DNA of 64,000 bases from Salinibacter sp. 10B. GTDB taxonomy: Bacteria > Bacteroidota > Rhodothermia > Rhodothermales > Salinibacteraceae. Of this stretch, positions 1 through 64,000 are shown one piece after another. The first letter of the stretch is position 1; every line of letters begins with the position of its first letter. A program made the translations under genes and the position numbers. The stretch spans positions 1,386,301-1,450,300 of the forward strand of contig NZ_MQWC01000004.1 of NCBI RefSeq assembly GCF_002954405.1. Direction: 5' to 3'. Under the pieces are notes generated by a model. That model was not told where the DNA came from. It saw only the letters and a list, made by a program, of their open reading frames with translations, and ran no database searches.

Positions 1-1791
1 AGCCTTGAAGACCAACTCCGTGCCCTTCCCGCCCCGGACACTTTGTCTGCGGAGAACGACGCTCTTCCTGCGGAAGCCGGCAACATCCTCGGCATCCGAA
101 CCGTCGAGGACGCCCGGGAGCTCGACGACCTCATCGCAGAGATGTCCGACCGCCTGGACCACCTTCAAACGGAGCACCAGAAACTCGACCGGGTGGGCCT
201 CTCGGTCGATGGCGTCCTCACGATGGTTGACAGCATGAGCGCGCAGCTGGCCGACCTGTACGAGAACGATGCTTCTCACAATGACACGGCCTCGGACCGC
301 GGACTGGACACGCTGGACGACGCCCTCGCGCACCGTGTCGCGACCCTCACGGATCCATCTCCGGAGGCGGCCGACGACCTTGAGACCGTCGTGCGCACCC
401 TGGTCGATGAGCTCGAAACGCTTTCCAACGAATACGACGTACTGGCAGAGGCCGGATACGATGCGGAAGAAGCAGTTTCCCTCATCGACAACATGCAAAC
501 CCAGCTCGACGAATTGTACCAGGAAAAAGGGGCGGCCCAAAACGCCCAGGAGCGCCTCTCGGCCATCGAAGATGTGCTCGGCATTTCCTCCCGTGCCGAA
601 GCCGAGGAACTTTCCCAATTGGCCCACCAAATGGAAGAACAGCTCACAACCCTCTACCGGGAGAAGGAAAAGCTGGAGGAATTGGGACTTTCCAGCGTCG
701 ACGACGCAGTCGACATGATCGAGAGCATGGAGCAACAACTCGATGAGCTCTACGACGACAAGGAGGCCCTCCGCGAGGTTCAACTCGGCAGCACCGATGA
801 ACAAAGCACCTTCCAGCAACTCGAAGCCCTTTACGCCGAGCGGCAAAAACTGCAGCAGGCCCTCGGCGTCTCCTCCGCCGAAGACGTAATTGAGATGGTC
901 GAGAGCCTAAATACCCAACTCGACGACCTCTACACCGGTCGCGACGCAGACGTCTCCCCTGAGGAGCGTCACGAAGCCCGCCTCTGGGCCCCGGACACAG
1001 ACTCTCTTTCTCCGGACGCATCCTCGTCCCCCGACGATGCGTCGTCCGACGCGTCGCTGGAGCGTGAGGCAGCGGACACCCTCACGATGAACAGCATGGA
1101 GCACCAACTCGAAGCCCTATACCGCGAGAAGGAAACCCTCCTTCACCACGGCTTCGACAATGCACAGGAAGCCGTCTCTCAACTGGAGACGCAGCAGAAA
1201 CAAATCGATGCCCTTCAACGCGAAAACCGAACCTACGAGCGCCGCTTCGACCAGCTTCAGTCCGAACTCGGCACCGGAAGCGTACCGAAGGTCGTAGAGG
1301 GCATTCACGCCCTCGAATCGGAGGCCGATACCACCCTTGCCGAACTGCTCCCCTCTCTATCCGGTCCCTCTGAGCCAACCGAGTACGGCGTTGACATCGA
1401 AGCAGCATCTCCATTCGTAGACGAGACGACACTGGACCGGCTCGACGAGATGACCTCCGACGAGCTCGATGCGCTCGACGTTGGGATTATTCAACTCCGG
1501 GATGACGGAACGGTCGCTTCCCTCAACGAAGCTGCCTTCCGCCTTCCGGGTCTCCACGACGTGGAGGATCCTGCAGATGTAATTGGGGAGAACTTCTTCC
1601 TCGATCTTGCTCCCAGCACGAACAACAACTTGTTCTTCGGCCGTTTCCGCAAAGGACAGCGCCAGGGCGAAATGGACGCCCGCTTTCCCTACACCTTCGT
1701 AAGTCCCGATAACGGCCCGCAATCATTTTCCGTCCACCTGTACCGAGCGCCTGAGGGCGACACGACGTGGCTGTTGTTCCGTCCTGCTTAG
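1..1791 (+). CDS. Repeated coiled-coil protein with C-terminal degenerate PYP-like domain (5' partial)
   Basis: The frame is open from the first base, so the true start lies upstream; an internal TTG at 43 would give 582 aa. Residue numbers below count from that TTG. Residues 1-400 are acidic, Gln/Glu/Leu-rich coiled coil built from imperfect repeats of the form G-hSS-x-DAV-x-IESM-x-QLDELY-x-K, clearest near 51-73, 138-162, 180-208, 215-240, 275-300 and 348-363. A Ser/Asp/Pro-rich linker sits near 305-345. Residues 475-582 align with photoactive yellow protein (GIIQLRDDG, VIGENFF, LAPS). The chromophore residues are gone: PYP Tyr42 is Leu494, Glu46 is Ala498 and Cys69 is Ser525, and there is a 4-residue insertion after the Glu46 position. 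It therefore cannot bind p-coumaric acid in the known way. A true PYP gene follows 224 bp downstream on the same strand. Its function is unknown; a structural partner or dimerisation scaffold for PYP signalling is my inference. Confidence 0.85.
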   Translation, partial: SLEDQLRALPAPDTLSAENDALPAEAGNILGIRTVEDARELDDLIAEMSDRLDHLQTEHQKLDRVGLSVDGVLTMVDSMSAQLADLYENDASHNDTASDRGLDTLDDALAHRVATLTDPSPEAADDLETVVRTLVDELETLSNEYDVLAEAGYDAEEAVSLIDNMQTQLDELYQEKGAAQNAQERLSAIEDVLGISSRAEAEELSQLAHQMEEQLTTLYREKEKLEELGLSSVDDAVDMIESMEQQLDELYDDKEALREVQLGSTDEQSTFQQLEALYAERQKLQQALGVSSAEDVIEMVESLNTQLDDLYTGRDADVSPEERHEARLWAPDTDSLSPDASSSPDDASSDASLEREAADTLTMNSMEHQLEALYREKETLLHHGFDNAQEAVSQLETQQKQIDALQRENRTYERRFDQLQSELGTGSVPKVVEGIHALESEADTTLAELLPSLSGPSEPTEYGVDIEAASPFVDETTLDRLDEMTSDELDALDVGIIQLRDDGTVASLNEAAFRLPGLHDVEDPADVIGENFFLDLAPSTNNNLFFGRFRKGQRQGEMDARFPYTFVSPDNGPQSFSVHLYRAPEGDTTWLLFRPA

Positions 1792-2015
1792 TGTCCTCCC
1801 CTATCATTTTACGAGGACAAGCAGATCGACATTTAGAGCGCTCAACACGTCCGTTCGTGTCCCTCAAAGCGTCATGCGGACAAGCTCCCTCTTCAACTTC
1901 ATTCGAAGCAACCTGCCCTAAGGATCATGAGTTGTTGTGCTCCCTGAAGAGTCACACTCGACAGAGCACTCGGTCTCCTCCATTTCGACTCTTCTGCTCC
2001 AGCCGCCCGACCTCC

Positions 2016-2483
2016 ATGGCCTCCGACAACCTCTACTCCTTTCTCCAAGGCAGCGAGCTCACCCCTCGCCCAAAGTCCGACGTCCCAATTCCCGACACGG
2101 AGGAACCTACAACGTCCCTTCACTTCGACGCCGAAGGGGTTGGCGAACAACTCCGTCATGCCAGCGAAAAGGAGCTTAACGACGCACCGTTTGGAATCAT
2201 TCGGCTGGACGACAACGGAATTGTCGAATTCTACAACCATTGCGAATCGGAGCTCAGTGGGGTCCCGCCCTCGGAAGCCGTTGGGCAAAACTTCTTCACC
2301 GAACTGGCCCCCTGTAGCAACAACCATCTCTTCCTCGGACGCTTCAAAGACGGCATACAGGCTGGGGAGCTCAACGAGCGATTCACGTACACCTTCACCT
2401 ACAAGATGCGTCCGACGCTCGTTGACGTCCGCCTGTATCGAGACGAGGCAGGTCAGAACTGGGTGCTGATCCACAAGCGGTAG
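2016..2483 (+). CDS. pyp: Photoactive yellow protein (PYP)
   Basis: A 155-aa cytoplasmic blue-light sensor of the PAS fold that binds p-coumaric acid through a thioester. It aligns with Halorhodospira halophila PYP at a constant offset of 31 residues through the chromophore pocket. Tyr73 matches Tyr42, Glu77 matches Glu46, and Cys100 in the APC motif matches Cys69, so the chromophore site is intact. Thr50 is replaced by Ser81 and Arg52 by Val83, which would be expected to shift colour or photocycle speed. About 30 extra N-terminal residues precede the usual N-cap. I chose the ATG at 2016 (MASDNLYSF); the same frame is open further upstream but overlaps the preceding gene and looks non-coding. 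PYP is established in Salinibacter ruber. No p-coumaryl ligase or tyrosine ammonia lyase gene lies in this window. A hairpin terminator follows. Confidence 0.93.
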   Translation: MASDNLYSFLQGSELTPRPKSDVPIPDTEEPTTSLHFDAEGVGEQLRHASEKELNDAPFGIIRLDDNGIVEFYNHCESELSGVPPSEAVGQNFFTELAPCSNNHLFLGRFKDGIQAGELNERFTYTFTYKMRPTLVDVRLYRDEAGQNWVLIHKR

Positions 2484-2564
2484 CCCATCCGTCTCGCCTG
2501 CGCGACGGTGAGCCGGCTCATCCGTCCCGGCACACGTCCGAAAAGAATACAAACCCCCCATGGA

Positions 2565-2597
2565 CCCCGGCGGCTCGTCTTGGCCGCCGGGGCCTTT
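2565..2597 (+). terminator. Hairpin terminator after pyp
   Basis: A perfect 10-bp stem (2565-2574 with 2583-2592) with an 8-nt loop is followed by a short T tract. It lies between the convergent pyp and response-regulator genes and could serve both directions. Confidence 0.7.
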
Positions 2598-2640
2598 CAC
2601 TATACTCCCCCCTACCACGTCTCCGGGCACTCAAGGACCG

Positions 2641-3339
2641 CTATGTTGACTCCTCATCCACTTTGAGACGGTATCCAACGCCTCGAACCGTTTCGAGGCG
2701 CATGTCATCAGTTTCATCCATCGCGCCCTCGATCTTCTTCCGCAGGCCGGACACCGTCACGTCGATCGAGTTATCCGAAACGTAGTCCGAACCCCAGACT
2801 CGTTCCGCAATCGTTGATCGGGAGACAACGTTCGGCTCTTGGTCGGCCAGGAGGCGCAAGAGATCAAACTCCTTCTTGCGAAGGTCGAGCTCATGCCCAT
2901 TAACGTGCGCTTCTTGCCGTGCCGAGTTAACGGTTAAGGGCCCGGCAGTAATCTCATCGAGCGCCGTCCATTCCGCCGGACGCCGCAGAAGAGCGCGGAC
3001 GCGAGCCTTTACCTCCTTCATGTCGAACGGTTTGGACAGGTAATCGTCCGCTCCGCTCTCCAATCCCTTGACCCGGTCATCCACACTGTCCCGAACGGTG
3101 AGCATCAAAATCGGGGTTGTGTATCCCTCCTCACGGAGCTCTTCGATGAGCTCCGGTCCGTTCATCTCCGGGAGCAGCCAGTCCACAATCATTGCATCGT
3201 AGCGATGAGACTCCGCCTTCAGCAATGCCTCCTCGGCACTGGGAACGTGGTGTACCCGGTAGGGCTCATTTTTCGTCAGCCCCTTTTCCAGGGTGGACGC
3301 TAGTTTTTCATCGTCCTCGACTAGTAAAATCAACTTCAT
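2641..3339 (-). CDS. OmpR/PhoB-family response regulator (orphan)
   Basis: A 232-aa two-component transcription regulator. The receiver domain (1-115) has the acidic pair Glu8/Asp9-Asp10, phospho-acceptor Asp53 (IVDWLLPEMNG), Thr81 and Lys103. The C-terminal winged helix (about 130-228) has the family's recognition segment NSIDVTVSGLRKKI and ends RGVGYRL. The ATG at 3339 is directly preceded by GAGGAG, an unusually tight ribosome site. No histidine kinase is adjacent, so its partner must be elsewhere. It converges on pyp, and there is no direct evidence that it acts in light signalling. Its targets cannot be read from the sequence. Confidence 0.92.
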   Translation of the reverse strand: MKLILLVEDDEKLASTLEKGLTKNEPYRVHHVPSAEEALLKAESHRYDAMIVDWLLPEMNGPELIEELREEGYTTPILMLTVRDSVDDRVKGLESGADDYLSKPFDMKEVKARVRALLRRPAEWTALDEITAGPLTVNSARQEAHVNGHELDLRKKEFDLLRLLADQEPNVVSRSTIAERVWGSDYVSDNSIDVTVSGLRKKIEGAMDETDDMRLETVRGVGYRLKVDEEST

Positions 3340-3709
3340 CTCCTCAAAAACATTCTTTAGAAGGAACAGCGAAACGCCTTCGTGGGGATCCCGCCGTTCG
3401 GCGTCTCCTCACTCCATCGAGGAGACGCGAACCTCTGCGGGCGCAACAAGCACGGGGAGAACGTTGCGTCCATCCACGAATACATGGGTGGAGTCCCTTC
3501 ATCACGAAGGCCATTTTGTAGTGGACTCGTGCTCGCCGGCTACAAGCCGTCGCACGAATCGATAACTCGTTAAGACTTCTGTGTTTGTTTGGACAAACAA
3601 CACACCAGGCCCGTTTCCGACAAAAGTAATCTTATGTGAATTGGCCAAACCGTTTCATTTAATGCCCCGTGGGGTCCCGACGGGTCGTCTCGTACTCCCT
3701 GAATGACGT
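3340..3709. other. Divergent intergenic region (370 bp)
   Basis: No credible gene is seen. This stretch should hold the promoters of the divergent response regulator and phosphoesterase genes. The part from 3570 to 3665 is distinctly A/T-richer than its surroundings and carries the palindrome listed separately at 3585-3600. Confidence 0.6.
3585..3600. promoter_or_regulatory. 16-bp palindrome TTGTTTG-GA-CAAACAA
   Basis: Perfect 7-bp arms flank a GA centre, in the A/T-rich region about 110 bp before the phosphoesterase and 250 bp before the response regulator. It has the size and symmetry of an operator, but no regulator can be assigned. Confidence 0.4.
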
Positions 3710-4429
3710 GTGAACGCTTCTTTCGTGAGAATCGCCATTCTTTCCGACATTCACTCCAACCTCGAAGCCTTACGGCGCGCCCTCGATGGCATCGAAACAG
3801 CTGGGGTCGATGCGATCTACTGTCTGGGAGACGTGGTCGGGTACAATGCCGATCCGGCTGCCTGTCTGGAATTGGTCCGGACCCGATGTGCAGGGGTCGT
3901 CTGTGGCAATCATGACGCAGCCGTGGCCCGCGAGGAGGCTGTAGAGGCCCTTCCGTCGGACGGACAAGAAGCTGCCCGCCACAATCGGCGATGCCTCTCA
4001 GAAGACCAACTCGCGTACCTCGCCGACCTTCCGGATACGATCTCGGAGGAAAACTGCACATTCGTCCATGCCACCCCGGACGTCCCCCGGGCCTGGAAGC
4101 GACTCACGACGTACCCAGCCGCCCAGAGTCAGTTCGAACACTTTGATACTGAGATCTGCTTTATCGGCCACACGCACGTGCCTGCGGTCATGGCTGATCG
4201 GCTCGGGGTACTTCAGGTACGACGAGGCCACCGGTACCTCGTAAACGTGGGAAGCGTAGGCCAACCCCGCGACCAAAACCCGAAGCTTAGCTTTGGGCTC
4301 TTCGACACGGAGTCCTTCGAATACCACAACGTCCGTATGACGTACGACGTCGACGGCGCGGCGCAAAAGATTCGGGATGCCGACGCGCTCCCCGATCGCC
4401 TAGCCGCGCGCCTGTACGATGGTCTCTAG
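3710..4429 (+). CDS. Calcineurin-like metallophosphoesterase (YfcE/MJ0936 type)
   Basis: About 239 aa, a predicted cytoplasmic di-metal phosphoesterase of unknown substrate. The metal-binding motifs appear in order: DIHSN near the N terminus, GDVVGYNADP, GNHD, and GHTHVP near residue 155. It has no signal peptide. The frame can start at GTG 3710, but GTG 3725 (VRIAILSDIHSN) matches the usual beginning of this family better and may be the real start. It stands alone between a divergent response regulator and a convergent EcsC gene, so context gives no substrate. Confidence 0.85.
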   Translation: MNASFVRIAILSDIHSNLEALRRALDGIETAGVDAIYCLGDVVGYNADPAACLELVRTRCAGVVCGNHDAAVAREEAVEALPSDGQEAARHNRRCLSEDQLAYLADLPDTISEENCTFVHATPDVPRAWKRLTTYPAAQSQFEHFDTEICFIGHTHVPAVMADRLGVLQVRRGHRYLVNVGSVGQPRDQNPKLSFGLFDTESFEYHNVRMTYDVDGAAQKIRDADALPDRLAARLYDGL

Positions 4430-4521
4430 CCCCCTCGGAGATGAGAATTTGCGCGTGAGAACTGATCGGAAAGCGACGGCCCCACTCCTGCTCTCGTGCT
4501 CCTCCCCTCGACACTCTCACG

Positions 4522-5337
4522 CTACCGTCGCTCTTTCCATTCCAGGTAGAGCGCCCGGGCGCACATGAAGGCCGACTTGGCCGTTTCGTTCGTAAACCAA
4601 TAGTTGACGCCCGCACCCACCGCGGCTCCCGCAAGAGGAATGGTCTGCCCCAGCTTGCGCTCCACAAGGGCTTTCGCAATCTCGCGCGGAACGTGACGGT
4701 TCTGGTCGCGAAAGGTCCCGGACACGCGTCCTTTATAGTCGAGATCATTCGCAAATGCCGCGGCCGCCACACTCACCTCCCGCAGCGCTTCATTTCGGGC
4801 CTCTCGCCCCCCGGACGCGGCCGCATTGAAGATGGAGAGCACGAGCGGCTGAAACGTGGGCCCCCGCAGCGGAAAGCCGTAGCAGGCCCCAATTTGCTGA
4901 ATGAGGCGAAGGTTGATGGTGAAAAGCAGGGGGATATCGGCCGCGATGAAAGCCGTCCCAATGAGGCCCGTGCCGCCCCCTTCCAGCGCCGCAAGAATCG
5001 TGTTTTGCCGAAAGCGACTGCGTGCCAACGGGTCGAGTTCCGCAATGGGCTGGCTGCGGAGATCGCTCACCGTCTGGGCCGGAAGGCCCCGCTCCTCGGC
5101 GGCTGCGAGAATGTCCTCGTCCTCGAACGTCCATTCCGATGCGTCCGACAGGGTCGACAAAAACTGGTGGATGCGATCCACGACGCGATCCATCGTGTCG
5201 GGATCCACCGTGCGGTCCACGGCCCAATCGACCGGCCGCATGGCCCAGTCCATGGCCTGGGCGGCGATGGATGCGTCGGCGTGTTGCCAGTCCTCGATTT
5301 CGCGGCGAACGGCCTTCTCCTCGTCGGTCAGTCGCAT
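4522..5337 (-). CDS. EcsC family protein
   Basis: A 271-aa protein resembling the EcsC family (EcsC was named from the Bacillus subtilis ecs ABC-transporter operon; its biochemical role is not established). The N-terminal half is charged and helical. A glycine-rich hydrophobic stretch near residues 120-160 (GGGTGLIGTAFIAADIP) and a second one near 235-250 are typical of the family and suggest membrane association. The C terminus is basic. No ABC transporter genes accompany it here. It converges with the phosphoesterase gene and lies downstream of the symporter gene with a 246-bp gap in which I see nothing else. Confidence 0.75.
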   Translation of the reverse strand: MRLTDEEKAVRREIEDWQHADASIAAQAMDWAMRPVDWAVDRTVDPDTMDRVVDRIHQFLSTLSDASEWTFEDEDILAAAEERGLPAQTVSDLRSQPIAELDPLARSRFRQNTILAALEGGGTGLIGTAFIAADIPLLFTINLRLIQQIGACYGFPLRGPTFQPLVLSIFNAAASGGREARNEALREVSVAAAAFANDLDYKGRVSGTFRDQNRHVPREIAKALVERKLGQTIPLAGAAVGAGVNYWFTNETAKSAFMCARALYLEWKERR

Positions 5338-5583
5338 GAGCGGGGGAGATGCGTACGGAAGGGTATGTGGACGCGTAAAACGCAGGGACGACCGGAAAGA
5401 TGCAGCATCCGGCCCGTGCTCCCTGCGAAAGACGGAGGAGACGGACGAAATGTTACGCGCCTTACGATGTCTCTCCGTTCACGCTTCACAGGCCGCTCCT
5501 CTCCCAGCACGGAGCCGTCTCCTTCCACATTTGGAGCTTACGCTGCCCTCCGCCAACAACGGCCCCCCGAGCCGATTGGCCGG

Positions 5584-7125
5584 TCAGGCCTCCACCAGCG
5601 CCCGGTGCCGCAGCGCCAACAGGCTGCCCACTACCAGGTTAATGACGGTGCCTATGGCGGTATACCACGGCCACCCAATCGTCCGCAGATCCAGCTCTTG
5701 AACGGAGGCCTCCGACGGACTCAGCACGAACATCCACCCCTCGGATGGGCTGTGCCACACCCCAAAGATAATGAGTACCATCGCCCCGATGGAGACGACG
5801 AACGCGACAAGCGCGTCAACCTGCTGGGTCTGCTCATGCCAAAGGCCCAACAGGAAGGCCCCGAGAAGCCCGCCATAGGTAAACGACGCAATCGAGAGGC
5901 CGAGCTCCACGACCGGATTGTTGCTGTCCTGGAAGAGACTCGCAAAGCCAATGAAGACAACTCCCCAAAAGAGCGTGAGGGCCCGGGAGACGAAGACTCC
6001 GCGTTCTTCCGCCAGCGGCCGTCCCATGATGCGCTCGTAGAGATCATTCACGGACGAGGACGCCAGTGCGTTGAGGGAAGAGGAAAGGGAGCTCATCGCC
6101 GCCGCTATGATACCGGCCAGAATGAGACCGGAGAGCCCGACGGGCAGCCCTTCAATGATGTACTTCGGGAACACCTCATCGCTTCGCTGGAGGCCAAGTG
6201 CTTCGATCGTGGCCCCATCGTAGTGCGCCCAGAGCAGCAGGCCCACCGCGAGAAACAACGCAAACTGAACCATCACGATCACAGCACTTCCGACGATTGC
6301 CTTCTGGCTGTCCCCCTCGTCGCGGCAGGCCAGCAGACGCTGTACGATAAGCTGATCGGTGCCGTGAGACGCCATGGAAAAGACGGCCCCGGCAATGACC
6401 GACGTGCCGAGCGTGTAAGGCATCGTGAACCAGCGCCCAACCGAGTGGTCGAAGCCAAGATCAATCAGGTTCGTCTTCCCGGCCTCCACAACCGTCGACC
6501 ACCATCCCGGAGACACATCGCCCAGCAGAAAGCCAATAGCCGCCAGCGCACCGCCCACGTAGAGCAGCATTTGCACCACGTCCATCCACACAACCGCTTT
6601 GATGCCCCCCACGAGTGTGTAGAGCGCCGTCACAACGCCAATCACGAAAATGATCTCAAAGTAGCCGACCTCCATTCCCGCCGTATCGGCAATGACCTTG
6701 AGCGGGATGGCCGTAGCGAAGAGCCGAACCCCATCGGCCAGCAGGCGGGTCGCCAGAAATGTGATGGAGGCCGCTGCCTGCATTGTGTCGCCATACCGGT
6801 CGCCTAAAAACGCGTAGGCTGTTTCCAACTTGCCGGCATAGTAGCGCGGCAAAAAGTAGAGGGCAACAATCGTTCGTCCTACGAGGTAGCCCAGGGTAAT
6901 CTGCAAGAACGTGAGCGTACCGCCGTAGGCCACGGCCGGTACCCCAACCACCGTGAGCGTGCTGGTCTCGGTAGCCACCACCGAAAAGCAGACCGCCCAC
7001 CACGGCAGATCTCGCCCTCCAAGAAAGTAGTCCTCCGTCGACTCTGCGCCCCCCGACCAGATCCCGAACCCCGCCACCCCGATCAGATAGACAACGATGA
7101 CGACAGTGTCGACCGTGGTGAGCAT
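5584..7125 (-). CDS. Sodium:solute symporter (SSS family)
   Basis: A 513-aa inner-membrane transporter with about 13 hydrophobic segments. The family features are the N-terminal IVVYLIGVAGFGIW helix, the EDYFLGGRDLPWW motif after TM1, a SVVATETSTLT segment, and GGIKAVVWMDVVQM in the middle. The substrate cannot be read from sequence. It sits at the edge of the amino-sugar locus, followed upstream by DUF1080 and GlcNAc-kinase-like genes on the same strand, so a sugar or amino-sugar substrate is likely by inference. A second SSS transporter of a different subgroup lies at 32301-34139. Confidence 0.9.
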   Translation of the reverse strand: MLTTVDTVVIVVYLIGVAGFGIWSGGAESTEDYFLGGRDLPWWAVCFSVVATETSTLTVVGVPAVAYGGTLTFLQITLGYLVGRTIVALYFLPRYYAGKLETAYAFLGDRYGDTMQAAASITFLATRLLADGVRLFATAIPLKVIADTAGMEVGYFEIIFVIGVVTALYTLVGGIKAVVWMDVVQMLLYVGGALAAIGFLLGDVSPGWWSTVVEAGKTNLIDLGFDHSVGRWFTMPYTLGTSVIAGAVFSMASHGTDQLIVQRLLACRDEGDSQKAIVGSAVIVMVQFALFLAVGLLLWAHYDGATIEALGLQRSDEVFPKYIIEGLPVGLSGLILAGIIAAAMSSLSSSLNALASSSVNDLYERIMGRPLAEERGVFVSRALTLFWGVVFIGFASLFQDSNNPVVELGLSIASFTYGGLLGAFLLGLWHEQTQQVDALVAFVVSIGAMVLIIFGVWHSPSEGWMFVLSPSEASVQELDLRTIGWPWYTAIGTVINLVVGSLLALRHRALVEA

Positions 7126-7317
7126 AGAGGCGAACCGTTCGGCTCTTGAATGGGAAAATTAAAGAAGGAACGTGGTGCTCTTGCCGTAGTCATGCCTACA
7201 GGTGCAGGGAAGTACGGAGACACGGCCCCCCTCAAGCAACAATCTCCCCCTCATCAATACACAGGGCGCACACCGATCGTCCTCTGCCTCCAGGGGCCGT
7301 ACGTCCACACCTCCATT

Positions 7318-8091
7318 CTACTCAAGCTCGCGCACCCAGATGTTGCGGAAGCGCACCGCATTGTCGTGATCCTGAAGGCGAAGGGGCAGCGCCGGCGCGT
7401 GTGCCTCGTAGGGCGGCCGCTCCTTCCACGCCGTCGGGCCGGTCAACTCCACGTTGTCCTGCACGAGAATTCCATTGTGGTAGACCGTGAAGCGAGCGGG
7501 GGTGACGACGGTTCCTCCCTCGTCGAAATGCGGTCGATGAAATACAATGTCGTAGGTCTGCCATTCGCCCTGCGGTCGCATGGCATTTACCAGAGGAGGA
7601 TACTGCCCGTAGATGGCAGCCGCCTGCCCGTCGGCGTACGTCTGGTTCTCATGAGAGTCGAGCACCTGCACCTCGTAGGTGCCCATCAAAAACACGCCGC
7701 TGTTGCCCCGGCTCTGGCCCTCCCCCTCCACTGTCGTCGGCACCATCCACTCCACGTGGAGTTGCACGTCGCCGAAGGCCTCCTTGGTACGGATCGGTCC
7801 GCTGCCGGGCTTCACCTCCATGTAGCCGTTCTCGACGGTCCAGGACGCTGCCGAGCCGTCCGGATGCTCCCACTTGCTGAGGTCGTCTCCATCAAAGAGC
7901 ACCGTAGCGTCGGACGGAGCAGACAGCGGATCGGCAGGCGCCGGACCGGGCTCCACGACGGGAGGACGCGTGCGCGTGGAGTCGTGCACGTCCCAATAAA
8001 CCGGATTCCGAGACTGGGCATTCGCGGGCATAGAAATCACGAGGCCGAGGCCCCCAAGTATGAAAAGGCGAAGTAAGGTTGAAAGCGACAT
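7318..8091 (-). CDS. Secreted DUF1080 protein (3-keto-glycoside hydrolase-like)
   Basis: A 257-aa protein with a signal peptide ending ANA (residues 1-25) and a DUF1080 lectin-like beta-sandwich from about 60 to 257. Recognisable segments are TVLFDGDDLSKWEH, the SRGNSGVFLMG motif and the C-terminal VRFRNIWVREL. DUF1080 proteins are annotated as 3-keto-disaccharide hydrolases, acting on sugars whose C3 hydroxyl was first oxidised. A GMC dehydrogenase with its Tat small subunit, a candidate for that oxidation, occurs in the same locus at 24982-27508. It is oriented with the symporter downstream and the kinase upstream, with a 281-bp gap before the kinase in which no gene is seen. Confidence 0.88.
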   Translation of the reverse strand: MSLSTLLRLFILGGLGLVISMPANAQSRNPVYWDVHDSTRTRPPVVEPGPAPADPLSAPSDATVLFDGDDLSKWEHPDGSAASWTVENGYMEVKPGSGPIRTKEAFGDVQLHVEWMVPTTVEGEGQSRGNSGVFLMGTYEVQVLDSHENQTYADGQAAAIYGQYPPLVNAMRPQGEWQTYDIVFHRPHFDEGGTVVTPARFTVYHNGILVQDNVELTGPTAWKERPPYEAHAPALPLRLQDHDNAVRFRNIWVRELE

Positions 8092-8372
8092 CGCACTGGC
8101 GGCTCTGTATGAAGAGAATCATGGAAACACCGACGGCTCCCGGAACGGAACGATCCGTCCCGAAGCTGCCGCGCTCCGGAAGCCGTGCCGACCATCGTGT
8201 TCGAAAACTGTCGGGGCGATTGGCCCTCTGGGCGATGGGCGGCGAAGTGAGGCCTCTGCGTCCCAGCCTCAGCGCAAGGTAACGGGAAACCGGTTCGGAG
8301 TAAAGAGCCGGTTCGAGCCCCCCAGTACCCGCACAGGAGAGGTCCCCCAGCGAGAGCCCACATTCTCCTGGC

Positions 8373-9293
8373 TTATGCTGCAGAAGAAAGGCGATACGCC
8401 CGTCGAAGCGCCCCAACCACGGGTTCCTTTTCCAGAAATGCCACCGAACACGCCGGGAAATGCTCCCCAAGGATTCGCTGTAGAATGTCAGCGTAGTGGC
8501 TGTTCTGAACCATTCCCCCGAGCATCGTGATGCGCGGCTCCAATCCCTCCACTCCGTCCAACACCCAGCCCACCTGTTCGGCGAGATTGGATGCCTGGGT
8601 GACGAGAATGTCCGACGCAACCGCATCGTCGTTCGCCGCCGCTTCTACCACCAGTGGCGCAACCGACTGCACCTTGAAATCCTCCTGATACACCCGGTGA
8701 ATGAGGCATTCTCGGTCGGTCACCCCGCAGTGTTCGCGTAGACGAGAACGAAGATCCGTGGTGTCCCCCCCATCATAATCTTCCGCGACCGCCCGCAAAC
8801 CGGCCTGTCCGATGGCGTATCCACTTCCCGGATCGCCCAGAATGTGTCCCCATCCCCCCGCTCGCAAGAGGGTTTCCTCCTGGCCCCGCGCCAGTACCAC
8901 CGACCCGGTTCCCGCAATCAAAATGAGGCCACTTCCAAGATCGTAGGCCGCATCAAGCGCGATAAGGGCGTCGTGAACCACCTCGACGTGAACCGTCGTC
9001 TCCGGTCCGGCGAACGCCTGACGCACAGCATCGGCGAGAACCTCCTGCTCGCCGGACCGCCCCGCCCCAGACACGCCTGCACACACCGACAAACGGTCGA
9101 TCGGAGGAGCGTCTTGAATTGCATCGTGAATGAGTTCGACGAGAATCTCGGCGGCCCGGTCCATGCCAACCCGGTTGGGATTCGCCCCCTCTCCGCGGCA
9201 CTCAATAGACGACGCGCGTCCGTCGATTTCGCCTCTAAGAAGCGTCTTCGACCCTCCGGAATCGAGCCCAACGACCAGATGTGTTGCAGCCAC
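8373..9293 (-). CDS. BadF/BcrA-type ATPase, probable N-acetylglucosamine kinase
   Basis: About 306 aa, an ASKHA-fold sugar kinase that would convert GlcNAc to GlcNAc-6-P in the cytoplasm. The phosphate-1 loop is VVGLDSGGSKT at the N terminus; phosphate-2 is LIAGTGSVV in mid-protein, followed by GGWGHILGDPGSGYAIG; an adenosine motif MLGGMVQNS lies near the C terminus. Many BadF-family members are benzoyl-CoA reductase subunits or activases, but this single-domain length and the adjacent nagB point to the GlcNAc-kinase branch. I took GTG 9293; GTG 9311 is possible, and the open frame continues further without family similarity. It is divergent from nagB across a promoter region carrying LacI-type operators. 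Confidence 0.82.
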   Translation of the reverse strand: MAATHLVVGLDSGGSKTLLRGEIDGRASSIECRGEGANPNRVGMDRAAEILVELIHDAIQDAPPIDRLSVCAGVSGAGRSGEQEVLADAVRQAFAGPETTVHVEVVHDALIALDAAYDLGSGLILIAGTGSVVLARGQEETLLRAGGWGHILGDPGSGYAIGQAGLRAVAEDYDGGDTTDLRSRLREHCGVTDRECLIHRVYQEDFKVQSVAPLVVEAAANDDAVASDILVTQASNLAEQVGWVLDGVEGLEPRITMLGGMVQNSHYADILQRILGEHFPACSVAFLEKEPVVGALRRAYRLSSAA

Positions 9294-9367
9294 GTGACCT
9301 GTACCATCCACATTCAGAAAAACGACGCAAACGCTCCTTTGTGAGCCGCTCCTTGCTTTCCAATTGT

Positions 9368-9375
9368 GGGACCGG
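9368..9375. promoter_or_regulatory. GGGACCGG motif, badF/nagB region
   Basis: This octamer recurs in the susCD and GMC/nagB-lmbE promoter regions. Here it lies in an imperfect dyad flanked by TTGT and ACAA (9364-9383). Confidence 0.4.
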
Positions 9376-9425
9376 CCGTACAAGAACAATGAACAACAAC
9401 GGAACTCCGCGGACCGTCCGCAAGA

Positions 9426-9462
9426 TGAAACCGATTCCATAGCAAATTTGGAAGCGATTCCA
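9426..9462. promoter_or_regulatory. Tandem LacI-type operators in the badF/nagB divergent promoter
   Basis: Two 14-bp sites have centres 23 bp apart: TGAAACCGATTCCA at 9426-9439 and TGGAAGCGATTCCA at 9449-9462. The second is the exact reverse complement of the site before susC at 10699-10712. A CG centre with TGGAA arms is typical of LacI-family operators. The LacI gene at 22698 is the natural candidate to bind here. The 322-bp region 9294-9615 holds no gene. Confidence 0.65.
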
Positions 9463-9615
9463 TCCTCACAACCGATTGATAGAACTTGCTCGGATGACTT
9501 CTTTTAAGACAGTTCTTCCCTGAAATGGCGGTGCAGCTTTCCTCTTCGCTCCTGCCCGCTTCCTACGAGACGGCTCGTGTTGAGCCTGTTTTTCCCTCAT
9601 TGCTCTTGCAGTGCC

Positions 9616-10386
9616 ATGCTGGTAGAAGTTGTCGACAATTACGAATCGCTCAGCGCCCGGGCCGCCGAGGTTGTCATTCAGCAGATCCGAAAAAAGCCAG
9701 ACAGCACCATCGGGTTCGCAACTGGCGGCACGCCGAAAGGCCTGTACGACCGGCTCATCCAAGCACACCAGGAGCGGGGCCTGGACTTCTCAAAGCTGAC
9801 GACCTTCAACCTGGACGAATACGTAGGGCTTCCGCCCGAGCACGAACAGAGCTACGCCCACTACATGTGGTCCAACCTCTTCGACCACGTGAACGTGACC
9901 GAGAGCCGGGTGCACATTCCTCACGGCATGGCCGACGACATTGACGAGCACTGCCAGTGGTACGAACGACGCATTCAGGAGGCCGGCGGCATTGACCTGC
10001 AAATCCTGGGCATCGGGGCCAACGGCCACATTGCGTTCAATGAGCCGGGATCATCGCTCGGCTCGCGCACCCGCATCAAAACGTTGACCTCGAAGACCGT
10101 TGAAGACAATGCGCGGTATTTCGAGGATCCCGACATGGTGCCAGAGTACGCCATCACGATGGGCGTCGGGACAATCATGGAGGCCGAGGAGGTTCTGCTG
10201 CTAGCAAGCGGAGAGCGGAAGTCTCGTGCCATCAAAAAGACACTGGAAGGCCCCCTTACGGCCATGGTCCCGGCCTCGATGGTGCAGATGCACCGCTTTG
10301 CCCATGTCGTGCTCGACGAGGAGGCCGCCTCGCGACTCGACTACCGGCATCACCACGGCATCGCCGAACCCAAAGACGACGCATAG
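9616..10386 (+). CDS. nagB: Glucosamine-6-phosphate deaminase
   Basis: A 256-aa cytoplasmic enzyme converting glucosamine-6-P to fructose-6-P and ammonia. Its length and motifs are classical: FATGGTPKGLYDRL (phosphate binding), FNLDEYVGL with the catalytic Asp, and LGIGANGHIAFNEPGSSL with the active-site His. I chose ATG 9616 (MLVEVVDNYES); the frame is open 13 codons further upstream to 9577 without similarity. It is divergent from the kinase and is followed by a strong terminator. A second NagB-like domain is fused to a LmbE deacetylase at 27750-29720; this stand-alone copy is the better candidate for the deaminase reaction. Confidence 0.95.
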   Translation: MLVEVVDNYESLSARAAEVVIQQIRKKPDSTIGFATGGTPKGLYDRLIQAHQERGLDFSKLTTFNLDEYVGLPPEHEQSYAHYMWSNLFDHVNVTESRVHIPHGMADDIDEHCQWYERRIQEAGGIDLQILGIGANGHIAFNEPGSSLGSRTRIKTLTSKTVEDNARYFEDPDMVPEYAITMGVGTIMEAEEVLLLASGERKSRAIKKTLEGPLTAMVPASMVQMHRFAHVVLDEEAASRLDYRHHHGIAEPKDDA

Positions 10387-10408
10387 CCGTCGGTCCAGCT
10401 CTACCCCC

Positions 10409-10446
10409 CCCGGCCGCTCCGGAATTGGAGCCGCCGGGCTTTTTAT
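10409..10446 (+). terminator. Rho-independent terminator after nagB
   Basis: A 12-bp stem with one mismatch (10409-10420 with 10427-10438), a GGAATT loop, and a CTTTTTAT tail, 23 bp past the nagB stop. Confidence 0.85.
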
Positions 10447-10466
10447 TTGTGCGGCGTCTGAGCGGA

Positions 10467-10489
10467 CGTGCACAACCTTGTTGTGCACG
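10467..10489. repeat. Perfect inverted repeat between nagB and susC
   Basis: Ten-bp arms CGTGCACAAC and GTTGTGCACG with a CTT centre. There is no T tract after it, so it looks more like a binding site or a stable RNA hairpin than a terminator. The wider gap 10387-10947 has no gene. Confidence 0.5.
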
Positions 10490-10663
10490 CGGAGGCCTGC
10501 ACGGTTCCGCCCCCCCCAGCAACGTCCATCGAGCCGCTCTATCCGCGACGACCATGACGAAAAGTGTCTTTAATTTTTTTGGCATTCCCCGTTAATGTTC
10601 GTTGACCCTCCAACCCGGAACCCCTTCCACCTTGAATTATGGACCAAACGGCGAATTTTCCAC

Positions 10664-10683
10664 ATTTGGGACCGGTCCCAAAT
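10664..10683. promoter_or_regulatory. Perfect 20-bp palindrome upstream of susC
   Basis: The arms are ATTTGGGACC and GGTCCCAAAT, with no spacer. It lies 16 bp upstream of a LacI-type operator and contains the GGGACCGG octamer also found at 9368 and 27563. It is a probable operator for a second regulator, or for the same one with relaxed specificity. Confidence 0.6.
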
Positions 10684-10698
10684 TTACCAGTCCCGCAC

Positions 10699-10712
10699 TG
10701 GAATCGCTTCCA
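10699..10712. promoter_or_regulatory. LacI-type operator upstream of susC
   Basis: The sequence is TGGAATCGCTTCCA, the exact reverse complement of the site at 9449-9462. It ends 15 bp before the candidate -35 box of the susC promoter. Confidence 0.65.
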
Positions 10713-10727
10713 ATGTTTAATGATTCC

Positions 10728-10757
10728 TTGACCCACCCAGAAAAAACGCGCTATCAT
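10728..10757 (+). promoter_or_regulatory. Candidate promoter for susCD
   Basis: TTGACC (10728-10733) and TATCAT (10752-10757) are separated by 18 bp. This resembles a sigma-70 promoter; the Bacteroidota housekeeping sigma factor often uses other motifs, so this is tentative. Confidence 0.3.
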
Positions 10758-10947
10758 GAGGTAGTACTTTCACGGGCGCTCCGATTCGTACGGAATGTCA
10801 CAGACGCCGTCTCTTCTCGCACTGAGCACGGTCCCCCATATTACCTCGGATCGCGCCCTATCAGATACGCCGGCAGTCAAGCGGGTTCTTAACGTTCGTC
10901 GCCCCACACCCGGCACTCGCTATTTTATCATGCATCGCAGAACCGCT

Positions 10948-13900
10948 ATGATACGCCGATACGCGTTCTATTCTCAATCATTACTGGTCGGCCTCTTTGT
11001 CGCCGGCCTTCTCCTTTTGGGAGTTTCAACGGCGCACGCCCAGGAGTTCACGGTTGAAGGAACCGTACTGGACGCTGAGACCGGTACCACCCTGCCGGGC
11101 GTGAACGTCGTGCAAGTCGGAACTCAGCGGGGAACCTCCACCGGTCCCGACGGCACTTTCGAACTCGACGTTTTGAGCGAGGACGCTACCCTCCGCTTCT
11201 CCTTCGTCGGGTATCAAACCCAAACTGTCGACCTCAACGGTCGCTCGGAACTGACGGTGGAGCTGCAGACGCAGGCGCAGGAGCTGGACGGCGTTGTCGT
11301 TACCGCGCTGGGAATTGAGCGACAGCAGCGCTCTGTTGGGTATGCCACCAGCCAGATTGAAGCCCAGGACATCGTGGACGCCGCGGAGTCCAATCCGGCC
11401 AATCTTCTGCAGGGCAATGTCCCCGGACTCGTCGTAAGTCCAAACGCAGGAGGCCCGAACTCCTCGACAAACATTAAGATTCGCGGGACCTCTGCGATTG
11501 GAGCCGATAACGATCCACTCTTCATTGTGGACGGTGTGCCCATCGACAACTCCGTGTTCGGCTCCGCCGGACGATTTGGAGGGCGAGACGGCGGAAGTGC
11601 GCTCTCAGTCATCAATCCGGACAACATTCAAAATATTTCGGTTCTGAAAGGCGCCGGTGCCGCAGCACTGTACGGCAGTCGTGCTCGCGACGGCGTGGTG
11701 CTCGTAGAAACGAAGTCCGGACGGACGGCCTCTCCGAGCGGATACAACGTCAGCTACACGTCGACGCTTACGGCCCGCAATGTGATCGGTGGCTTTACCG
11801 ACTACCAGCAGCAGTACGGCCAGGGCCAGCGCGGCAACGCGCCGACGACAGAGGCAGAAGCCGAAGAGGCCGGTCTGTCGAGCTGGGGCGCACGGTACAG
11901 CCAGGTCGACCAGGCCATTCAATTTGACGGAGAAACGCGTCCCTACACGAACACCCTGGACCGAACGGGCTTCTACGAGACGGGTCTTTCCCAGAAGCAC
12001 TCCCTTGCGCTGAGTTCGGGATTCGACAACGCGTCCTTCCGCCTTTCTGGATCGTACCTGAACGATCAGAGCGTTGTCCCGAACACAGGCTACCAGCAGG
12101 GCAACATCTCGTTTAGCGGCCAGGCATCGTTCGGCAACCTGGAGGCCGACGCGAAAGCAACCTACGTGTCGGAGCTGTACGAGAATCGGGTCTACCTGAA
12201 CGACGCGCCACGGAACCCCAACTACCTCACCTTCCTGCTTCCCAGCAACATTCCGCTGAGCGCGCTGAAGCCGGGATACGTCACGAACAGCGCCGGAAAC
12301 ACCGTAGAGAAGCAGGTGACCAGTTCGGTGTTCCAGACAAACCCGTACTGGGCGGCCAATCGGATGAGCGCGGACGACGATAAGGACCGCCTTCTGAGTA
12401 CCGTGCAGCTCAACTATGAGTTTAGTGACTGGATCAGCCTGCAGGCGCAGACCGGCCTGGACTTCTACACCCTGCAGCGAGAGACTGTGGACGCCTACGG
12501 GACGGCGTTTGCCCCAGGCGGAAATCTCACGATCTCTGAGCAGCAGGTCTGGGAGAGCAACACGAAAGTTCTGCTGTCCGGTACGCCGCAGCTGACGGAC
12601 GACGTGTCCCTACGCCTCGACCTTGGCGGAAACCTGCGCCACCGGGTCTCGGAGGGAATTACCGTGAACGGCGGCGGCATGATTACGCCCTACTTCCGTC
12701 ACATCTCAAACCTCTCGAGCCGAACGTCGTCCAACGACATCAGCAAGCAGCAGATTCGCTCGTTCTTCGGCTCGGCAGCCTTCGACTACAACGAGTTTGC
12801 GTTCCTGACCGTCACGGGCCGCAGCGACTGGTCCTCGACGCTTCCGACGGAAAACATTCCGTTCTTCTATCCCTCCGTGAGCGGAAGCTTCGTCTTCACC
12901 GAGCCGTTTGAGCTGCCGGAGTGGTTCAACTACGGTAAGCTCCGGGCTGCCTGGGGCCAGATCGGAGGCGACACGAGCCCGTATCAGCTGAACCCGACGT
13001 ACTCCTTCCTGGAGTCGCATCAAGGACAGCCGCTCGGGCTGATTTCTCAGAATAGCGTTCCGAACTCGGACCTGAAGCCAACGACGACCACGGAAACGGA
13101 GGTTGGTCTTGAGACGCAGTTCTTCGATGATCGCTTCGGCATCGACCTTACCTTCTACCGCCGAAACACGGTCGACCAGATCCTGACGGCGACGGTATCG
13201 GGGACTTCGGGATACCGCAGCCGCGTCATCAACAGCGGAGAGATTCAAAACTCCGGTGTTGAACTGCTACTGAGCGGCTATCCGATCGTCGGCGACAACT
13301 TCAGCTGGGAAGCCGGCCTGAACTTCGGTGCCAACCGGAACGAGGTGAAGTCGCTGTCGGAAGGCCTAGACATCCGTCTCGATGCCGCCAATCGCGTCGG
13401 AACGGCGAATATTGCTCAGATCGTCGGCGAGGCGGCCAACGTGATGTACGGACACACCTACGTCCGTGACGATCAGGGCCGCATCGTCCACGATGAAAAC
13501 GGCGTGCCTCTTCAGGGCCCGACGGAAGTGCTGGGATCAGGCGCTCCGGACTGGACCGCCGGCTTCTCCAACACGGTCTCCTACGAAGACTTCACGCTCA
13601 ACTTCCTGGTCGACGCGAAGTGGGGCGGACAGATCTTCTCGGGCACCAACGCCAACGCCTTCGCCAATGGCCTCCACAAGGAAACGCTCGAAGGTCGAGC
13701 GGCCTGCGAGGAGGCAGCTGGCTCGGGTCAGTATCCGGACGACTGCTTTAACGGCGGCGGTGTCATCGGAAGTGTGAATGCCGATGGCGAAGTGGTTGTC
13801 GACCGTGAGAATGACGTGGGTGCACGGCCGTCCGAGTACTACGGCGCCATTGCCGGCAACATCGCCGAGGAGTTCGTCTACGACGCGAACTTCGTGAAGC

Positions 13901-14127
13901 TGCGTCAGGTGCGGCTCAGCTACGGCCTCCCGTCGAGCCTCATCGACCAGACCCCCCTCAGCGGCGCCCAGCTCTCCCTGGTGGGTCGAAATCTCTTCTA
14001 CATCTACGACTCGGTTCCGAACGTGAGTCCGGAATCGAGCTACAACAGCAGCAGTGCCCCGGGCTTCGAGCAGGCCGGCGTGCCGGAAACCCGAAGCATT
14101 GGCTTCACGGTGAACGTGCAGTTCTAA
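10948..14127 (+). CDS. SusC/RagA-family TonB-dependent outer-membrane transporter
   Basis: A 1059-aa outer-membrane porin for oligosaccharide import. A signal peptide (1-31, ending AHA) is followed by a carboxypeptidase-regulatory-like domain (FTVEGTVLDAETG, about 33-110). Next comes the SusC signature VVVTALGIERQQRSVGYA, a plug domain (IKIRGTSAIGADNDPLFIVDGVPID), and a C-terminal beta barrel ending in Phe. ATG 10948 gives the cleanest signal peptide; ATG 10930 is 6 codons upstream. SusD follows 58 bp downstream, then a GH20 gene, so the cargo is probably a GlcNAc-containing glycan. Two palindromes precede the promoter. Confidence 0.96.
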   Translation: MIRRYAFYSQSLLVGLFVAGLLLLGVSTAHAQEFTVEGTVLDAETGTTLPGVNVVQVGTQRGTSTGPDGTFELDVLSEDATLRFSFVGYQTQTVDLNGRSELTVELQTQAQELDGVVVTALGIERQQRSVGYATSQIEAQDIVDAAESNPANLLQGNVPGLVVSPNAGGPNSSTNIKIRGTSAIGADNDPLFIVDGVPIDNSVFGSAGRFGGRDGGSALSVINPDNIQNISVLKGAGAAALYGSRARDGVVLVETKSGRTASPSGYNVSYTSTLTARNVIGGFTDYQQQYGQGQRGNAPTTEAEAEEAGLSSWGARYSQVDQAIQFDGETRPYTNTLDRTGFYETGLSQKHSLALSSGFDNASFRLSGSYLNDQSVVPNTGYQQGNISFSGQASFGNLEADAKATYVSELYENRVYLNDAPRNPNYLTFLLPSNIPLSALKPGYVTNSAGNTVEKQVTSSVFQTNPYWAANRMSADDDKDRLLSTVQLNYEFSDWISLQAQTGLDFYTLQRETVDAYGTAFAPGGNLTISEQQVWESNTKVLLSGTPQLTDDVSLRLDLGGNLRHRVSEGITVNGGGMITPYFRHISNLSSRTSSNDISKQQIRSFFGSAAFDYNEFAFLTVTGRSDWSSTLPTENIPFFYPSVSGSFVFTEPFELPEWFNYGKLRAAWGQIGGDTSPYQLNPTYSFLESHQGQPLGLISQNSVPNSDLKPTTTTETEVGLETQFFDDRFGIDLTFYRRNTVDQILTATVSGTSGYRSRVINSGEIQNSGVELLLSGYPIVGDNFSWEAGLNFGANRNEVKSLSEGLDIRLDAANRVGTANIAQIVGEAANVMYGHTYVRDDQGRIVHDENGVPLQGPTEVLGSGAPDWTAGFSNTVSYEDFTLNFLVDAKWGGQIFSGTNANAFANGLHKETLEGRAACEEAAGSGQYPDDCFNGGGVIGSVNADGEVVVDRENDVGARPSEYYGAIAGNIAEEFVYDANFVKLRQVRLSYGLPSSLIDQTPLSGAQLSLVGRNLFYIYDSVPNVSPESSYNSSSAPGFEQAGVPETRSIGFTVNVQF

Positions 14128-14185
14128 CACTGCGCTGAGGCCCTCAACGACACTGCACGTACTTAGCACTCAACTACCTACTGTT

Positions 14186-15769
14186 ATGAATTGGACTCGA
14201 CTCACACGATTACTTCCCTCCCTGGTCGCGATCGGGGCCCTGGCACTCGTCCTGACCGCCTGCGACGGCCTCAGTGACTTTGGGGACATGAACCAGGACC
14301 CGACGTCTACAAACAATCTGTCGCCGGGCATTGAATTCTCGACCATACAGCTCGGCACGGCGGGCAGCCGCTACGAGGTCTGGCGTCACAACCTCATTTA
14401 CACCGCCCAAATTGCCCAGCAGGTGGTGCATCCCGGCGGCGTTGGGGCCGGGAGCCAAAACGGATACGTTAGTTCGTGGTCCGGTGCGTTCTTCGGTGCC
14501 AATTACTACGGGGGCGCGAACGGGAATAACATCACGGCCAACGTGAAAAACATCGTGAACCTCGTGAATCGCCTCGAAGGACAGCCGGATCAGGTTAACC
14601 GGCTGGCCGCCGCCCGCATCTGGAAGGCGCTGATCTTCCAGCGCCTCACCGATACGTACGGGGACGTGCCGTACTTCGAAGCGGGCCAGGGCGCCATCGA
14701 CGGCAACTTCTCACCGGCCTACACACCGCAGGAGGAAATTTACGAGGACCTGCATCGCGAGCTGCGAGCGGCCGTCAATCAGTTCGATTCCTCGCGCCCG
14801 ATGTACGGGTCTTCTGACCTCGTCTTCGGTGGCGACATCGAAAAGTGGAAACAGTTCGCCAACTCGCTGCAGCTGCGACTGGCGATGCGCATCAAGGACG
14901 TGGAGCCGGACTCAGCCCGCATCTGGGCAGAAGAGGCTATCAACTCCGGCGTGATGCAGGGCATGGAGGATGAGGTCTACATCAATCACCAGAATGGACC
15001 CACCTCCAACTCCGCCGTGGCGTACAATACAAACGCCATCGGCGAGGTCTGCGAGGCCTTCCGGGGATCCTGCCCGTACCTGTCCGAGGAGATGGTCACC
15101 TGGATGAAGGACAACAACGACCCGCGCCTGCCGCACGTCGGGGCAGTCTTCGCCGTCGGTGAAGCCTCTGACGCCGAGACCGATCCGGCTGCCCAAAAGG
15201 GCATGCCTGCGGGCGTCACCACGACCGAGTTGCCCGATGACCCGGGCACTTACTCTCGGATCAACCCGAATCTCACCGATTTGGACGATCCGTTCTACCT
15301 CCTGAGTTATGCAGAGGTCGAGTTCATGCTGGCCGAAGCCCAGGTGGAATGGGGCATCGCGCCCAACTCCGCCGAGGCCCACTATGAGGCCGGCGTTGAG
15401 GCGGCCATGAAGAAGCTTGAGCGCTACGGAAGCGCGAGCTTCACCAGCTCGGAAATCAAGAACTACTACAACAACAGCAATCCTTTCCCTTCGGGAGAGG
15501 AGGCGCAGCTGGAGGCCATCAACACGCAGTACTGGGCCGCCACCTTCCCCCATGGCCTGGAAGCCTGGGCCAACTGGAAGGTAACGGGCTATCCTGAGCT
15601 GACCCCGCCCGACGAGCAGGGCTCTACGCAGGGACAGATCATCCGTCGCCTTGCCTATCCGCAGGAAGAGGGCGACCTCAACAGCGATAACTACAACGAG
15701 GCGCTCAATCGACAGGGCATTACCCAGAGCAATCGGCTCACCGCTCGCATGTGGTGGGACGCTCAGTAG
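14186..15769 (+). CDS. SusD/RagB-family surface glycan-binding lipoprotein
   Basis: A 527-aa partner of the SusC transporter that captures glycan at the cell surface. The signal peptide ends in a lipobox, LTAC (Cys25), so it is lipid-anchored. The following FGDMNQDPT segment, the tetratricopeptide-like helices (AARIWKALIFQRLTDTYGDVPYFEA) and the C-terminal YWAATFPHGLEAWANWKVTGYPEL segment are typical of the SusD superfamily. It is probably co-transcribed with susC. An attenuator-like terminator follows, before the GH20 gene. Confidence 0.95.
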   Translation: MNWTRLTRLLPSLVAIGALALVLTACDGLSDFGDMNQDPTSTNNLSPGIEFSTIQLGTAGSRYEVWRHNLIYTAQIAQQVVHPGGVGAGSQNGYVSSWSGAFFGANYYGGANGNNITANVKNIVNLVNRLEGQPDQVNRLAAARIWKALIFQRLTDTYGDVPYFEAGQGAIDGNFSPAYTPQEEIYEDLHRELRAAVNQFDSSRPMYGSSDLVFGGDIEKWKQFANSLQLRLAMRIKDVEPDSARIWAEEAINSGVMQGMEDEVYINHQNGPTSNSAVAYNTNAIGEVCEAFRGSCPYLSEEMVTWMKDNNDPRLPHVGAVFAVGEASDAETDPAAQKGMPAGVTTTELPDDPGTYSRINPNLTDLDDPFYLLSYAEVEFMLAEAQVEWGIAPNSAEAHYEAGVEAAMKKLERYGSASFTSSEIKNYYNNSNPFPSGEEAQLEAINTQYWAATFPHGLEAWANWKVTGYPELTPPDEQGSTQGQIIRRLAYPQEEGDLNSDNYNEALNRQGITQSNRLTARMWWDAQ

Positions 15770-15811
15770 AATCATTCTGAGCCCGTAGCCTTTTCCTGCA
15801 TTCCCCGACCG

Positions 15812-15851
15812 AAAGAGGCGGGTCGCGCAAGCGGCTCGCCTCTTTTCTTTT
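15812..15851 (+). terminator. Terminator between susD and the GH20 gene
   Basis: A 15-bp imperfect stem (15812-15826 with 15831-15845, two mismatches), a GCAA tetraloop and a TTTTCTTTT tail. The GH20 start is only about 20 bp further on, so this may tune the relative expression of susCD and GH20. Confidence 0.75.
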
Positions 15852-15872
15852 CCACTACCGCCCCCTTGCCTC

Positions 15873-18506
15873 ATGCTTTCCTCTTATGTCCGGGGAATTT
15901 CTTCCCTCGCGTCCCTCCTACTCATACTCGGAATCTGGCAACCGACCCACGGCCAATCTGCCCCCCCTCCGTCCGCCGATCGTCTCGCGATCGAGTGGGG
16001 CGTCGAAAGCAACCTCGTGGACGACGGCGCACGCTTTCGGTCGCGCCTCCGTCTGCGCAATGACGGAGAAACGGCACTGCCCGCCTCCGGCTGGACCCTC
16101 TACTTTAATTTCCTCCGCCAAATCGACTCGGAGAGTATTACAGGTAATGTAGAAATTACCCGTATAAATGGGGATTTCTACCGCCTCAGTCCGGGTAAAA
16201 ACTTTACACCTCTGGGACCTAACGCCGAACGAACCATCACGTTTGAGGCAGGCGGCTCGGCCATCAAGCACATCGACGCTCCCGCCGGCTTCTACATCGT
16301 GTACGACGAGGGCCCGTCCACACCGACGCCTCTTGGGGAGGTCTCTGTTGCCCCCCCGTTCACTCGGCCCGAACAGACGACGCGTGGCCCGAACGATGAG
16401 GTGCCGGTCCCGACTCCGGCCCGGCGGTACGAGGCCAATCGCGCACTCTCGACGCTTCCCTCAGATTCAGTGGGCCGTATTGTGCCGACGCCGTCCTCGA
16501 TCACCCGGCACTCCGGCTCGTTCTCCTTCGACGATCCCAGCATTCGATACGAAGAGGGACTTGCGTCCGAGGCGCAGCTCCTGGCGGATGGTCTGGCACG
16601 CGTATTCGACGAACGGCCCACGCTTTCGACCACCCTCGAGGATCCGTCAATCGTCCTTCGCCGAGCGGACGTTCGATCGCCCACGACAACCGAGGTTCAC
16701 GACGAAGCTTATCGGCTCACGGTGGATGCCGAGGAAGGGATTGAGATCGTCGGCTCGCGCGACACTGGCGTCTTTTATGGCATCCAGAGCCTGCAGGCCT
16801 GGCTGCCCGTGACGGCCTACGAGCAGCCGTCGTCCGCCGTGTCGGTGCCCGCGGGGCAAATCACGGATGCGCCGCGCTTCGGCTACCGGGGCCTGCACCT
16901 CGACGTGTCGCGCAACTTCCAGTCGGCCGAGGCGGTGAAGCGCCTGCTGGACGTGATGGCCTCCTACAAGCTGAACACCTTTCACTTTCACCTGACCGAC
17001 GATGAAGGCTGGCGCCTGGCCATCGACGGCCTGCCGGAGCTTACGGAGGTCGGCGGTCGGCGCGGCCATACGCTCACGGAGAAAAATCACCTCGTGCCGT
17101 CCTACGGCTCCGGCCCCAACCCGCGCCCGACAATGTCGCGCGGCAGTGGCTGGTACACTCAGGGCGAGTACCGCGAGATTCTCCGGTACGCCGATGCCCG
17201 TCACATCGAGGTGGTGCCCGAAATCGACATGCCTGGGCACGCCCGTGCAGCCATTCATGGCATGGAGGCACGTACCCGTCGACTGCTGGCTGCCGGCGAC
17301 ACGGCGGCCGCCCGGCGGTACCGCCTCCAGGACCCGGCGGATTCGTCCGAGTACGAATCGGTGCAGGGATGGGACGACAATGTGGTGAACGTGTGTCGCC
17401 CCTCCACCTACCGCTTTCTCGCTCATGTCGTGGATGAATTGCGGGCAATGCACGACGCGGCCGACGCGCCGCTCCGCACTGTGCACGTGGGGGGCGACGA
17501 AGTGCCCACGGGCGCCTGGACCGAATCGCCCATCTGTGATGAATACATTGCCGAAACGGCCGACGTCGACAGCCCGGAGGATCTCTTCGGGGACTTCTTT
17601 CGTCGGTTCCGCGACACGCTTGCTGCCCGCGAGCTCACCATGGGCGGATGGGAGGAAGTCGGCATGACAGAAGCCGGCGGCCACCAGGCTACCACCACGA
17701 CCCCAAACATGGACCTCGTGGGTAAAGGCGTGCAGCCCTACGTCTGGAGCAACATCTGGGGCGGCGGCACGGAGGATCGGGCCTACCGGCTCGCAAATGC
17801 CGGATTCGACGTGGTGATGTCACAGGCCACCAACTTCTACTTCGACATGGCCTACAACAAACACCCCCGCGAGGACGGCTTCTACTGGTCCGGGTTCGTC
17901 GACATGGACGATCCGTTCGCCTTTGTGCCGTACGACCTCTACAAGAGTGCGGATCGCACCTCGATGGGACACCCAATCACTCCGGACTCCATGTTCACCG
18001 ATCACGTGCGTCTCGCCGACTCGGCCCGGGCCAATATTGTGGGCTTGCAGGGCCAGCTCTGGGGAGAAACGCTGCGGAGCACCGACCGCATGGAGTACAT
18101 GGCTGTGCCGCGCCTGCTGTCGCTCGCCGAGCGGGCCTGGGCTTCACAACCCGACTGGGCCACGCATGAGGACATTGAGCAGCTGCGGGCCCGCCGCGCT
18201 GAGGCCTGGAGCGCGTTTGCCAATCGCCTCGGCCAGCGTGAGTTGCCGCGCCTCAGCCTCCGGGATGCGGAGTGGACCTACCGCCTGCCGCCGCCCGGGG
18301 CTGTGATTGAGAACGGCATGCTGCACGCCAACGTGGCACTCCCGGGCCTTCCCATCCGATACACGACGGACGGCTCTCGTCCCACGCCCCGCTCGCCCCG
18401 CTATACGGAGCCGGTGTCGGTGCCGACCAACGCGACGGTTCGCCTCCGCACCTTCGACGGACAGGGACGTGGGAGCCGGACGATCTCGGTCTCTCCTTCT
18501 CCCTAA
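15873..18506 (+). CDS. GH20 beta-N-acetylhexosaminidase (chitobiase type), secreted
   Basis: An 877-aa exo-enzyme that removes GlcNAc (or GalNAc) from chito-oligosaccharides and glycans. A signal peptide (1-27) is followed by a chitobiase N-terminal carbohydrate-binding domain (about 35-170), a GH20b domain (about 200-325), the GH20 TIM barrel (about 330-770) and a chitobiase C-terminal domain (RYTTDGSRPT). Catalytic Asp542-Glu543 lie in HVGGDEVPTGAW, and HFHLTDDEGWRL is present. The order CHB_HEX, GH20b, GH20, CHB_HEX_C matches full-length bacterial chitobiases. It is downstream of susCD. The export route after the inner membrane is not clear, and no T9SS tail is visible. Confidence 0.96.
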   Translation: MLSSYVRGISSLASLLLILGIWQPTHGQSAPPPSADRLAIEWGVESNLVDDGARFRSRLRLRNDGETALPASGWTLYFNFLRQIDSESITGNVEITRINGDFYRLSPGKNFTPLGPNAERTITFEAGGSAIKHIDAPAGFYIVYDEGPSTPTPLGEVSVAPPFTRPEQTTRGPNDEVPVPTPARRYEANRALSTLPSDSVGRIVPTPSSITRHSGSFSFDDPSIRYEEGLASEAQLLADGLARVFDERPTLSTTLEDPSIVLRRADVRSPTTTEVHDEAYRLTVDAEEGIEIVGSRDTGVFYGIQSLQAWLPVTAYEQPSSAVSVPAGQITDAPRFGYRGLHLDVSRNFQSAEAVKRLLDVMASYKLNTFHFHLTDDEGWRLAIDGLPELTEVGGRRGHTLTEKNHLVPSYGSGPNPRPTMSRGSGWYTQGEYREILRYADARHIEVVPEIDMPGHARAAIHGMEARTRRLLAAGDTAAARRYRLQDPADSSEYESVQGWDDNVVNVCRPSTYRFLAHVVDELRAMHDAADAPLRTVHVGGDEVPTGAWTESPICDEYIAETADVDSPEDLFGDFFRRFRDTLAARELTMGGWEEVGMTEAGGHQATTTTPNMDLVGKGVQPYVWSNIWGGGTEDRAYRLANAGFDVVMSQATNFYFDMAYNKHPREDGFYWSGFVDMDDPFAFVPYDLYKSADRTSMGHPITPDSMFTDHVRLADSARANIVGLQGQLWGETLRSTDRMEYMAVPRLLSLAERAWASQPDWATHEDIEQLRARRAEAWSAFANRLGQRELPRLSLRDAEWTYRLPPPGAVIENGMLHANVALPGLPIRYTTDGSRPTPRSPRYTEPVSVPTNATVRLRTFDGQGRGSRTISVSPSP

Positions 18507-18534
18507 CCCTCCGTGACACGGATAAAATACGGTA

Positions 18535-18577
18535 GAGAAGGCCCTGTCCGTCTATCGGGGCAGGGCCTTCTCATTTG
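18535..18577 (+). terminator. Hairpin after GH20
   Basis: A perfect 12-bp stem (18535-18546 with 18561-18572) and 14-nt loop, followed by only a short ATTT. It is a probable terminator 28 bp past the stop codon. Confidence 0.65.
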
Positions 18578-18633
18578 GGGGTCCGTTTTTCTCACTGAGT
18601 GCCGATCCTGTTTCGTTCCCGCTCCTTCTCCCC

Positions 18634-20517
18634 ATGCCCCGCACTCGTCCGTTTGTTTTGTCCCTCGTGCTTCTCCTGTGGGCAGTTGGCGCTGATGCCC
18701 AAACGCCCCCGAAGCACGAATTTCGGGGCGCCTGGGTTGCAACCGTTCTGAATTTGGACTGGCCGTCCTCGCAAACGGCGTCGACCGCCGCGAAGAAAGC
18801 GGAACTCACCCGTATGCTCGACAGCCTGAAGGCCCTCGGCATAAACGCCGTGCTTTTTCAGGTGCGGGCCGAGTCGGATGCCGTCTACGCCTCCCCGCTG
18901 GAGCCATGGTCATACTATCTCACGGGCACCCAGGGTCGTGCCCCCGAACCGTTCTTCGACCCGTTGCAGTTCGCGATCAACGAAGCTCACCGGCGGGGCA
19001 TGGAGCTGCATGCCTGGTTCAACCCGTTCCGGGCGGCCCGCCCCGGCTCCGAATACGAACGCGCTCCTGGCCACGTGACGAACGAACACCCAGAGTGGCT
19101 CCTGCAATTCGACGATGGACTGCAAATTCTCAATCCGGGACGTCCGGAGGTGCGCGACTACGTGACGCGGGTCGTCATGGACGTGGTACGGCGCTATGAC
19201 GTCGACGGCGTCCACTTCGACGACTACTTCTATCCGTACCCGCCCAACGAGATGGCCGCAGAGCTCCGTCGGTCGAAGGACCAGGAAACGTTCGCGCAAT
19301 ACCCGCGCGGGTTCACGGACATCGAAGACTGGCGACGCGACAACATCAACTCGTTCGTGACTCAGGTGCACGACAGCATTCAGGCAGTCAAACCGACCGC
19401 TGCGTTCGGCATCAGCCCCTTCGGCATCTGGAAGGACGGAGCTCCCGCTGGCATTTCCGGGCTCAGTGGGTACCATACCCTCTACGCCAACGCGCGGGCC
19501 TGGCTGAGGGATCGATCGGTCGACTATCTTGCGCCGCAGCTGTATTGGGGGTTCGGCGGCGAGCAGGACTACACGTCGCTCGCCCGGTGGTGGGGCTCTC
19601 AGGCGGCCGCGGAGAACCGGCACTTGTACCCTGGACTCGCCGCCTATCGGGCCGCGCCCTCGCAGAAGCACGTGCCGCGGCCCTTCAATGTCCGAGCGGC
19701 AGCCCGCCCCGGTGCGAAGGCGTACGGACCTACTGTCGTGCCCCAACAGGTTCGTCTCAATCAACGGCGGATCGACATTCAGGGCAGCATTTTATTCCGA
19801 TCCGGCTTCCTCACCCGACGGTCCTTGCAGGGGCTTCCCGATTCTCTTCGCCGAACGCTGTATGCCCATCCGGCCCTGCCTCCGTCGTTCCCCTGGGAGG
19901 AAACGTCGCCTCCGCCGCCCCCAACCCAGGTCTCGTGGAGCTGGGATGGTCCTCGGAACCAGCGTCTCCGTCTACAGTGGACGTCGGCGTCCAGCGACTC
20001 GTCCCCGACGAATCGGTTCGCCGTCTACCGACTGCGCTCGAACAGCTCCCCAGCCCCGTCGACCCTCACCGACGACGCATCCCACCTGTTGGCGATTACC
20101 GGACGAACCACCGTTACGGATCGTCCGCGTCGGGCCGCCGCGCCGTACCACTATGCCGTGACCGCCGTGGGGCCGAATGCCGGAGAGAGTCCTCCGAGCG
20201 CGTCCGTGACCGCGTCCGGACGCGTCCCGCCAGCCGTTGATCGCTTTGCGATGACAGGCGCCGCGCCCAACCCATTCCGGAATCGCACCCGGATTCGAAT
20301 GGCCCTCCCCACCGTCGCCGATGTCTCCGTCACTGTATACGACGTGCTGGGACGGCAGGTACTTCAGACCCGCGCCACACTCCCGCCCGGTCCCGAGCGC
20401 ACCGTCGCCCTCGACGGGGCACGCCTCTCCGCCGGTGTGTACCTCTATCGTGTACGCGTGCAGCCCCGCAATGGAAAAAGACGTGTGCGAACCGGAAAGA
20501 TGGTCCACCTGAAGTAG
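18634..20517 (+). CDS. GHL10 (DigH/YddW-like) glycoside hydrolase with T9SS sorting tail
   Basis: A 627-aa protein. A signal peptide (1-22, ending ADA) leads into a GHL10 barrel (about 27-340) starting FRGAWVATVLNLDWPS and containing GINAVLFQVRAESDA, AWFNPFRA, and the acidic segment VDGVHFDDYFYPYP. A fibronectin-III-like domain spans about 425-535. The C-terminal 85 residues (PNPFRNRTRIRMALP..., VYDVLGRQV, LSAGVYLYRV) form a type IX secretion sorting domain, so the protein should be exported across the outer membrane. E. coli DigH of this family cleaves denuded peptidoglycan glycan strands. Substrate here is unproven. A paralogue lacking the tail follows 94 bp downstream. Confidence 0.9.
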   Translation: MPRTRPFVLSLVLLLWAVGADAQTPPKHEFRGAWVATVLNLDWPSSQTASTAAKKAELTRMLDSLKALGINAVLFQVRAESDAVYASPLEPWSYYLTGTQGRAPEPFFDPLQFAINEAHRRGMELHAWFNPFRAARPGSEYERAPGHVTNEHPEWLLQFDDGLQILNPGRPEVRDYVTRVVMDVVRRYDVDGVHFDDYFYPYPPNEMAAELRRSKDQETFAQYPRGFTDIEDWRRDNINSFVTQVHDSIQAVKPTAAFGISPFGIWKDGAPAGISGLSGYHTLYANARAWLRDRSVDYLAPQLYWGFGGEQDYTSLARWWGSQAAAENRHLYPGLAAYRAAPSQKHVPRPFNVRAAARPGAKAYGPTVVPQQVRLNQRRIDIQGSILFRSGFLTRRSLQGLPDSLRRTLYAHPALPPSFPWEETSPPPPPTQVSWSWDGPRNQRLRLQWTSASSDSSPTNRFAVYRLRSNSSPAPSTLTDDASHLLAITGRTTVTDRPRRAAAPYHYAVTAVGPNAGESPPSASVTASGRVPPAVDRFAMTGAAPNPFRNRTRIRMALPTVADVSVTVYDVLGRQVLQTRATLPPGPERTVALDGARLSAGVYLYRVRVQPRNGKRRVRTGKMVHLK

Positions 20518-20611
20518 CCCTCCGCGCATTGCCGTACCCAGGCCTCGCCCCTTTTCATCCCGAACGCCCTTTCGACCTTCTGCTACTGTATCGCCCACCA
20601 AGCCAACCTCC

Positions 20612-22351
20612 ATGCCCCACCCTACGCCGTCCGTCCGCTCCGGACTCGCATCCGCAGCCGTACTTCTGCTCTTGACCACCGGACTCCTCGCCGGTTGCGG
20701 AGGCACTGCCCCGACCACACACCCCGACGCTCCGGATGATTTTTCCCCTCCGCCCGTGCCCCGCGAGTTCCGGGCGGCCTGGATTGCAACGGTGGCCAAC
20801 ATCGACTGGCCCTCCGAACCGGGTCTTTCAACTCAAAAACAAAAAACGGAGTTGCGGCAGATGCTGGATGAGGCCGCGGCCCTCAACCTCAACGCCGTCA
20901 TCTTCCAGGTGCGCCCCCATGCCGATGCCCTGTACAATTCCTCACACGAGCCGTGGTCCTTCTACCTGACGGGCCGGCAGGGCAAAGCACCGCAGCCGTA
21001 CTACGATCCGCTCCAATTTGCGGTCCAAGAAGCGCACAAGCGCGGGCTGGAGCTGCATGCCTGGTTCAATCCCTACCGAGCGGGGCACCCGGCCGATACG
21101 TCCGATCTTGCGGCGGGCCACGTGTACAATCAACACCCCTCCTGGGTACGAGAATACGGCAACTATCTGTGGCTGGACCCCGGCGTGCCCGCCGCCCGCA
21201 ATCACACGCACCGGGTCATCATGGACGTGGTACGACGCTATGACATCGACGGCGTCCATTTCGACGACTATTTCTACCCCTACCCGTCATACGCCGACGG
21301 TGCCCCCTTCCCCGACAGCGCAAGCTGGGCACGGGCACAGCGGAACGGATGGACGGGCAGCCGGGGCGACTGGCGCCGACACAACGTAAATCGGCTCGTC
21401 GAGCGCGTCTATCATTCCATCAAAGAAGAAAAACCCCACGTCAAGTTCGGCATCAGCCCGTTCGGCATCTGGCGCCCCGACCATCCGCCCGGCACGCAGG
21501 GGTTCGACGCTTACGACGTGCTCTACGCCGACGCCCGGAAGTGGCTCCGAAATGGCTGGGTGGACTACATGACCCCTCAACTCTACTACCGCCTCGACCA
21601 GTACGGCTACTCGTATCCGGAGATGCTGCGCTGGTGGATCGAACAGAATGAGAAGAACCGCCACCTCTGGCCCGGCCTCTACACGAGCCGAGTACGACAA
21701 CACGGGGAGCGCAACTGGTCGGACCGGCAAATCCTGGGACAGATCTACACGGCGCGCTCTCATCCCGGCGCTACCGGACAGGTCCACTTCAGCATGAAGT
21801 CGCTCCTGCCCCTCCCCGACTCCGTTCAAGTCCCCAATACGCCCGACACCACCGCCCTTGCCCCCGTCCCCGACACGTTGAGAATCGACTCGGTGCGTGT
21901 AGCGGGGAAAACCGTCGATTCGGTCTCCGTCGATACGGAAGCAGCCGACAGCGTATCGGTGCCCCGCCTCGACCCACCGCCCGAAGCGTACCGGACGACT
22001 CACCGACTGCGCGAGCGCCTGCGTACGGAGGCATATCGCTCCCCCGCACTCGTTCCGGCCTCCCCGTGGCTCGACAATGCGCCGCCCGCCCGGCCCCAGG
22101 TATCCATAACAAAGAATTCCCCGCCCCTATCCCTCAGGTTGAATACCCAAGGAACCGAGCCGGTGTGGCAATGGGTGATTCAGTGGCGACGCGCAGACGG
22201 ATGGAAAACTGCCATCGTCCCCGGGTCTCGAGACACGTTTGTGCTTCCTCCGTCGGATGGCTCTTCTCCTCCGCGTACAATTGTCGTCCGGGCCGTGGAC
22301 CGCACGGGCAGTATCAGTTCCGCCGTCGCTCCCAATCCTCAAACCGAATAA
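20612..22351 (+). CDS. GHL10 (DigH/YddW-like) glycoside hydrolase, lipoprotein paralogue
   Basis: A 579-aa paralogue of the preceding gene. The signal peptide ends in the lipobox LAGC (Cys29), so this copy is membrane-anchored, not T9SS-secreted. The GHL10 barrel starts FRAAWIATVANIDWPS and keeps VDGVHFDDYFYPYP-like and ISPFGIWRPD motifs. A Ser/Asp/Val-rich low-complexity linker (about 400-450, DSVSVDTEAADSVSV) and a short C-terminal beta domain follow in place of the sorting tail. The pair suggests the same glycan is handled both outside and at the membrane. The stop codon overlaps the left arm of an inverted repeat. Confidence 0.88.
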   Translation: MPHPTPSVRSGLASAAVLLLLTTGLLAGCGGTAPTTHPDAPDDFSPPPVPREFRAAWIATVANIDWPSEPGLSTQKQKTELRQMLDEAAALNLNAVIFQVRPHADALYNSSHEPWSFYLTGRQGKAPQPYYDPLQFAVQEAHKRGLELHAWFNPYRAGHPADTSDLAAGHVYNQHPSWVREYGNYLWLDPGVPAARNHTHRVIMDVVRRYDIDGVHFDDYFYPYPSYADGAPFPDSASWARAQRNGWTGSRGDWRRHNVNRLVERVYHSIKEEKPHVKFGISPFGIWRPDHPPGTQGFDAYDVLYADARKWLRNGWVDYMTPQLYYRLDQYGYSYPEMLRWWIEQNEKNRHLWPGLYTSRVRQHGERNWSDRQILGQIYTARSHPGATGQVHFSMKSLLPLPDSVQVPNTPDTTALAPVPDTLRIDSVRVAGKTVDSVSVDTEAADSVSVPRLDPPPEAYRTTHRLRERLRTEAYRSPALVPASPWLDNAPPARPQVSITKNSPPLSLRLNTQGTEPVWQWVIQWRRADGWKTAIVPGSRDTFVLPPSDGSSPPRTIVVRAVDRTGSISSAVAPNPQTE

Positions 22352-22384
22352 AACCGAGGAAGCATTACAATAAATCGGTTTTAT
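22348..22384 (+). terminator. 10-bp inverted repeat at the end of the second GHL10 gene
   Basis: ATAAAACCGA and TCGGTTTTAT are perfect arms 17 nt apart. It is A/T-rich and ends in TTTTAT, so it probably terminates the GHL10 transcript. The rest of the 346-bp gap up to 22697 shows no gene and no TGGAA-type operator; it should hold the lacI-type gene's promoter. Confidence 0.5.
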
Positions 22385-22697
22385 AATGCCCCTTCTTCGC
22401 CCTCTGGGAGAAACGCTGCGGCCTCTTTCACCGTCTATATTATATGTAGGGACGTTCGTTGAGAACCGGAGCGCTCCCAGTTTCTCGCTCCTGCTCGTAG
22501 AGACTGTTTTGATTTTTGACCGTTTTGCGCCTGGGAGATTTGTACCACAGCGCTGGCGTCCCACGCGGCACAGAAAGCGGCCCCATGGGGAAAATGAGCG
22601 ATCCGCAGCCGACCCATTTTGCTAGACACGCCGTCGCCGGAAGTCAAAACAGTCGCTGAGAACCTACTCGTTCTTCTCACAACCCTTCCCCTCCACT

Positions 22698-23729
22698 ATG
22701 GCCGACGACGAGAAGAACATGACGATCGACCAGGTTGCCGAACTGGCGTACGTCTCGCGTTCCGTCGTTTCTCGGGTACTGAACGACCACCCCAACGTAA
22801 GCGATGAGGCCCGTGAGCGGGTCCTGGAAGTCATTGAGGAACACAACTACCGGCCAAATTCAATGGCGCGGAGTCTGGCCACGGACCGTTCCTACGAACT
22901 CAGCATCCTGACGCCGCGCCGGGGGGAGGAGTCGCTCGCCAATGGCTATTGGCCGCTCCTGTATTCTGGAATTTTTGAGCAGTGCCTGGAGCGCGGGTAC
23001 TTCGTTTCGCTGTCGATGGTCTCCCCACAGATGAAAGATAAAATCCGGGATCGTGCGGGCGACCAGCGGTTTGATGGCTTCATTTTCATCACCCGGGAGG
23101 TGACCGAAATTGTAGAGGATACTTTTCAGGACCGGAATCTTCCAATGGTGCTCATCGGTGACGATCCGGCCTGGGAAGACCTTCTCTCCATCGATATCGA
23201 CAACGTGGAAGGAGGATACAAGGCTGGGGCCCACCTCTGCTCCCTCGGCTACGACGACATTGGGGTTCTCATGGGGAACCCGCACCTCAAAGAGACCGAA
23301 GACCGGCGAGAGGGCTTCGCGGCGGCCCTGGATGATTCAGGCCGCACGGTCGCTGAAGAACACATCGCGACGGGCGACTTTTCTCAGGAAAGCGGATACG
23401 ACGCCATCACTCGCTGGGTCGAGCGCGACACCGTTCCCGACGCCCTGTTTTGCATGAGCGACACGATGGCAATGGGCGCCCTGCTCGCTCTCCACGAGGC
23501 GGGGCTCCGCGTGCCCGACGACGTGGCCCTGGTCGGCTTCGATGGCCTGCCCTCGTCCCGGTATACCGTCCCCCCTCTCACCACCGTGCGGCAACCGGTG
23601 TACGAAAAGGGACAGGTCGCAGTGGATATCCTCGTGGACAAGATTGAAGATACGGATACATCGACCGACTACGAGGAGCTGGCCCCGGAGTTGGTGGTCC
23701 GACAGAGTTGTGGTGCAAATGCAGCGTAA
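22698..23729 (+). CDS. LacI-family transcriptional regulator
   Basis: A 343-aa regulator. The N-terminal helix-turn-helix (about 5-28, MTIDQVAELAYVSRSVVSRVLN) and hinge helix (NYRPNSMARSLAT) bind DNA. The periplasmic-binding-protein-like effector domain spans about 60-340 and contains DALFCMSDTMAMGALLAL and ALVGFDGLPSS. It is likely the regulator of the surrounding amino-sugar genes. CG-centred TGGAA operators of LacI type stand before badF/nagB, susCD and GMC/nagB-lmbE. None was found in its own upstream region, so autoregulation is not indicated. The effector is unknown; GlcNAc-6-P or glucosamine-6-P is a guess from context. Confidence 0.92.
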   Translation: MADDEKNMTIDQVAELAYVSRSVVSRVLNDHPNVSDEARERVLEVIEEHNYRPNSMARSLATDRSYELSILTPRRGEESLANGYWPLLYSGIFEQCLERGYFVSLSMVSPQMKDKIRDRAGDQRFDGFIFITREVTEIVEDTFQDRNLPMVLIGDDPAWEDLLSIDIDNVEGGYKAGAHLCSLGYDDIGVLMGNPHLKETEDRREGFAAALDDSGRTVAEEHIATGDFSQESGYDAITRWVERDTVPDALFCMSDTMAMGALLALHEAGLRVPDDVALVGFDGLPSSRYTVPPLTTVRQPVYEKGQVAVDILVDKIEDTDTSTDYEELAPELVVRQSCGANAA

Positions 23730-23833
23730 TACAGACCCCAACGGCGCTACTGTACCTGAACCAAGTTCCCGGATCGAGTATACGCCGGACGCCCCTCGCT
23801 ACACGGGGTAGAGGTACCCTCTGCAGTCCACCC

Positions 23834-24838
23834 CTACTTTGAGGATTGAAGGGGCGTTGCTTCGACCAGCTGGTTTCCGCCCTCGGGAGTGTATTTGGCC
23901 ATTTCGAAGCCGGACTGAAGACCGTATGCCCCAATCTCACCCTGGGTATTGAGGGCAAGGACCCCCACCTGCACATTCTCCGGATTGCCGTGTAGGTCCC
24001 GGACGCGCTCGACGACGCTCCGACACGCCTCCATCGGCGAAGCGCCCTGCCGCATCTTTTCGACGGCGAGATGAGAACCAGCAGTCCGAATGACTGCTTC
24101 TCCCCAGCCCGTCGCACAAGCCGCGCCCACGTCGTTGTCCACAAACAACCCAGCCCCGATGAGGGGAGAATCCCCAACTCGACCGTGCATCTTCCACTTC
24201 GTACCACTGGTCGTGCAGGCGCCCGATAGGTCTCCGTTGGCATCGAGGGCCAGCATGCCGATGGTATCGTGATTGTCGGACCCGACCTCATTCTCGACGT
24301 TCGGCTCCGGCGTCGTCACGTCCGACTGGGACGCTTTCCACTCCTCCCAGTCCTGCTTCGACTGCTCGGTCAGCAGGTCGGTCTTCTCGAACCCCTGCTC
24401 CAGTGCAAAATCGCGCGCGCCTTCTCCCACGAGCATGACGTGCGGCGTTTCCTCCATCACCTTACGGGCCACGGAGGTGGGATGCAGAATGTCTTCCAGT
24501 GCCGCGACGGACCCACAGCGGCCCCGCTCATCCATCACGCAGGCATCAAGCGTCACAACGCCCGTTCGGTCCGGGTAGCCGCCCCGTCCCACCGTACGCG
24601 TTTCCGGATTGGCCTCCGTCACCCGCACGCCCGCTTCCACGGCGTCGAGGGCCGTCCCTTCGTCGGACAATACCTCCCAGGCCGCTGCATTCGCCGGCTG
24701 GCCGTGCCGCCAGGTCGACACGACGACGGGCTTCTGACGCTGAGAGGCCGAGGCCCCACCGCCATAGGCAGCAAGCATAGGACTGGCGCCGATGCTGGCA
24801 ATAGCACTGGTCTTCAGGAAGTCGCGACGATTCGGCAT
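23834..24838 (-). CDS. Tat-exported glycosylasparaginase (N4-(beta-N-acetylglucosaminyl)-L-asparaginase type)
   Basis: A 334-aa N-terminal-nucleophile hydrolase. It would release aspartate and the GlcNAc amine from GlcNAc-Asn remnants of N-glycoproteins. The start (ATG 24838) gives a Tat signal NRRDFLKTSAIA. The autocleavage/nucleophile site is HDTIG with Thr192, matching bacterial glycosylasparaginases; the GRVGDSPLIGAGLFVDN and GWGEAVIR substrate-pocket segments are present. The open frame extends 41 codons further upstream but has no family similarity. It is last in a minus-strand set after GMC and subunit-3 genes. Plain isoaspartyl peptidase activity is a less likely alternative. Confidence 0.88.
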   Translation of the reverse strand: MPNRRDFLKTSAIASIGASPMLAAYGGGASASQRQKPVVVSTWRHGQPANAAAWEVLSDEGTALDAVEAGVRVTEANPETRTVGRGGYPDRTGVVTLDACVMDERGRCGSVAALEDILHPTSVARKVMEETPHVMLVGEGARDFALEQGFEKTDLLTEQSKQDWEEWKASQSDVTTPEPNVENEVGSDNHDTIGMLALDANGDLSGACTTSGTKWKMHGRVGDSPLIGAGLFVDNDVGAACATGWGEAVIRTAGSHLAVEKMRQGASPMEACRSVVERVRDLHGNPENVQVGVLALNTQGEIGAYGLQSGFEMAKYTPEGGNQLVEATPLQSSK

Positions 24839-24981
24839 GTAGATCGATACGATTGAATGGACGAATCCGGTCGAGTCGTCTCCCCCTCGGCCTTCGTGCG
24901 CACTGGCGACCGCTAACTGCCGCCCCATGTGCACGAAAGAGTGGCTGCCCGTCCTCAGCACTCCATGATTCTCTCCTGTGA

Positions 24982-25602
24982 CTAAGCGCTAACCCCCACA
25001 TGATCGAGCACCTCGTCGGGGCAGCCCGTCCACTCGGCCACGTACCGGTTGCCCCTGTATTTCAGATCCTCCATCCCCATCTTCGACGAAAAGAACCCTG
25101 AGGCCGTGAGGTCGCGGAGGCTGTTGAAGAACGTGACGCCCGGCTGCATGGACGGCTCGGCCACTTCCGGCCACGCGATCGCATCAAGCATCTCCTGCTG
25201 CTGTTGCTCCGAGCATTCTACGAACGGACGGTCGAATCGCTCGATACATTCATAGTCGACCCAGGCAAGACCGCCTCGAAAGGCCGTTTGTTGCTCTTTC
25301 CGGTCTGCCAGTTTCTCGTCCGTGAGAATAAAGTCGATAAAAGCAGGCACTCCCGCATCGGTCGCACTACCGGAGCGCTCGTCGGCCGGAATGATCCAGT
25401 CGACCAACACACGTACCGTGTCGTACTCGTGCTCAGTCAGGAACTGGCGCTCGTAGGCCTCTGGTTGCGGCCGGGTGGGAACCGAGTCGGTCTGCTCACG
25501 GGCCTGCTTCACGTCTTCGGAGGAACAGGCGACGCTGAATGTGGGCGCTGCCGCCATAAGGCCCAGCAGCTTAAGGGCGTCTCGACGATTAAGGGAACTC
25601 AT
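24982..25602 (-). CDS. Gluconate 2-dehydrogenase subunit 3 family protein (Tat small subunit)
   Basis: A 206-aa small subunit of membrane-bound GMC-type dehydrogenases. The N terminus has a Tat motif (NRRDALKLLG) and a lipobox-like SVAC (Cys26). The rest matches the subunit-3 family: EYDTVRVLVDWIIPADERSGSATDAGVPAFIDF. The GMC protein encoded upstream lacks its own signal, so this subunit probably carries the folded complex through Tat. It is expressed with the GMC gene (175-bp gap). A cytochrome c subunit, often the third member, is not seen nearby. Confidence 0.9.
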   Translation of the reverse strand: MSSLNRRDALKLLGLMAAAPTFSVACSSEDVKQAREQTDSVPTRPQPEAYERQFLTEHEYDTVRVLVDWIIPADERSGSATDAGVPAFIDFILTDEKLADRKEQQTAFRGGLAWVDYECIERFDRPFVECSEQQQQEMLDAIAWPEVAEPSMQPGVTFFNSLRDLTASGFFSSKMGMEDLKYRGNRYVAEWTGCPDEVLDHVGVSA

Positions 25603-25777
25603 GGGTTGCTTAGGGAAGGTGAATGCGATCGTGTTGCAAGGCCCCGAGAGCCCCTACCCTCCCGAGCGCCGCGTATTGCGTATTCCGTATGTCGGGACGG
25701 TCGTGACGAGACATACGAAATACGAGACACGCACCGGGAAACAGCCCTCAGGGATTCATCGTCTGCGTCTGCCGCCC

Positions 25778-27508
25778 CTACAAGTTGCCCTTCTCTCGCT
25801 GGTCGACGATGTACTCGGCGGTGCGCATCGAGAGGGCCATGATCGTCCAAGTGGGATTCTTGTGGGGCTGGGAGACAAACGGCCCGCCGTCAGCAACGAA
25901 GAGGTTGTCGACATCGTGGGCCTGGCAGTACTCATTCAGGACCGACTCGTCGGGATCGGTTCCCATGCGGGTGACTCCGGTCTCGTGGATGATTTCGCCG
26001 GGGGTGGTAATGCCGTAGCCGTCCTCCCGGTCGGGCATCGTGCCGAGGGGCTCGCCGCCAGCAGCATCGATGATCTCGCGCCCCTTCTCCTGCATGTGCT
26101 TCACCTGCAGGTATTCCTCTTCGCGCCACGAGTGATTGAAGCGAAGCACGGGGATGCCGTACTCGTCGGTCGTGTTGGGATCAATCTCGCAGTAATTATC
26201 GCGGTGAGCAATGGACTCCCCCCGTCCGGACATGCCCACCATCGCCCCGTAAAAGCGGCGATAATCTTTCTTGAGTTGCTGTCCGTAGCCGCCGCCTCCC
26301 TTTTTCTTCGTCTCCTCGTCTCCTGGAAAGAGCCCATTGAGATTCTGAATGCCGCTGCCGAACCCATACCCCGGCATGCCACGTCCGCCCCACAATTCGA
26401 AGTGGTAGCCGCGCGGGAAGTCGAGATTCTGGTCGTAGCCCCACCAGGGCACGTACATGTGCATGCCCCCAACCCCGTCGCAATTATGGGCAGGTTGATT
26501 TAGCAATTCAGGGATCACCCCGGCGACGGTCGTGCCGGTGGAGTCCATCAGATACCGGCCCACAGCGTCGCTTGAGTTGGCAAGGCCGTTGGGATGCCGC
26601 GGCGAGGTGGAATTGAGAAGGAGCCGGGCCGACTCGCAGGCACTGGCGGCCAGCACCACCACGTCGGACTCCACCTTCTGCTCGCGGCGGCTCTGCGTGT
26701 CAACGTAGGAAACGCCTGTAGCCTGCCCCTCCTTGTCCGTCGTGACCTCCCGGACCATTGCATTGGTAATGAGGGTGACATTCCCCGTCTCCAGGGCGGG
26801 ATTGAGAAGCACCGGCGCGGAGAAGTTCGAATGGGTCGTACACCCCCGGTTGCACTGTGCACAATAGTGACAGGCCGCCCGCCCATTGTGCTGCTCCGTA
26901 AGAATGGAAAGCCGAGACGGGATCACCGGAATGTTGATGTCCTCTGCCCCTTGTTTGAGCACCCGTTCATAACAGCGGGGCTCCGGTGGGTCCATAAAGA
27001 TGCCGTCAGGGGCATTGTAGAAGTTTTCCTCCGACCCGAAGAGACCGATCATACGATCGACGCGGTCGTAGTAGGGCTTCAGGTCCTCGTAGTCGATGGG
27101 CCAGTCGTCGCCGTGACCATCGACACTTTTTCCGTTAAAGTCGTCCGGCCCGAAGCGGAGCGAGATGCGCCCCCAGTGATGCGTGCGTCCCCCAAGCATC
27201 CGAGCCCGAAACCACTCCCACTCCGTATCCTCCGTCGTGGTATACGGCTCGCCGTCGATGTCCCACCCCCCAAGGCAGGCATCGAACTCCCCAAACGGAC
27301 GATCCGTCGTCGAGGCTCCCCGACGAGGAGACGAATAGTTCCAGTCGAACATCGCACCATCGTCCTGCACACTCCACTCCGGCCCCGCTTCTAACACCAC
27401 AACATTGGCCCCTGCCTCCGCCAATACCTTGGCAGCCATGCTTCCCCCGGCACCGGAACCAACAATACAAACATCATACGATTCGGGACTTTCTTGTATG
27501 AGGGGCAT
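25778..27508 (-). CDS. GMC-family FAD oxidoreductase (sugar dehydrogenase large subunit)
   Basis: A 576-aa flavoprotein. The FAD-binding motif GSGAGGSMAAKVLAEAG (from residue 17) and VVVLEAG are N-terminal; GRTHHWGRISLRF and the CNRGCTTHSNFSA Cys-rich stretch are mid-protein. The C terminus has the catalytic His region LRFNHSW and the FVSQPHKNPTWTIMALSMRTAEYI segment. It groups with gluconate 2-dehydrogenase and glucoside 3-dehydrogenase large subunits. It lacks a signal peptide and is paired with a Tat subunit. With DUF1080 in the locus, 3-oxidation of a sugar is a reasonable inference. It is divergent from nagB-lmbE, with a LacI-type operator between them. Confidence 0.92.
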   Translation of the reverse strand: MPLIQESPESYDVCIVGSGAGGSMAAKVLAEAGANVVVLEAGPEWSVQDDGAMFDWNYSSPRRGASTTDRPFGEFDACLGGWDIDGEPYTTTEDTEWEWFRARMLGGRTHHWGRISLRFGPDDFNGKSVDGHGDDWPIDYEDLKPYYDRVDRMIGLFGSEENFYNAPDGIFMDPPEPRCYERVLKQGAEDINIPVIPSRLSILTEQHNGRAACHYCAQCNRGCTTHSNFSAPVLLNPALETGNVTLITNAMVREVTTDKEGQATGVSYVDTQSRREQKVESDVVVLAASACESARLLLNSTSPRHPNGLANSSDAVGRYLMDSTGTTVAGVIPELLNQPAHNCDGVGGMHMYVPWWGYDQNLDFPRGYHFELWGGRGMPGYGFGSGIQNLNGLFPGDEETKKKGGGGYGQQLKKDYRRFYGAMVGMSGRGESIAHRDNYCEIDPNTTDEYGIPVLRFNHSWREEEYLQVKHMQEKGREIIDAAGGEPLGTMPDREDGYGITTPGEIIHETGVTRMGTDPDESVLNEYCQAHDVDNLFVADGGPFVSQPHKNPTWTIMALSMRTAEYIVDQREKGNL

Positions 27509-27562
27509 AGGCCTCTACATCGCGTTCAACAGTTGTGTATTACGTAACCACAGTCTAACGAC

Positions 27563-27570
27563 GGGACCGG
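27563..27570. promoter_or_regulatory. GGGACCGG motif, GMC/nagB-lmbE region
   Basis: This is the third occurrence of the octamer; here it is GGGACCGGT followed by GGGG, a half-site without a good second arm. Confidence 0.35.
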
Positions 27571-27632
27571 TGGGGACGCAACCAGAGCGATCGATTTCAA
27601 GGCCATAATAAGGATGGTTGCCCCCTGAAGTT

Positions 27633-27646
27633 TGGAAGCGGTTCCT
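27633..27646. promoter_or_regulatory. LacI-type operator in the GMC/nagB-lmbE divergent promoter
   Basis: TGGAAGCGGTTCCT differs from the 9449 site at two positions (9 and 14). It lies 124 bp from the GMC start and 103 bp from the nagB-lmbE start, so one bound protein could control both. Confidence 0.6.
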
Positions 27647-27749
27647 AATCGTCACACCTATTGCCCTCCGGACCGCCGCCCTGTATCATCTCTTACAAGA
27701 GATCGTCCGACATTGGCACGCACTGCCCACCGACTCCCCGTTCTCCCCT

Positions 27750-29720
27750 ATGGACTACTCGCCTCCAACCTCCGACTCTCGCGAGCAAGGCACCCGCGCC
27801 GGCACGCAACATGAGCGGGTAGAGACGCTCATTTTCGACGACCCGTCGGAGATGGCTCACCGTGTGGCCCGTCGCATCGCTACTCTGATCGAAGAGCGAC
27901 AAGCGGTTGGGAAGAACGCCGTGCTGGGCCTGCCCACCGGCTCTACCCCCATTGGGGTATATCAGGAGCTGATCCGCATGCATGAGGAGGAGAACCTGGA
28001 CTTCTCGAACGTGGTGACGTTCAACCTCGACGAGTATTACCCCATCGATCCGGAGAGCCTCCAGAGCTACCACCGGTTCATGGACGAGAACCTGTTCAAC
28101 CACGTCAACATCCCCGAGGAAAACATCCATATTCCCCGGGGCGACATTCCTCCCGACGAAGTGGACCGCCACTGCGTCGAGTACGAGCATGCAATCGAGA
28201 AGGCCGGCGGCATTGACCTGATGCTCCTCGGCATCGGACGCTCCGGCCATGTGGGCTTCAATGAGCCCGGGTCGAGCAATGACACGCGAACGCGAAGCGT
28301 GATTCTCGACGAGATCACGCGCAAAGATGCTGCGAGTGACTTCTTTGGGGAGGAAAACGTGCCGCAGGAGGCCATCACGATGGGGGTCGGCACCATCCTG
28401 GACTGCGACGAGATTGTCCTCATGGCCACGGGCGAGCACAAAGCGCCGATCGTGAAGAAGGCCGTAGAGGAGCCCCCCACCCACGAGGTGACGGCCAGCT
28501 ACCTCCAAGAGCATCCGAATGCAACCTTCTACATCGACCGGGCAGCGGCGGGCGAGCTCACCCGCGAGAAGACGCCCTGGCGCGTGCGCAACGTGGATTG
28601 GACCAAGAAGAAGGTGAAGCGAGCCGTGACCTGGCTCTCCAAAAAGGTCGATAAGCCGATCCCTCGCCTCGAAGCCTCCGACTACTACAAGCATCAGCTG
28701 CACAGCCTCGTCCACCGCTACGACCACGTGGACGACTTGGCACGCGAGATCTTTGAGGACCTGCGCCAGCGCATTACGTACCGGGAAAACCTGATCTCTG
28801 ACGAGCGCGTCATTGTGTTCAGCCCTCACCCGGACGACGACGTAATCTCAATGGGGGGCATGCTGGACAAGCTCGTCAGCAACGGCAACGACATTAGTGT
28901 CGCCTACATGACGAACGGGTCGGTGGCCGTCTTCGACGCCGACGTGCGCCGCTACCTCCGGTTCCTCGACCTCAGCGGGGAGGCCCTGGGCCTAACCTCC
29001 GACCAGCTGGACGACTTCCACGCGCGGCGCAAGGAAATCGAGTCTTTCCTTGCGGAAAAGGAGCCCGGTGCAGTCGACCTGCCCGAGGTGCAAACGCTGA
29101 AGGCCCACATCCGCTACGGCGAGGCCATTGCGGGCATTGAGGTCATGGGGCTCGACGAAAGCGACGCCGAATTCTTAGACATGCCGTTTTATAAAACCGG
29201 GCGCGTGCGCAAGGATCCGATCTCGGACGCAGACGTCGATGTGGTGTACGACCTGCTTACGGACGTGGAGCCCACTCACATCTTTGTGGCCGGGGACCTC
29301 TCGGACCCGCACGGCACACACCGGATGTGCTACAAGGCCATTAAGGAGGCGCTGGAGAAGTACAATCAGGAAGCCGTGGGCCCGTCGGGAGACGGAGTGC
29401 CGGAAGAGGACGACCGTCCTGACTCCTCGCGGCCGGAACCGCTCGTGTGGCTCTACCGCGGTGCCTGGCAGGAGTGGCCGATCCACGAAGCCGATGTCTT
29501 TGTCCCGCTTTCTAAGGCCGACCTGGACCGGAAGGTCGAGGCCATCTTCAAGCACGAGAGCCAAAAGGACCGTGCCATGTTCCCCGGTGCCTATGACGAA
29601 CGGGAATTCTGGGAACGGGCCCGCGATCGCAACCGCGGCACGGCCGACATGCTGAACGGCCTAGGCCTGCCCGAATTCTACGCTGCCGAGGCCTTCGTCC
29701 GAACGTACGACATGCCGTAA
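27750..29720 (+). CDS. NagB-like / LmbE (PIG-L) deacetylase fusion
   Basis: A 656-aa protein. Residues about 25-290 are a NagB-like isomerase-fold domain (GLPTGSTPIGVYQEL, FNLDEYYPI, LGIGRSGHVGFNEPGS). From about 350 it is a LmbE/PIG-L metal-dependent deacetylase starting VFSPHPDDDVISMGG, with zinc-site residues His360, Asp362 and Asp363. The fusion is a known Bacteroidota architecture annotated as GlcN6P deaminase-like. No nagA is seen in this window, so the LmbE domain may deacetylate GlcNAc-6-P and the N-terminal domain deaminate it or bind product. ATG 27750 was chosen because the longer frame from 27618 would run through the operator. Confidence 0.9.
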   Translation: MDYSPPTSDSREQGTRAGTQHERVETLIFDDPSEMAHRVARRIATLIEERQAVGKNAVLGLPTGSTPIGVYQELIRMHEEENLDFSNVVTFNLDEYYPIDPESLQSYHRFMDENLFNHVNIPEENIHIPRGDIPPDEVDRHCVEYEHAIEKAGGIDLMLLGIGRSGHVGFNEPGSSNDTRTRSVILDEITRKDAASDFFGEENVPQEAITMGVGTILDCDEIVLMATGEHKAPIVKKAVEEPPTHEVTASYLQEHPNATFYIDRAAAGELTREKTPWRVRNVDWTKKKVKRAVTWLSKKVDKPIPRLEASDYYKHQLHSLVHRYDHVDDLAREIFEDLRQRITYRENLISDERVIVFSPHPDDDVISMGGMLDKLVSNGNDISVAYMTNGSVAVFDADVRRYLRFLDLSGEALGLTSDQLDDFHARRKEIESFLAEKEPGAVDLPEVQTLKAHIRYGEAIAGIEVMGLDESDAEFLDMPFYKTGRVRKDPISDADVDVVYDLLTDVEPTHIFVAGDLSDPHGTHRMCYKAIKEALEKYNQEAVGPSGDGVPEEDDRPDSSRPEPLVWLYRGAWQEWPIHEADVFVPLSKADLDRKVEAIFKHESQKDRAMFPGAYDEREFWERARDRNRGTADMLNGLGLPEFYAAEAFVRTYDMP

Positions 29721-29759
29721 CCCCCCTTGCTGTCTCTCCTCACCACGCCCCCGCTCGTT

Positions 29760-30884
29760 ATGACCCTCCGTCGTTTACTGGTGCTATGGATGCTGGGCGT
29801 GCTTGCGGCGTTCGGCGTTGGTCCCGGATGGGGGACCGCTCAGGCACAGTCCCCTTCCAATGAACAGGACCGTCTTCCGTACAATCCGCGCACCTATACC
29901 ATCTACCGGGCCGACTCGTCCATCTCGGTGGACGGGGCCTTCCACGAGGCAAGCTGGCAGGCGGCCCCCTGGACAACGGAATTCGTTGACATCCGCGGCG
30001 GGGACGCCCCAACGCCGCAGTTTCGAACCCGCGCAAAGATGGTGTGGGATGACGATGCCCTGTACGTGGCCGCCCAGCTGGAAGAGCCTGACGTCTGGGG
30101 AACCCTCACGCAGCGGGACACGGTGATCTATTACGACAATGACTTCGAGGTCTTTATCGACCCGACGGGCTCGACCCACAACTACTACGAGGTGGAAGTC
30201 AATGCCCTGGAAACGGTGTGGGACCTGATGCTCACGAAGCCGTACCGCGACGGCGGGTCCGCCCTTGATGCCTGGGACATTCGTGGAATCGACGTGGCCG
30301 TACAGGTGCAAGGAACGCTCAACGACCCGTCGGATACCGATGAGGGATGGACGGTCGAGATGGCCCTGCCGTGGCGTGTACTGGAAGAAGCCGCTCCGGA
30401 AGGACGCCCGCCGCAGCCCGGCGACCAGTGGCGCCTCAATTTTTCCCGCGTCCAGTGGCCCACGACTGTCGTCAACGGCCGATACCGAAAAGACATTGAC
30501 TCCACCAAAGCTCACCCCGAGAACAACTGGGTCTGGTCGCCGCAGGGTGTCATCGACATGCACCGGCCAGAGCGCTGGGGCATCGTTCAGTTCACAGATG
30601 TGGTTGCCGGCGCCGATCCCGTCCCGGTGGCCGAGCAGCCGAACCGGGCGGTCAAGTGGGCACTTCGACAACTCTACTATCGCCAGCGTGATTATCGCGA
30701 GGCCCACGGCACCTATGCCTCTTCCCTGTCCGCTCTCGACGCGGACGAGATTTCACTTGAGGACCGTCCCTTTACCCCGACCCTTCAGGCCACGCAGAGC
30801 ATGTATGAAATTACGGCGCCCGGGGCCAACGACACTACAGTCCACATTCGCCACGACGGCAAGGTGTGGACGACGGCAAACTAA
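29760..30884 (+). CDS. Secreted CBM9-like protein
   Basis: A 374-aa protein with a signal peptide (about 1-30, ending AQA) followed by a CBM9/DOMON-like carbohydrate-binding domain (about 45-270). Typical segments are SISVDGAFHEASWQAAPWT, MVWDDDALYVAAQLEEPDVWGTLTQRD, and NDFEVFIDPTGSTHNYYEVEVNA. A conserved C-terminal segment, VKWALRQLYYRQRDYREAHG, leads to about 70 residues shared with the next gene. Many such proteins in Bacteroidota PULs are glycan-binding with no known catalysis. It lies 39 bp after nagB-lmbE and is probably co-transcribed. Confidence 0.85.
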   Translation: MTLRRLLVLWMLGVLAAFGVGPGWGTAQAQSPSNEQDRLPYNPRTYTIYRADSSISVDGAFHEASWQAAPWTTEFVDIRGGDAPTPQFRTRAKMVWDDDALYVAAQLEEPDVWGTLTQRDTVIYYDNDFEVFIDPTGSTHNYYEVEVNALETVWDLMLTKPYRDGGSALDAWDIRGIDVAVQVQGTLNDPSDTDEGWTVEMALPWRVLEEAAPEGRPPQPGDQWRLNFSRVQWPTTVVNGRYRKDIDSTKAHPENNWVWSPQGVIDMHRPERWGIVQFTDVVAGADPVPVAEQPNRAVKWALRQLYYRQRDYREAHGTYASSLSALDADEISLEDRPFTPTLQATQSMYEITAPGANDTTVHIRHDGKVWTTAN

Positions 30885-31039
30885 ACTCAGGACGTGAAGG
30901 GGCCCTCATACGGGTGCTCTGGTGTGAACGGGAGACGCTGTCGTGAATGCCGCTACGTAGCGTACAATCCGCCTCTCTGCGACGTCCCTCCAAGCGGGAC
31001 GCGCACCTCACAACCCTGCTCACTGGTTTCTTTGGTCCC

Positions 31040-32212
31040 GTGAACCGAATTTTTTTGAAGCTGGTCGGAGCACAGCCGGACCCATCAAACGGGAAAACAG
31101 ACAGCCCCTCCCCCCTCTCCCTCTTATTGGGACTGTCCCTCGGCCTCTTGTTCCTGCCCGGCTGCGGAAGCGAATCCCCCGACCGAGCGTCGGTTTCCGG
31201 CACCAATCGGCTTCCGTTCTCCCCACGCACATACGCCATTCAGCGCGCCCCTACGCCTCCGACCATCGACGGACGCCTCACGGAAACAGCTTGGGCGGAA
31301 GCCGACTGGACTGCCCCCTTCGTGAACAGCCAGGGTCGCAATTACCCGTCTCCTCCGTTCCAAACGCGCGCCAAGATGATGTGGGACGACACCTACCTGT
31401 ATGTGGCTGCCCAGCTAGAGGAAACGGACGTTCGGGCCACCTTCACGACCCGCGACACGTCCATCTGGCGCGAGAATGCTTTTGAACTCTTTATCGACCC
31501 GGACGGCGATACGCACAACTACTACGAGTACCAGATCAATGCCCGAGAAACCCAATGGGACCTTCTTCTCACGAAGCCCTACCGGGACGCTGAGACGCCC
31601 CGCATTAGCGCATGGGACATTCGCGGTCTCAAAAAGGGGGTGACCGTACAGGGCACACTCAATGACCCATCGGACACCGACGAGGGCTGGACCGTTGAGC
31701 TCGCGCTGCCGTGGTCGGTGCTTGCCGAAACGGCCCCCAACGCCCAGCCCCCACAGGACGGCGACCAGTGGCGCCTCAATCTTACACGAATGCAATGGCC
31801 TGTAACGGTCACGGATGGCAACTACGTGCAGGACACCACCGATAGCGGAGCCTTCGCGTGGTCGCCCCAGGGAGGCACGGGCAACTATCATAAGCCCGAA
31901 CGGTGGGGGATTGTCGAGTTTTCGACCGCTCCTACCAATGCCCCTGCGAACACCGTCCGGGTCCCCCCCAACGAACGTGTAAAGTGGGCATTGCGTCGGT
32001 TGTACTACCGCCAAAATGCCTACCGGGAGGCGAACGGGACATACGCATCCTCCCTCCGGGCCCTCAACGCCGCGGACATTTCTTTGGAGAACCGCACGTT
32101 CAATCCGCGCTTGCAAACGACGCAAAGCTCTTACGAAATTACGGCGTCCGGCGCGAATGGCGCCTCCGTCCATATCCGCCACGACGGCAAGGTATGGACC
32201 ACGACGGAATGA
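31040..32212 (+). CDS. CBM9-like lipoprotein (paralogue)
   Basis: About 390 aa and clearly paralogous to the preceding gene along its whole length. The domain begins PTIDGRLTETAWAEADWT, then MMWDDTYLYVAAQLEETDV and NAFELFIDPDGDTHNYYEYQINA; the C-terminal VKWALRRLYYRQNAYREANG module is shared. The export signal ends in a lipobox (LPGC), so this copy is lipid-anchored while its neighbour is soluble. The start is uncertain: GTG 31040 is my choice, ATG 30947 is in frame, and either gives an unusually long polar stretch before the hydrophobic core. It is followed by the symporter gene. Confidence 0.8.
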   Translation: MNRIFLKLVGAQPDPSNGKTDSPSPLSLLLGLSLGLLFLPGCGSESPDRASVSGTNRLPFSPRTYAIQRAPTPPTIDGRLTETAWAEADWTAPFVNSQGRNYPSPPFQTRAKMMWDDTYLYVAAQLEETDVRATFTTRDTSIWRENAFELFIDPDGDTHNYYEYQINARETQWDLLLTKPYRDAETPRISAWDIRGLKKGVTVQGTLNDPSDTDEGWTVELALPWSVLAETAPNAQPPQDGDQWRLNLTRMQWPVTVTDGNYVQDTTDSGAFAWSPQGGTGNYHKPERWGIVEFSTAPTNAPANTVRVPPNERVKWALRRLYYRQNAYREANGTYASSLRALNAADISLENRTFNPRLQTTQSSYEITASGANGASVHIRHDGKVWTTTE

Positions 32213-32300
32213 CGCGCCGCACTGCCGTCTGTTGCGCCCCCTTTGACGACGGTATTCCTCGCCCTCTCGCCCTCTCCTCCACGCGCTTCTTCTCCGGATC

Positions 32301-34139
32301 GTGACGCTACTCGACTGGCTCTTCGTTGTTGGCTACCTCGTGTTTTCTTTCGGTATTGCGCTTTACTTCTACCAGCGCGCCGGAGAGGACACGTCGGAAT
32401 TCTTCCTCTCCGGCCGTGCAATGCCCTGGTGGCTGGCCGGAACGAGCATGGTCGCCACAACCTTTGCCGTCGACACGCCGCTGCTGGTCACCGAGATGGT
32501 CGCCCAAAACGGAATTGCCGGCAACTGGCTGTGGTGGAACGCCGGCTTTGGAAGCATGCTTACCGTCTTCTTCTTCGCTCGCCTGTGGCGACGAAGCGGC
32601 GTCATGACTGATGTCGAGTTCGTTGAGTTTCGCTATAGCGGCGAGGTGGCCGCCTGGCTGCGCGGCCTGAAGGCCATCTTCTTCGGCCTGCTGATGAACA
32701 TCCTGATCATCGGATGGGTCTCCCTGGCCATGGAGACCGTCATTGGTCGGCTCTTTCCGGATCTCACCCTCTTTGGCCAGTCCGCGTTCATGATCCTCGG
32801 CCGGGAAATTAGTGCCGCCCTGGTGGTGGTCGCCGGCCTTATCCTCATGGTCTCGGCGTACGCGCTCCTGTCCGGCCTCTGGGGCGTTATGGTCACGGAC
32901 GTCTTCCAGTTCGTCGTGGCGATGGGCGGTACGATTGCGCTTGCCTTCTTCGTACTCGACATGCCGGAAATCGGCGGCATTCAGGGGCTCCACGACCAGC
33001 TTCCCGATGAGACCTTCCACTTGCTTCCCACCATCGGAGGCGCGGCGGAGGGCGCCGCGACTTTCTCCCTCTCGGCCCTCGCCTTTGCCGCCTATGCGGG
33101 CGTGCAGTGGTGGTCGAGCTGGTACCCGGGCGCCGAGCCGGGCGGGGGCGGCTATATTGCCCAGCGCATGATGAGTGCGAAGGATGAGCCCAACGCGCTC
33201 TTTGCAACCCTCTGGTACACGATTGCGCATTTTTGCCTGCGGCCCTGGCCGTGGATCATTGTGGCCCTGGCGGCGCTGGTACTTTACCCCGACCTTAACG
33301 AACCGCGCGCTGGGTTCGTGCTCGTTATGAAGGACGTGCTGCCGGCCGGCATGCTGGGGCTCCTCTTCGCTGCTTTCCTCGCTGCGTTCATGAGCACCGT
33401 GTCGACCCAGCTCAACTGGGGCGTCTCATACCTCGTGAACGACTTTTGGCGCCGCTTCGTGCAGCCGGATGCCGACGAAAAACACTACGTTCTCGTGTCT
33501 CGGGTCCTCACCTTCGGCGTTGCGCTCCTCAGCCTCGTCGTCACCTTGTTCCTCGACACCATTGCTGAGGCATGGGGCCTCCTGCTCTCCTCCTCGGCCG
33601 GCCTCGGGCTCGTCCTCATCCTGCGGTGGTACTGGTGGCGGATAAACGCGTGGAGCGAAATGGTCGCCACCATCGCGCCCATTCTGCTCACCGTCTCGGC
33701 CCTCATCTTGAATGCCTTCGGGATCCAGGTGCCCGGCCTCCAGGCGGAGTTTCCCCTCAACCTGTACTCCGTCGTCGGCTTCACGACGGTTCTCTGGCTG
33801 GCCGCCACCTACCTCACCCGCCCGACCGACCCGGACACCCTCGACGCGTTCTACCGGAAGGTCCACCCCGGAGGGCCCGGCTGGACCCCAGTCGCCAAAC
33901 GACACCCGGACGTGGAGGCCGATCGGGGCCTGGGTCGCCTCGCCCTCGATTGGCTCGTGGGCGTCGTGCTCGTCTACAGCACCCTCTTCGGCGCCGGCTA
34001 CCTCATTCTGGGCTGGACCGTCTGGGGCCTGGCCTGCGTAACGGTGGCAGTCCTCGCCGCTGCCTTCCTTTGGCGCGACCTCCAACGGGACGAAATTTCC
34101 CTCTTCGGGGCAGTAGAAGAACGGGAAGAAACTGCCTAA
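32301..34139 (+). CDS. Sodium:solute symporter (SSS family), second copy
   Basis: A 612-aa inner-membrane transporter with about 14 hydrophobic segments, longer than the first by a C-terminal extension. It shows EFFLSGRAMPWWLAGTSMVATTFAVDTPLLVTE near the N terminus and LWGVMVTDVFQFVVAMGG mid-protein. GTG 32301 is the start. It is in a plus-strand set running from nagB-lmbE to the GH3 fusion, so an amino-sugar or disaccharide product is the likely cargo. That assignment is contextual, not from sequence. Confidence 0.9.
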   Translation: MTLLDWLFVVGYLVFSFGIALYFYQRAGEDTSEFFLSGRAMPWWLAGTSMVATTFAVDTPLLVTEMVAQNGIAGNWLWWNAGFGSMLTVFFFARLWRRSGVMTDVEFVEFRYSGEVAAWLRGLKAIFFGLLMNILIIGWVSLAMETVIGRLFPDLTLFGQSAFMILGREISAALVVVAGLILMVSAYALLSGLWGVMVTDVFQFVVAMGGTIALAFFVLDMPEIGGIQGLHDQLPDETFHLLPTIGGAAEGAATFSLSALAFAAYAGVQWWSSWYPGAEPGGGGYIAQRMMSAKDEPNALFATLWYTIAHFCLRPWPWIIVALAALVLYPDLNEPRAGFVLVMKDVLPAGMLGLLFAAFLAAFMSTVSTQLNWGVSYLVNDFWRRFVQPDADEKHYVLVSRVLTFGVALLSLVVTLFLDTIAEAWGLLLSSSAGLGLVLILRWYWWRINAWSEMVATIAPILLTVSALILNAFGIQVPGLQAEFPLNLYSVVGFTTVLWLAATYLTRPTDPDTLDAFYRKVHPGGPGWTPVAKRHPDVEADRGLGRLALDWLVGVVLVYSTLFGAGYLILGWTVWGLACVTVAVLAAAFLWRDLQRDEISLFGAVEEREETA

Positions 34140-34188
34140 CCTACCTGCCCCCCTCCCCTGTTTCGCTTTACACGACCTGCTGCTCTCT

Positions 34189-37185
34189 ATGTCCTTCCAA
34201 CACGTTCGCTCGTCGCTTTCCTTCCTGAGAGCCTCCCTCGGGCGGAGCCGACAGCATGCTCTCTTTTCGGCCTCCCTTCTCGTTCAGTGTGCGGCTCTCC
34301 TCCTCACCGCTCTCACGTTCGGATGCAGCAGCAGTGAGTCAGCCACTGCTCCGTCGGTCCCCTCGGACACGGTCGCCACAACCGACACGACGGATACGTC
34401 TCTCGACTGGTCCGAACGACAATTTCGGGACATGACGCTGGACGAGAAGATTGCCCAGCTCTTTATCATTCGACTGGACGGCTACTTCCAGAACGCAGAC
34501 GCCCCCTCCTACCGCCGGTCGGTGGCGCTGGTGGAGGAGTTTGGCGCCGGCGGCATGATGTTCGGGCCGGGCACGCCGATGACGCAGATCACCATGATCA
34601 ACGACCTGCAGCGAAAGGCGGAGCGCCCCCTCCTCGTCTCCCAGGACACTGAGTGGGGCGTGGGCATGCGACTCGACGAAGCCACCGTCTTTCCGCCCGC
34701 AATGGCGCTCGGGGCCACGCGTGACGCCTCGCTTGCCTATCGCGTGGGGCATGTGACGGCCCGGGAGGCTCGTGCGCTTGGGGTCCACCAAATTTACGCG
34801 CCGGTGGCCGACATCAACAACAACCCTCGGAATCCGATCATCAACATCCGCTCCTTTGGGGAAAACCCGACCCTCGTTGGCACGATGGCCGGGGCCTTTG
34901 CGGAGGGGGCACAGGCGGGCGGGACGCTTGCCACGGTAAAGCACTTTCCGGGCCACGGCGACACGGACGTCGACTCGCATATGGCCCTCCCGGTTCTCCG
35001 ATTCGACCGGGCCCGCCTCGACACTCTGGAGTTGGCACCTTTCCGTCAGGTCATGGACGCCGGTGTCGCAAGCGTGATGACCGGCCACCTCGCCTTGCCC
35101 AAGCTAACGAAGGAAGAAACCACCCCGGCGTCGCTGTCGCCCAATGTAACCACCGACCTGCTCCGCACGGAAATGGGCTTCGAGGACCTCGTGGTGACCG
35201 ACGCCCTCAACATGGATGCCGTACGGCAAAAGTACGGTGTGGGTGAAACGGCCGTCCGCGTGCTGGAGTCGGGCGCCGACCTCATCCTGATGTCTACGAA
35301 TCCATGGGTGGCCCACCACGCCATCCGCACCGCCGTAGACACCGGGCGCATCGATACGAGCGAGATCAACGACTCGGTCCGTCGCCTCCTGAACGCAAAG
35401 GAGAAGATGGGCCTACACGAACAGCGGATTGTCCCGCTCGACACCACACGCCAGCGGGTAGACAAGCGCACCCATCAGGTGCTGTCCGAGACCGTCGCCC
35501 GTCGCTCCCTCACTCTATTGTCAAACCAGAACGACTTGCTGCCGCTGACGCCCCCGGACACATACAAAACGCTGGTCGTCAAGCTCAGTGATAGCGAATA
35601 TCCGGGGGTTGGAGATACCTTCGTCCAGTCCCTCGATGGTCATCCGGCCATCGATTCGCTCGGGGTGCGTCGACTCGACCCGCGCTCCGATTCGTCGGAC
35701 GTGAACGAGTACCTCACGGATGCACAGGACTATGACGTCGTGATCGTGCCCTCTTTCCTTCGGGTGCGGGCGTGGAGCGGCTCGATTGGGTTCAACGACA
35801 TGCACCAGACGTTCCTCGACAGCCTCGTCGCGAACGGACCCCCGACCGTCCTCACCGCCTTCGGTAACCCGTATGCCCCGAGCGGTCTCGACCCGCAACC
35901 AGACGCTGTCCTGGCGGCCTACGGTTCGAACGACGTTTCACAGCGCGCCGCCGCGCAGGCCCTTACCGGCGCCGCCGGCACCCCGGGCCGTCTCCCCGTC
36001 ACGATCCCTGACCTCGCCGATGCGGGTCATGGCCTTACGCTCGAAACTGTTTCTCCTCGTGCCGGGCATCCGGAGTCGGTGGGCATGGACGGCCAGCAGC
36101 TGGCCGACGTGGACTCCCTTCTCCGGCAGGCAATGCTGGACGGCGCCTTTCCGGGGGCAGCGGTGGCCGTCGGTCGAGGGGAGGTCCTCCCCAAGCTCGA
36201 CGGACACGGCTACTACACCTATGACCAGAAAAAACGGGTTCAGACCTCCTCGCAGTACGACCTTGCGTCCCTCACGAAGGTCGTGGCCACCACCACGGCG
36301 ACGATGCTGTTGGTGGAGCGGGATAGCATCTCCCTCGACGCTCCCGTCGCACGGTATCTTCCTTCGTTTGCCCAAAACGGGAAGGACGCCGTCACGGTAC
36401 GCCAGCTACTGTCCCACTCGTCTGGCCTCAAACCGTACCTCGGCCCCGACGAGCGCGGGCCGTCGCGCACCGCGGTGCTCGATACGGTGATGGCCCAGCC
36501 CTTGGCCTACACGCCGGGGACAGAATCGCGGTACAGCGGCCTGAATATGCTTACCCTCCTCCACATCGTAGAAACCGTTACCGGCCAGCGGTTCGACCGC
36601 TTCTGCAAAGAGAACATCTTCGATCCGCTCGGCATGGAGGACACCGGGTTCTACTCCCTGGAGCGAACGGCCTCGTGGGTCGTGCCCACCACCGACACGA
36701 CGGGCACCGAGTACCGGGGCAGCGTGCACGACCCGATGGCCCGATCGATGGGCGGCGTCTCCGGAAACGCGGGCCTCTTCTCTACTGCCGAGGACCTGGC
36801 CCGCTTTGCCTACATGCTTACGCATGAGGGTCGAATCGACGGACGCCAGTTCCTGGAGGCTGAAACGATCGAGACCTTCACCTCGAAAGCCGATGTGCCC
36901 GGCAGCACTCGGGCGCTGGGCTGGGATACGAAAAGCTCGGAGGGCTACTCGTCTGCCGGCGATCGCTTCAGTGACTCCAGCTTCGGCCACACGGGCTACA
37001 CCGGCACGTCCATGTGGATGGACCCGACCCAGGATCTCTTCGTGATCCTCCTAACCAATCGCGTCTATCCCGACGATACGGATGAACAGATTCAGCAGGT
37101 GCGCCCCAAGGTCGCGAACGAAGTCTACGAGTCGATCGTGGGTCCCCCGCAGCCGCTCCTGCCGGGCTCGCCTCCCAAACAGTAG
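34189..37185 (+). CDS. NagZ-type GH3 beta-N-acetylglucosaminidase fused to a beta-lactamase-like serine hydrolase
   Basis: A 998-aa lipoprotein (lipobox ending Cys46). Residues about 75-420 are a GH3 barrel with the NagZ motif KHFPGHGDTDVDSH (251-264), carrying the Asp-His acid/base dyad, and nucleophile Asp338 (VVTDALNMDAV). A GH3 C-terminal-like domain follows to about 610. Residues about 640-990 are a class C beta-lactamase/AmpH-like domain with Ser694-x-x-Lys697 (SLTK), YSGLN and GHTG (in place of KTG). In B. subtilis, nagZ sits beside a separate beta-lactamase-like gene (ybbE), so the fusion fits peptidoglycan turnover. A strong terminator follows. Confidence 0.93.
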   Translation: MSFQHVRSSLSFLRASLGRSRQHALFSASLLVQCAALLLTALTFGCSSSESATAPSVPSDTVATTDTTDTSLDWSERQFRDMTLDEKIAQLFIIRLDGYFQNADAPSYRRSVALVEEFGAGGMMFGPGTPMTQITMINDLQRKAERPLLVSQDTEWGVGMRLDEATVFPPAMALGATRDASLAYRVGHVTAREARALGVHQIYAPVADINNNPRNPIINIRSFGENPTLVGTMAGAFAEGAQAGGTLATVKHFPGHGDTDVDSHMALPVLRFDRARLDTLELAPFRQVMDAGVASVMTGHLALPKLTKEETTPASLSPNVTTDLLRTEMGFEDLVVTDALNMDAVRQKYGVGETAVRVLESGADLILMSTNPWVAHHAIRTAVDTGRIDTSEINDSVRRLLNAKEKMGLHEQRIVPLDTTRQRVDKRTHQVLSETVARRSLTLLSNQNDLLPLTPPDTYKTLVVKLSDSEYPGVGDTFVQSLDGHPAIDSLGVRRLDPRSDSSDVNEYLTDAQDYDVVIVPSFLRVRAWSGSIGFNDMHQTFLDSLVANGPPTVLTAFGNPYAPSGLDPQPDAVLAAYGSNDVSQRAAAQALTGAAGTPGRLPVTIPDLADAGHGLTLETVSPRAGHPESVGMDGQQLADVDSLLRQAMLDGAFPGAAVAVGRGEVLPKLDGHGYYTYDQKKRVQTSSQYDLASLTKVVATTTATMLLVERDSISLDAPVARYLPSFAQNGKDAVTVRQLLSHSSGLKPYLGPDERGPSRTAVLDTVMAQPLAYTPGTESRYSGLNMLTLLHIVETVTGQRFDRFCKENIFDPLGMEDTGFYSLERTASWVVPTTDTTGTEYRGSVHDPMARSMGGVSGNAGLFSTAEDLARFAYMLTHEGRIDGRQFLEAETIETFTSKADVPGSTRALGWDTKSSEGYSSAGDRFSDSSFGHTGYTGTSMWMDPTQDLFVILLTNRVYPDDTDEQIQQVRPKVANEVYESIVGPPQPLLPGSPPKQ

Positions 37186-37212
37186 AACTGACGCGACACA
37201 TCAGATCACGTG

Positions 37213-37250
37213 AAAGGCGCTCTCCGAGAGGAGGGCGCCTTTTCGTTTTT
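37213..37250 (+). terminator. Rho-independent terminator after the GH3 fusion
   Basis: A 13-bp stem with one wobble (37213-37225 with 37230-37242), a GAGA loop and a TTTTCGTTTTT tail. It closes the amino-sugar locus. Confidence 0.88.
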
Positions 37251-37356
37251 CTATACGTCGGGACAATTAGGGGTAGGGCAGCGGTACGGCAACCTCTCCT
37301 CGCCCCAAACCGTACAGATGCCCCTCTACTTTCGCACGAGGACCTTCTCGTTCGTT

Positions 37357-38070
37357 ATGGATACCGCCCCGCCTTCCCCCAACGCTCCCGGTTCTGATGC
37401 TCTCGTCCTATTCTCCGGGGGCCAAGACTCAACCACCTGTCTCTTCTGGGCCAAAGATCACTTCGAAACGGTCCGGGCCGTGGGGTTTGACTACGGACAA
37501 AAGCACAAGGTGGAGCTCGAGCAGGCCGAGCACATTGCCGATAGGGCCGGGATTCCCTTTACGGTGCTCGACTTGGACGGGACCCTGGAAGGATCCGCGC
37601 TCACTGAGCCCGATACGGAGATCAACACTGCCCACGAGAAGGACGAACGCCTCCCCGCGAGCTTCGTGCCCGGCCGCAACGCCCTCTTCCTTTCCCTCGC
37701 GGCCAGTCACGCCTACAACCACGACATCACCGATCTTGTGGGCGGAATGTGCCAGACCGACTACTCCGGCTATCCCGACTGCCGTCGCGTCTTCATTGAC
37801 TCGATGGAAACGAGCCTCTCCCTCGCCCTGGACGTCGACGTGCGCATCCACACTCCCCTCATGTACCTGACGAAGGCCGAAACCTGGAAGTTGGCCAACG
37901 ACCTCGGGGTGCTGGACATCGTGCGTCGCGAGAGTCACACGGACTACAATGGGGACCGGAGTCAGTTCAACGAATGGGGATACGGCAAGCTCGACAATCC
38001 GGCCTCCAAGCTTCGAGCGGCGGGCTACCGAGAAGCAAAGGAAAAAGGATGGCTGGAGTCGGACGAGTAA
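37357..38070 (+). CDS. queC: QueC, 7-cyano-7-deazaguanine synthase, lacking the zinc cysteines
   Basis: A 237-aa enzyme that makes preQ0 from 7-carboxy-7-deazaguanine, ammonia and ATP, in queuosine synthesis. The ATP-pyrophosphatase loop SGGQDS (20-25), FDYGQKHKVE and FVPGRNALFLSLAA are all present. In the C-terminal zinc site, however, the family's Cys...CxxCxxC is replaced by Asp196, Lys211, Asn214 and Ser217 at exactly the expected spacing, within an otherwise conserved YNGDR...EWGYG...PA..LR context. The frame is intact. ATG 37357 was chosen because the in-frame upstream stretch runs into the terminator. No queD, queE or queF lies nearby. Confidence 0.93.
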   Translation: MDTAPPSPNAPGSDALVLFSGGQDSTTCLFWAKDHFETVRAVGFDYGQKHKVELEQAEHIADRAGIPFTVLDLDGTLEGSALTEPDTEINTAHEKDERLPASFVPGRNALFLSLAASHAYNHDITDLVGGMCQTDYSGYPDCRRVFIDSMETSLSLALDVDVRIHTPLMYLTKAETWKLANDLGVLDIVRRESHTDYNGDRSQFNEWGYGKLDNPASKLRAAGYREAKEKGWLESDE

Positions 38071-38241
38071 GCCCCCCACGTGTACCGGAGATGTCCACCG
38101 CTCCCCACAAAAATGAAGACGGGAACAATCTCTCGTACAGGGGACACGACGCGAATACGGACTAGTCATCCCTCGCTACTTGCGTGTAGTAACGAGTGAA
38201 CGGCCCCTATTCACGTTGCTAGCGGGTTCTGAGCTGTTGAT

Positions 38242-38826
38242 ATGTCCGATTCGGACGACTTTTCACGCTGGTGCCGACGCCTGAAAGCCTCGGACCGGGC
38301 AGCGTACGCCAACGTGTTCGAGGCGCTGTATCACCCTCTGTTTCGGTACGTCTGCTCGCTCACACAAAAGCGGGCCGTCGCACGCGACATTGTTCAGGAC
38401 GTATTTGTTCGGCTCTGGGACGCCCGGGAGTCGCTCGACCCGAGCCAGTCGCTGAAGGCGTATCTGTACCGCACGGCCCGCAATTTGGCGTACAATCATC
38501 GTCGCAACCAGGACACGCGCCGCGAGAAGACAGACGATGTGCGCGAACAATCGGATGCCCAGCCGGCCCCGCCTGCCCCCCCGGACCTGGCGGTCGAAGG
38601 CGAGTGGATGGAGGAACACCTGCGTGCGGGCATCGCCGCTCTGCCCGACCGGCAGCGTGAAGCCCTCGTCCTTAGCCGCTTCGAAGGACTTAGCCATGAC
38701 CGAATTGCGGAGGTAATGGACATCTCGCCCCGAACTGTGAACAACCACATCGTGCGGGCCCTCAAACGCCTCCGGCGTCACGTACAAGATTACGAACCGG
38801 ACCTTCTTGACCGCGATGAGCCGTGA
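38242..38826 (+). CDS. ECF-type RNA polymerase sigma factor (FecI-like)
   Basis: A 194-aa protein. Region 2 (LYHPLFRYVCSLTQKRAVARD, IVQDVFVRLWD) and region 4 (LPDRQREALVLSRFEGLSHD, then RIAEVMDISPRTVNNHIV) are joined by an acidic/Pro linker, with no extra domains. It overlaps the FecR-like anti-sigma gene by 11 bp and is followed by a TonB-dependent receptor with an STN domain. Together these form a cell-surface signalling set of the kind that switches on transport genes when the receptor binds its ligand. Confidence 0.94.
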   Translation: MSDSDDFSRWCRRLKASDRAAYANVFEALYHPLFRYVCSLTQKRAVARDIVQDVFVRLWDARESLDPSQSLKAYLYRTARNLAYNHRRNQDTRREKTDDVREQSDAQPAPPAPPDLAVEGEWMEEHLRAGIAALPDRQREALVLSRFEGLSHDRIAEVMDISPRTVNNHIVRALKRLRRHVQDYEPDLLDRDEP

Positions 38827-39862
38827 CCGCGATGACATCCTCCCCGATGCCCTGCACGACCGGCTCCAGACTGAAGCCCCCACCGACCGGGCAGACCTCG
38901 AAGCGCTCTGGCGCCGGCTTGGGAACGTAGACCCCGCGCCGGGCGATGCCCCGGACCTGTCGGACGCCTGGGACGACCTTCAGGATCGACGCCCTGAGAT
39001 ACGGCGGGAGAACGCGTCCGCCCCATCGTCCCTCCCCCAAAACGGACGAGCATCGGCCGCCTCTTTGCACCGCACACGGCCCCCGTCTCGCCCCCGCCGG
39101 TCTCAACGATGGGCGCGCGGAATCGGGGCGCTCGCCCTCGTTCTGATCATAGCTATAGGCGTGCTCTGGGCGTGGCATCGTCCCGTCACGGTAACGGCCC
39201 CTACTGGCCAGCAGCGCACCGCGACCTTACCGGACGGCTCTACGGTGGAACTCAATAGCGGGACAACCCTCTCCTACCAGCGGGGCTTCCAGGCGGGGCC
39301 TTTCGTGTCCTCCGACCAGCGCTCGGTACACCTCAGCGGAGAGGCCTTCTTTTCTGTAGAAGATGCCTCTCGTCCATTCGTGGTCGAGACGGCCACTGCT
39401 ACGATCACTGTGGAGGGAACCCGCTTCAACGTCCAGGCCCGCCCGACAATCGACTCGACCACCGCCGTGACCCTTACAGAAGGACGCGTTCGGGTGGCCC
39501 CTCACGATCACACTGAGGGAGCTGTGCTTCTCGACCGGAAAGGAGAAACGAGCCAGGTACACGCCACTCGTGCCACGAGGCCCCGAACGTCGGACCTGAA
39601 CGCCGTGCTCGCCTGGCGAAGCAATGGCTTTGCGGCCGCGGAGGAGTCACTTGCCCACGTGGTCCATCAACTCGAGCAGCGCTACGACTCCTCGATTCGA
39701 CTGCACAAGTCCATAGATCGGCCGCAGTCTTCTCTCTCGCTGTACTACCCAGATCCGACGCCCCTCCCGACCATCCTCCGGGATCTTTGCACGGCCCTTG
39801 ACCTTAACTTTCGTCCCACAAGCACTGGGTTCGAGATTTTTTCTGCGCGCAACGACGAATGA
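38816..39862 (+). CDS. FecR-type transmembrane anti-sigma factor
   Basis: A 348-aa regulator of the preceding sigma factor. The cytoplasmic N-terminal ~100 residues are charged and should bind the sigma factor. One membrane helix (about 103-120, GIGALALVLIIAIGVLWAW) precedes the periplasmic FecR domain (ATLPDGSTVELNSGTTLSY, FFSVEDASRPFVVETA, TRFNVQARP) and a C-terminal DUF4974 domain (SSLSLYYPDPTPLPTILRDL). ATG 38816 was preferred over TTG 38807. Translation is probably coupled to the sigma gene. Confidence 0.93.
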   Translation: MSRDRDDILPDALHDRLQTEAPTDRADLEALWRRLGNVDPAPGDAPDLSDAWDDLQDRRPEIRRENASAPSSLPQNGRASAASLHRTRPPSRPRRSQRWARGIGALALVLIIAIGVLWAWHRPVTVTAPTGQQRTATLPDGSTVELNSGTTLSYQRGFQAGPFVSSDQRSVHLSGEAFFSVEDASRPFVVETATATITVEGTRFNVQARPTIDSTTAVTLTEGRVRVAPHDHTEGAVLLDRKGETSQVHATRATRPRTSDLNAVLAWRSNGFAAAEESLAHVVHQLEQRYDSSIRLHKSIDRPQSSLSLYYPDPTPLPTILRDLCTALDLNFRPTSTGFEIFSARNDE

Positions 39863-39905
39863 GCGCTCGATCGAAGTGGAGAACGTCCTACCGTAGCTTC
39901 TCTCC

Positions 39906-42695
39906 ATGGCCCGTCCCTCCTGCCCAATGCCGACCGGATGGATTCGCGTTTTTCCGTCCCTCTCCCTATTTGCAGGATTCTTTCTCGTGTGGAGTTGCAT
40001 TGGAGGTCCTGCGGTCGCACAATCGGTGGACACGGCCCCTGCTGATACAGCTGCCCCCCTCGAAGAAGCACTCGACCGGTTGGCTACCCACGCGGAGGTG
40101 AGCCTGGTCTATGACGCCAAACTCGTGCAAGGGTACTACACCGATTGCCCCATACGGGCCATCCCCTCCCCAGAAGCAACGCTCCGATGCGTACTCAGGG
40201 ATACGGACCTCGACTTCGTGCAAACCTCCGGGGGGACCTACGTGGTGAAGACCGACGTGCGACGTCCCTCCCGCCATGGATCCGTAACGGGCCTCGTAAA
40301 ACGCGCCGCCCGGGACGCCCCGCTGGCCAATGCACATGTAGAGGTGCGGTCCGGGCCAACCGGAACGGCGACTGATCAAAACGGACGGTTCCGCCTGTCG
40401 GAACTGGTCGCAGGGACCCATACACTGGTCGTGAGCCACATCGGGTATGAAACGAAAACTGTGGAGATCCAGGTGCCGCCGGGCGGGACGACCCGCCACA
40501 CCTTTACGCTCACCTCCACCTCTATTGCCCTCGACTCGGTGCTGGTGAATGCCCCGAAGGTGTCCCCTCTCCCCCCCAGTCGTCGTCACGCCCGTCTCTC
40601 CCCCGAGCAGTTGCAACGCATAAGCACGACCGGAACGCCGAGCGTTGCCCATGCTGCCAGCCAGCTCCTCGGCGTCACGACGGATGCCCCGTACGCCGAC
40701 CTCCACATGCAGGGCAGTGCCAGCAGTGCCCACGAGGTTCGCCTCGATGGCGTCCCGGTCCGCAACCCCGCCGCCACCGGCCGTCTGCTCGGGGCCTTCA
40801 CCCCGATGGCCCTGGATGGCATTGTCGCCCACAAGGCCGGCTTCGGCCCCTTACGAGGGGATGCCCTCTCCGGCATCCTCCAGCTGGAGCACGACCTCCA
40901 GCAATCCGACACTCGCTACGCCACCGTGCAGGCCGATCCTGTAAGCCTAAGCGGACGGACGGAAGGAACGATTGCACTCGGCCGCTCCTCAACGCAGGCA
41001 ATGGCGGCGGCCCGCATCGGGACGTGGGGCGTGCATCAGTCGTATGCCCTCTCACAGATCATTGACACCTGGTCGGTTCTCGACCCCGTACTGACCGCCG
41101 CCCAGCTCTCAGCTGACTCGCTCATAACGGGTGGGATCACGAATCAGCGTGCCCAACCCCAAAGTCAATTCTACGACCTCCACGGAGCAGCCCGGACGGA
41201 GTTCGGGGCGGGACGGAGTCTCTATGCCTCAGTCTATCATGGACGGAGCGTGCTCGGAGCGCACCTCACCTCGATCCCCCACACGTCGTCTTCAAATACT
41301 TCTCCCTCAACCGGCAGCGGGAGCGTCGAAATTCCCACGTCAGACCGATACGGCTGGAAAAATACGACGGCACAGGCCTCCTACGAGTCTCCCCTCACCG
41401 CTCGTACGACAGGGCGCCTTCAAACCTCCTTGAGTCACTATCGGGCAGAGTCGCACTTCGATTTGGGAGAGCTCCCTCTTCGCTCCAACTATAGGCTCCT
41501 GTATGCCCTGTCGTCGGTGCAAGGCTCGAGCACGTCCAATGCCGTAACGGAAATGGGGCTGGAAGGCACGCTTGACATTCGCCTGTCGGAGGATGAGATG
41601 CTTACGCTGCAGGGCGACTTCTCGTCCCTCCGTAGCCGCTTCCACTTAACAAACGCCTTCGTCGGCCGCGTCCGCTCCACTGCCCGATCGACTCGTCTGG
41701 CCGCAGCCGGCCAAGTCGAGCTTGGGCTCGGACGCTTCACAACGGTCCGCGGTGGCGTACGGCTCACCTCCCTTCCCGATCGGACGGCACTCTTCGTTGA
41801 GCCGCGGGCCGCTCTTCGCTACCATCGAACGGACACAGCCCTCGGAAACGTGGCGGCCCGTATCGGCGGGGGCCTCTACCGAAAATACACGTCCCAGTTC
41901 GAGGTGGCCCGAGATGGAACCACCGCCGTGGTGCCCACAACCAAGGTTTGGATGCCCGTTCCCTCCACACACCAACCCCCCCAGGCGTATCATTTATCGT
42001 CCAGCCTGACCTGGGCTCCACACCCCGCCTGGTCAACCACCCTAGAAGGATATGGAAAATGGAAACCCCACCTGCTTGCCGTTAACTATGCTTCCCTTCA
42101 ATCTGAAACGGCCACAAACGCACGCTCCCCCTCTGATCTGTTATCGGCAAGCCGCGGGCATGCCTACGGCGGAGGCCTTCGCCTCTCGTACGAAGGAGCC
42201 TGGGGACGCGGCACGCTCCGCTATGCATACAGTCATTCTCGCCGGACTTTTCCGGGTCGCTTCGGCGGACGCCTGGTCCCGACGCCCTGGAACGAGCCGC
42301 ACCGCCTGATGCTGAACACCCACCTTCCGCTTAACAATGTGCTGACGGTTGCCCTGAAGTACACGGGTACTTGGGGCCGACATTGGGGATATCAACGAGC
42401 CTACTACGCGTACCTGGACGATGGAAACGACATCGGCGGAGGAGCCCCTCCCGATTGGAATCACCCTGAACGGCATCGTCTCCCCCCTCTTCACCGCGTC
42501 GACGCGAACCTCACGGCTTCGCACTCCTGGGGCGACGTCGCCGTCTCAGGCCAAATCGGGCTCGTGAATGTGTTGGATCACGAAAATGTAGCAGACTGGG
42601 GCCTCCAGCCGACCGGCGAGCCCGCGGAGCTTACCCGACGCTCCCGTCTGCTCCCCGGCCGCCGGGCCGTACTGTCTCTGGAGGTGACGTACTGA
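39906..42695 (+). CDS. TonB-dependent outer-membrane receptor/transducer with STN domain
   Basis: A 929-aa protein. A signal peptide (about 1-39, ending AVA) leads to a secretin/TonB short N-terminal domain (about 50-120), the part that contacts FecR-type anti-sigma factors. A carboxypeptidase-regulatory-like domain (about 125-205, VTGLVKRAARDAPLANAHVE) and a plug (about 230-330) follow, and the beta barrel ends VLSLEVTY. Only 43 bp separate it from the anti-sigma gene. No SusD partner follows, so the ligand may be small, such as a siderophore or vitamin; this cannot be decided from sequence. Confidence 0.9.
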   Translation: MARPSCPMPTGWIRVFPSLSLFAGFFLVWSCIGGPAVAQSVDTAPADTAAPLEEALDRLATHAEVSLVYDAKLVQGYYTDCPIRAIPSPEATLRCVLRDTDLDFVQTSGGTYVVKTDVRRPSRHGSVTGLVKRAARDAPLANAHVEVRSGPTGTATDQNGRFRLSELVAGTHTLVVSHIGYETKTVEIQVPPGGTTRHTFTLTSTSIALDSVLVNAPKVSPLPPSRRHARLSPEQLQRISTTGTPSVAHAASQLLGVTTDAPYADLHMQGSASSAHEVRLDGVPVRNPAATGRLLGAFTPMALDGIVAHKAGFGPLRGDALSGILQLEHDLQQSDTRYATVQADPVSLSGRTEGTIALGRSSTQAMAAARIGTWGVHQSYALSQIIDTWSVLDPVLTAAQLSADSLITGGITNQRAQPQSQFYDLHGAARTEFGAGRSLYASVYHGRSVLGAHLTSIPHTSSSNTSPSTGSGSVEIPTSDRYGWKNTTAQASYESPLTARTTGRLQTSLSHYRAESHFDLGELPLRSNYRLLYALSSVQGSSTSNAVTEMGLEGTLDIRLSEDEMLTLQGDFSSLRSRFHLTNAFVGRVRSTARSTRLAAAGQVELGLGRFTTVRGGVRLTSLPDRTALFVEPRAALRYHRTDTALGNVAARIGGGLYRKYTSQFEVARDGTTAVVPTTKVWMPVPSTHQPPQAYHLSSSLTWAPHPAWSTTLEGYGKWKPHLLAVNYASLQSETATNARSPSDLLSASRGHAYGGGLRLSYEGAWGRGTLRYAYSHSRRTFPGRFGGRLVPTPWNEPHRLMLNTHLPLNNVLTVALKYTGTWGRHWGYQRAYYAYLDDGNDIGGGAPPDWNHPERHRLPPLHRVDANLTASHSWGDVAVSGQIGLVNVLDHENVADWGLQPTGEPAELTRRSRLLPGRRAVLSLEVTY

Positions 42696-42717
42696 GCCGT
42701 TTGCGGTCGCTGCGCCC

Positions 42718-42879
42718 CTACCGGACAACGGTCAGCTTTTGGGTCTGCACTTCTCCGTCCGACTGGAGCCGGAGGAAGTACACCCCGCTGGACAGCTCCC
42801 CCAGGTCGACGTGCAGACGTTTTCCCAGCACGCCGATAGCGGATCGGGCACGAGGCCCCCACACCTCGCGGGCATCCAT
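42718..42879 (-). pseudogene. Orphan T9SS C-terminal sorting-domain fragment
   Basis: Read on the minus strand, this ends with SSGVYFLRLQSDGEVQTQKL, then TVVR and a TAG stop, preceded by GKRLHVDLGELS. This is the last strand pattern of a type IX secretion sorting domain, like the tail of the GHL10 protein at 18634-20517. The frame stays open only to a TGA at 42967-42969, and the stretch before residue ~10 has no similarity to a cargo protein. ATG 42879 would give 53 aa. It is most likely the 3' remnant of a decayed secreted-protein gene, convergent with the TonB receptor gene. A recently detached tail is possible. Confidence 0.6.
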
Positions 42880-43350
42880 TGTCGGATTGGCCAAATGGCC
42901 GAGACTAGACGACGTCTGGAGACGAGAGTCGGGATGACACGACCGCCTACCTACCGGACAGTTTGCTCAGAGCACCGAAAAATCTTCTCCAGCCGTCGCT
43001 CCAGACCCCGATCTAGGCCATCTAGATGGCCAGAGCCTATCTGACCTACGAATTTATAGGCTCCAAATCAAGTTTGGACATCTCGGATGTCCAGGAGCGA
43101 CGTTAGGGAACCGGGAAATCGTTGGTGCACTTTTGAGCAGTTTCGCTCATAGGTAGCAATCTCGAAAGAAAGATCAGCGGAATCGCCAGAGATTTTCCGG
43201 TGCCCACAACCGCGAAATTGAAAAGTGTCCGGTAGCCAGCACGACCGCTCAAATCGACAATGTCATTCCCGAACACCGTACGGACACTCGACGGTGTCCC
43301 TGGCCCAATGGATCTACAGACTCAGAGAGATGTCATGACTCCCTTCGGTT
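42880..43350. other. Non-coding stretch with inverted repeats
   Basis: No gene is supported in these 470 bp. Several short dyads cluster at 43016-43092 (listed separately). The upstream part may be the eroded body of the T9SS gene fragment. Confidence 0.5.
43016..43092. promoter_or_regulatory. Cluster of three dyads, two of them related
   Basis: A perfect 16-bp palindrome GGCCATCTAGATGGCC (43016-43031) and a 7-bp-arm dyad GGACATC-TCG-GATGTCC (43076-43092) share the pattern GG-CATCT-GATG-CC and are both followed by CAG and then AGC. Between them is a 7-bp inverted repeat (43034-43040 with 43056-43062). This looks like a paired operator or the remnant of a repeat element. Confidence 0.4.
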
Positions 43351-44136
43351 TCAGCCTCCCGATTCGATCATCGCCTCTACGCTCTCGCTGTAGCCTCGGC
43401 TCGTCTTCAGGGGAGTGCCTGCCTCCATGATGAGCCGATACGTCCCGTGATCGAGGGGACGGAGCTCCTCAACGTAATCGGTATTCACGATATAGGAGCG
43501 ATGGACGCGGCGGAACCTTGTAGAATCGAGCCGCTGCTCCAGCTCTTTCATCGTTTTGCGGATGAGGTGAGCATCTTCCCCGTCGTGCAGCGCGACATAG
43601 TCCCCTTCCGACTCGATCCACTGCACATCCTCTACGTCCACGAAGTAGATTCGATTTCGGCTTCGCACCGTAAAGCGGTCAATCGATTCCTCCCTGTCAT
43701 CGTCCTCGTCCCGCTTAGCATATTGCTTCAGGAGTCCCTTGAGCTGCTGGCTAAGGGCGTCCGCCTCCGTGCGCTGAATTTGTTGACGTGCCCGATCAAG
43801 CGCTTCCGCAAACCGCTCCTCGTCGATGGGTTTGAGCAGATAGTCGAGGGCATGGGCGTCGAACGCATCGATGGCGTATTCGTCGTAGGCCGTCACGAAG
43901 ATGGTCACGGGCATTTGCGCAACCCCCACCTCGCGCACCACCTCCAGGCCGGTCATCTCCGGCATTTGTACATCGAGGAAGACGAGATCGGGTTCATTTT
44001 CGTCAATCTGCCGTATGGCCTGCGGTCCATCAGCGGCCTCTCCCACAATCACGACGTCGTCGACTGGATCGAGCAGTTGCGCGACCCCTTTCCGGGCAAG
44101 CGGTTCATCGTCCACGATGAGGGCACGAATCGACAT
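43351..44136 (-). CDS. LytTR-family response regulator
   Basis: A 261-aa regulator. The receiver domain (1-120) has Asp9-Asp10, phospho-acceptor Asp55 (LVFLDVQMPEMTG), Thr and Lys (YLLKPID). The LytTR DNA-binding domain (about 160-258) has RSRNRIYFVDVEDVQWIESEGDYV-like strands and FRRVHRSYIVN. ATG 44136 (MSIRALIVDDEP) is the family start; the open frame extends 21 codons upstream into the kinase gene. It is encoded 22 bp after the kinase, so the two form a two-component system. Targets are unknown. Confidence 0.94.
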   Translation of the reverse strand: MSIRALIVDDEPLARKGVAQLLDPVDDVVIVGEAADGPQAIRQIDENEPDLVFLDVQMPEMTGLEVVREVGVAQMPVTIFVTAYDEYAIDAFDAHALDYLLKPIDEERFAEALDRARQQIQRTEADALSQQLKGLLKQYAKRDEDDDREESIDRFTVRSRNRIYFVDVEDVQWIESEGDYVALHDGEDAHLIRKTMKELEQRLDSTRFRRVHRSYIVNTDYVEELRPLDHGTYRLIMEAGTPLKTSRGYSESVEAMIESGG

Positions 44137-44158
44137 AGCAGTACGTAGAAGTGTATTC

Positions 44159-45421
44159 TCATTGATCGGACGTTGGAACGGCCGTCGAGGCCTCGTCAAC
44201 CTCGAAGGTGCGCGCTTCGGGATCGACCGGGAGTCGAATGGTGATGCGCGCGCCTCCCTCCGCCGCCGTTCCCAGATCGAACGTGTGCTTCTCTCCGTAC
44301 AACGTTTCTAGACGCCGTTTCGTATTGGAGAGTCCCACCCCATCGTCACTGGACAGCACATCTACGTCCGTATCCGGAAAGCCTGCCCCACTGTCGGCCA
44401 CAGTCAACTCCACCTGGTCCGGCTGCCCGTCTCGACGAAGCGGATCAGCCGTGACGCGCACCACGCCAGCCTCTGCGTGCGGGGCCACTCCGTGACGCAC
44501 AGCGTTCTCCACGAGCGGCTGCAGCAGCAGATACGGCACCGGAACCTCGCTCACGTCTGGATCCACGGCAATGTCCACACGCAGCCGGTCTCCAAACCGG
44601 ATCTCTTCAATTTCGAGGTAGCGCTCCACCAGATCAATTTCCTCGCGTAGGGGGACCATCTGCACGTCGGCCCCCTCAAACGTGGAGCGCAGCAAATCGC
44701 TCAGCAGTCGTAGCGTGCGTCCTGCCTTTGTCGTCTCCCCTCCACGGACGAGGACGGCGATGGCGTTGAGGGTGTTGAACAAAAAGTGCGGATTCACCTG
44801 CATGCGAAGGGCCTGCAACTGGGCCTGAGCAAGTTCGGCCTGGAGGGCCTGGGCCTGGGCCTCTTGCTCGCGCGACCGGACGAAGTGCTCATACGCAAAG
44901 CCGAGCGCCGCCAGGATGAAGTACGTGAAGTAGTCGGTCATAAACCGACGGAAGAGGAGCACAGCGAGGGGCCAGTCCTCCACGTCGTAAGGCTCCGCCC
45001 GCACAAACGACGTCGTAAAATCGGGGTACACCCCCTCTCGCGTAAAGTCGGCCAGCGTGAAGACGCCCTGTTCGACGGCCACGTGCACGGCAGCGATGGG
45101 CACCCCAAGGGCAAGGCTCCACCAGAGCCCACGCCGAAAACTGGAGCGGACATCGACCCACCGGAATAGATATAGCACGACGGGCACCAGTAGCGCCCAC
45201 AGGTGCAGTCGCGTCCACAGCCCCACAGTGAAAGCGTAGAGAGCAAACGGCACGCGCAGCCACAACAGCTCTTGGGGCGTGGTGCGAAACCATTCGACGA
45301 TTCGGGGAGCCGCAACCTCCGTGAAGATCAACAGCACCAGCAGAGTGACGGTGCCGTAGATCAAATACCGCCGCGCAAACCGACGGAGAGACGACAATTC
45401 CGACGAGGCCGACGGGGCCAT
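44159..45421 (-). CDS. LytS/YehU-type sensor histidine kinase
   Basis: A 420-aa membrane kinase partner of the LytTR regulator. Four hydrophobic segments in the first ~190 residues are followed by a short coiled coil (REQEAQAQALQAELAQAQLQ). The His_kinase motif QVNPHFLFNTLNAIAVLV carries the phosphorylated His. The ATPase domain has PVPYLLLQPLVENAVRHG, VADSGAGFPD and GVGLSNTKRRLE. There is no extracytoplasmic sensor domain of note, so the signal may be membrane-borne. Confidence 0.93.
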   Translation of the reverse strand: MAPSASSELSSLRRFARRYLIYGTVTLLVLLIFTEVAAPRIVEWFRTTPQELLWLRVPFALYAFTVGLWTRLHLWALLVPVVLYLFRWVDVRSSFRRGLWWSLALGVPIAAVHVAVEQGVFTLADFTREGVYPDFTTSFVRAEPYDVEDWPLAVLLFRRFMTDYFTYFILAALGFAYEHFVRSREQEAQAQALQAELAQAQLQALRMQVNPHFLFNTLNAIAVLVRGGETTKAGRTLRLLSDLLRSTFEGADVQMVPLREEIDLVERYLEIEEIRFGDRLRVDIAVDPDVSEVPVPYLLLQPLVENAVRHGVAPHAEAGVVRVTADPLRRDGQPDQVELTVADSGAGFPDTDVDVLSSDDGVGLSNTKRRLETLYGEKHTFDLGTAAEGGARITIRLPVDPEARTFEVDEASTAVPTSDQ

Positions 45422-45966
45422 AGATATGAGAAAACCGTAGACAAAACGAAGCCGCTTGGGGCGGAGGGGCCGCCTCGTCGTCGGAGCTTATCGCGTTACG
45501 CAATCGCGCTGCAAACAGTCAGCATCAACGTGCTGAACAAGCCAATTCCGCCCCGTGGATTCACAATCGACGGGGTGAGTAACGCAATATCCCCGATTTA
45601 TAGCTGACTTTCCACGACCTTTGCGGCAAAAAGTTCGACGCTCCCGAGAGCTCGACCTGGTTGTTTTCATCATTCCATCACAATACGTACTTGACGTCCC
45701 GGGCGTCGGTTTTTCTATGATAGCAATGATACTGACCGAAACTCCGGTCGTGCGTCCCTTAGAATGGCTTGTGTTGCAGTGCAAAGTAGTGTATCCCCCT
45801 GGAAGGAATCCTCTGCTAAGGAAAATCCAGGAGCGACGCGGGAACCGTTTCCAGCGATTGGGGCGGGGGACTCATGCCATCCGCATGGAGCACAATACAT
45901 TCTCAGAGCAGTCTTTTCTGCTTTCGGCCTATCTCCACAAATCTTCCACAGAACCAACACGTCGAT
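45422..45966. other. Intergenic region (545 bp)
   Basis: No supportable gene. It should contain the kinase promoter and that of the small membrane protein. A single operator-like GGGAACCGTTTCCA occurs at 45840-45853; see rejected items. Confidence 0.45.
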
Positions 45967-46167
45967 ATGTCCACCTCCTCGAATTCTTCCTTCGACGGCC
46001 CCCGAATTGTCATGTGGATCACACTCTTGTTCGGTCTGGTTGCTGCCGGCTACGAACTCATGGAGGGATCCGTCGAGCTTGCCTTGCTCATCGGGGTCGG
46101 CGGGCTCGTAGCCTGGGCTGCCCTTCGCACCCTCTTACAGATACGAGCGGCTACGACGGAAAAGTAA
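45967..46167 (+). CDS. Small two-helix membrane protein, unknown
   Basis: A 66-aa protein starting MSTSSNSSFDGPRIVMWITL, with two hydrophobic helices (about 14-30 and 37-55) joined by a short acidic loop (GYELMEGSVE), and a charged end. I do not recognise the family. Its composition is consistent with a real small inner-membrane protein. Its position between the kinase gene and tRNA-Ser tells nothing about function. Confidence 0.5.
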   Translation: MSTSSNSSFDGPRIVMWITLLFGLVAAGYELMEGSVELALLIGVGGLVAWAALRTLLQIRAATTEK

Positions 46168-46338
46168 CCTACGCTCCCGTCTACAGGTGCAGGGAAACGA
46201 AGGCTTCGCGCCGTCGGACACCGGTCGCTTCTACATTCCTTCGGACGTCCTGGATTCGGCATCCTCTCCAGAACAACGGCGCTGCTCAGGGCAATACGAC
46301 CCAGATTGGGACAGGGACGCAGTCCTATTTGCATGGAC

Positions 46339-46369
46339 AAAAATGCCCCTCATCGGCTCCTGAGGAGCA
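46339..46369 (-). terminator. Terminator after tRNA-Ser
   Basis: On the minus strand a 9-bp stem with one G:U pair (46361-46369 with 46344-46352) and 8-nt loop is followed by TTTTTG, 8 bp past the CCA end. Confidence 0.8.
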
Positions 46370-46377
46370 CTGTGAAG

Positions 46378-46469
46378 TGGCGGAGGGGGAGGGATTCGAA
46401 CCCCCGAGGCCACAATGGGCCTGCCGGTTTTCAAGACCGGTGCATTCAACCAGGCTCTGCCACCCCTCC
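46378..46469 (-). tRNA. tRNA-Ser (UGA)
   Basis: A 92-nt type II tRNA with acceptor stem GGAGGGG/CCCCTCC, discriminator G and encoded CCA. The anticodon stem-loop is CCGGT-CTTGAAA-ACCGG, giving anticodon UGA. A long variable arm and a GTTCGAATC T-loop are present. It reads codons UCA/UCG and probably other UCN. A terminator follows directly. Confidence 0.96.
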
Positions 46470-46597
46470 AAAGCACGCAGCTATGCTGCGCTGATAGGAT
46501 TTCACACCGGCAGGCCGATACAGTTTCAAGAGGGCCTTGAATCTGCAATGGAAGCCCTGCACGGGACGGCGACTTCCCCCACGAGCGGAGACGAGGG

Positions 46598-48301
46598 TCA
46601 GGGTTCGGTCACCTGACCAGGCGTTTTCTCTGTCCCCCCCAGTGCGTCGCAGAGATCGCCCACAAGTGTCTCCGGATCTCGGGCCGGTGTCCACCGCACC
46701 ACGAAAAGCTCGTCGCGGTGTGCGTACGTCCAGTGCGACAGGAGGCGAATTTCGTCGGTCGCTCGTTTCGTGAAGTTTGACGGCGGCTCGGCCGCCGGAT
46801 CGAAGTGGGTGCGGCAGTGCGTTTGAAGTCGCGTCCGATCCTCGGACGTGGGCGGACATTCGCACGACACTGATTCGACAAACCGTCCAAAACGAACGAA
46901 GAGCACATCGGCGGTTGTTGCCTCCTTCGTTCGATGCACGAGCGCGGCGTTGTGGTGACGAATAGGCGCCGCCACCACGCGCTGCTTCTCGAGGATCGTC
47001 TCCAATGGCTCCAGGGTGTCTCGAATTTCGGCCGCCTTCTCAAAATCCCGCTCTTCGGACGCCTGTTGCATCCGCGCGCGGAGCTCTTCAAGCACGGCGC
47101 GATCCTGTCCCGTGAGAAAGGCCCGGACATTCTCCACCGCCCTGGCATACGCCGCCTTGTCCTCGTTCTCACAGGGAACCGTGCACCGATCCATGTCGGC
47201 ATAGAGGCAGCGCTGCCCGAGATGCAACCGGTCGTCATCGCACTCGCGAAGCCGAAAAAACCGACTTGCAACGTCTACCACCATGTCCGCCCGGTCGGTG
47301 TTGCGAACCGGACCGTAGTACTCCGCGTCATCATCAGACAGGGTCCGCGTCCACGAAAGGGTAGGATACTCGTTTGTGGTGTCGAGCCGAATGAACGGGC
47401 GACTGTAGTAGCGGCGCTGGGCCCGATTGTAGCGCGGCTTCTCCGTCTTAATGAGACGAGACTCCCGCAGAATGGCCTCCAACTCCGTCCCCGTCTCCTC
47501 CCATTCCACCGTCCGCACCTTCTGGAGCATCTTGCGCTTGCGCGACCCTTTGGACTCGACCGCCGTAAAGTGAGAGCGAAGCCGATCCGAAAGCTTCTTC
47601 GCTTTCCCGATGTAGAGAGACGCCCCCCGACTGTTCTTCAGTAGATACACGCCCGGGGCGTCTGGTGCGTCCGGCAAGACCTCGTTGCGAATTTTCTTGA
47701 GGTGACTGGGCGTCTCGCGCACCTTCTGGTAGCGCCGGTGCTGAAATGATAGCAGATCGTCTACGTCCTCAATTTCATGCTCGAACGCAAGCTGGCTGAG
47801 AAGCCGGCGCAACACAATGCCGGTTGCTTCCGCGTCGCCAAGCGCCCGGTGCCGCCCATCTACGGTGATGTCGTAAAATTGCACGAGCCGACTCAGTCCC
47901 TTCGAGTCGAGGCCCGGCAACAGCCGCCGCGCCAGTCGCACTGTGCAGAGAGTTTCATTCGACAGTGGGTCACGCCCCATCCGGTCAAGCTCCGCGTCGA
48001 GAAAGCCCTTATCAAACGACAGATTGTGTGCTGTGAGGACACCATCGTCCAGAAAGTCGAGATACTCCGGCAACACCTCTTCCATAGGCGGGGCATCAAA
48101 GACCATCCCGGTGGTGATGCCGGTGAGCTTCGTAATGCGTCCCGGAATCGAGCGCTGCGGATTCACGAGTTGCTGATAGCGATCGACGATTTCTCCATCT
48201 ACCACCTTCACGGCCCCGATTTCAATCACACGGTCCGTCTCCGCCTTCGTGCCCGTCGTCTCGGTATCGGTCACGACGAAGGTGGCGTCGGAAACGTGCA
48301 T
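46598..48301 (-). CDS. DEDD exonuclease - GIY-YIG (UvrC/Cho-like) nuclease
   Basis: A 567-aa protein. Residues about 5-170 are a DnaQ-type 3'-5' exonuclease (VVTDTETTGT, TAHNLSFDKGFLD, HRALGDAEAT). About 210-300 is a GIY-YIG endonuclease as in the N-terminal half of UvrC (PGVYLLKNSRGASLYIGKAK). Then come the UvrC Cys motif (CLYADMDRCTVPC) and a UVR-type UvrB-binding helix pair (EERDFEKAAEIRDTLEPLE). It lacks the UvrC C-terminal RNase H-like nuclease, so it resembles Cho joined to an exonuclease. This fusion is found in several phyla. ATG 48301 was chosen; the longer upstream frame shows no domain. Confidence 0.9.
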   Translation of the reverse strand: MHVSDATFVVTDTETTGTKAETDRVIEIGAVKVVDGEIVDRYQQLVNPQRSIPGRITKLTGITTGMVFDAPPMEEVLPEYLDFLDDGVLTAHNLSFDKGFLDAELDRMGRDPLSNETLCTVRLARRLLPGLDSKGLSRLVQFYDITVDGRHRALGDAEATGIVLRRLLSQLAFEHEIEDVDDLLSFQHRRYQKVRETPSHLKKIRNEVLPDAPDAPGVYLLKNSRGASLYIGKAKKLSDRLRSHFTAVESKGSRKRKMLQKVRTVEWEETGTELEAILRESRLIKTEKPRYNRAQRRYYSRPFIRLDTTNEYPTLSWTRTLSDDDAEYYGPVRNTDRADMVVDVASRFFRLRECDDDRLHLGQRCLYADMDRCTVPCENEDKAAYARAVENVRAFLTGQDRAVLEELRARMQQASEERDFEKAAEIRDTLEPLETILEKQRVVAAPIRHHNAALVHRTKEATTADVLFVRFGRFVESVSCECPPTSEDRTRLQTHCRTHFDPAAEPPSNFTKRATDEIRLLSHWTYAHRDELFVVRWTPARDPETLVGDLCDALGGTEKTPGQVTEP

Positions 48302-48796
48302 GAGCAAACATCGGCAACGTGAACACAAAACGCTACGGAGCCCCGAACCTGTGGCGCTCTTTTGAGCATGGAGGAGAGGGACAACATGTGTAAAGAAGAG
48401 CAGCGTCCCCCTTAAAATCCATGACGTCTCTTCTCTGTAACGACTTCCGGACACGGTCAGGCATGTGCGCTCCGAAATCGACCGACCCGGTTCCCGCCTA
48501 TTGGTGCGCGCCAAACCCGTGCGAAAAGACAAGACCCGCCCCCTGCGCGAGCACCAGGGCTGACGGCCGAAACCACAACTCCTTCCAATTCGTGGATCGT
48601 TAAACCCATCGCCGGAGGCCGACTCGATTTCGAATGCCCACGTCAACCGGTTGAGAGCTCGCATCGGAGTGCAGGAAGGACGTCGTTCGCACAGAAGGCC
48701 AGTTCTGTACGCAACGGAGCTCGGAAATGTGCAATCAGGATAGAGTCCCTTCCGGTCCCCTCCCTGAGACTCTCTGCCCGGAGCAGCGATGTCCAT
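48302..48796. other. Intergenic region (495 bp)
   Basis: No gene, repeat or clear hairpin is seen. It separates two minus-strand genes and should hold the promoter of the exonuclease/UvrC-like gene. Confidence 0.5.
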
Positions 48797-49291
48797 CTAT
48801 TCGTGATCCCCGCTGGGAGGCCAAAGCCCAAGCTGCCGACGCACGGTGACGATCTGCCCCACATGATAGGCATTGTGGTCGGCCACAAGAAGCATCTCTC
48901 GCAGGTAGGTATGCTCGTCGTGAGAGGGCACCGTGTCGTAGAGATCCAGGGACTCATTCTTCACAAGGTCGCAGAGTGCGGCCCGATCGTCTTTCACCTG
49001 TGCTAGAGCTCCGTTCCACACGTCGTCATCGGCAGGGGCCTGCTCGTCGGGCCAGAAGTCGGACGGCCAGTCGGGCATCGTATAGTCGGCCTCCTGACAG
49101 TAGACGAGGATGTCCTGCTGTGCGCGGCGGATGTGCTCCACGAGCTCCCACACCGAATACGGCAGGGCCTCGGGCCGGTCGCCCCGGCGCCCCGACGGCA
49201 TCTGGGCCACCGCGTCCTCGAAAGTGCAATGGGCCTGACGGGCAGTCAGCAGATTCAGTACGTGCTCGCGAAGAGTGGAATCGGACGGCAT
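48797..49291 (-). CDS. DinB-superfamily protein
   Basis: A 164-aa four-helix-bundle protein of the DinB/YfiT metal-binding superfamily. The metal-binding pattern appears as VEHIRRAQQD near residue 50 and DHNAYHVGQIVTVRRQLG near the C terminus. Members act as metal-dependent thiol or bacillithiol transferases or have no known role. ATG 49291 was preferred to TTG 49297. It is a single gene; the preceding 263-bp gap is empty. Confidence 0.82.
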   Translation of the reverse strand: MPSDSTLREHVLNLLTARQAHCTFEDAVAQMPSGRRGDRPEALPYSVWELVEHIRRAQQDILVYCQEADYTMPDWPSDFWPDEQAPADDDVWNGALAQVKDDRAALCDLVKNESLDLYDTVPSHDEHTYLREMLLVADHNAYHVGQIVTVRRQLGLWPPSGDHE

Positions 49292-49554
49292 AGGCAAAGA
49301 GACAATCGGTACGACAAACGGGCAGAATCTATGACCCCAGCATACGAATCGACTGTGGACGAAACCGTTCTCTCATCCCCCTGCTCATTTCGCCACACCT
49401 CGTACTGACGCGTCCCTGCGCCTTCCTAGCCCCGAATGGGGGAAAGACCCGCGGCCCTCTTCCTTTCCGTACCGCCCCCGGCTCGGATCCCGACCAAAGA
49501 ACGATTGGTTGGACGACGCTACTCCCCTCCTTCTGATTTCTTCTTTCCAGCGCA

Positions 49555-50226
49555 ATGTACTGGTGGCGTCAATGGCTTTTGCTCGCACTCCTGGGCTGGC
49601 TCCTCCTTCTGGCCACCCGGTGCCACCTGCCCCGGCAGACCGTGACCCCGACCCCGGACAGCACGAGCACCGTCTACCTCGTTCGGCATGGCTGGCACGC
49701 CGGGATTGCGGTCCGCCGCACCGACGTGCCGGCCGGGGTCTGGCCAGTGCTCGACGCGTTTCCGACGGCTCGCTACCTAGAGGTGGGGTGGCGGGAAGCC
49801 CGCTACTATCCGGGCGACACCCGGGGCGTGTGGGGGGCCTTCCGCGCTGGGGCTTGGCCCACCGGCAGCGTGCTCCACGTCGTGCCCATCTCCGGCAGCG
49901 TGCAGGGCACCTTTCCGCAAAATACCATCGTCCGCATTCCGGTGGCCCCGCAGGAGCTGCGTGCCCTCGTGCAGTACGTTGCTGAATCGTTTTCGGTGAA
50001 CAACCAGGGCAATGCCATCCCCGCAGCTTCGGGCTACTATGCCGGGAGTCGGTTCTATCAGTCGGAGTTGACCTACCACGTCTTCAACAACTGCAACCAC
50101 TGGACCGCCGGGGCGCTGGAGGCCGCCGGCTGCGACACGGCCCCACGCTGGACACTGACAGTGGGACGGGTGATAGCACAAGCCGAGGCGTGCGGTACCC
50201 GTCTGCCGTCGGCACCGGAGCCGTAG
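49555..50226 (+). CDS. DUF2459 family protein
   Basis: A 223-aa protein with an N-terminal membrane anchor or signal (WLLLALLGWLLLLATRCHL). The DUF2459 body contains VYLVRHGWHAGIAVR, EVGWREARYYPG and FNNCNHWTAGALEAAGC, with conserved His and Cys that could form a catalytic or metal site. Its function is unknown; some relatives lie near urease genes, none of which are seen here. It is convergent with the rhodanese gene, 7 bp apart. Confidence 0.85.
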   Translation: MYWWRQWLLLALLGWLLLLATRCHLPRQTVTPTPDSTSTVYLVRHGWHAGIAVRRTDVPAGVWPVLDAFPTARYLEVGWREARYYPGDTRGVWGAFRAGAWPTGSVLHVVPISGSVQGTFPQNTIVRIPVAPQELRALVQYVAESFSVNNQGNAIPAASGYYAGSRFYQSELTYHVFNNCNHWTAGALEAAGCDTAPRWTLTVGRVIAQAEACGTRLPSAPEP

Positions 50227-50233
50227 CTCGATT

Positions 50234-50767
50234 CTACTTGTCGTCGTCCGTCGTCGGATCTCGAACATGCAACTCGTCGTCGAGCAGCGTCCCCCACGAG
50301 GCGTCGTAGGGGTGCACAGCCCGCACCGGCGAGCCGTCCCGAACAACGCGACGTCCCTCGTTGGCCCACCGAAAGATGGAGCCTTGCAGGTTCGCGACCT
50401 TGGTGAAGCCCTGCTCTTGGAGACGGGCCGCGATGCGCGCCGAGCGGTATCCTACAGAGCAGTAGACGACGATGGGAGTGTTCTGCGTCAGGGTGTCGAG
50501 CTCCGGAAACGCAGTGGCCTCCGGGTCGATGCGCCGCGCATTGGGCAGATGACTCACGGCGTACTCTTCCCGTGTGCGAGCATCGATCAGCACCGGACGA
50601 GCGGCCGTACGATCCGCAAGCCGTTCCGCTAGCGAATCGGTCGTGATGGTCGGAACGTCCGGAAAGTTCGCCGCAATCATTCGATCAACGGCAGTCCAGG
50701 TAACATCCTGCGAGCAGCCAAACTGGACGGCGAGAAGACACAGTGCCGAGGCCGCAAGGTTTCGCAT
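50234..50767 (-). CDS. Rhodanese-domain lipoprotein
   Basis: A 177-aa protein with a lipoprotein signal (CLLAVQFGC, Cys18) and one rhodanese domain (about 40-135). The catalytic loop is CSVGYRS in IVVYCSVGYRSARIAARL; the LIDARTREEYAVSHLPNA entry motif is intact. It is probably a sulfur transferase or persulfide handler in the cell envelope. ATG 50767 was chosen for the lipobox; the longer frame adds an arginine-rich stretch. Confidence 0.9.
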   Translation of the reverse strand: MRNLAASALCLLAVQFGCSQDVTWTAVDRMIAANFPDVPTITTDSLAERLADRTAARPVLIDARTREEYAVSHLPNARRIDPEATAFPELDTLTQNTPIVVYCSVGYRSARIAARLQEQGFTKVANLQGSIFRWANEGRRVVRDGSPVRAVHPYDASWGTLLDDELHVRDPTTDDDK

Positions 50768-50851
50768 GAGATGTTCGCGTCGTCGGGTTACGGATTGTAT
50801 TGCATCGGCGGCAGCACGCCCCCTCCGGCGCCCCCTTTCCCAAAGCATGAG

Positions 50852-51145
50852 TTAAAGAGAAATCACGCCGTCGATGCTGGACGCCTCCTCATAAATCGAG
50901 ACCACTTCCTCACTCGACGACATCCGCAGGTGGGCCGTCACGCTTTTATAGTTTCCCTTGCTGGATTCGCGCACACGCACAGGATGATCCCCAAACACTG
51001 TTTTCAGCTCATCGACCTGTCCGGACGGAGCAATAAACTTGAACGTGTAGCGCGTGGGCCAGTCGTTCTGGTCGTCGAGAAGCTCCTTGAATCGGTCCCA
51101 CCACTCCTCGTCGTTCTCGGCCTCGGGCTGATTAATGAACTGCAT
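50852..51145 (-). CDS. DUF493 (YbeD-like) small protein
   Basis: A 97-aa cytoplasmic protein with the ferredoxin-like alpha/beta fold of the YbeD family: YTFKFIAPSGQVDELKTVFG, SSKGNYKSVTAHLRM and a terminal IDGVISL. YbeD relatives are proposed, not proven, to have regulatory roles. ATG 51145 (MQFINQPEAE) was preferred to TTG 51172. It stands 84 bp upstream of the rhodanese gene on the same strand. Confidence 0.82.
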   Translation of the reverse strand: MQFINQPEAENDEEWWDRFKELLDDQNDWPTRYTFKFIAPSGQVDELKTVFGDHPVRVRESSKGNYKSVTAHLRMSSSEEVVSIYEEASSIDGVISL

Positions 51146-51345
51146 AGGGCATTGGTGGACTTCAAAAGACAACGGACCTTTCCTCTACGCACCGCCCCCA
51201 CTCCTCGTTCGAGGCTTCCCCGCATGACAAAAACGTAAAATATAACCAATAACGGCCGTAGGCTCTTTTGAGGGGGAGCACGGTTCACTATTATGAAATG
51301 GTATTCTCACAAATCGTCGTTCGATCATCAACTCTTGCTGAGCGC

Positions 51346-52902
51346 ATGTCTATGGATTCTTCTGGAGCACGCGCCTCATCCGTCGTCCGGTGGTTCGGGA
51401 CACTGGCCTTACTCCTGCTGCTCGCCGTTCCGTCGGCACAGGGCCAAGACCTCCTCTCCCAATTTGAGGAGAAGGTCACAACCTTTACTCTCGACAACGG
51501 ACTTACCTTCGTGGTTATTGAGCGCCACGACGCGCCCGTCGTCTCCTTTCATACGTATGCCGATGTGGGATCCGTGAACGAGCCCGCCGGTCGAACGGGC
51601 CTGGCCCACATGTTTGAGCACATGGCCTTTAAGGGCACCACCTCGATCGGCACCACGAACATCGAGAAAGAGATCGATGCCCTGCAGCGTCAAGAGGAAA
51701 TCTATCTCCAGCTGCGTCGTGAAAAAGCAAAGGGAGCACAGGCCGACTCGGCGCGCATTGCAAAGCTCCAGCAAGAGTTCAAGGCTGCTCAAAAAGAGGC
51801 CGAGTCCTACATCCAGGAAGGCGAGTACGAGAACATTCTCGAACGTGAGGGGGTGACCGGCATGAACGCCTACACGACCCCCGACGCCACGGGATACATG
51901 TACAATCTGCCTGCCAACAAGCTGGAGCTCTTCTTCGCGATGGAATCCGACCGGTTTCATAACCCGGTGCTTCGCGAATTCTACACCGAGCGGGACGTGG
52001 TGATGGAAGAGCGACGGCAGCGCACGGAGTCAAGCCCCACGGGGCGTCTCATTGAGGAGTTTCTGACGACTGCTTTCAAGGCCCACCCCTACGGCCAGCC
52101 CACCATTGGGCACATGTCCGACCTCCAAAACCTCTCCCGAACCGACGCAAAGCAGTTTTTTGACAAGTACTATGGGGCAAACAACCTCACCATCGGCATT
52201 GCGGGGGACGTGAACCCAGACCGGGTGCAAACCCTGGCCAACGAGTACTTCAGCCGGCTGCCGGAAGGAGAGGACCCACTTCCCGTCACGACCCGCGAAC
52301 CGGAGCAGATTGGAGAGCGGCGCGTCACCATCCGTGAACAAACGCAGCCGTTCGTCCTCATCGGCTACCACCGGGGGAGCATGCATAGTGCAAACGACCC
52401 GGTCTACGACATTCTCGTCGACGTGCTGTCGCGGGGCCGCACAAGCCGTCTTCACCAGGCCCTCGTGGAAACGGAAACGGCCCTCAACGTGCAGGTGGTG
52501 CCCAGTTTTCCCGGAAGCAAGCACGAAACGCTGTTCGGGATTTTTGGAGTGCCCAACCGGGGCGTGTCGCCCGACACCGTGGAGCACATGATCTACGATG
52601 AACTTGACCGGATTACGAATGAGGGCATTACGCAGGCGGAACTGGAACGAGCCAAAACCCGAGCCCGGGCGGACCTCATTGGCAGCCTCGATTCTAATTC
52701 CGGGCTGGCCCGCCAGTTTTCTCAGATGGAGGCCCTCACGGGCGACTGGCGCTCGATCTTCCGCCAGTTGGACGCGCTGGAAAAAGTGACGGTGGACGAC
52801 GTGCAGCGCGTGGCGAAGAACACGTTTACGCGCAGCAACCGCACCGTGGCCCTCATCAAGACGACCGACTCGTCCGGCGACCCCACCACGGCTGAGAAGT
52901 AG
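51346..52902 (+). CDS. M16 zinc peptidase, catalytic member
   Basis: A 518-aa exported peptidase. The signal peptide (about 1-33, ending QGQ) precedes an N-terminal M16 domain with the inverted zinc motif His88-x-x-Glu91-His92 (HMFEH) and a downstream Glu in ERDVVMEERRQ. A helical insertion of about 65 residues follows the zinc motif (EIDALQRQEEIYLQLRREKA region), absent from compact M16B enzymes. The C-terminal M16 domain follows. The next gene encodes an M16 homologue without zinc ligands, so they probably form an active/inactive pair. The start at 51346 is the best fit to a signal peptide; ATG 51352 and ATG 51298 are also in frame. Confidence 0.93.
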   Translation: MSMDSSGARASSVVRWFGTLALLLLLAVPSAQGQDLLSQFEEKVTTFTLDNGLTFVVIERHDAPVVSFHTYADVGSVNEPAGRTGLAHMFEHMAFKGTTSIGTTNIEKEIDALQRQEEIYLQLRREKAKGAQADSARIAKLQQEFKAAQKEAESYIQEGEYENILEREGVTGMNAYTTPDATGYMYNLPANKLELFFAMESDRFHNPVLREFYTERDVVMEERRQRTESSPTGRLIEEFLTTAFKAHPYGQPTIGHMSDLQNLSRTDAKQFFDKYYGANNLTIGIAGDVNPDRVQTLANEYFSRLPEGEDPLPVTTREPEQIGERRVTIREQTQPFVLIGYHRGSMHSANDPVYDILVDVLSRGRTSRLHQALVETETALNVQVVPSFPGSKHETLFGIFGVPNRGVSPDTVEHMIYDELDRITNEGITQAELERAKTRARADLIGSLDSNSGLARQFSQMEALTGDWRSIFRQLDALEKVTVDDVQRVAKNTFTRSNRTVALIKTTDSSGDPTTAEK

Positions 52903-52953
52903 ACGCTTCGCGTTTCCCTTCGCCTCCTTTGATCGAACCGCATCACGTACGTC

Positions 52954-55116
52954 ATGTTGATCCGATTCTTTCGCGCTTCCTTCCTTCCCGCTGGTCTTGC
53001 CCTGCTGCTGGCCGGCCTTTTCGCCGTCGCCCCGGCCCCGGCCCAGGAACGGCCTGACGAGATTCGAACAGCGGACTATGACATCCAAGATCTCACGTAT
53101 CCTGATCTTCGCGACTTCGAGGCCCCGGAGCCGGAACGCCTCACGCTGGACAACGGCCTGACGATTCTCCTCCTGGAAGACCACGAATTGCCACAGGTAA
53201 ACGCCGTCGCGCGTATCGGCACCGGCTCCGTCTACGAACCGGCCGAAAAGCGTGGCCTCGCGTCCATCATGGGCTCTGTCATGCGCAGCGGCGGCACTGA
53301 GTCGATGACGCCCGACAGCCTGAACCAGACGCTCGAAAACATCGGAGCAACCGTTGAGACCAGCATCGGTGCAACGTCCGGCTCGGCCTTCATGTCCACT
53401 CTCTCTGATCACGTGGACACCGTGCTCCCGATCTTTGCCGAGGTCCTTCGTCAGCCTGCATTTGCGGAAGCGAAAGTTCAGCAGGCGAAGAGCCAGCAGA
53501 CGTCCTCGATCTCACGCCGCAATGATAACGCGCGGAGCATTGCCTTCCGCGAGTTCGACCAGTTGGTCTACGGTGAAGACAGCCCCTACGCTCGGATTCC
53601 GGAATACTATACGGTTGAGCGGATCACACGCCAGGATCTGGCCAACTTCCACGACCAGCATTTTCATCCCAGCAACGTCATTCTGAGCGTGTGGGGAGAC
53701 TTCGACACCGACACGATGAAGCAGAAGCTCCGCCAGCAGTTTGGGGACTGGACGGCTCCGGACGGGTTTGAGCCGCCGACCCCGCCTCAACCCACCGCCT
53801 CGCGCGAGTACTCGGTGAACTTTGTCCAGAAGGATGACGTGAATCAGAGCACCATTCTGATGGGGCACCCGGGACGCCTCACCCGAGATGATCCCGATTA
53901 TCCTGCCGTCACCATCATGAACGAGGTGCTCAGTGGGGGCTTCTCGGGTCGTCTCTTCCAGAATGTGCGACGGGAAAAGGGGCTTGCCTACTCGGTCTTC
54001 GGCAATTACACGGCGAACTACAATCGTCCCGGCCGCTTCTTCGCGGGCATCTTTTCAAAAAGTGCGACGACCGTAGAGGCCACCAACGCTGTGATGCACG
54101 AGGTGGAGCGCATGCGACAGGAAGCTCCGACGGACGAGGAGCTTGGCCTCGCCAAGGACAGCTACTTGAATTCCTTCGTGTTCAACTTCGACACGAAGCG
54201 AGAAATCCTGAGTCGACTCATGACGTACGAGTACTATGACTACCCGTCGGACTTCCTTCAGCAGACGAAAAGCGGCATCGAAAAGGTCACGGCCGGGGAT
54301 GTACAGCGGGTCGCAAAGAAGTACCTCTACCCGGAGCAGGCCCACATCCTCATCGTGGGAAACCGCACGCAGTTTAGCGACTCGCTGTCGGCCCTCACGA
54401 AGGACGGGACAGTCAACGAGCTTGACATCTCCATCCCGAAATCTCCGCCCGGAGAGGAACAGGCTGTGAGTGCGGAAGCGAACCAGGCTGGCCTGTCGGC
54501 ACTCAAACAAGCTCGAGCCGCTCTGGGGGGCGATGCCTTCGATTCTTTTCAGAACATGCGCGTCGTTACCAAGCAGCGCGGACGCACGGTCACTCTCGTC
54601 GTGGCGCTGCCCAACAAGCTCCGCGTGGAGCGCGGGCCCATGACCATCGTCAGCAACGGGGAAACGGCAAAGATGAAGCGAGGCGGGCAAACCCGAACCC
54701 TTCCGTCCTCCGTTCAGGGCCGCTTCGAAGGGCAGCTCTGGCGCGACCTGACGTATCTGATGACCCACCTCGACCACGACGGCCTCACGGTACAGGACCA
54801 GGGTTCTCAAACCGTTGAGGGGACGACGTATCGGGCCGTAAAGGTAATGCCGCCCGCCGGTCGTGCTTACACTCTCTATCTGGAACCGGAGTCGATGCGA
54901 CCAGCCCGGATGTCGTACCAGGCCCAAACCCGGCAGGGCCCAAAGGCGACGAGCTCAGTATACAGTAACTTCAAAACCGTAAAGGGCATGGCGATCCCTC
55001 ACAAGACGGTGACCTATCAGGGTGGAAACAAGGTGGCGACGAGTCGCATCCAGAAGATTTCCCTCAACGTAGACCTGGAGACGGACGTGTTCACGATGGG
55101 GGACTCATCCGAGTAA
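52954..55116 (+). CDS. M16 peptidase-like partner subunit without zinc motif, with C-terminal extension
   Basis: A 720-aa protein with a signal peptide (about 1-31, ending AQE). The N-terminal M16 domain has GLASIMGSVMRSGG where HxxEH is expected, so it cannot bind zinc there. The C-terminal M16 domain keeps RREKGLAYSVFG, the Arg/Tyr pair that holds substrate in M16B partner subunits. From about 505 an extra ~215-residue beta-rich domain (ALGGDAFDSFQNMRVVTKQR onward) resembles LolA-like lipoprotein-sorting folds. It follows the active subunit by 51 bp and is followed by a strong terminator. Confidence 0.9.
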   Translation: MLIRFFRASFLPAGLALLLAGLFAVAPAPAQERPDEIRTADYDIQDLTYPDLRDFEAPEPERLTLDNGLTILLLEDHELPQVNAVARIGTGSVYEPAEKRGLASIMGSVMRSGGTESMTPDSLNQTLENIGATVETSIGATSGSAFMSTLSDHVDTVLPIFAEVLRQPAFAEAKVQQAKSQQTSSISRRNDNARSIAFREFDQLVYGEDSPYARIPEYYTVERITRQDLANFHDQHFHPSNVILSVWGDFDTDTMKQKLRQQFGDWTAPDGFEPPTPPQPTASREYSVNFVQKDDVNQSTILMGHPGRLTRDDPDYPAVTIMNEVLSGGFSGRLFQNVRREKGLAYSVFGNYTANYNRPGRFFAGIFSKSATTVEATNAVMHEVERMRQEAPTDEELGLAKDSYLNSFVFNFDTKREILSRLMTYEYYDYPSDFLQQTKSGIEKVTAGDVQRVAKKYLYPEQAHILIVGNRTQFSDSLSALTKDGTVNELDISIPKSPPGEEQAVSAEANQAGLSALKQARAALGGDAFDSFQNMRVVTKQRGRTVTLVVALPNKLRVERGPMTIVSNGETAKMKRGGQTRTLPSSVQGRFEGQLWRDLTYLMTHLDHDGLTVQDQGSQTVEGTTYRAVKVMPPAGRAYTLYLEPESMRPARMSYQAQTRQGPKATSSVYSNFKTVKGMAIPHKTVTYQGGNKVATSRIQKISLNVDLETDVFTMGDSSE

Positions 55117-55144
55117 CCCTCGCTCTTCATTCCCGCTCGCCCCA

Positions 55145-55181
55145 ACGCCCGAGGCTCCCTGTGGAGCTTCGGGCGTTTTTA
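55145..55181 (+). terminator. Rho-independent terminator after the M16 pair
   Basis: A 13-bp stem with one G:U pair (CGCCCGAGGCTCC with GGAGCTTCGGGCG), a CTGT loop and a TTTTTAT tail. Confidence 0.88.
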
Positions 55182-55259
55182 TTCGGCAGACAGCTGAACG
55201 CTCTCTTGACTCACGCCGTTGGAGCGGCCCATCCCCTTCTGCACTTCTCGCCCAGTCCC

Positions 55260-56147
55260 ATGTCTCTCCCTTCCCGAGTCGCCCTCTGTGACGTTGGTCC
55301 CCGCGACGGTTTTCAATTCGAGGACCAGTTCATTCCTACGGATCTGAAGGTCGCAACCATAACAGCCCTCGCCGACGCCGGCGTGCCCCGCATACAAGTC
55401 ACCTCCTTCGTTCATCCGGAGTGGGTGCCCCAAATGCGCGATGCAGAATCCGTGTGCGAGCGATTGCCGCCGCGAGACGACGTGACGTACGCTGGTCTTG
55501 CCCTTAACCAGAAAGGCCTGGAGCGAGCCCATAACGCCGGACTCTCTCAAGTGGACCTTTCAATTGCCACCCACGACCAGCACAGCCTCGACAACGCCAA
55601 CGTGACGGTGGACGAGGCCGTGGCGCAGGCTGAAGAGATGGTCCGCTACGCCCATGAGCACGGACTAGAAGCACAGATGGGATTTCAGACCGTCTTCGGG
55701 TACCAAGAGCCCGGCGATACCCCCCTCCCTCAGGTCGTCGACATGAGCCGTCACTTTGCCGAGATGGGCGTTGAGTCTATCTCGCTGGCAGATTCAACGG
55801 GACTCGCCCATCCGCACATGATTCAAGAGCGAGTGGAAGCCGTTCTGAAGGCCATCGGCGATGTGCCCCTCGTGCTTCACCTTCACGATACGCGGGGCCT
55901 CGGACTTGCCAACGTCTACGCTGCCCTCGAATGCGGAGTCGATCGCTTTGATACGTCTCTTGCCGGCATGGGCGGCTGCCCCTTCATCGAAGGCGCAACC
56001 GGAAACATTGCAACGGAAGACACGGCCTACTTGCTCGACGGACTCGGGATCGAGAGCGGCATTGATCGAGCAGCAGTCAGTCGAGCGTCTCGCCGAATCG
56101 AAGAGGAACTCGACAAGCAGTTTCCCGGCAAGCTGCATCGGCTTTGA
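55260..56147 (+). CDS. Hydroxymethylglutaryl-CoA lyase-like enzyme
   Basis: A 295-aa TIM-barrel enzyme of the DRE-TIM family, probably cleaving HMG-CoA to acetyl-CoA and acetoacetate in leucine breakdown. The active-site segment is LCDVGPRDGFQFE, with metal and catalytic residues later in HLHDTRGLGLANV. The signature GGCPFIEGATGNIATEDT holds the catalytic Cys of HMG-CoA lyases, which separates it from citramalate or isopropylmalate synthases. ATG 55260 was chosen (MSLPSRVALCDVGPRD). No other leucine-degradation gene is next to it. Confidence 0.88.
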   Translation: MSLPSRVALCDVGPRDGFQFEDQFIPTDLKVATITALADAGVPRIQVTSFVHPEWVPQMRDAESVCERLPPRDDVTYAGLALNQKGLERAHNAGLSQVDLSIATHDQHSLDNANVTVDEAVAQAEEMVRYAHEHGLEAQMGFQTVFGYQEPGDTPLPQVVDMSRHFAEMGVESISLADSTGLAHPHMIQERVEAVLKAIGDVPLVLHLHDTRGLGLANVYAALECGVDRFDTSLAGMGGCPFIEGATGNIATEDTAYLLDGLGIESGIDRAAVSRASRRIEEELDKQFPGKLHRL

Positions 56148-56196
56148 ACCGGAGCGCACGCGTCGGGGCCACCGGGCCTCCCTGCCTCGTCTCTCC

Positions 56197-57036
56197 CTAC
56201 GACGACTGACCGTCGGAGTTTAGAGCATCGGCGGGCACCTGCTGGCCGTCGCGACTAAATGGCGCCTCGGTGGCAATGGCCTCCTGCGCTCCATGCCCGC
56301 TTGGAATCCAGCGCAGGAGCTCCAGTCGCCCGTCGAGGTGCTCGACCAGGGCCGTGCAGCTTTCCACCCAGTCGCCGGTATTCACGTACTGCGTGCCGTT
56401 GATCGAGCGGAGACGAGGGTGATGGATGTGCCCGCAGATCACGCCATCGTACTCCTTCTCGGCGACTTCCATCGCCGCCGTTTCCTCAAACTCCTCGATG
56501 TATTGCAGCGCCCGCTGCGTCGAGTGCTTGAGATAACTGGAAAGCGACCAGTAGGGGAGATTGAACAGGCGACGCACCCGATTAAACCAGCGATCCACCT
56601 TCATGACCCCTACGTACGCCCATCCTCCCAAGAATTCAAGCCACTTGGCGTGACGCACGACCCCCTCGAATTCATCCCCGTGTACGACCACGAACCGGCG
56701 TCCGTCGGCGGTGGTGTGGATGGCCTTCTTCTGAATCGTGATGCCCCCAAGTTGGAGCCCCGGAAAGTCTCGAGCCACCTCGTCGTGATTGCCGGGAATG
56801 TAGGTGACATTCGTACTGTTGGCCTTCTGTAGGAGGCCCTGAATCACGTCGTTGTGGGCGGAAGGCCAGTACCAGGAGCGTTGCAACGCCCAGCCGTCAA
56901 AAATATCGCCCACGAGGTAGTAGCGATCGGCCTCGTGGTGACGAAGAAAATCGAGGAGAAAGTCCGCCTTTGCCTGAGGAGTCCCTAGATGAACGTCTGA
57001 AATCCAGATCGTACGGTAATGGGTTGTCGGCTCCAT
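56197..57036 (-). CDS. PlcP-like metallophosphoesterase (second copy)
   Basis: A 279-aa cytoplasmic phosphoesterase. Metal motifs: WISDVHLGT, VGDIFDGWALQRSWYWP, IPGNHDE, VVVHGDEFEGVVRHAKW and CGHIHHP, then NTGDWVESCTALVEH. This is the pattern of PlcP, the Sinorhizobium-type phospholipase C that releases diacylglycerol under phosphate starvation. LpxH-type UDP-diacylglucosamine hydrolases share the metal motifs, so annotation as LpxH-like is the alternative. The btaAB context supports PlcP. It lies 244 bp after its paralogue. Confidence 0.8.
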   Translation of the reverse strand: MEPTTHYRTIWISDVHLGTPQAKADFLLDFLRHHEADRYYLVGDIFDGWALQRSWYWPSAHNDVIQGLLQKANSTNVTYIPGNHDEVARDFPGLQLGGITIQKKAIHTTADGRRFVVVHGDEFEGVVRHAKWLEFLGGWAYVGVMKVDRWFNRVRRLFNLPYWSLSSYLKHSTQRALQYIEEFEETAAMEVAEKEYDGVICGHIHHPRLRSINGTQYVNTGDWVESCTALVEHLDGRLELLRWIPSGHGAQEAIATEAPFSRDGQQVPADALNSDGQSS

Positions 57037-57280
57037 GTGCCGGACTATCTGAGCAAGCAGCAATTCGAGGAAAAGCTGCCCCTCAACCCTCGGGGCGATA
57101 CCCGGACGGGGCCATGCACGGTCCGAAAGATGTACCGTACGTTCTGCCCCTCCTTTCCGCTATTTTCGGGGATTGATGATAGCTTCATTCTGGAAAAATG
57201 CCCTTTTCAGCCAAGCGCGGTGCAGTTCCGCCCTGCGGAAACACAGGAGGGTCCTCTGAACAGACTGAACGAGGGCGCCT

Positions 57281-58120
57281 TCACGCTGACGCCCCGATCT
57301 GAGGCGACGGTGACCAGTCGTTCTTGGGTGCTCCATCTCCCGCCGTGCCTGCAGCATGTGGGGGCGACGATGCCCCCTCTGGGACGGGCGTCCATTGTTG
57401 AAGCGCAAGCCGTCCATCCATGTGCTCGACTAAAGCCGTACAATTTTCCACCCAGTCGCCTGTGTTGGCGTAGGTAACCCCATCGATGGGCCGGAGCTCC
57501 GGCACGTGGATGTGTCCGCAGATGACCCCGTCTACATCCTCTCGCTGGACACGCTGCACGACGGCCTGCTCAAAATCCGCAATGTACTGCACAGCGCGCT
57601 TCGTGGTGGTTTTTGCGGCGGCCGCCAGTGACCAGTAGGGCTTGTTCATCCATCGACGCACCCGGTTGACGTGGCGATTGAGCGTGAGAAGAGTCTGATA
57701 CGCCCATCCTCCGAGTTTGGAGAGCCAGCGGGCGTGCCGCACTACTCCGTCGAACTCATCTCCGTGAAGCACCAGAAGACGCTGCCCGTCTGCGGTCGTG
57801 TGGATCACATTCGATCGAATCGTGATGCCTCCGAGCTGGAGCCCGGGAAACTGACGGGCCGCCTCATCGTGGTTGCCGGGAATATAAATCATCTCTGCTT
57901 CTCCCGCTCGTTCCAGCAAGATTTGCAGGAGCTCGTTGTGAGAGGATGGCCAGTACCAGGAGCGCTGCAAGGCCCATCCATCCACGATATCACCAACGAG
58001 GTAATACCGCTCCGCTTTGTGATGCTCCAGAAAGTCGATCACTCCGTTGGCCTTCGACGCTCGCGTGCCGAGGTGAACGTCTGAGATCCAGATCGTGCGG
58101 TATCGTCGAAGCACGGGCAT
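57281..58120 (-). CDS. PlcP-like metallophosphoesterase (first copy)
   Basis: A 279-aa protein, closely similar to the next copy along most of its length (WISDVHLGT, VGDIVDGWALQRSWYWPSSHN, IPGNHDEAARQFPGLQLGG, HGDEFDGVVRHARW, CGHIHVPEL, NTGDWVENCTALVEHMDGRL). They differ most at the C terminus, which here is Pro/Ser/Ala-rich and probably disordered. It begins 54 bp after btaB, so it is likely co-transcribed. Expected role: removing head groups from phospholipids to supply diacylglycerol for BtaA. Confidence 0.82.
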   Translation of the reverse strand: MPVLRRYRTIWISDVHLGTRASKANGVIDFLEHHKAERYYLVGDIVDGWALQRSWYWPSSHNELLQILLERAGEAEMIYIPGNHDEAARQFPGLQLGGITIRSNVIHTTADGQRLLVLHGDEFDGVVRHARWLSKLGGWAYQTLLTLNRHVNRVRRWMNKPYWSLAAAAKTTTKRAVQYIADFEQAVVQRVQREDVDGVICGHIHVPELRPIDGVTYANTGDWVENCTALVEHMDGRLALQQWTPVPEGASSPPHAAGTAGDGAPKNDWSPSPQIGASA

Positions 58121-58174
58121 AGAGCAATGATGCGGGAAAGGACGGATACTCAGCAGCCCCCTACGGCCACGGAG

Positions 58175-58954
58175 TTAATCGACAATTGTGTGAAGCCCCT
58201 CAAATCGTTTCGACTCAGAAGCAGATGAAACCGAAGGGACCTCCATTCCCAGTCCATCGAACGCCGAGGCGGACACAGCTCCCGATACACGAATCGTGGA
58301 CCAGTAGGCGTACCGGTAAGCAACGGGGGCCACGGTACAGGTAACCCCATCGACCCCGTCGAGGCGACGGAGCGCGCGGATAAGATCGGGCCGGGGATAC
58401 ACATCGAAAAGCGCCAACCAACGCTGCAAAACCATAGCGGTCCACTCCGGAAGATCGGCCTGATCCCAAAAGTCGACGATGTGGATCCGTCCGCCCGGCG
58501 CCAGATGAGCAAGGGCAGAGCCGAGTGCCGCCGTCCAGTCGGGAATCATCGACAAAACGTACGAGAAAAAGATGACATCGAAGTCCCGCTCGACCCCAAA
58601 CTGCTCTCGGGAATCAAGCGCCTGTGCCAGTCCGTGGCCAAGCGTAATATCGTCGAGACAGCCCTCCCGCTCCATCTTGGCCCGAGCTGTCGCGAGCATC
58701 GAAAGGGAGGCATCCAGTCCGTACAGTGTATGCTGCGGAGCGTGTTGATCGAGCATGCGTAAATTGCGAGCGGTGCCGCACCCAATTTCCAACACATTGC
58801 TACTCGGCTGTTCAGCAATGGCCCTCAACATTCGGTCTCGCCCAAGCAAGTAGTACCGGCGCGACCAGTCATACACGTGGCGCGTCCACCGGTACATTCG
58901 ATTCATTTTCCGTACTGGGTCTTCAATGGAGGACGAGAGGGGCATTTTCGACAT
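58175..58954 (-). CDS. btaB: BtaB-like N-methyltransferase (betaine lipid synthesis)
   Basis: A 259-aa SAM-dependent methyltransferase. The N-terminal segment MNRMYRWTRHVYDWSRRYYLLGRDRML is typical of BtaB; the SAM loop is VLEIGCGTARNL, followed by LYGLDASLSMLATA and APGGRIHIVDFWDQADLP. It would methylate diacylglyceryl-homoserine three times to DGTS. I chose ATG 58954. GTG 59065, overlapping the btaA stop by one base, would add 37 residues including an in-frame 6-residue tandem duplication, so either start is possible. It follows btaA and precedes plcP-like genes. Confidence 0.85.
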   Translation of the reverse strand: MSKMPLSSSIEDPVRKMNRMYRWTRHVYDWSRRYYLLGRDRMLRAIAEQPSSNVLEIGCGTARNLRMLDQHAPQHTLYGLDASLSMLATARAKMEREGCLDDITLGHGLAQALDSREQFGVERDFDVIFFSYVLSMIPDWTAALGSALAHLAPGGRIHIVDFWDQADLPEWTAMVLQRWLALFDVYPRPDLIRALRRLDGVDGVTCTVAPVAYRYAYWSTIRVSGAVSASAFDGLGMEVPSVSSASESKRFEGLHTIVD

Positions 58955-58977
58955 GGGTTGGGCCGTGGCGTGGCCTT

Positions 58978-59013
58978 TGATGACGAACGAGAGTGTGATG
59001 ACGAACGAGAGTG
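58978..59013. repeat. Perfect 18-bp tandem duplication between btaA and btaB
   Basis: Two adjacent copies of TGATGACGAACGAGAGTG (58978-58995 and 58996-59013). The unit is 18 bp, so it stays in frame if the upstream btaB start is used. Confidence 0.85.
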
Positions 59014-59064
59014 GTTCCGAATAATCGGAAGCTTCCCGGGGCCGTGCGGTTGTCTTTCCACGCA

Positions 59065-60306
59065 CTAGCCGGTCAGCACATAGAGGTGAAACATGCCGTA
59101 GACCGCCGATCGGTCCTTTGCATGAAGCGCCTCTGACCGGTCACGCTCGTACGTGAATCGACTGCGCAGATCGGACGGCAGTGCCGGCTCGACCACTGAG
59201 TCGAGCCCAGCGGTACGGAAAATAATGCGGGCTCCCGGTTCCCCCACGCGGGCCAGTTCAGCCCAGAGCGCAGCAATGGCCTCCGGCTCCATCCAGTCCA
59301 TCGCGTCAAGTAGCACGAAGCTGTCGAAGCTGCTGTCGGGCTGATCCCGAAGGGCCTCCTGAACCGAAGCAATGCGCGTGTCCACCCGATCGAGGTCGTA
59401 CCGGAGTTGCCCGTAGTGTTCAGCGCGAAGGTAGGCTGGAAGCGCCTCCCGCTGGTCGGTATCGTACTGGCGCCCAAAGGCCTGCCAGGCGAAGTAATTG
59501 TCCGAGAGCGGAAAGCCGCACACCAATCGCTCCAGTCGTTTGCGGTAGAGATCGACGATCGACGTGTCGGCCGCAGTGGAAAGACTCTGGTACTGGCTCA
59601 GCGGGATGCCGAAGCTGTAGAGAGTGGCGGGCTGTCGTGCAATCCGTCGGACAAGAGAATGATCAAAAAACGGCGCTACACATTCCTCAAAGAACTCCCG
59701 CTGCTCCTCCAGATTGTCGGCCCGCAACAACTCGCTCGGCTCACGATCCTGTACCATCTGTGAGACCCACTGGGCCACGCCCTGAAAGCGCGCCAGCACC
59801 CCGTGCTTGTAAACACCGTGTTTGAAGGCCCGGATGCGCGGGCGTCGAAAGCCGCTCCAGGGACGCTTCTCCCAAAACTCTTGCGTCGTCGAATCGAGGT
59901 GCGGACGGATGTGCTCGTGATACGCCTCGATGTTCTCTTCGCCCTCTCCCTCGCCAAAGAACTGGAAGAAATGCTCGTGATCTGGAAGCTGCCGAAGAGC
60001 AGCCATCTTGAGCCGAGTGAGGGCCATATGGGCCATGTTTAAATCCACTGCCAAAATCTGCTCAGGCTCGTGAACGAGATAGTTGAGCACATTGCATCCG
60101 GCCGATGAAATGGTAAAAATTCGACTTGACTCGTCGAGGTGAAGGGCCGCTGCGTCCACTCGCGGATCCTCCCAGATCTGGGTGTACACGAGCCCCCGAA
60201 ACCACAGCGTGAAGAGCCGCTCCAGCAGTCCCTCTCGGGACACCCGGTGGTTTCGATGAACAGCGCGTTTTAGGCGATCGACCGTCGAGTCCGACATGGT
60301 GAGCAT
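59065..60306 (-). CDS. btaA: BtaA-like 3-amino-3-carboxypropyl transferase (betaine lipid synthesis)
   Basis: A 413-aa enzyme of the DUF3419/BtaA family, transferring the aminocarboxypropyl group of SAM to diacylglycerol to form diacylglyceryl-homoserine. Family segments: LVYTQIWEDPRVDAAAL, the SAM-binding ISSAGCNVLNYL followed by ILAVDLNMAHMALTRLKMAA, and FVLLDAMDWM with EPGARIIFRTAG near the C terminus. Length matches BtaA (about 400 aa). Its partner methyltransferase follows directly. ATG 60306 and ATG 60297 are both possible starts. Confidence 0.92.
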   Translation of the reverse strand: MLTMSDSTVDRLKRAVHRNHRVSREGLLERLFTLWFRGLVYTQIWEDPRVDAAALHLDESSRIFTISSAGCNVLNYLVHEPEQILAVDLNMAHMALTRLKMAALRQLPDHEHFFQFFGEGEGEENIEAYHEHIRPHLDSTTQEFWEKRPWSGFRRPRIRAFKHGVYKHGVLARFQGVAQWVSQMVQDREPSELLRADNLEEQREFFEECVAPFFDHSLVRRIARQPATLYSFGIPLSQYQSLSTAADTSIVDLYRKRLERLVCGFPLSDNYFAWQAFGRQYDTDQREALPAYLRAEHYGQLRYDLDRVDTRIASVQEALRDQPDSSFDSFVLLDAMDWMEPEAIAALWAELARVGEPGARIIFRTAGLDSVVEPALPSDLRSRFTYERDRSEALHAKDRSAVYGMFHLYVLTG

Positions 60307-60317
60307 CCGAGGGTCCG

Positions 60318-60330
60318 CGAACGAGAGTGG
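60318..60330. promoter_or_regulatory. 13-mer shared by the btaA and btaB upstream regions
   Basis: CGAACGAGAGTGG occurs 12 bp before btaA and again at 59002-59014 between btaA and btaB, inside the tandem repeat. It may be a regulatory site or a duplicated leader. Confidence 0.35.
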
Positions 60331-60429
60331 CGAGTCCGATTAGAGCCTGTGGCCACTCTCAAATGTAGAGCCGCGGCGTTATCTCGTGATTACGCCCGGA
60401 TTATCAGTGGATCACCTCTACTCGGACCG

Positions 60430-61446
60430 TCAGTTGGAGTCGAGGTAGGCCGCGCGTTGCCGGAGCACTCTGCTGTCCCAGGTGTCCCGCTGGAGCCGGG
60501 CAACGTAGTTGTAGCCTTCGGCAGTGGCACGGTACGCGTCGCCAGACGGGGCAGGACGAAGCTGGAGGGTCCGTTGTGTCCCATCAGAAAGGTGGAGACG
60601 AATCGTGTGCCGGGCCGGTCCCACCTCATTGGGGGCCACGCCGGACGCAAAGCTGTTGGCTTCGAGGGTGGACAGGGTACGAAGCGCGAAAGTCGCTTTG
60701 CGACTTGCCAGCGTATCGCCTCCTGCAACCCAGGTAGACGGTCCCACAGCGGAAGAAGTGTCGCTGTTCGATGGGCGCCGCATGGTGAATGAGCTGTCCC
60801 CCGGAAATGTGAAGTCGACTCGCTGGATGTCGGCCCGGTCAACATTCCAGATCACCTTGTCCCGCCAGTCCTCGACGCTGCGGGACGTGATCGACTGGAG
60901 CGACTGTTCGATCGAGTAGACGTCCGTCCGATTGGGCGAGCGGACGTAGGTGATGGGCGTGCCCCGTCGTCGACGCATCTGCCGCATTCGAGATCGCCCT
61001 TGATTTCGCGATTGAGGACGACGGATCCGCGTCCGTCCCACGATGAGCTGGCCCAGCGTCTCGTCCCCGCTTCCCAGCATCGTAATGGCCGTGCCGGTCG
61101 AGTCCACACCATAGCGCGGATGCTTGCTCGACTGCCGGGTCACAACGGCGTCGACCTGAAGACCCGGAAGCGAACTGAGGAGACGGCGTACGGCCTCCTC
61201 GTTGGCCGGGAACGCCACTGATGTGTCCGAAGGCACGACCGACCATCCGCCATCTCCCTGTTCTAACCGCACTGACGGCTCATTCGCACGCTCGATCCGG
61301 ACCGCCTGTACCACACTCGTATCTACTGGTAACAGTTGCCCCTGAAACGCCTCGCTAGACGTGTCGCTCCCCCTCCACGACACTCCGAGGGCAAGGAGAA
61401 GCGTACCCACAAACACGATCGATAGGGTTTTCGTCGCGTTCGTCAT
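60430..61446 (-). CDS. DUF4340 domain protein
   Basis: A 338-aa protein with one N-terminal membrane helix (TLSIVFVGTLLLALGVSW) and a DUF4340 extracytoplasmic domain with repeated beta segments (VQAVRIERANEPSVRLEQGDGGW-like start, YGVDSTGTAITMLGSGDETL). An Arg/Gln-rich loop lies near 150-170. DUF4340 genes commonly sit beside GldG-type and ABC-2 permease genes, as here, but the molecular role is unknown. ATG 61446 was chosen. It is 57 bp after the GldG-like gene. Confidence 0.87.
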   Translation of the reverse strand: MTNATKTLSIVFVGTLLLALGVSWRGSDTSSEAFQGQLLPVDTSVVQAVRIERANEPSVRLEQGDGGWSVVPSDTSVAFPANEEAVRRLLSSLPGLQVDAVVTRQSSKHPRYGVDSTGTAITMLGSGDETLGQLIVGRTRIRRPQSRNQGRSRMRQMRRRRGTPITYVRSPNRTDVYSIEQSLQSITSRSVEDWRDKVIWNVDRADIQRVDFTFPGDSSFTMRRPSNSDTSSAVGPSTWVAGGDTLASRKATFALRTLSTLEANSFASGVAPNEVGPARHTIRLHLSDGTQRTLQLRPAPSGDAYRATAEGYNYVARLQRDTWDSRVLRQRAAYLDSN

Positions 61447-61503
61447 GGTAATGTCGTAATTCAAATCCCGAGGGTACGTGCGTGAGGAGAACTCAACGGA
61501 CGG

Positions 61504-63093
61504 CTAAGCGCTGATGCCGTCCTCCTTCCAGCGTCGGCGTCGGGCTTGATTGCGCCGATACCGTATCCCCCCATACCCAATCACCAGAAGGATGGGAAGC
61601 AATACATTCAGGTACTTCAGAACAGTCTGCGTCGTGGGGGCAAGTTGCATCAAGGGTCGGCTCGTTACCCGCTGCGTCCGGAGGGCAATCAGTCCCGTAT
61701 CATCCGCAAGGTAGTCGATGCTATTGGCCATGAGGTTGATGTTGCCCTCGGGGAGGCGCCGTTTTCGTTGACCGGACCCATTAACAATGAAGTCTCCGTC
61801 CCCAAACACGGCAAGCTTCGTGTCGGGGCTTTGCGTTCGCTCCACTGACAGGGTGTCCGCATCTGCAAAGCCCGACGTAAAGGTCCCCTCCAACACCCCT
61901 GCGATCGGAATGTTGGCCCCTGAAAAGTCCGACACCGTCCATTCCTGTTGCGGTCGTATGCTTGTCGGCAGGCCAACCGTCGCGGACTGTTCAGACGAGC
62001 GTGCCAATACGGTCAGTTCGGCGGTCGTGTCGGTTCGGGTCGTATCCAGTGAGGACGCAAAGCGGAAAACCACCTGGTCCAATCCGTCGCTGATGGGGTG
62101 CGACGAGAAGTTGGCGATTTGCGGAATGTACGGATATCGGATCTGATTTACGACGTTGAAGCCGCCACGCTGCTGTTGAACCCGCACTGCGGACGCGTTT
62201 CGGTCCCGTACGAGATCCGCTCGGATCGGAAGGCCGTAGTCGTACAGAAGAGAGTCCAACCCCGTAGATTGAGGCCGCGCCCGCCCCAATCGCATGTTCG
62301 GCCGTGCCCGGTTCAGCGCGACGATCATTCGTCCCCCTCGCATCACGTATTGGTCGAGGGCACGAACGGCCTGAGTAGAAAGCCGCTCCTGTGGTCGAGC
62401 CACCAGAAGCACATCGACATTGGCCGGTACACCGGTGGAGTCAACGCCCGAAATCGTCTGTAGATTGTACCGGCCTTTTAAAGCGTCGCGGAGTTGTGTC
62501 ATTTCACTGAGCGACGGCTCTCCATGTCCCTGGAGAATTCCGAGGACGTCGTTGTCCTTCGTTGTAAGCTTCCGTATCGTGCTCGCGATGGTATATTCCA
62601 GTGCCGACCCCGGTTCGATAAAAGACAGGACCTCGCGCCGCTCCTGATATTGAAAGACCGCTCCCAGATATGCCCGCTTCTGCGTCATCTTGTTTCGCTG
62701 GCGGACATCAATGGTGACCGGACGAATACCCGCCTGCCGGGCTGCACGTGCCTTTTCGTCGCTTTCGTTGGGGTTGACGAATCGAAACTCAACATTTCCG
62801 TCCGACGCCGCCCGAAACTCCTGTAGCAGTGCCCGAAATTCCTCTTTCGTGCGCCCAAATCGAGAGGGAAGGTTTGCCGTGAAATACGCTGTTACCGTCA
62901 CTGGATCAACCAACTCCCCCGCAATGTCGTGACTCGCACTTGCAAGCGTATAGCGGTTGTTCTCGGTAAGGTCAGCCCGCCAAACAAACTGATGGGCCGT
63001 ATAGGTGAGAGCAATGAGACTACCCGCAATGAGTAGTACCTGTAGCAGTGCTTCGCGCCGGTTCGCAAGAAAGCCTGCGAATGCGTTTGACAT
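61504..63093 (-). CDS. GldG-family ABC transporter auxiliary protein
   Basis: A 529-aa protein with an N-terminal membrane helix (ALLQVLLIAGSLIALTYTA), a large extracytoplasmic region with the Gldg motif VTAYFTANLPSRF and a thioredoxin-like/ABC_transp_aux domain (DVLGILQGHGEPSLSEM, QYVMRGGRMIVALNRARPN), then a C-terminal helix (YLNVLLPILLVIGYGGIRYR) and a basic tail. GldG is part of the GldA-GldF-GldG transporter tied to gliding in Flavobacteria; homologues also occur in non-gliders. The permease gene lies 60 bp upstream. Confidence 0.92.
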   Translation of the reverse strand: MSNAFAGFLANRREALLQVLLIAGSLIALTYTAHQFVWRADLTENNRYTLASASHDIAGELVDPVTVTAYFTANLPSRFGRTKEEFRALLQEFRAASDGNVEFRFVNPNESDEKARAARQAGIRPVTIDVRQRNKMTQKRAYLGAVFQYQERREVLSFIEPGSALEYTIASTIRKLTTKDNDVLGILQGHGEPSLSEMTQLRDALKGRYNLQTISGVDSTGVPANVDVLLVARPQERLSTQAVRALDQYVMRGGRMIVALNRARPNMRLGRARPQSTGLDSLLYDYGLPIRADLVRDRNASAVRVQQQRGGFNVVNQIRYPYIPQIANFSSHPISDGLDQVVFRFASSLDTTRTDTTAELTVLARSSEQSATVGLPTSIRPQQEWTVSDFSGANIPIAGVLEGTFTSGFADADTLSVERTQSPDTKLAVFGDGDFIVNGSGQRKRRLPEGNINLMANSIDYLADDTGLIALRTQRVTSRPLMQLAPTTQTVLKYLNVLLPILLVIGYGGIRYRRNQARRRRWKEDGISA

Positions 63094-63153
63094 GGAGCGA
63101 ACAGATCCGGTTTTCGTTTGGGTTTGAGCGTTGTGATCGTGAGAAGAGAATCG

Positions 63154-63879
63154 CTAGTGCCATCTCCGACTCTTGAGTGTGACGGTGGCCGCCAGCCCAG
63201 CACCGATGGTGATCGTTGCTATATAAAGCACGGAGGCCGCGTCAATCACACCTCGGGCCATCGTCTGAAAATGATGTTGCAAATCCAGAAACTCCGCGAT
63301 GTTGGCGACCCTCCCCGGAAGAATGCTCGCCATCTGCCCAAAAAGGAGATGGAGAAAGACGGCAATGAAGAGACTGAGCAAAAACGCTACGATCTGATTG
63401 CTCGTGAGGCTCGACGCAAAAATGCCGATGCTCACATAGACGGCACTCACGAGCAGGAGGCCAATATATCCGCTGAGGGTGGCGCCATGATCAATGGGGC
63501 CGAGTTGCGCAACGGTCACGTAGTAGGGGAGCGTAAATGCCAGGGCAATGGCCACAAGCCCCCAGGCAGCCAACCATTTCCCTGCTACGATCTGGAGGTC
63601 GTCCAGCGGCTTCGTCGCCAAAAGCTCAAGGGTCCCGCTGCGTCGCTCCTCGGCCACCATCCCCATCGTAACGGCCGGGATGAAGAAAAAAAGAGTCCAG
63701 AACGACACCTGGAAGAATGTGCTGAGCGAAGCCTCCCCTACGAAGAAGATGTCTCCTTGCCCGAACAGCCACGTAAACGTGCCGCTAAGGCCAAGAAAAA
63801 TAACGAGCAGTACGTATGCCGTGAGCGAGTCGAAGAACGCGTTGATTTCACGCTTGCAGATGGTCCATACGGCGTGCAT
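63154..63879 (-). CDS. ABC-2 type permease (GldF-like)
   Basis: A 241-aa membrane protein with six hydrophobic segments. N-terminal ICKREINAFFDSLTAYVLLVIF and the coupling region MVAEERRSGTLELLATKPL are typical of the GldF/NosY-like ABC-2 permeases. The ATPase (GldA-like) would be expected upstream, beyond 64000. It is probably co-transcribed with the GldG-like and DUF4340 genes. Confidence 0.92.
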   Translation of the reverse strand: MHAVWTICKREINAFFDSLTAYVLLVIFLGLSGTFTWLFGQGDIFFVGEASLSTFFQVSFWTLFFFIPAVTMGMVAEERRSGTLELLATKPLDDLQIVAGKWLAAWGLVAIALAFTLPYYVTVAQLGPIDHGATLSGYIGLLLVSAVYVSIGIFASSLTSNQIVAFLLSLFIAVFLHLLFGQMASILPGRVANIAEFLDLQHHFQTMARGVIDAASVLYIATITIGAGLAATVTLKSRRWH

Positions 63880-64000
63880 AATCGAAGAGACAATCTCTGG
63901 TCAGACGAATCGTCATGAACAGGGCATTGGCCCTTCGTGAACACACACTCGAACAAGACTCAACCTGCCGGTGCTTTCTCCAATCCCCCAGGGGTCTCCG
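63880..64000. other. Window end, no supported gene
   Basis: A minus-strand frame is open from the window edge to a TGA at 63960-63962 and could be the last 13 codons of the expected ABC ATPase, but this is too short to confirm. Confidence 0.2.

Follow-up and report, generated by a model that had tools for sequence, protein, structure and literature searches.

The window, a stretch of 64,000 nucleotides of Salinibacter sp. 10B, carries a cassette of three genes, btaA-btaB-plcP1, which adjoins the resident gene plcP2. We think it probable that btaA, btaB and plcP1 make up a PhoB-switched unit that converts phospholipids to the betaine lipid DGTS, and that plcP2 is a resident paralogue under separate regulation. 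The observed basis consists of gene families, clades, synteny, promoter repeats and the sharing of a repeat with pst genes, from which we infer the enzyme activities, PhoB binding, cotranscription and DGTS production. The first-pass annotation had described the series btaA-btaB-plcP-plcP as one unit with a duplicated PlcP. All four open reading frames are present on the minus strand, at the coordinates given below. The four-gene unit needs correcting, because plcP2 occupies the same place in relatives that lack btaAB, forms a clade of its own and has no recent tandem origin.

BtaA and BtaB in a narrow set of genomes

The product of btaA (59065..60306, minus strand) matches Pfam DUF3419 (PF11899) over residues 33-409 of 413, scoring 349.9 bits where the cut-off is 28.2. 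It is 41.8% identical to its S. meliloti homologue, with 95% of the query covered. It is predicted to be an S-adenosylmethionine:diacylglycerol 3-amino-3-carboxypropyl transferase, which would move the 3-amino-3-carboxypropyl group from S-adenosylmethionine to diacylglycerol. The BtaA profile had no match among PDB chains at E 0.1. Directly downstream, btaB (58175..58954, minus strand) encodes a class I S-adenosylmethionine methyltransferase, a predicted diacylglycerylhomoserine N-methyltransferase. In S. meliloti the gene immediately following btaA encodes a methyltransferase to which the btaB product is 36% identical across 239 aa. The start of btaB is probably the ATG at 58954 rather than 59065. 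With a PF11899 score far over the cut-off, a class I methyltransferase and S. meliloti homologues for both, the identification of BtaA and BtaB holds.

The pair btaAB is present in 8 of the 27 family genomes. A strong BtaA match occurs in just 8 of the 244 genomes of the class, which bears out the description of the host lineage as unusual. The window's BtaA and the other seven of the family form one clade, and btaB lies directly downstream of btaA at all eight loci. In five of these eight genomes plcP directly follows btaB. In G004 (on different contigs) and G023 btaAB and plcP are not adjacent, and no plcP was seen in G001, whose contig ends soon after btaB. Among the best 80 BtaA loci in genome_contigs, btaA is followed downstream by a BtaB homologue in 75. 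Six show the series btaA-btaB-plcP on a single strand, and these include the record of G020, which belongs to the window's genus; the order is thus not a product of chance. No report of betaine lipids in the Salinivenus/Salinibacter-like lineage was found in the titles and abstracts of the open-access literature searched.

A candidate Pho box at the btaA promoter

Upstream of btaA lies a candidate Pho box (60378..60403, minus strand) made of three direct-repeat units, TAAT-N7-TAAT-N7-TAAC, with a period of 11 bp. A candidate -7 promoter element, TACATTTG (60360..60367, minus strand), follows the last TAAC at a distance of 10 bp; the Bacteroidota -7 consensus is TAnnTTTG. All eight btaA promoters of the family fit TAAT-N7-TAAT-N7-TAAC-N10-TA, in register, when degenerate units are allowed, and the TA is invariant in the eight as put in register. 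The site of G023 is the weakest, with a leave-one-out score of 1.0. TAAY-N7-TAAY stands upstream of 6 of the 8 genes (shuffles, 0/500), and TAAY-N7-TAAY-N7-TAAC has a single occurrence in the 4.75 Mb genome, at the btaA promoter. When the three-unit scan at btaA was relaxed, antisense matches of the same period turned up at 4 of the 8 as well.

The two-unit repeat is found upstream of pst genes as well, at 17 of 23 loci (shuffles, 0/500), with at most 2 of 23 at other spacings from 0 to 24. The shuffles overstate independence, because the motif, before it was counted, had been chosen by eye at btaA and then seen at the phoB of the window's genome, and because many pst loci come from close relatives whose kinship was left uncorrected. 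Twelve of the 23 loci are from one genus; the repeat is present at 12/12 loci in the window's genus and at 5/11 outside it. TAAT-N7-TAAC occurs at 8 places in the window's genome. Among the called genes only btaA and a phoB-type gene have it less than 150 bp ahead on their own strand, and genome-wide it is not over-represented (8 places versus 21 for the reversed control pattern). What btaA and phoB have in common is only the two-unit repeat, and that of phoB lacks the TA present at 10 bp at btaA. A 49-column profile of the btaA sites gave no score of 8 or more in the genome's two phoU loci (L212 and L213), the phoB-pst locus included; elsewhere in the window its next score was 11.5 versus 51.4. 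Before divergent DUF3419 pairs, the strict TAAY repeat showed no peak at spacing 7 (3/19, with 6/19 at spacing 14), and the relaxed core that peaked there at period 11 was chosen after those sequences had been viewed. In three relatives (G002, G025 and G026) plcP lies tail-to-tail with phoU.

Another candidate regulatory box, CACTCTCGTTCG, stands once before btaA and twice before btaB. These three account for half of its six exact copies genome-wide. It was dropped because G017 and G020, compared by eye, do not carry it at corresponding positions. Promoter sequence supports phosphate control of btaA through the candidate Pho box shared with pst genes, and the repeats common to the two sets of promoters sustain the phosphate link proposed in the first-pass annotation.

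plcP1 in the cassette and plcP2 as a resident gene

The cassette gene plcP1 (57281..58120, minus strand) starts 54 bp past btaB, on one strand with btaA and btaB. The paralogue plcP2 (56197..57036, minus strand), judged to be outside the cassette, is separated from it by 244 bp (57037..57280, minus strand) without the repeat. Part of this intergenic region is similar, by eye, upstream of plcP2 in G017 and G020. For plcP2 the probable coding start is the ATG at 57036, whereas the mechanical ORF start is a TTG at 57063. Both products belong to Metallophos (PF00149) and have all five metal-ligand motifs (DxH, GD, GNHD, HGD and GHxH). The product of plcP1 is a predicted phospholipase C-type phosphoesterase, which would hydrolyse phosphatidylcholine/ethanolamine to diacylglycerol.

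Four relatives that have no btaAB at this site carry plcP2 in the same position, flanked by the DUF4340 gene and the HMGL-like gene; the DUF4340 gene adjoins it in G012, G015, G016 and G022. In G000, G017 and G020 the btaA-btaB-plcP1 cassette lies between the DUF4340 gene and plcP2, and these three genomes form one clade (support 100/99) in an RpoB tree that took in 23 of the 27 family genomes. The plcP2 sequences form their own clade in the PlcP tree (98/99). At one position plcP2 has Glu where 20/20 other PlcPs have Asp, in a comparison that omitted the Parabacteroides row; the change adjoins the HGD motif of the active site (HGDEFE versus HGDxFD). The repeat is absent within 400 bp upstream of plcP2, and upstream of plcP2 it was found in 0/9 genomes of the window's genus. 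The two adjoining plcP genes are two older lineages, one of them with a phosphate-type promoter, and not a recent duplicate pair.

Alternative explanations

The locus could instead be a single unit of four genes, with a tandem duplication of plcP that serves to provide BtaA with extra diacylglycerol. The two copies are neighbours on one strand, are 64% identical and both retain the metal-ligand motifs. Rough dN/dS is 0.08 for plcP1 (G000 versus G020) and low for plcP2 too, these ratios being rough as synonymous distances are near saturation. We nevertheless consider this history unlikely, given the relatives with plcP2 in the same place without btaAB and the repeat-free 244 bp gap. Grouping plcP1 with the plcP2 of the tandem strains (and G019) costs 48.6 log-likelihood units (AU p=3e-5), which rejects the two as each other's closest relatives. 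An older duplication, at genus level and with later movement, is compatible with the same test (p=0.26), so that the duplication claimed at first is rejected as a recent event and not at genus depth.

That both phosphoesterases are LpxH-type lipid A enzymes, mere neighbours of btaAB, is close to refuted, and we give it almost no weight. LpxH models do give weak similarity, the top PDB sequence matches of plcP1 are solved LpxH structures, and the S. meliloti PlcP homologue is itself annotated 'UDP-2,3-diacylglucosamine diphosphatase'. However, TIGR01854/NF003743 score the window's proteins at 33-44 bits, under cut-offs of 134-190 and close to the S. meliloti homologue (38-39 bits), whereas the E. 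coli control reaches 364-389. The LpxH-like gene of the window's genome likewise scores below the cut-offs, at 60-75 bits. A tree splits PlcP from LpxH (97/98) and places both window copies on the PlcP side with Thiothrix and the S. meliloti homologue, which we infer to be the characterised PlcP; L090, which has 25% identity and a very long branch, is left out of it, as are 14 of the 24 LpxH-like family rows, and of 32 matched plasmid records 3 were used. E. coli LpxH, on the opposite side, shares the metallophosphoesterase family and similar ligand motifs but has GNRD in place of GNHD. LpxC (PF03331) was found in 0/27 family genomes, with 4/14 control genomes positive, and a separate LpxH-like gene is present in 24/27; cells of the family seem to be without lipid A. 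Model scores, the E. coli control, the tree and the absence of LpxC led us to reject the LpxH identity, and the phylogeny suggested in the first-pass annotation upholds its PlcP assignment for both copies. The lipid product could also differ: BtaA and BtaB might constitutively make some other ether lipid of this kind for salt adaptation, either with one or two methyl groups or with a different amino-carboxypropyl structure. The hosts are presumed halophiles, btaAB is patchy in the family, and BtaB is just 36% identical to its S. meliloti homologue. Against this stand the 42% identity of BtaA over 95% of the query, the phosphate-type repeat common to btaA and pst genes, and the position of plcP immediately behind btaB in 5 of the 8 genomes with btaA, and we find such a product quite improbable.

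Discussion

In the phosphate-switched reading that we prefer, btaA-btaB-plcP1 would be one transcription unit for phosphate starvation. When phosphate is exhausted, PhoB would bind the 11-bp direct repeats beside the btaA promoter. PlcP1 would turn membrane phospholipids into diacylglycerol by taking off the head group together with its phosphate, and to this diacylglycerol BtaA would attach a homoserine moiety from S-adenosylmethionine. Three methylations by BtaB would then yield DGTS, which is free of phosphorus. The cassette would have come beside the resident plcP2 in the ancestor of the window's sub-clade, and plcP2 would stay outside the unit, its expression probably independent of phosphate. 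It is possible, though we put this forward tentatively, that the work of PlcP is split: phosphate-switched plcP1 may feed DGTS, while a constitutive HGDEFE-type plcP2 may have a further role in the turnover of phospholipids or of a different substrate, the cassette being mobile in the genome and having landed beside a resident plcP.

Clusters of plcP and btaAB are already known in Proteobacteria; what is new is the lineage, the corrected architecture and the candidate Pho box. In Phaeobacter sp. MED193, Sebastian et al. report a Type 1 cluster with btaA and btaB downstream of plcP, where deletion of plcP abolished DGTS, and putative Pho boxes are reported in plcP gene clusters (PMC4796936). 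As in that cluster, PlcP adjoins BtaA and BtaB in the window, and plcP1 has the one-strand adjacency that defines Type 1. The Phaeobacter cluster as described there has plcP first and belongs to another phylum, whereas the window has the order btaA-btaB-plcP, an extra resident plcP and a TAAY repeat with an 11-bp period. The btaAB and plcP genes of S. meliloti are described as PhoB-regulated (PMC3972451). Their products are homologues of the window's proteins (BtaA 42%, BtaB 36% and PlcP 49-54% identical), but in the record examined plcP, the sole PlcP place matched there, lies about 0.39 Mb from btaAB. Four Thiothrix loci (L107, L109, L120 and L138) and one of a gammaproteobacterium (L111) share the btaA-btaB-plcP order and strand; their BtaA proteins are 45-46% identical to the window's and branch apart from it in the BtaA tree, and each locus has one plcP match in the flanks examined.

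The tempting view of the neighbouring plcP genes as recent duplicates is corrected here. With a candidate Pho box for the lineage, the rest of its phosphate regulon becomes searchable. The analysis predicts phosphate-controlled betaine lipids in the Salinivenus/Salinibacter-like lineage, where the cassette is predicted to replace phosphorus-containing membrane lipids with a phosphorus-free one.

Genes of the locus

The window spans G000:C4:1386301-1450300 in the genome of Salinibacter sp. 10B (G000; 4.75 Mb, 10 contigs) and carries four neighbouring genes on the minus strand, which the first-pass annotation had called correctly apart from small corrections to their starts: btaA (59065-60306), btaB (58175-58954), plcP1 (57281-58120) and plcP2 (56197-57036). 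The corrected gaps are 110 bp (btaA-btaB), 54 bp (btaB-plcP1) and 244 bp (plcP1-plcP2). BtaA matches DUF3419/PF11899 with 349.9 bits, BtaB belongs to the class I methyltransferases, and both plcP products are calcineurin-like phosphoesterases. Of the six exact copies of CACTCTCGTTCG in the genome, half lie here, close to where btaA and btaB begin (three copies, at 58984-59013 and 60318-60329).

BtaA shares 41.8% identity with its Sinorhizobium meliloti homologue over 95% of the query. A methyltransferase lies directly 3′ of that homologue and is 36% identical to BtaB over 239 aa. We compared the best 80, of a larger number, of the BtaA loci matched in genome contigs. A BtaB homologue was present in the flanks examined at 75 of these, and a PlcP match at 10, including one weak match (L090, 25%) and the record of G020 itself, a family genome from the window's own genus (L063). 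The same-strand order btaA-btaB-plcP was found in six of the 80 (L063, four Thiothrix and one gammaproteobacterium); plcP is upstream in L128 and L136 and on the other strand in L139. In a quick tree of 87 rows with SH-aLRT support only, the eight BtaA proteins of the family form one clade (98), nested in a branch common with Planctomycetota (95).

Both phosphoesterases group with PlcP

The phylogeny proposed in the first-pass annotation, PlcP against LpxH, places both copies on the PlcP side. A 41-row tree separates 30 PlcP rows from 10 LpxH-like family rows and Escherichia coli LpxH with 97/98 support. The PlcP rows comprise both window copies, S. meliloti, Thiothrix, other copies linked to btaAB or a glycosyltransferase, and one Parabacteroides row. 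The S. meliloti protein is presumably the characterised PlcP, because nothing else in its 3.7 Mb record was matched; that record is labelled pSymB, yet has a size that suggests a chromosome. Against LpxH models the window copies score 33-44 bits and the S. meliloti protein 38-39, all far below the cut-offs. Since the LpxH-like gene of G000 itself does not reach them either (60-75 bits), it is the tree that carries the argument. None of the 27 family genomes, 14 of them of high quality, yielded LpxC (PF03331), against 4 of 14 control genomes, making a lipid A role for the window phosphoesterases very unlikely. Together, the tree split and the missing LpxC speak strongly against LpxH identity. 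Despite that LpxC result, 24 of the 27 genomes hold an LpxH-like phosphoesterase, in G000 at L003:1495-2247 (G000:C4:4257146-4257853).

A cassette beside a resident plcP2

PlcP-type genes occupy 19 places in 15 of the 27 family genomes and BtaA is present in 8; eight genomes have PlcP without BtaA. In G012, G015, G016 and G022, plcP2 lies between a DUF4340 gene and an HMGL-like gene with no btaAB between them. In G000, G017 and G020, which form one RpoB clade (100/99), btaA-btaB-plcP1 lies at the DUF4340-side junction next to plcP2. The G012 cassette sits elsewhere, at L044; the matching place holds other genes in G016, and two of the flanking genes are adjacent in G011. Several relatives are incomplete drafts. 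The G012 cassette plcP1 has an in-frame TAA (L044, about 8476-9283), which could be a sequencing error; its resident plcP2 is open.

The two copies fall into separate clades, plcP1 from four genomes (86/99) and plcP2 from nine (98/99). A recent tandem duplication, modelled by forcing plcP1 to group with the plcP2 copies of the tandem strains plus G019, was rejected (AU p=3e-5); holding all plcP1 and all plcP2 together was not (p=0.26). Thus the four genes first read as one unit with a duplicated plcP are indeed adjacent, but the duplicated unit is not supported, since plcP2 occurs without btaAB at the same junction, the copies form separate clades and the recent pairing is rejected.

Between G000 and G020, plcP2 is 96% identical and plcP1 82%, with rough dN/dS of 0.02 versus 0.08; plcP2 evolves more slowly. 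In all nine genomes it has Glu where the 20 other PlcPs compared have Asp. The slower evolution and this change would fit a separate role for plcP2.

Distribution in the class

BtaA profile matches at E<=1e-30 occur in 34 of 244 genomes of the class. Strong matches (E<1e-200) are confined to the eight family members, the next best being 7e-72. The weaker DUF3419 loci examined number 23, from 22 of the 26 weaker genomes plus L012. This last is a second, divergent DUF3419 protein in G020 (G020:C61:4749-5810), whose examined surroundings contain no match to BtaB. A BtaB-like gene (27-36% identity) lies alongside in 19 of the 23, all in one other family of the class, f16 (L181-L196, L198, L200, L201). 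These pairs may constitute a second system for amino or betaine lipids. Among the open-access titles and abstracts searched, none reports betaine lipids in a Salinivenus/Salinibacter-like lineage, a weak negative at that scope.

A candidate Pho box precedes btaA and pst genes

A direct repeat picked by eye, TAAT-N7-TAAT-N7-TAAC-N10-TAnnTT, precedes btaA. When the family btaA promoters are aligned in register, all 8/8 share the TAAC and, ten bases further along, the TA; G023 is otherwise a poor fit. TAAY-N7-TAAY lies within 300 bp 5′ of 6/8 family btaA genes (shuffles 0/500), a count made on related loci after the motif was picked from the same promoters. Among spacings 0-24, besides 7 only 18, the first-to-third unit distance, exceeds 1/8 (5/8).

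The same repeat occurs in 17 of 23 pst loci, where no other spacing exceeds 2 and shuffles reached the count in 0/500; these loci are related, one per genome, and the repeat had been seen at the G000 phoB before the others were scanned. In the window's genus it is present in 12/12, some 1000-1180 bp ahead of the pstS motif, a position that precedes the phoB-type gene, as verified on the G000 coordinates. Outside the genus it is present in 5/11, about 215-360 bp before that motif. Locus L212 runs from a PhoB-type response regulator to pstS-pstC-pstA-pstB-phoU, with names other than PhoU read from translations.

TAAT-N7-TAAC has 8 places in G000 versus 21 for the reversed control pattern and is therefore not enriched overall. 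Only two lie close before a same-strand called gene: btaA, at a distance of about 70-100 bp, and the phoB-type gene, whose called start follows after about 45-60 bp. The others are inside called genes, at least 400 bp away or facing no called gene.

Neither the strict nor the relaxed form of the repeat was found upstream of plcP2 in the window's genus (0/9); among the other family members it precedes plcP in 3/6 (G023, G025, G026). phoU is tail-to-tail with plcP in three genomes of two other genera (L058, L060, L045): G002, where btaAB is present, and G025 and G026, where it is absent; G025 has pstS on the same stretch. Before the 19 f16 pairs the strict TAAY repeat gave no peak. When the unit was relaxed to T[ACT]A[CT], a core selected on inspection of these sequences, three units at the 11-bp period appear in 10/19; other sense-strand periods give at most 1/19, and shuffles a mean of 0.5 (largest 3 in 300 shuffles).

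A predicted phospholipid-to-DGTS unit

With all activities predicted, btaA-btaB-plcP1 reads as one PhoB-activated unit that would convert phospholipid to DGTS. Such a unit was shown experimentally in Phaeobacter MED193 (PMC4796936), and PhoB-regulated genes of this kind are described in S. meliloti (PMC3972451).
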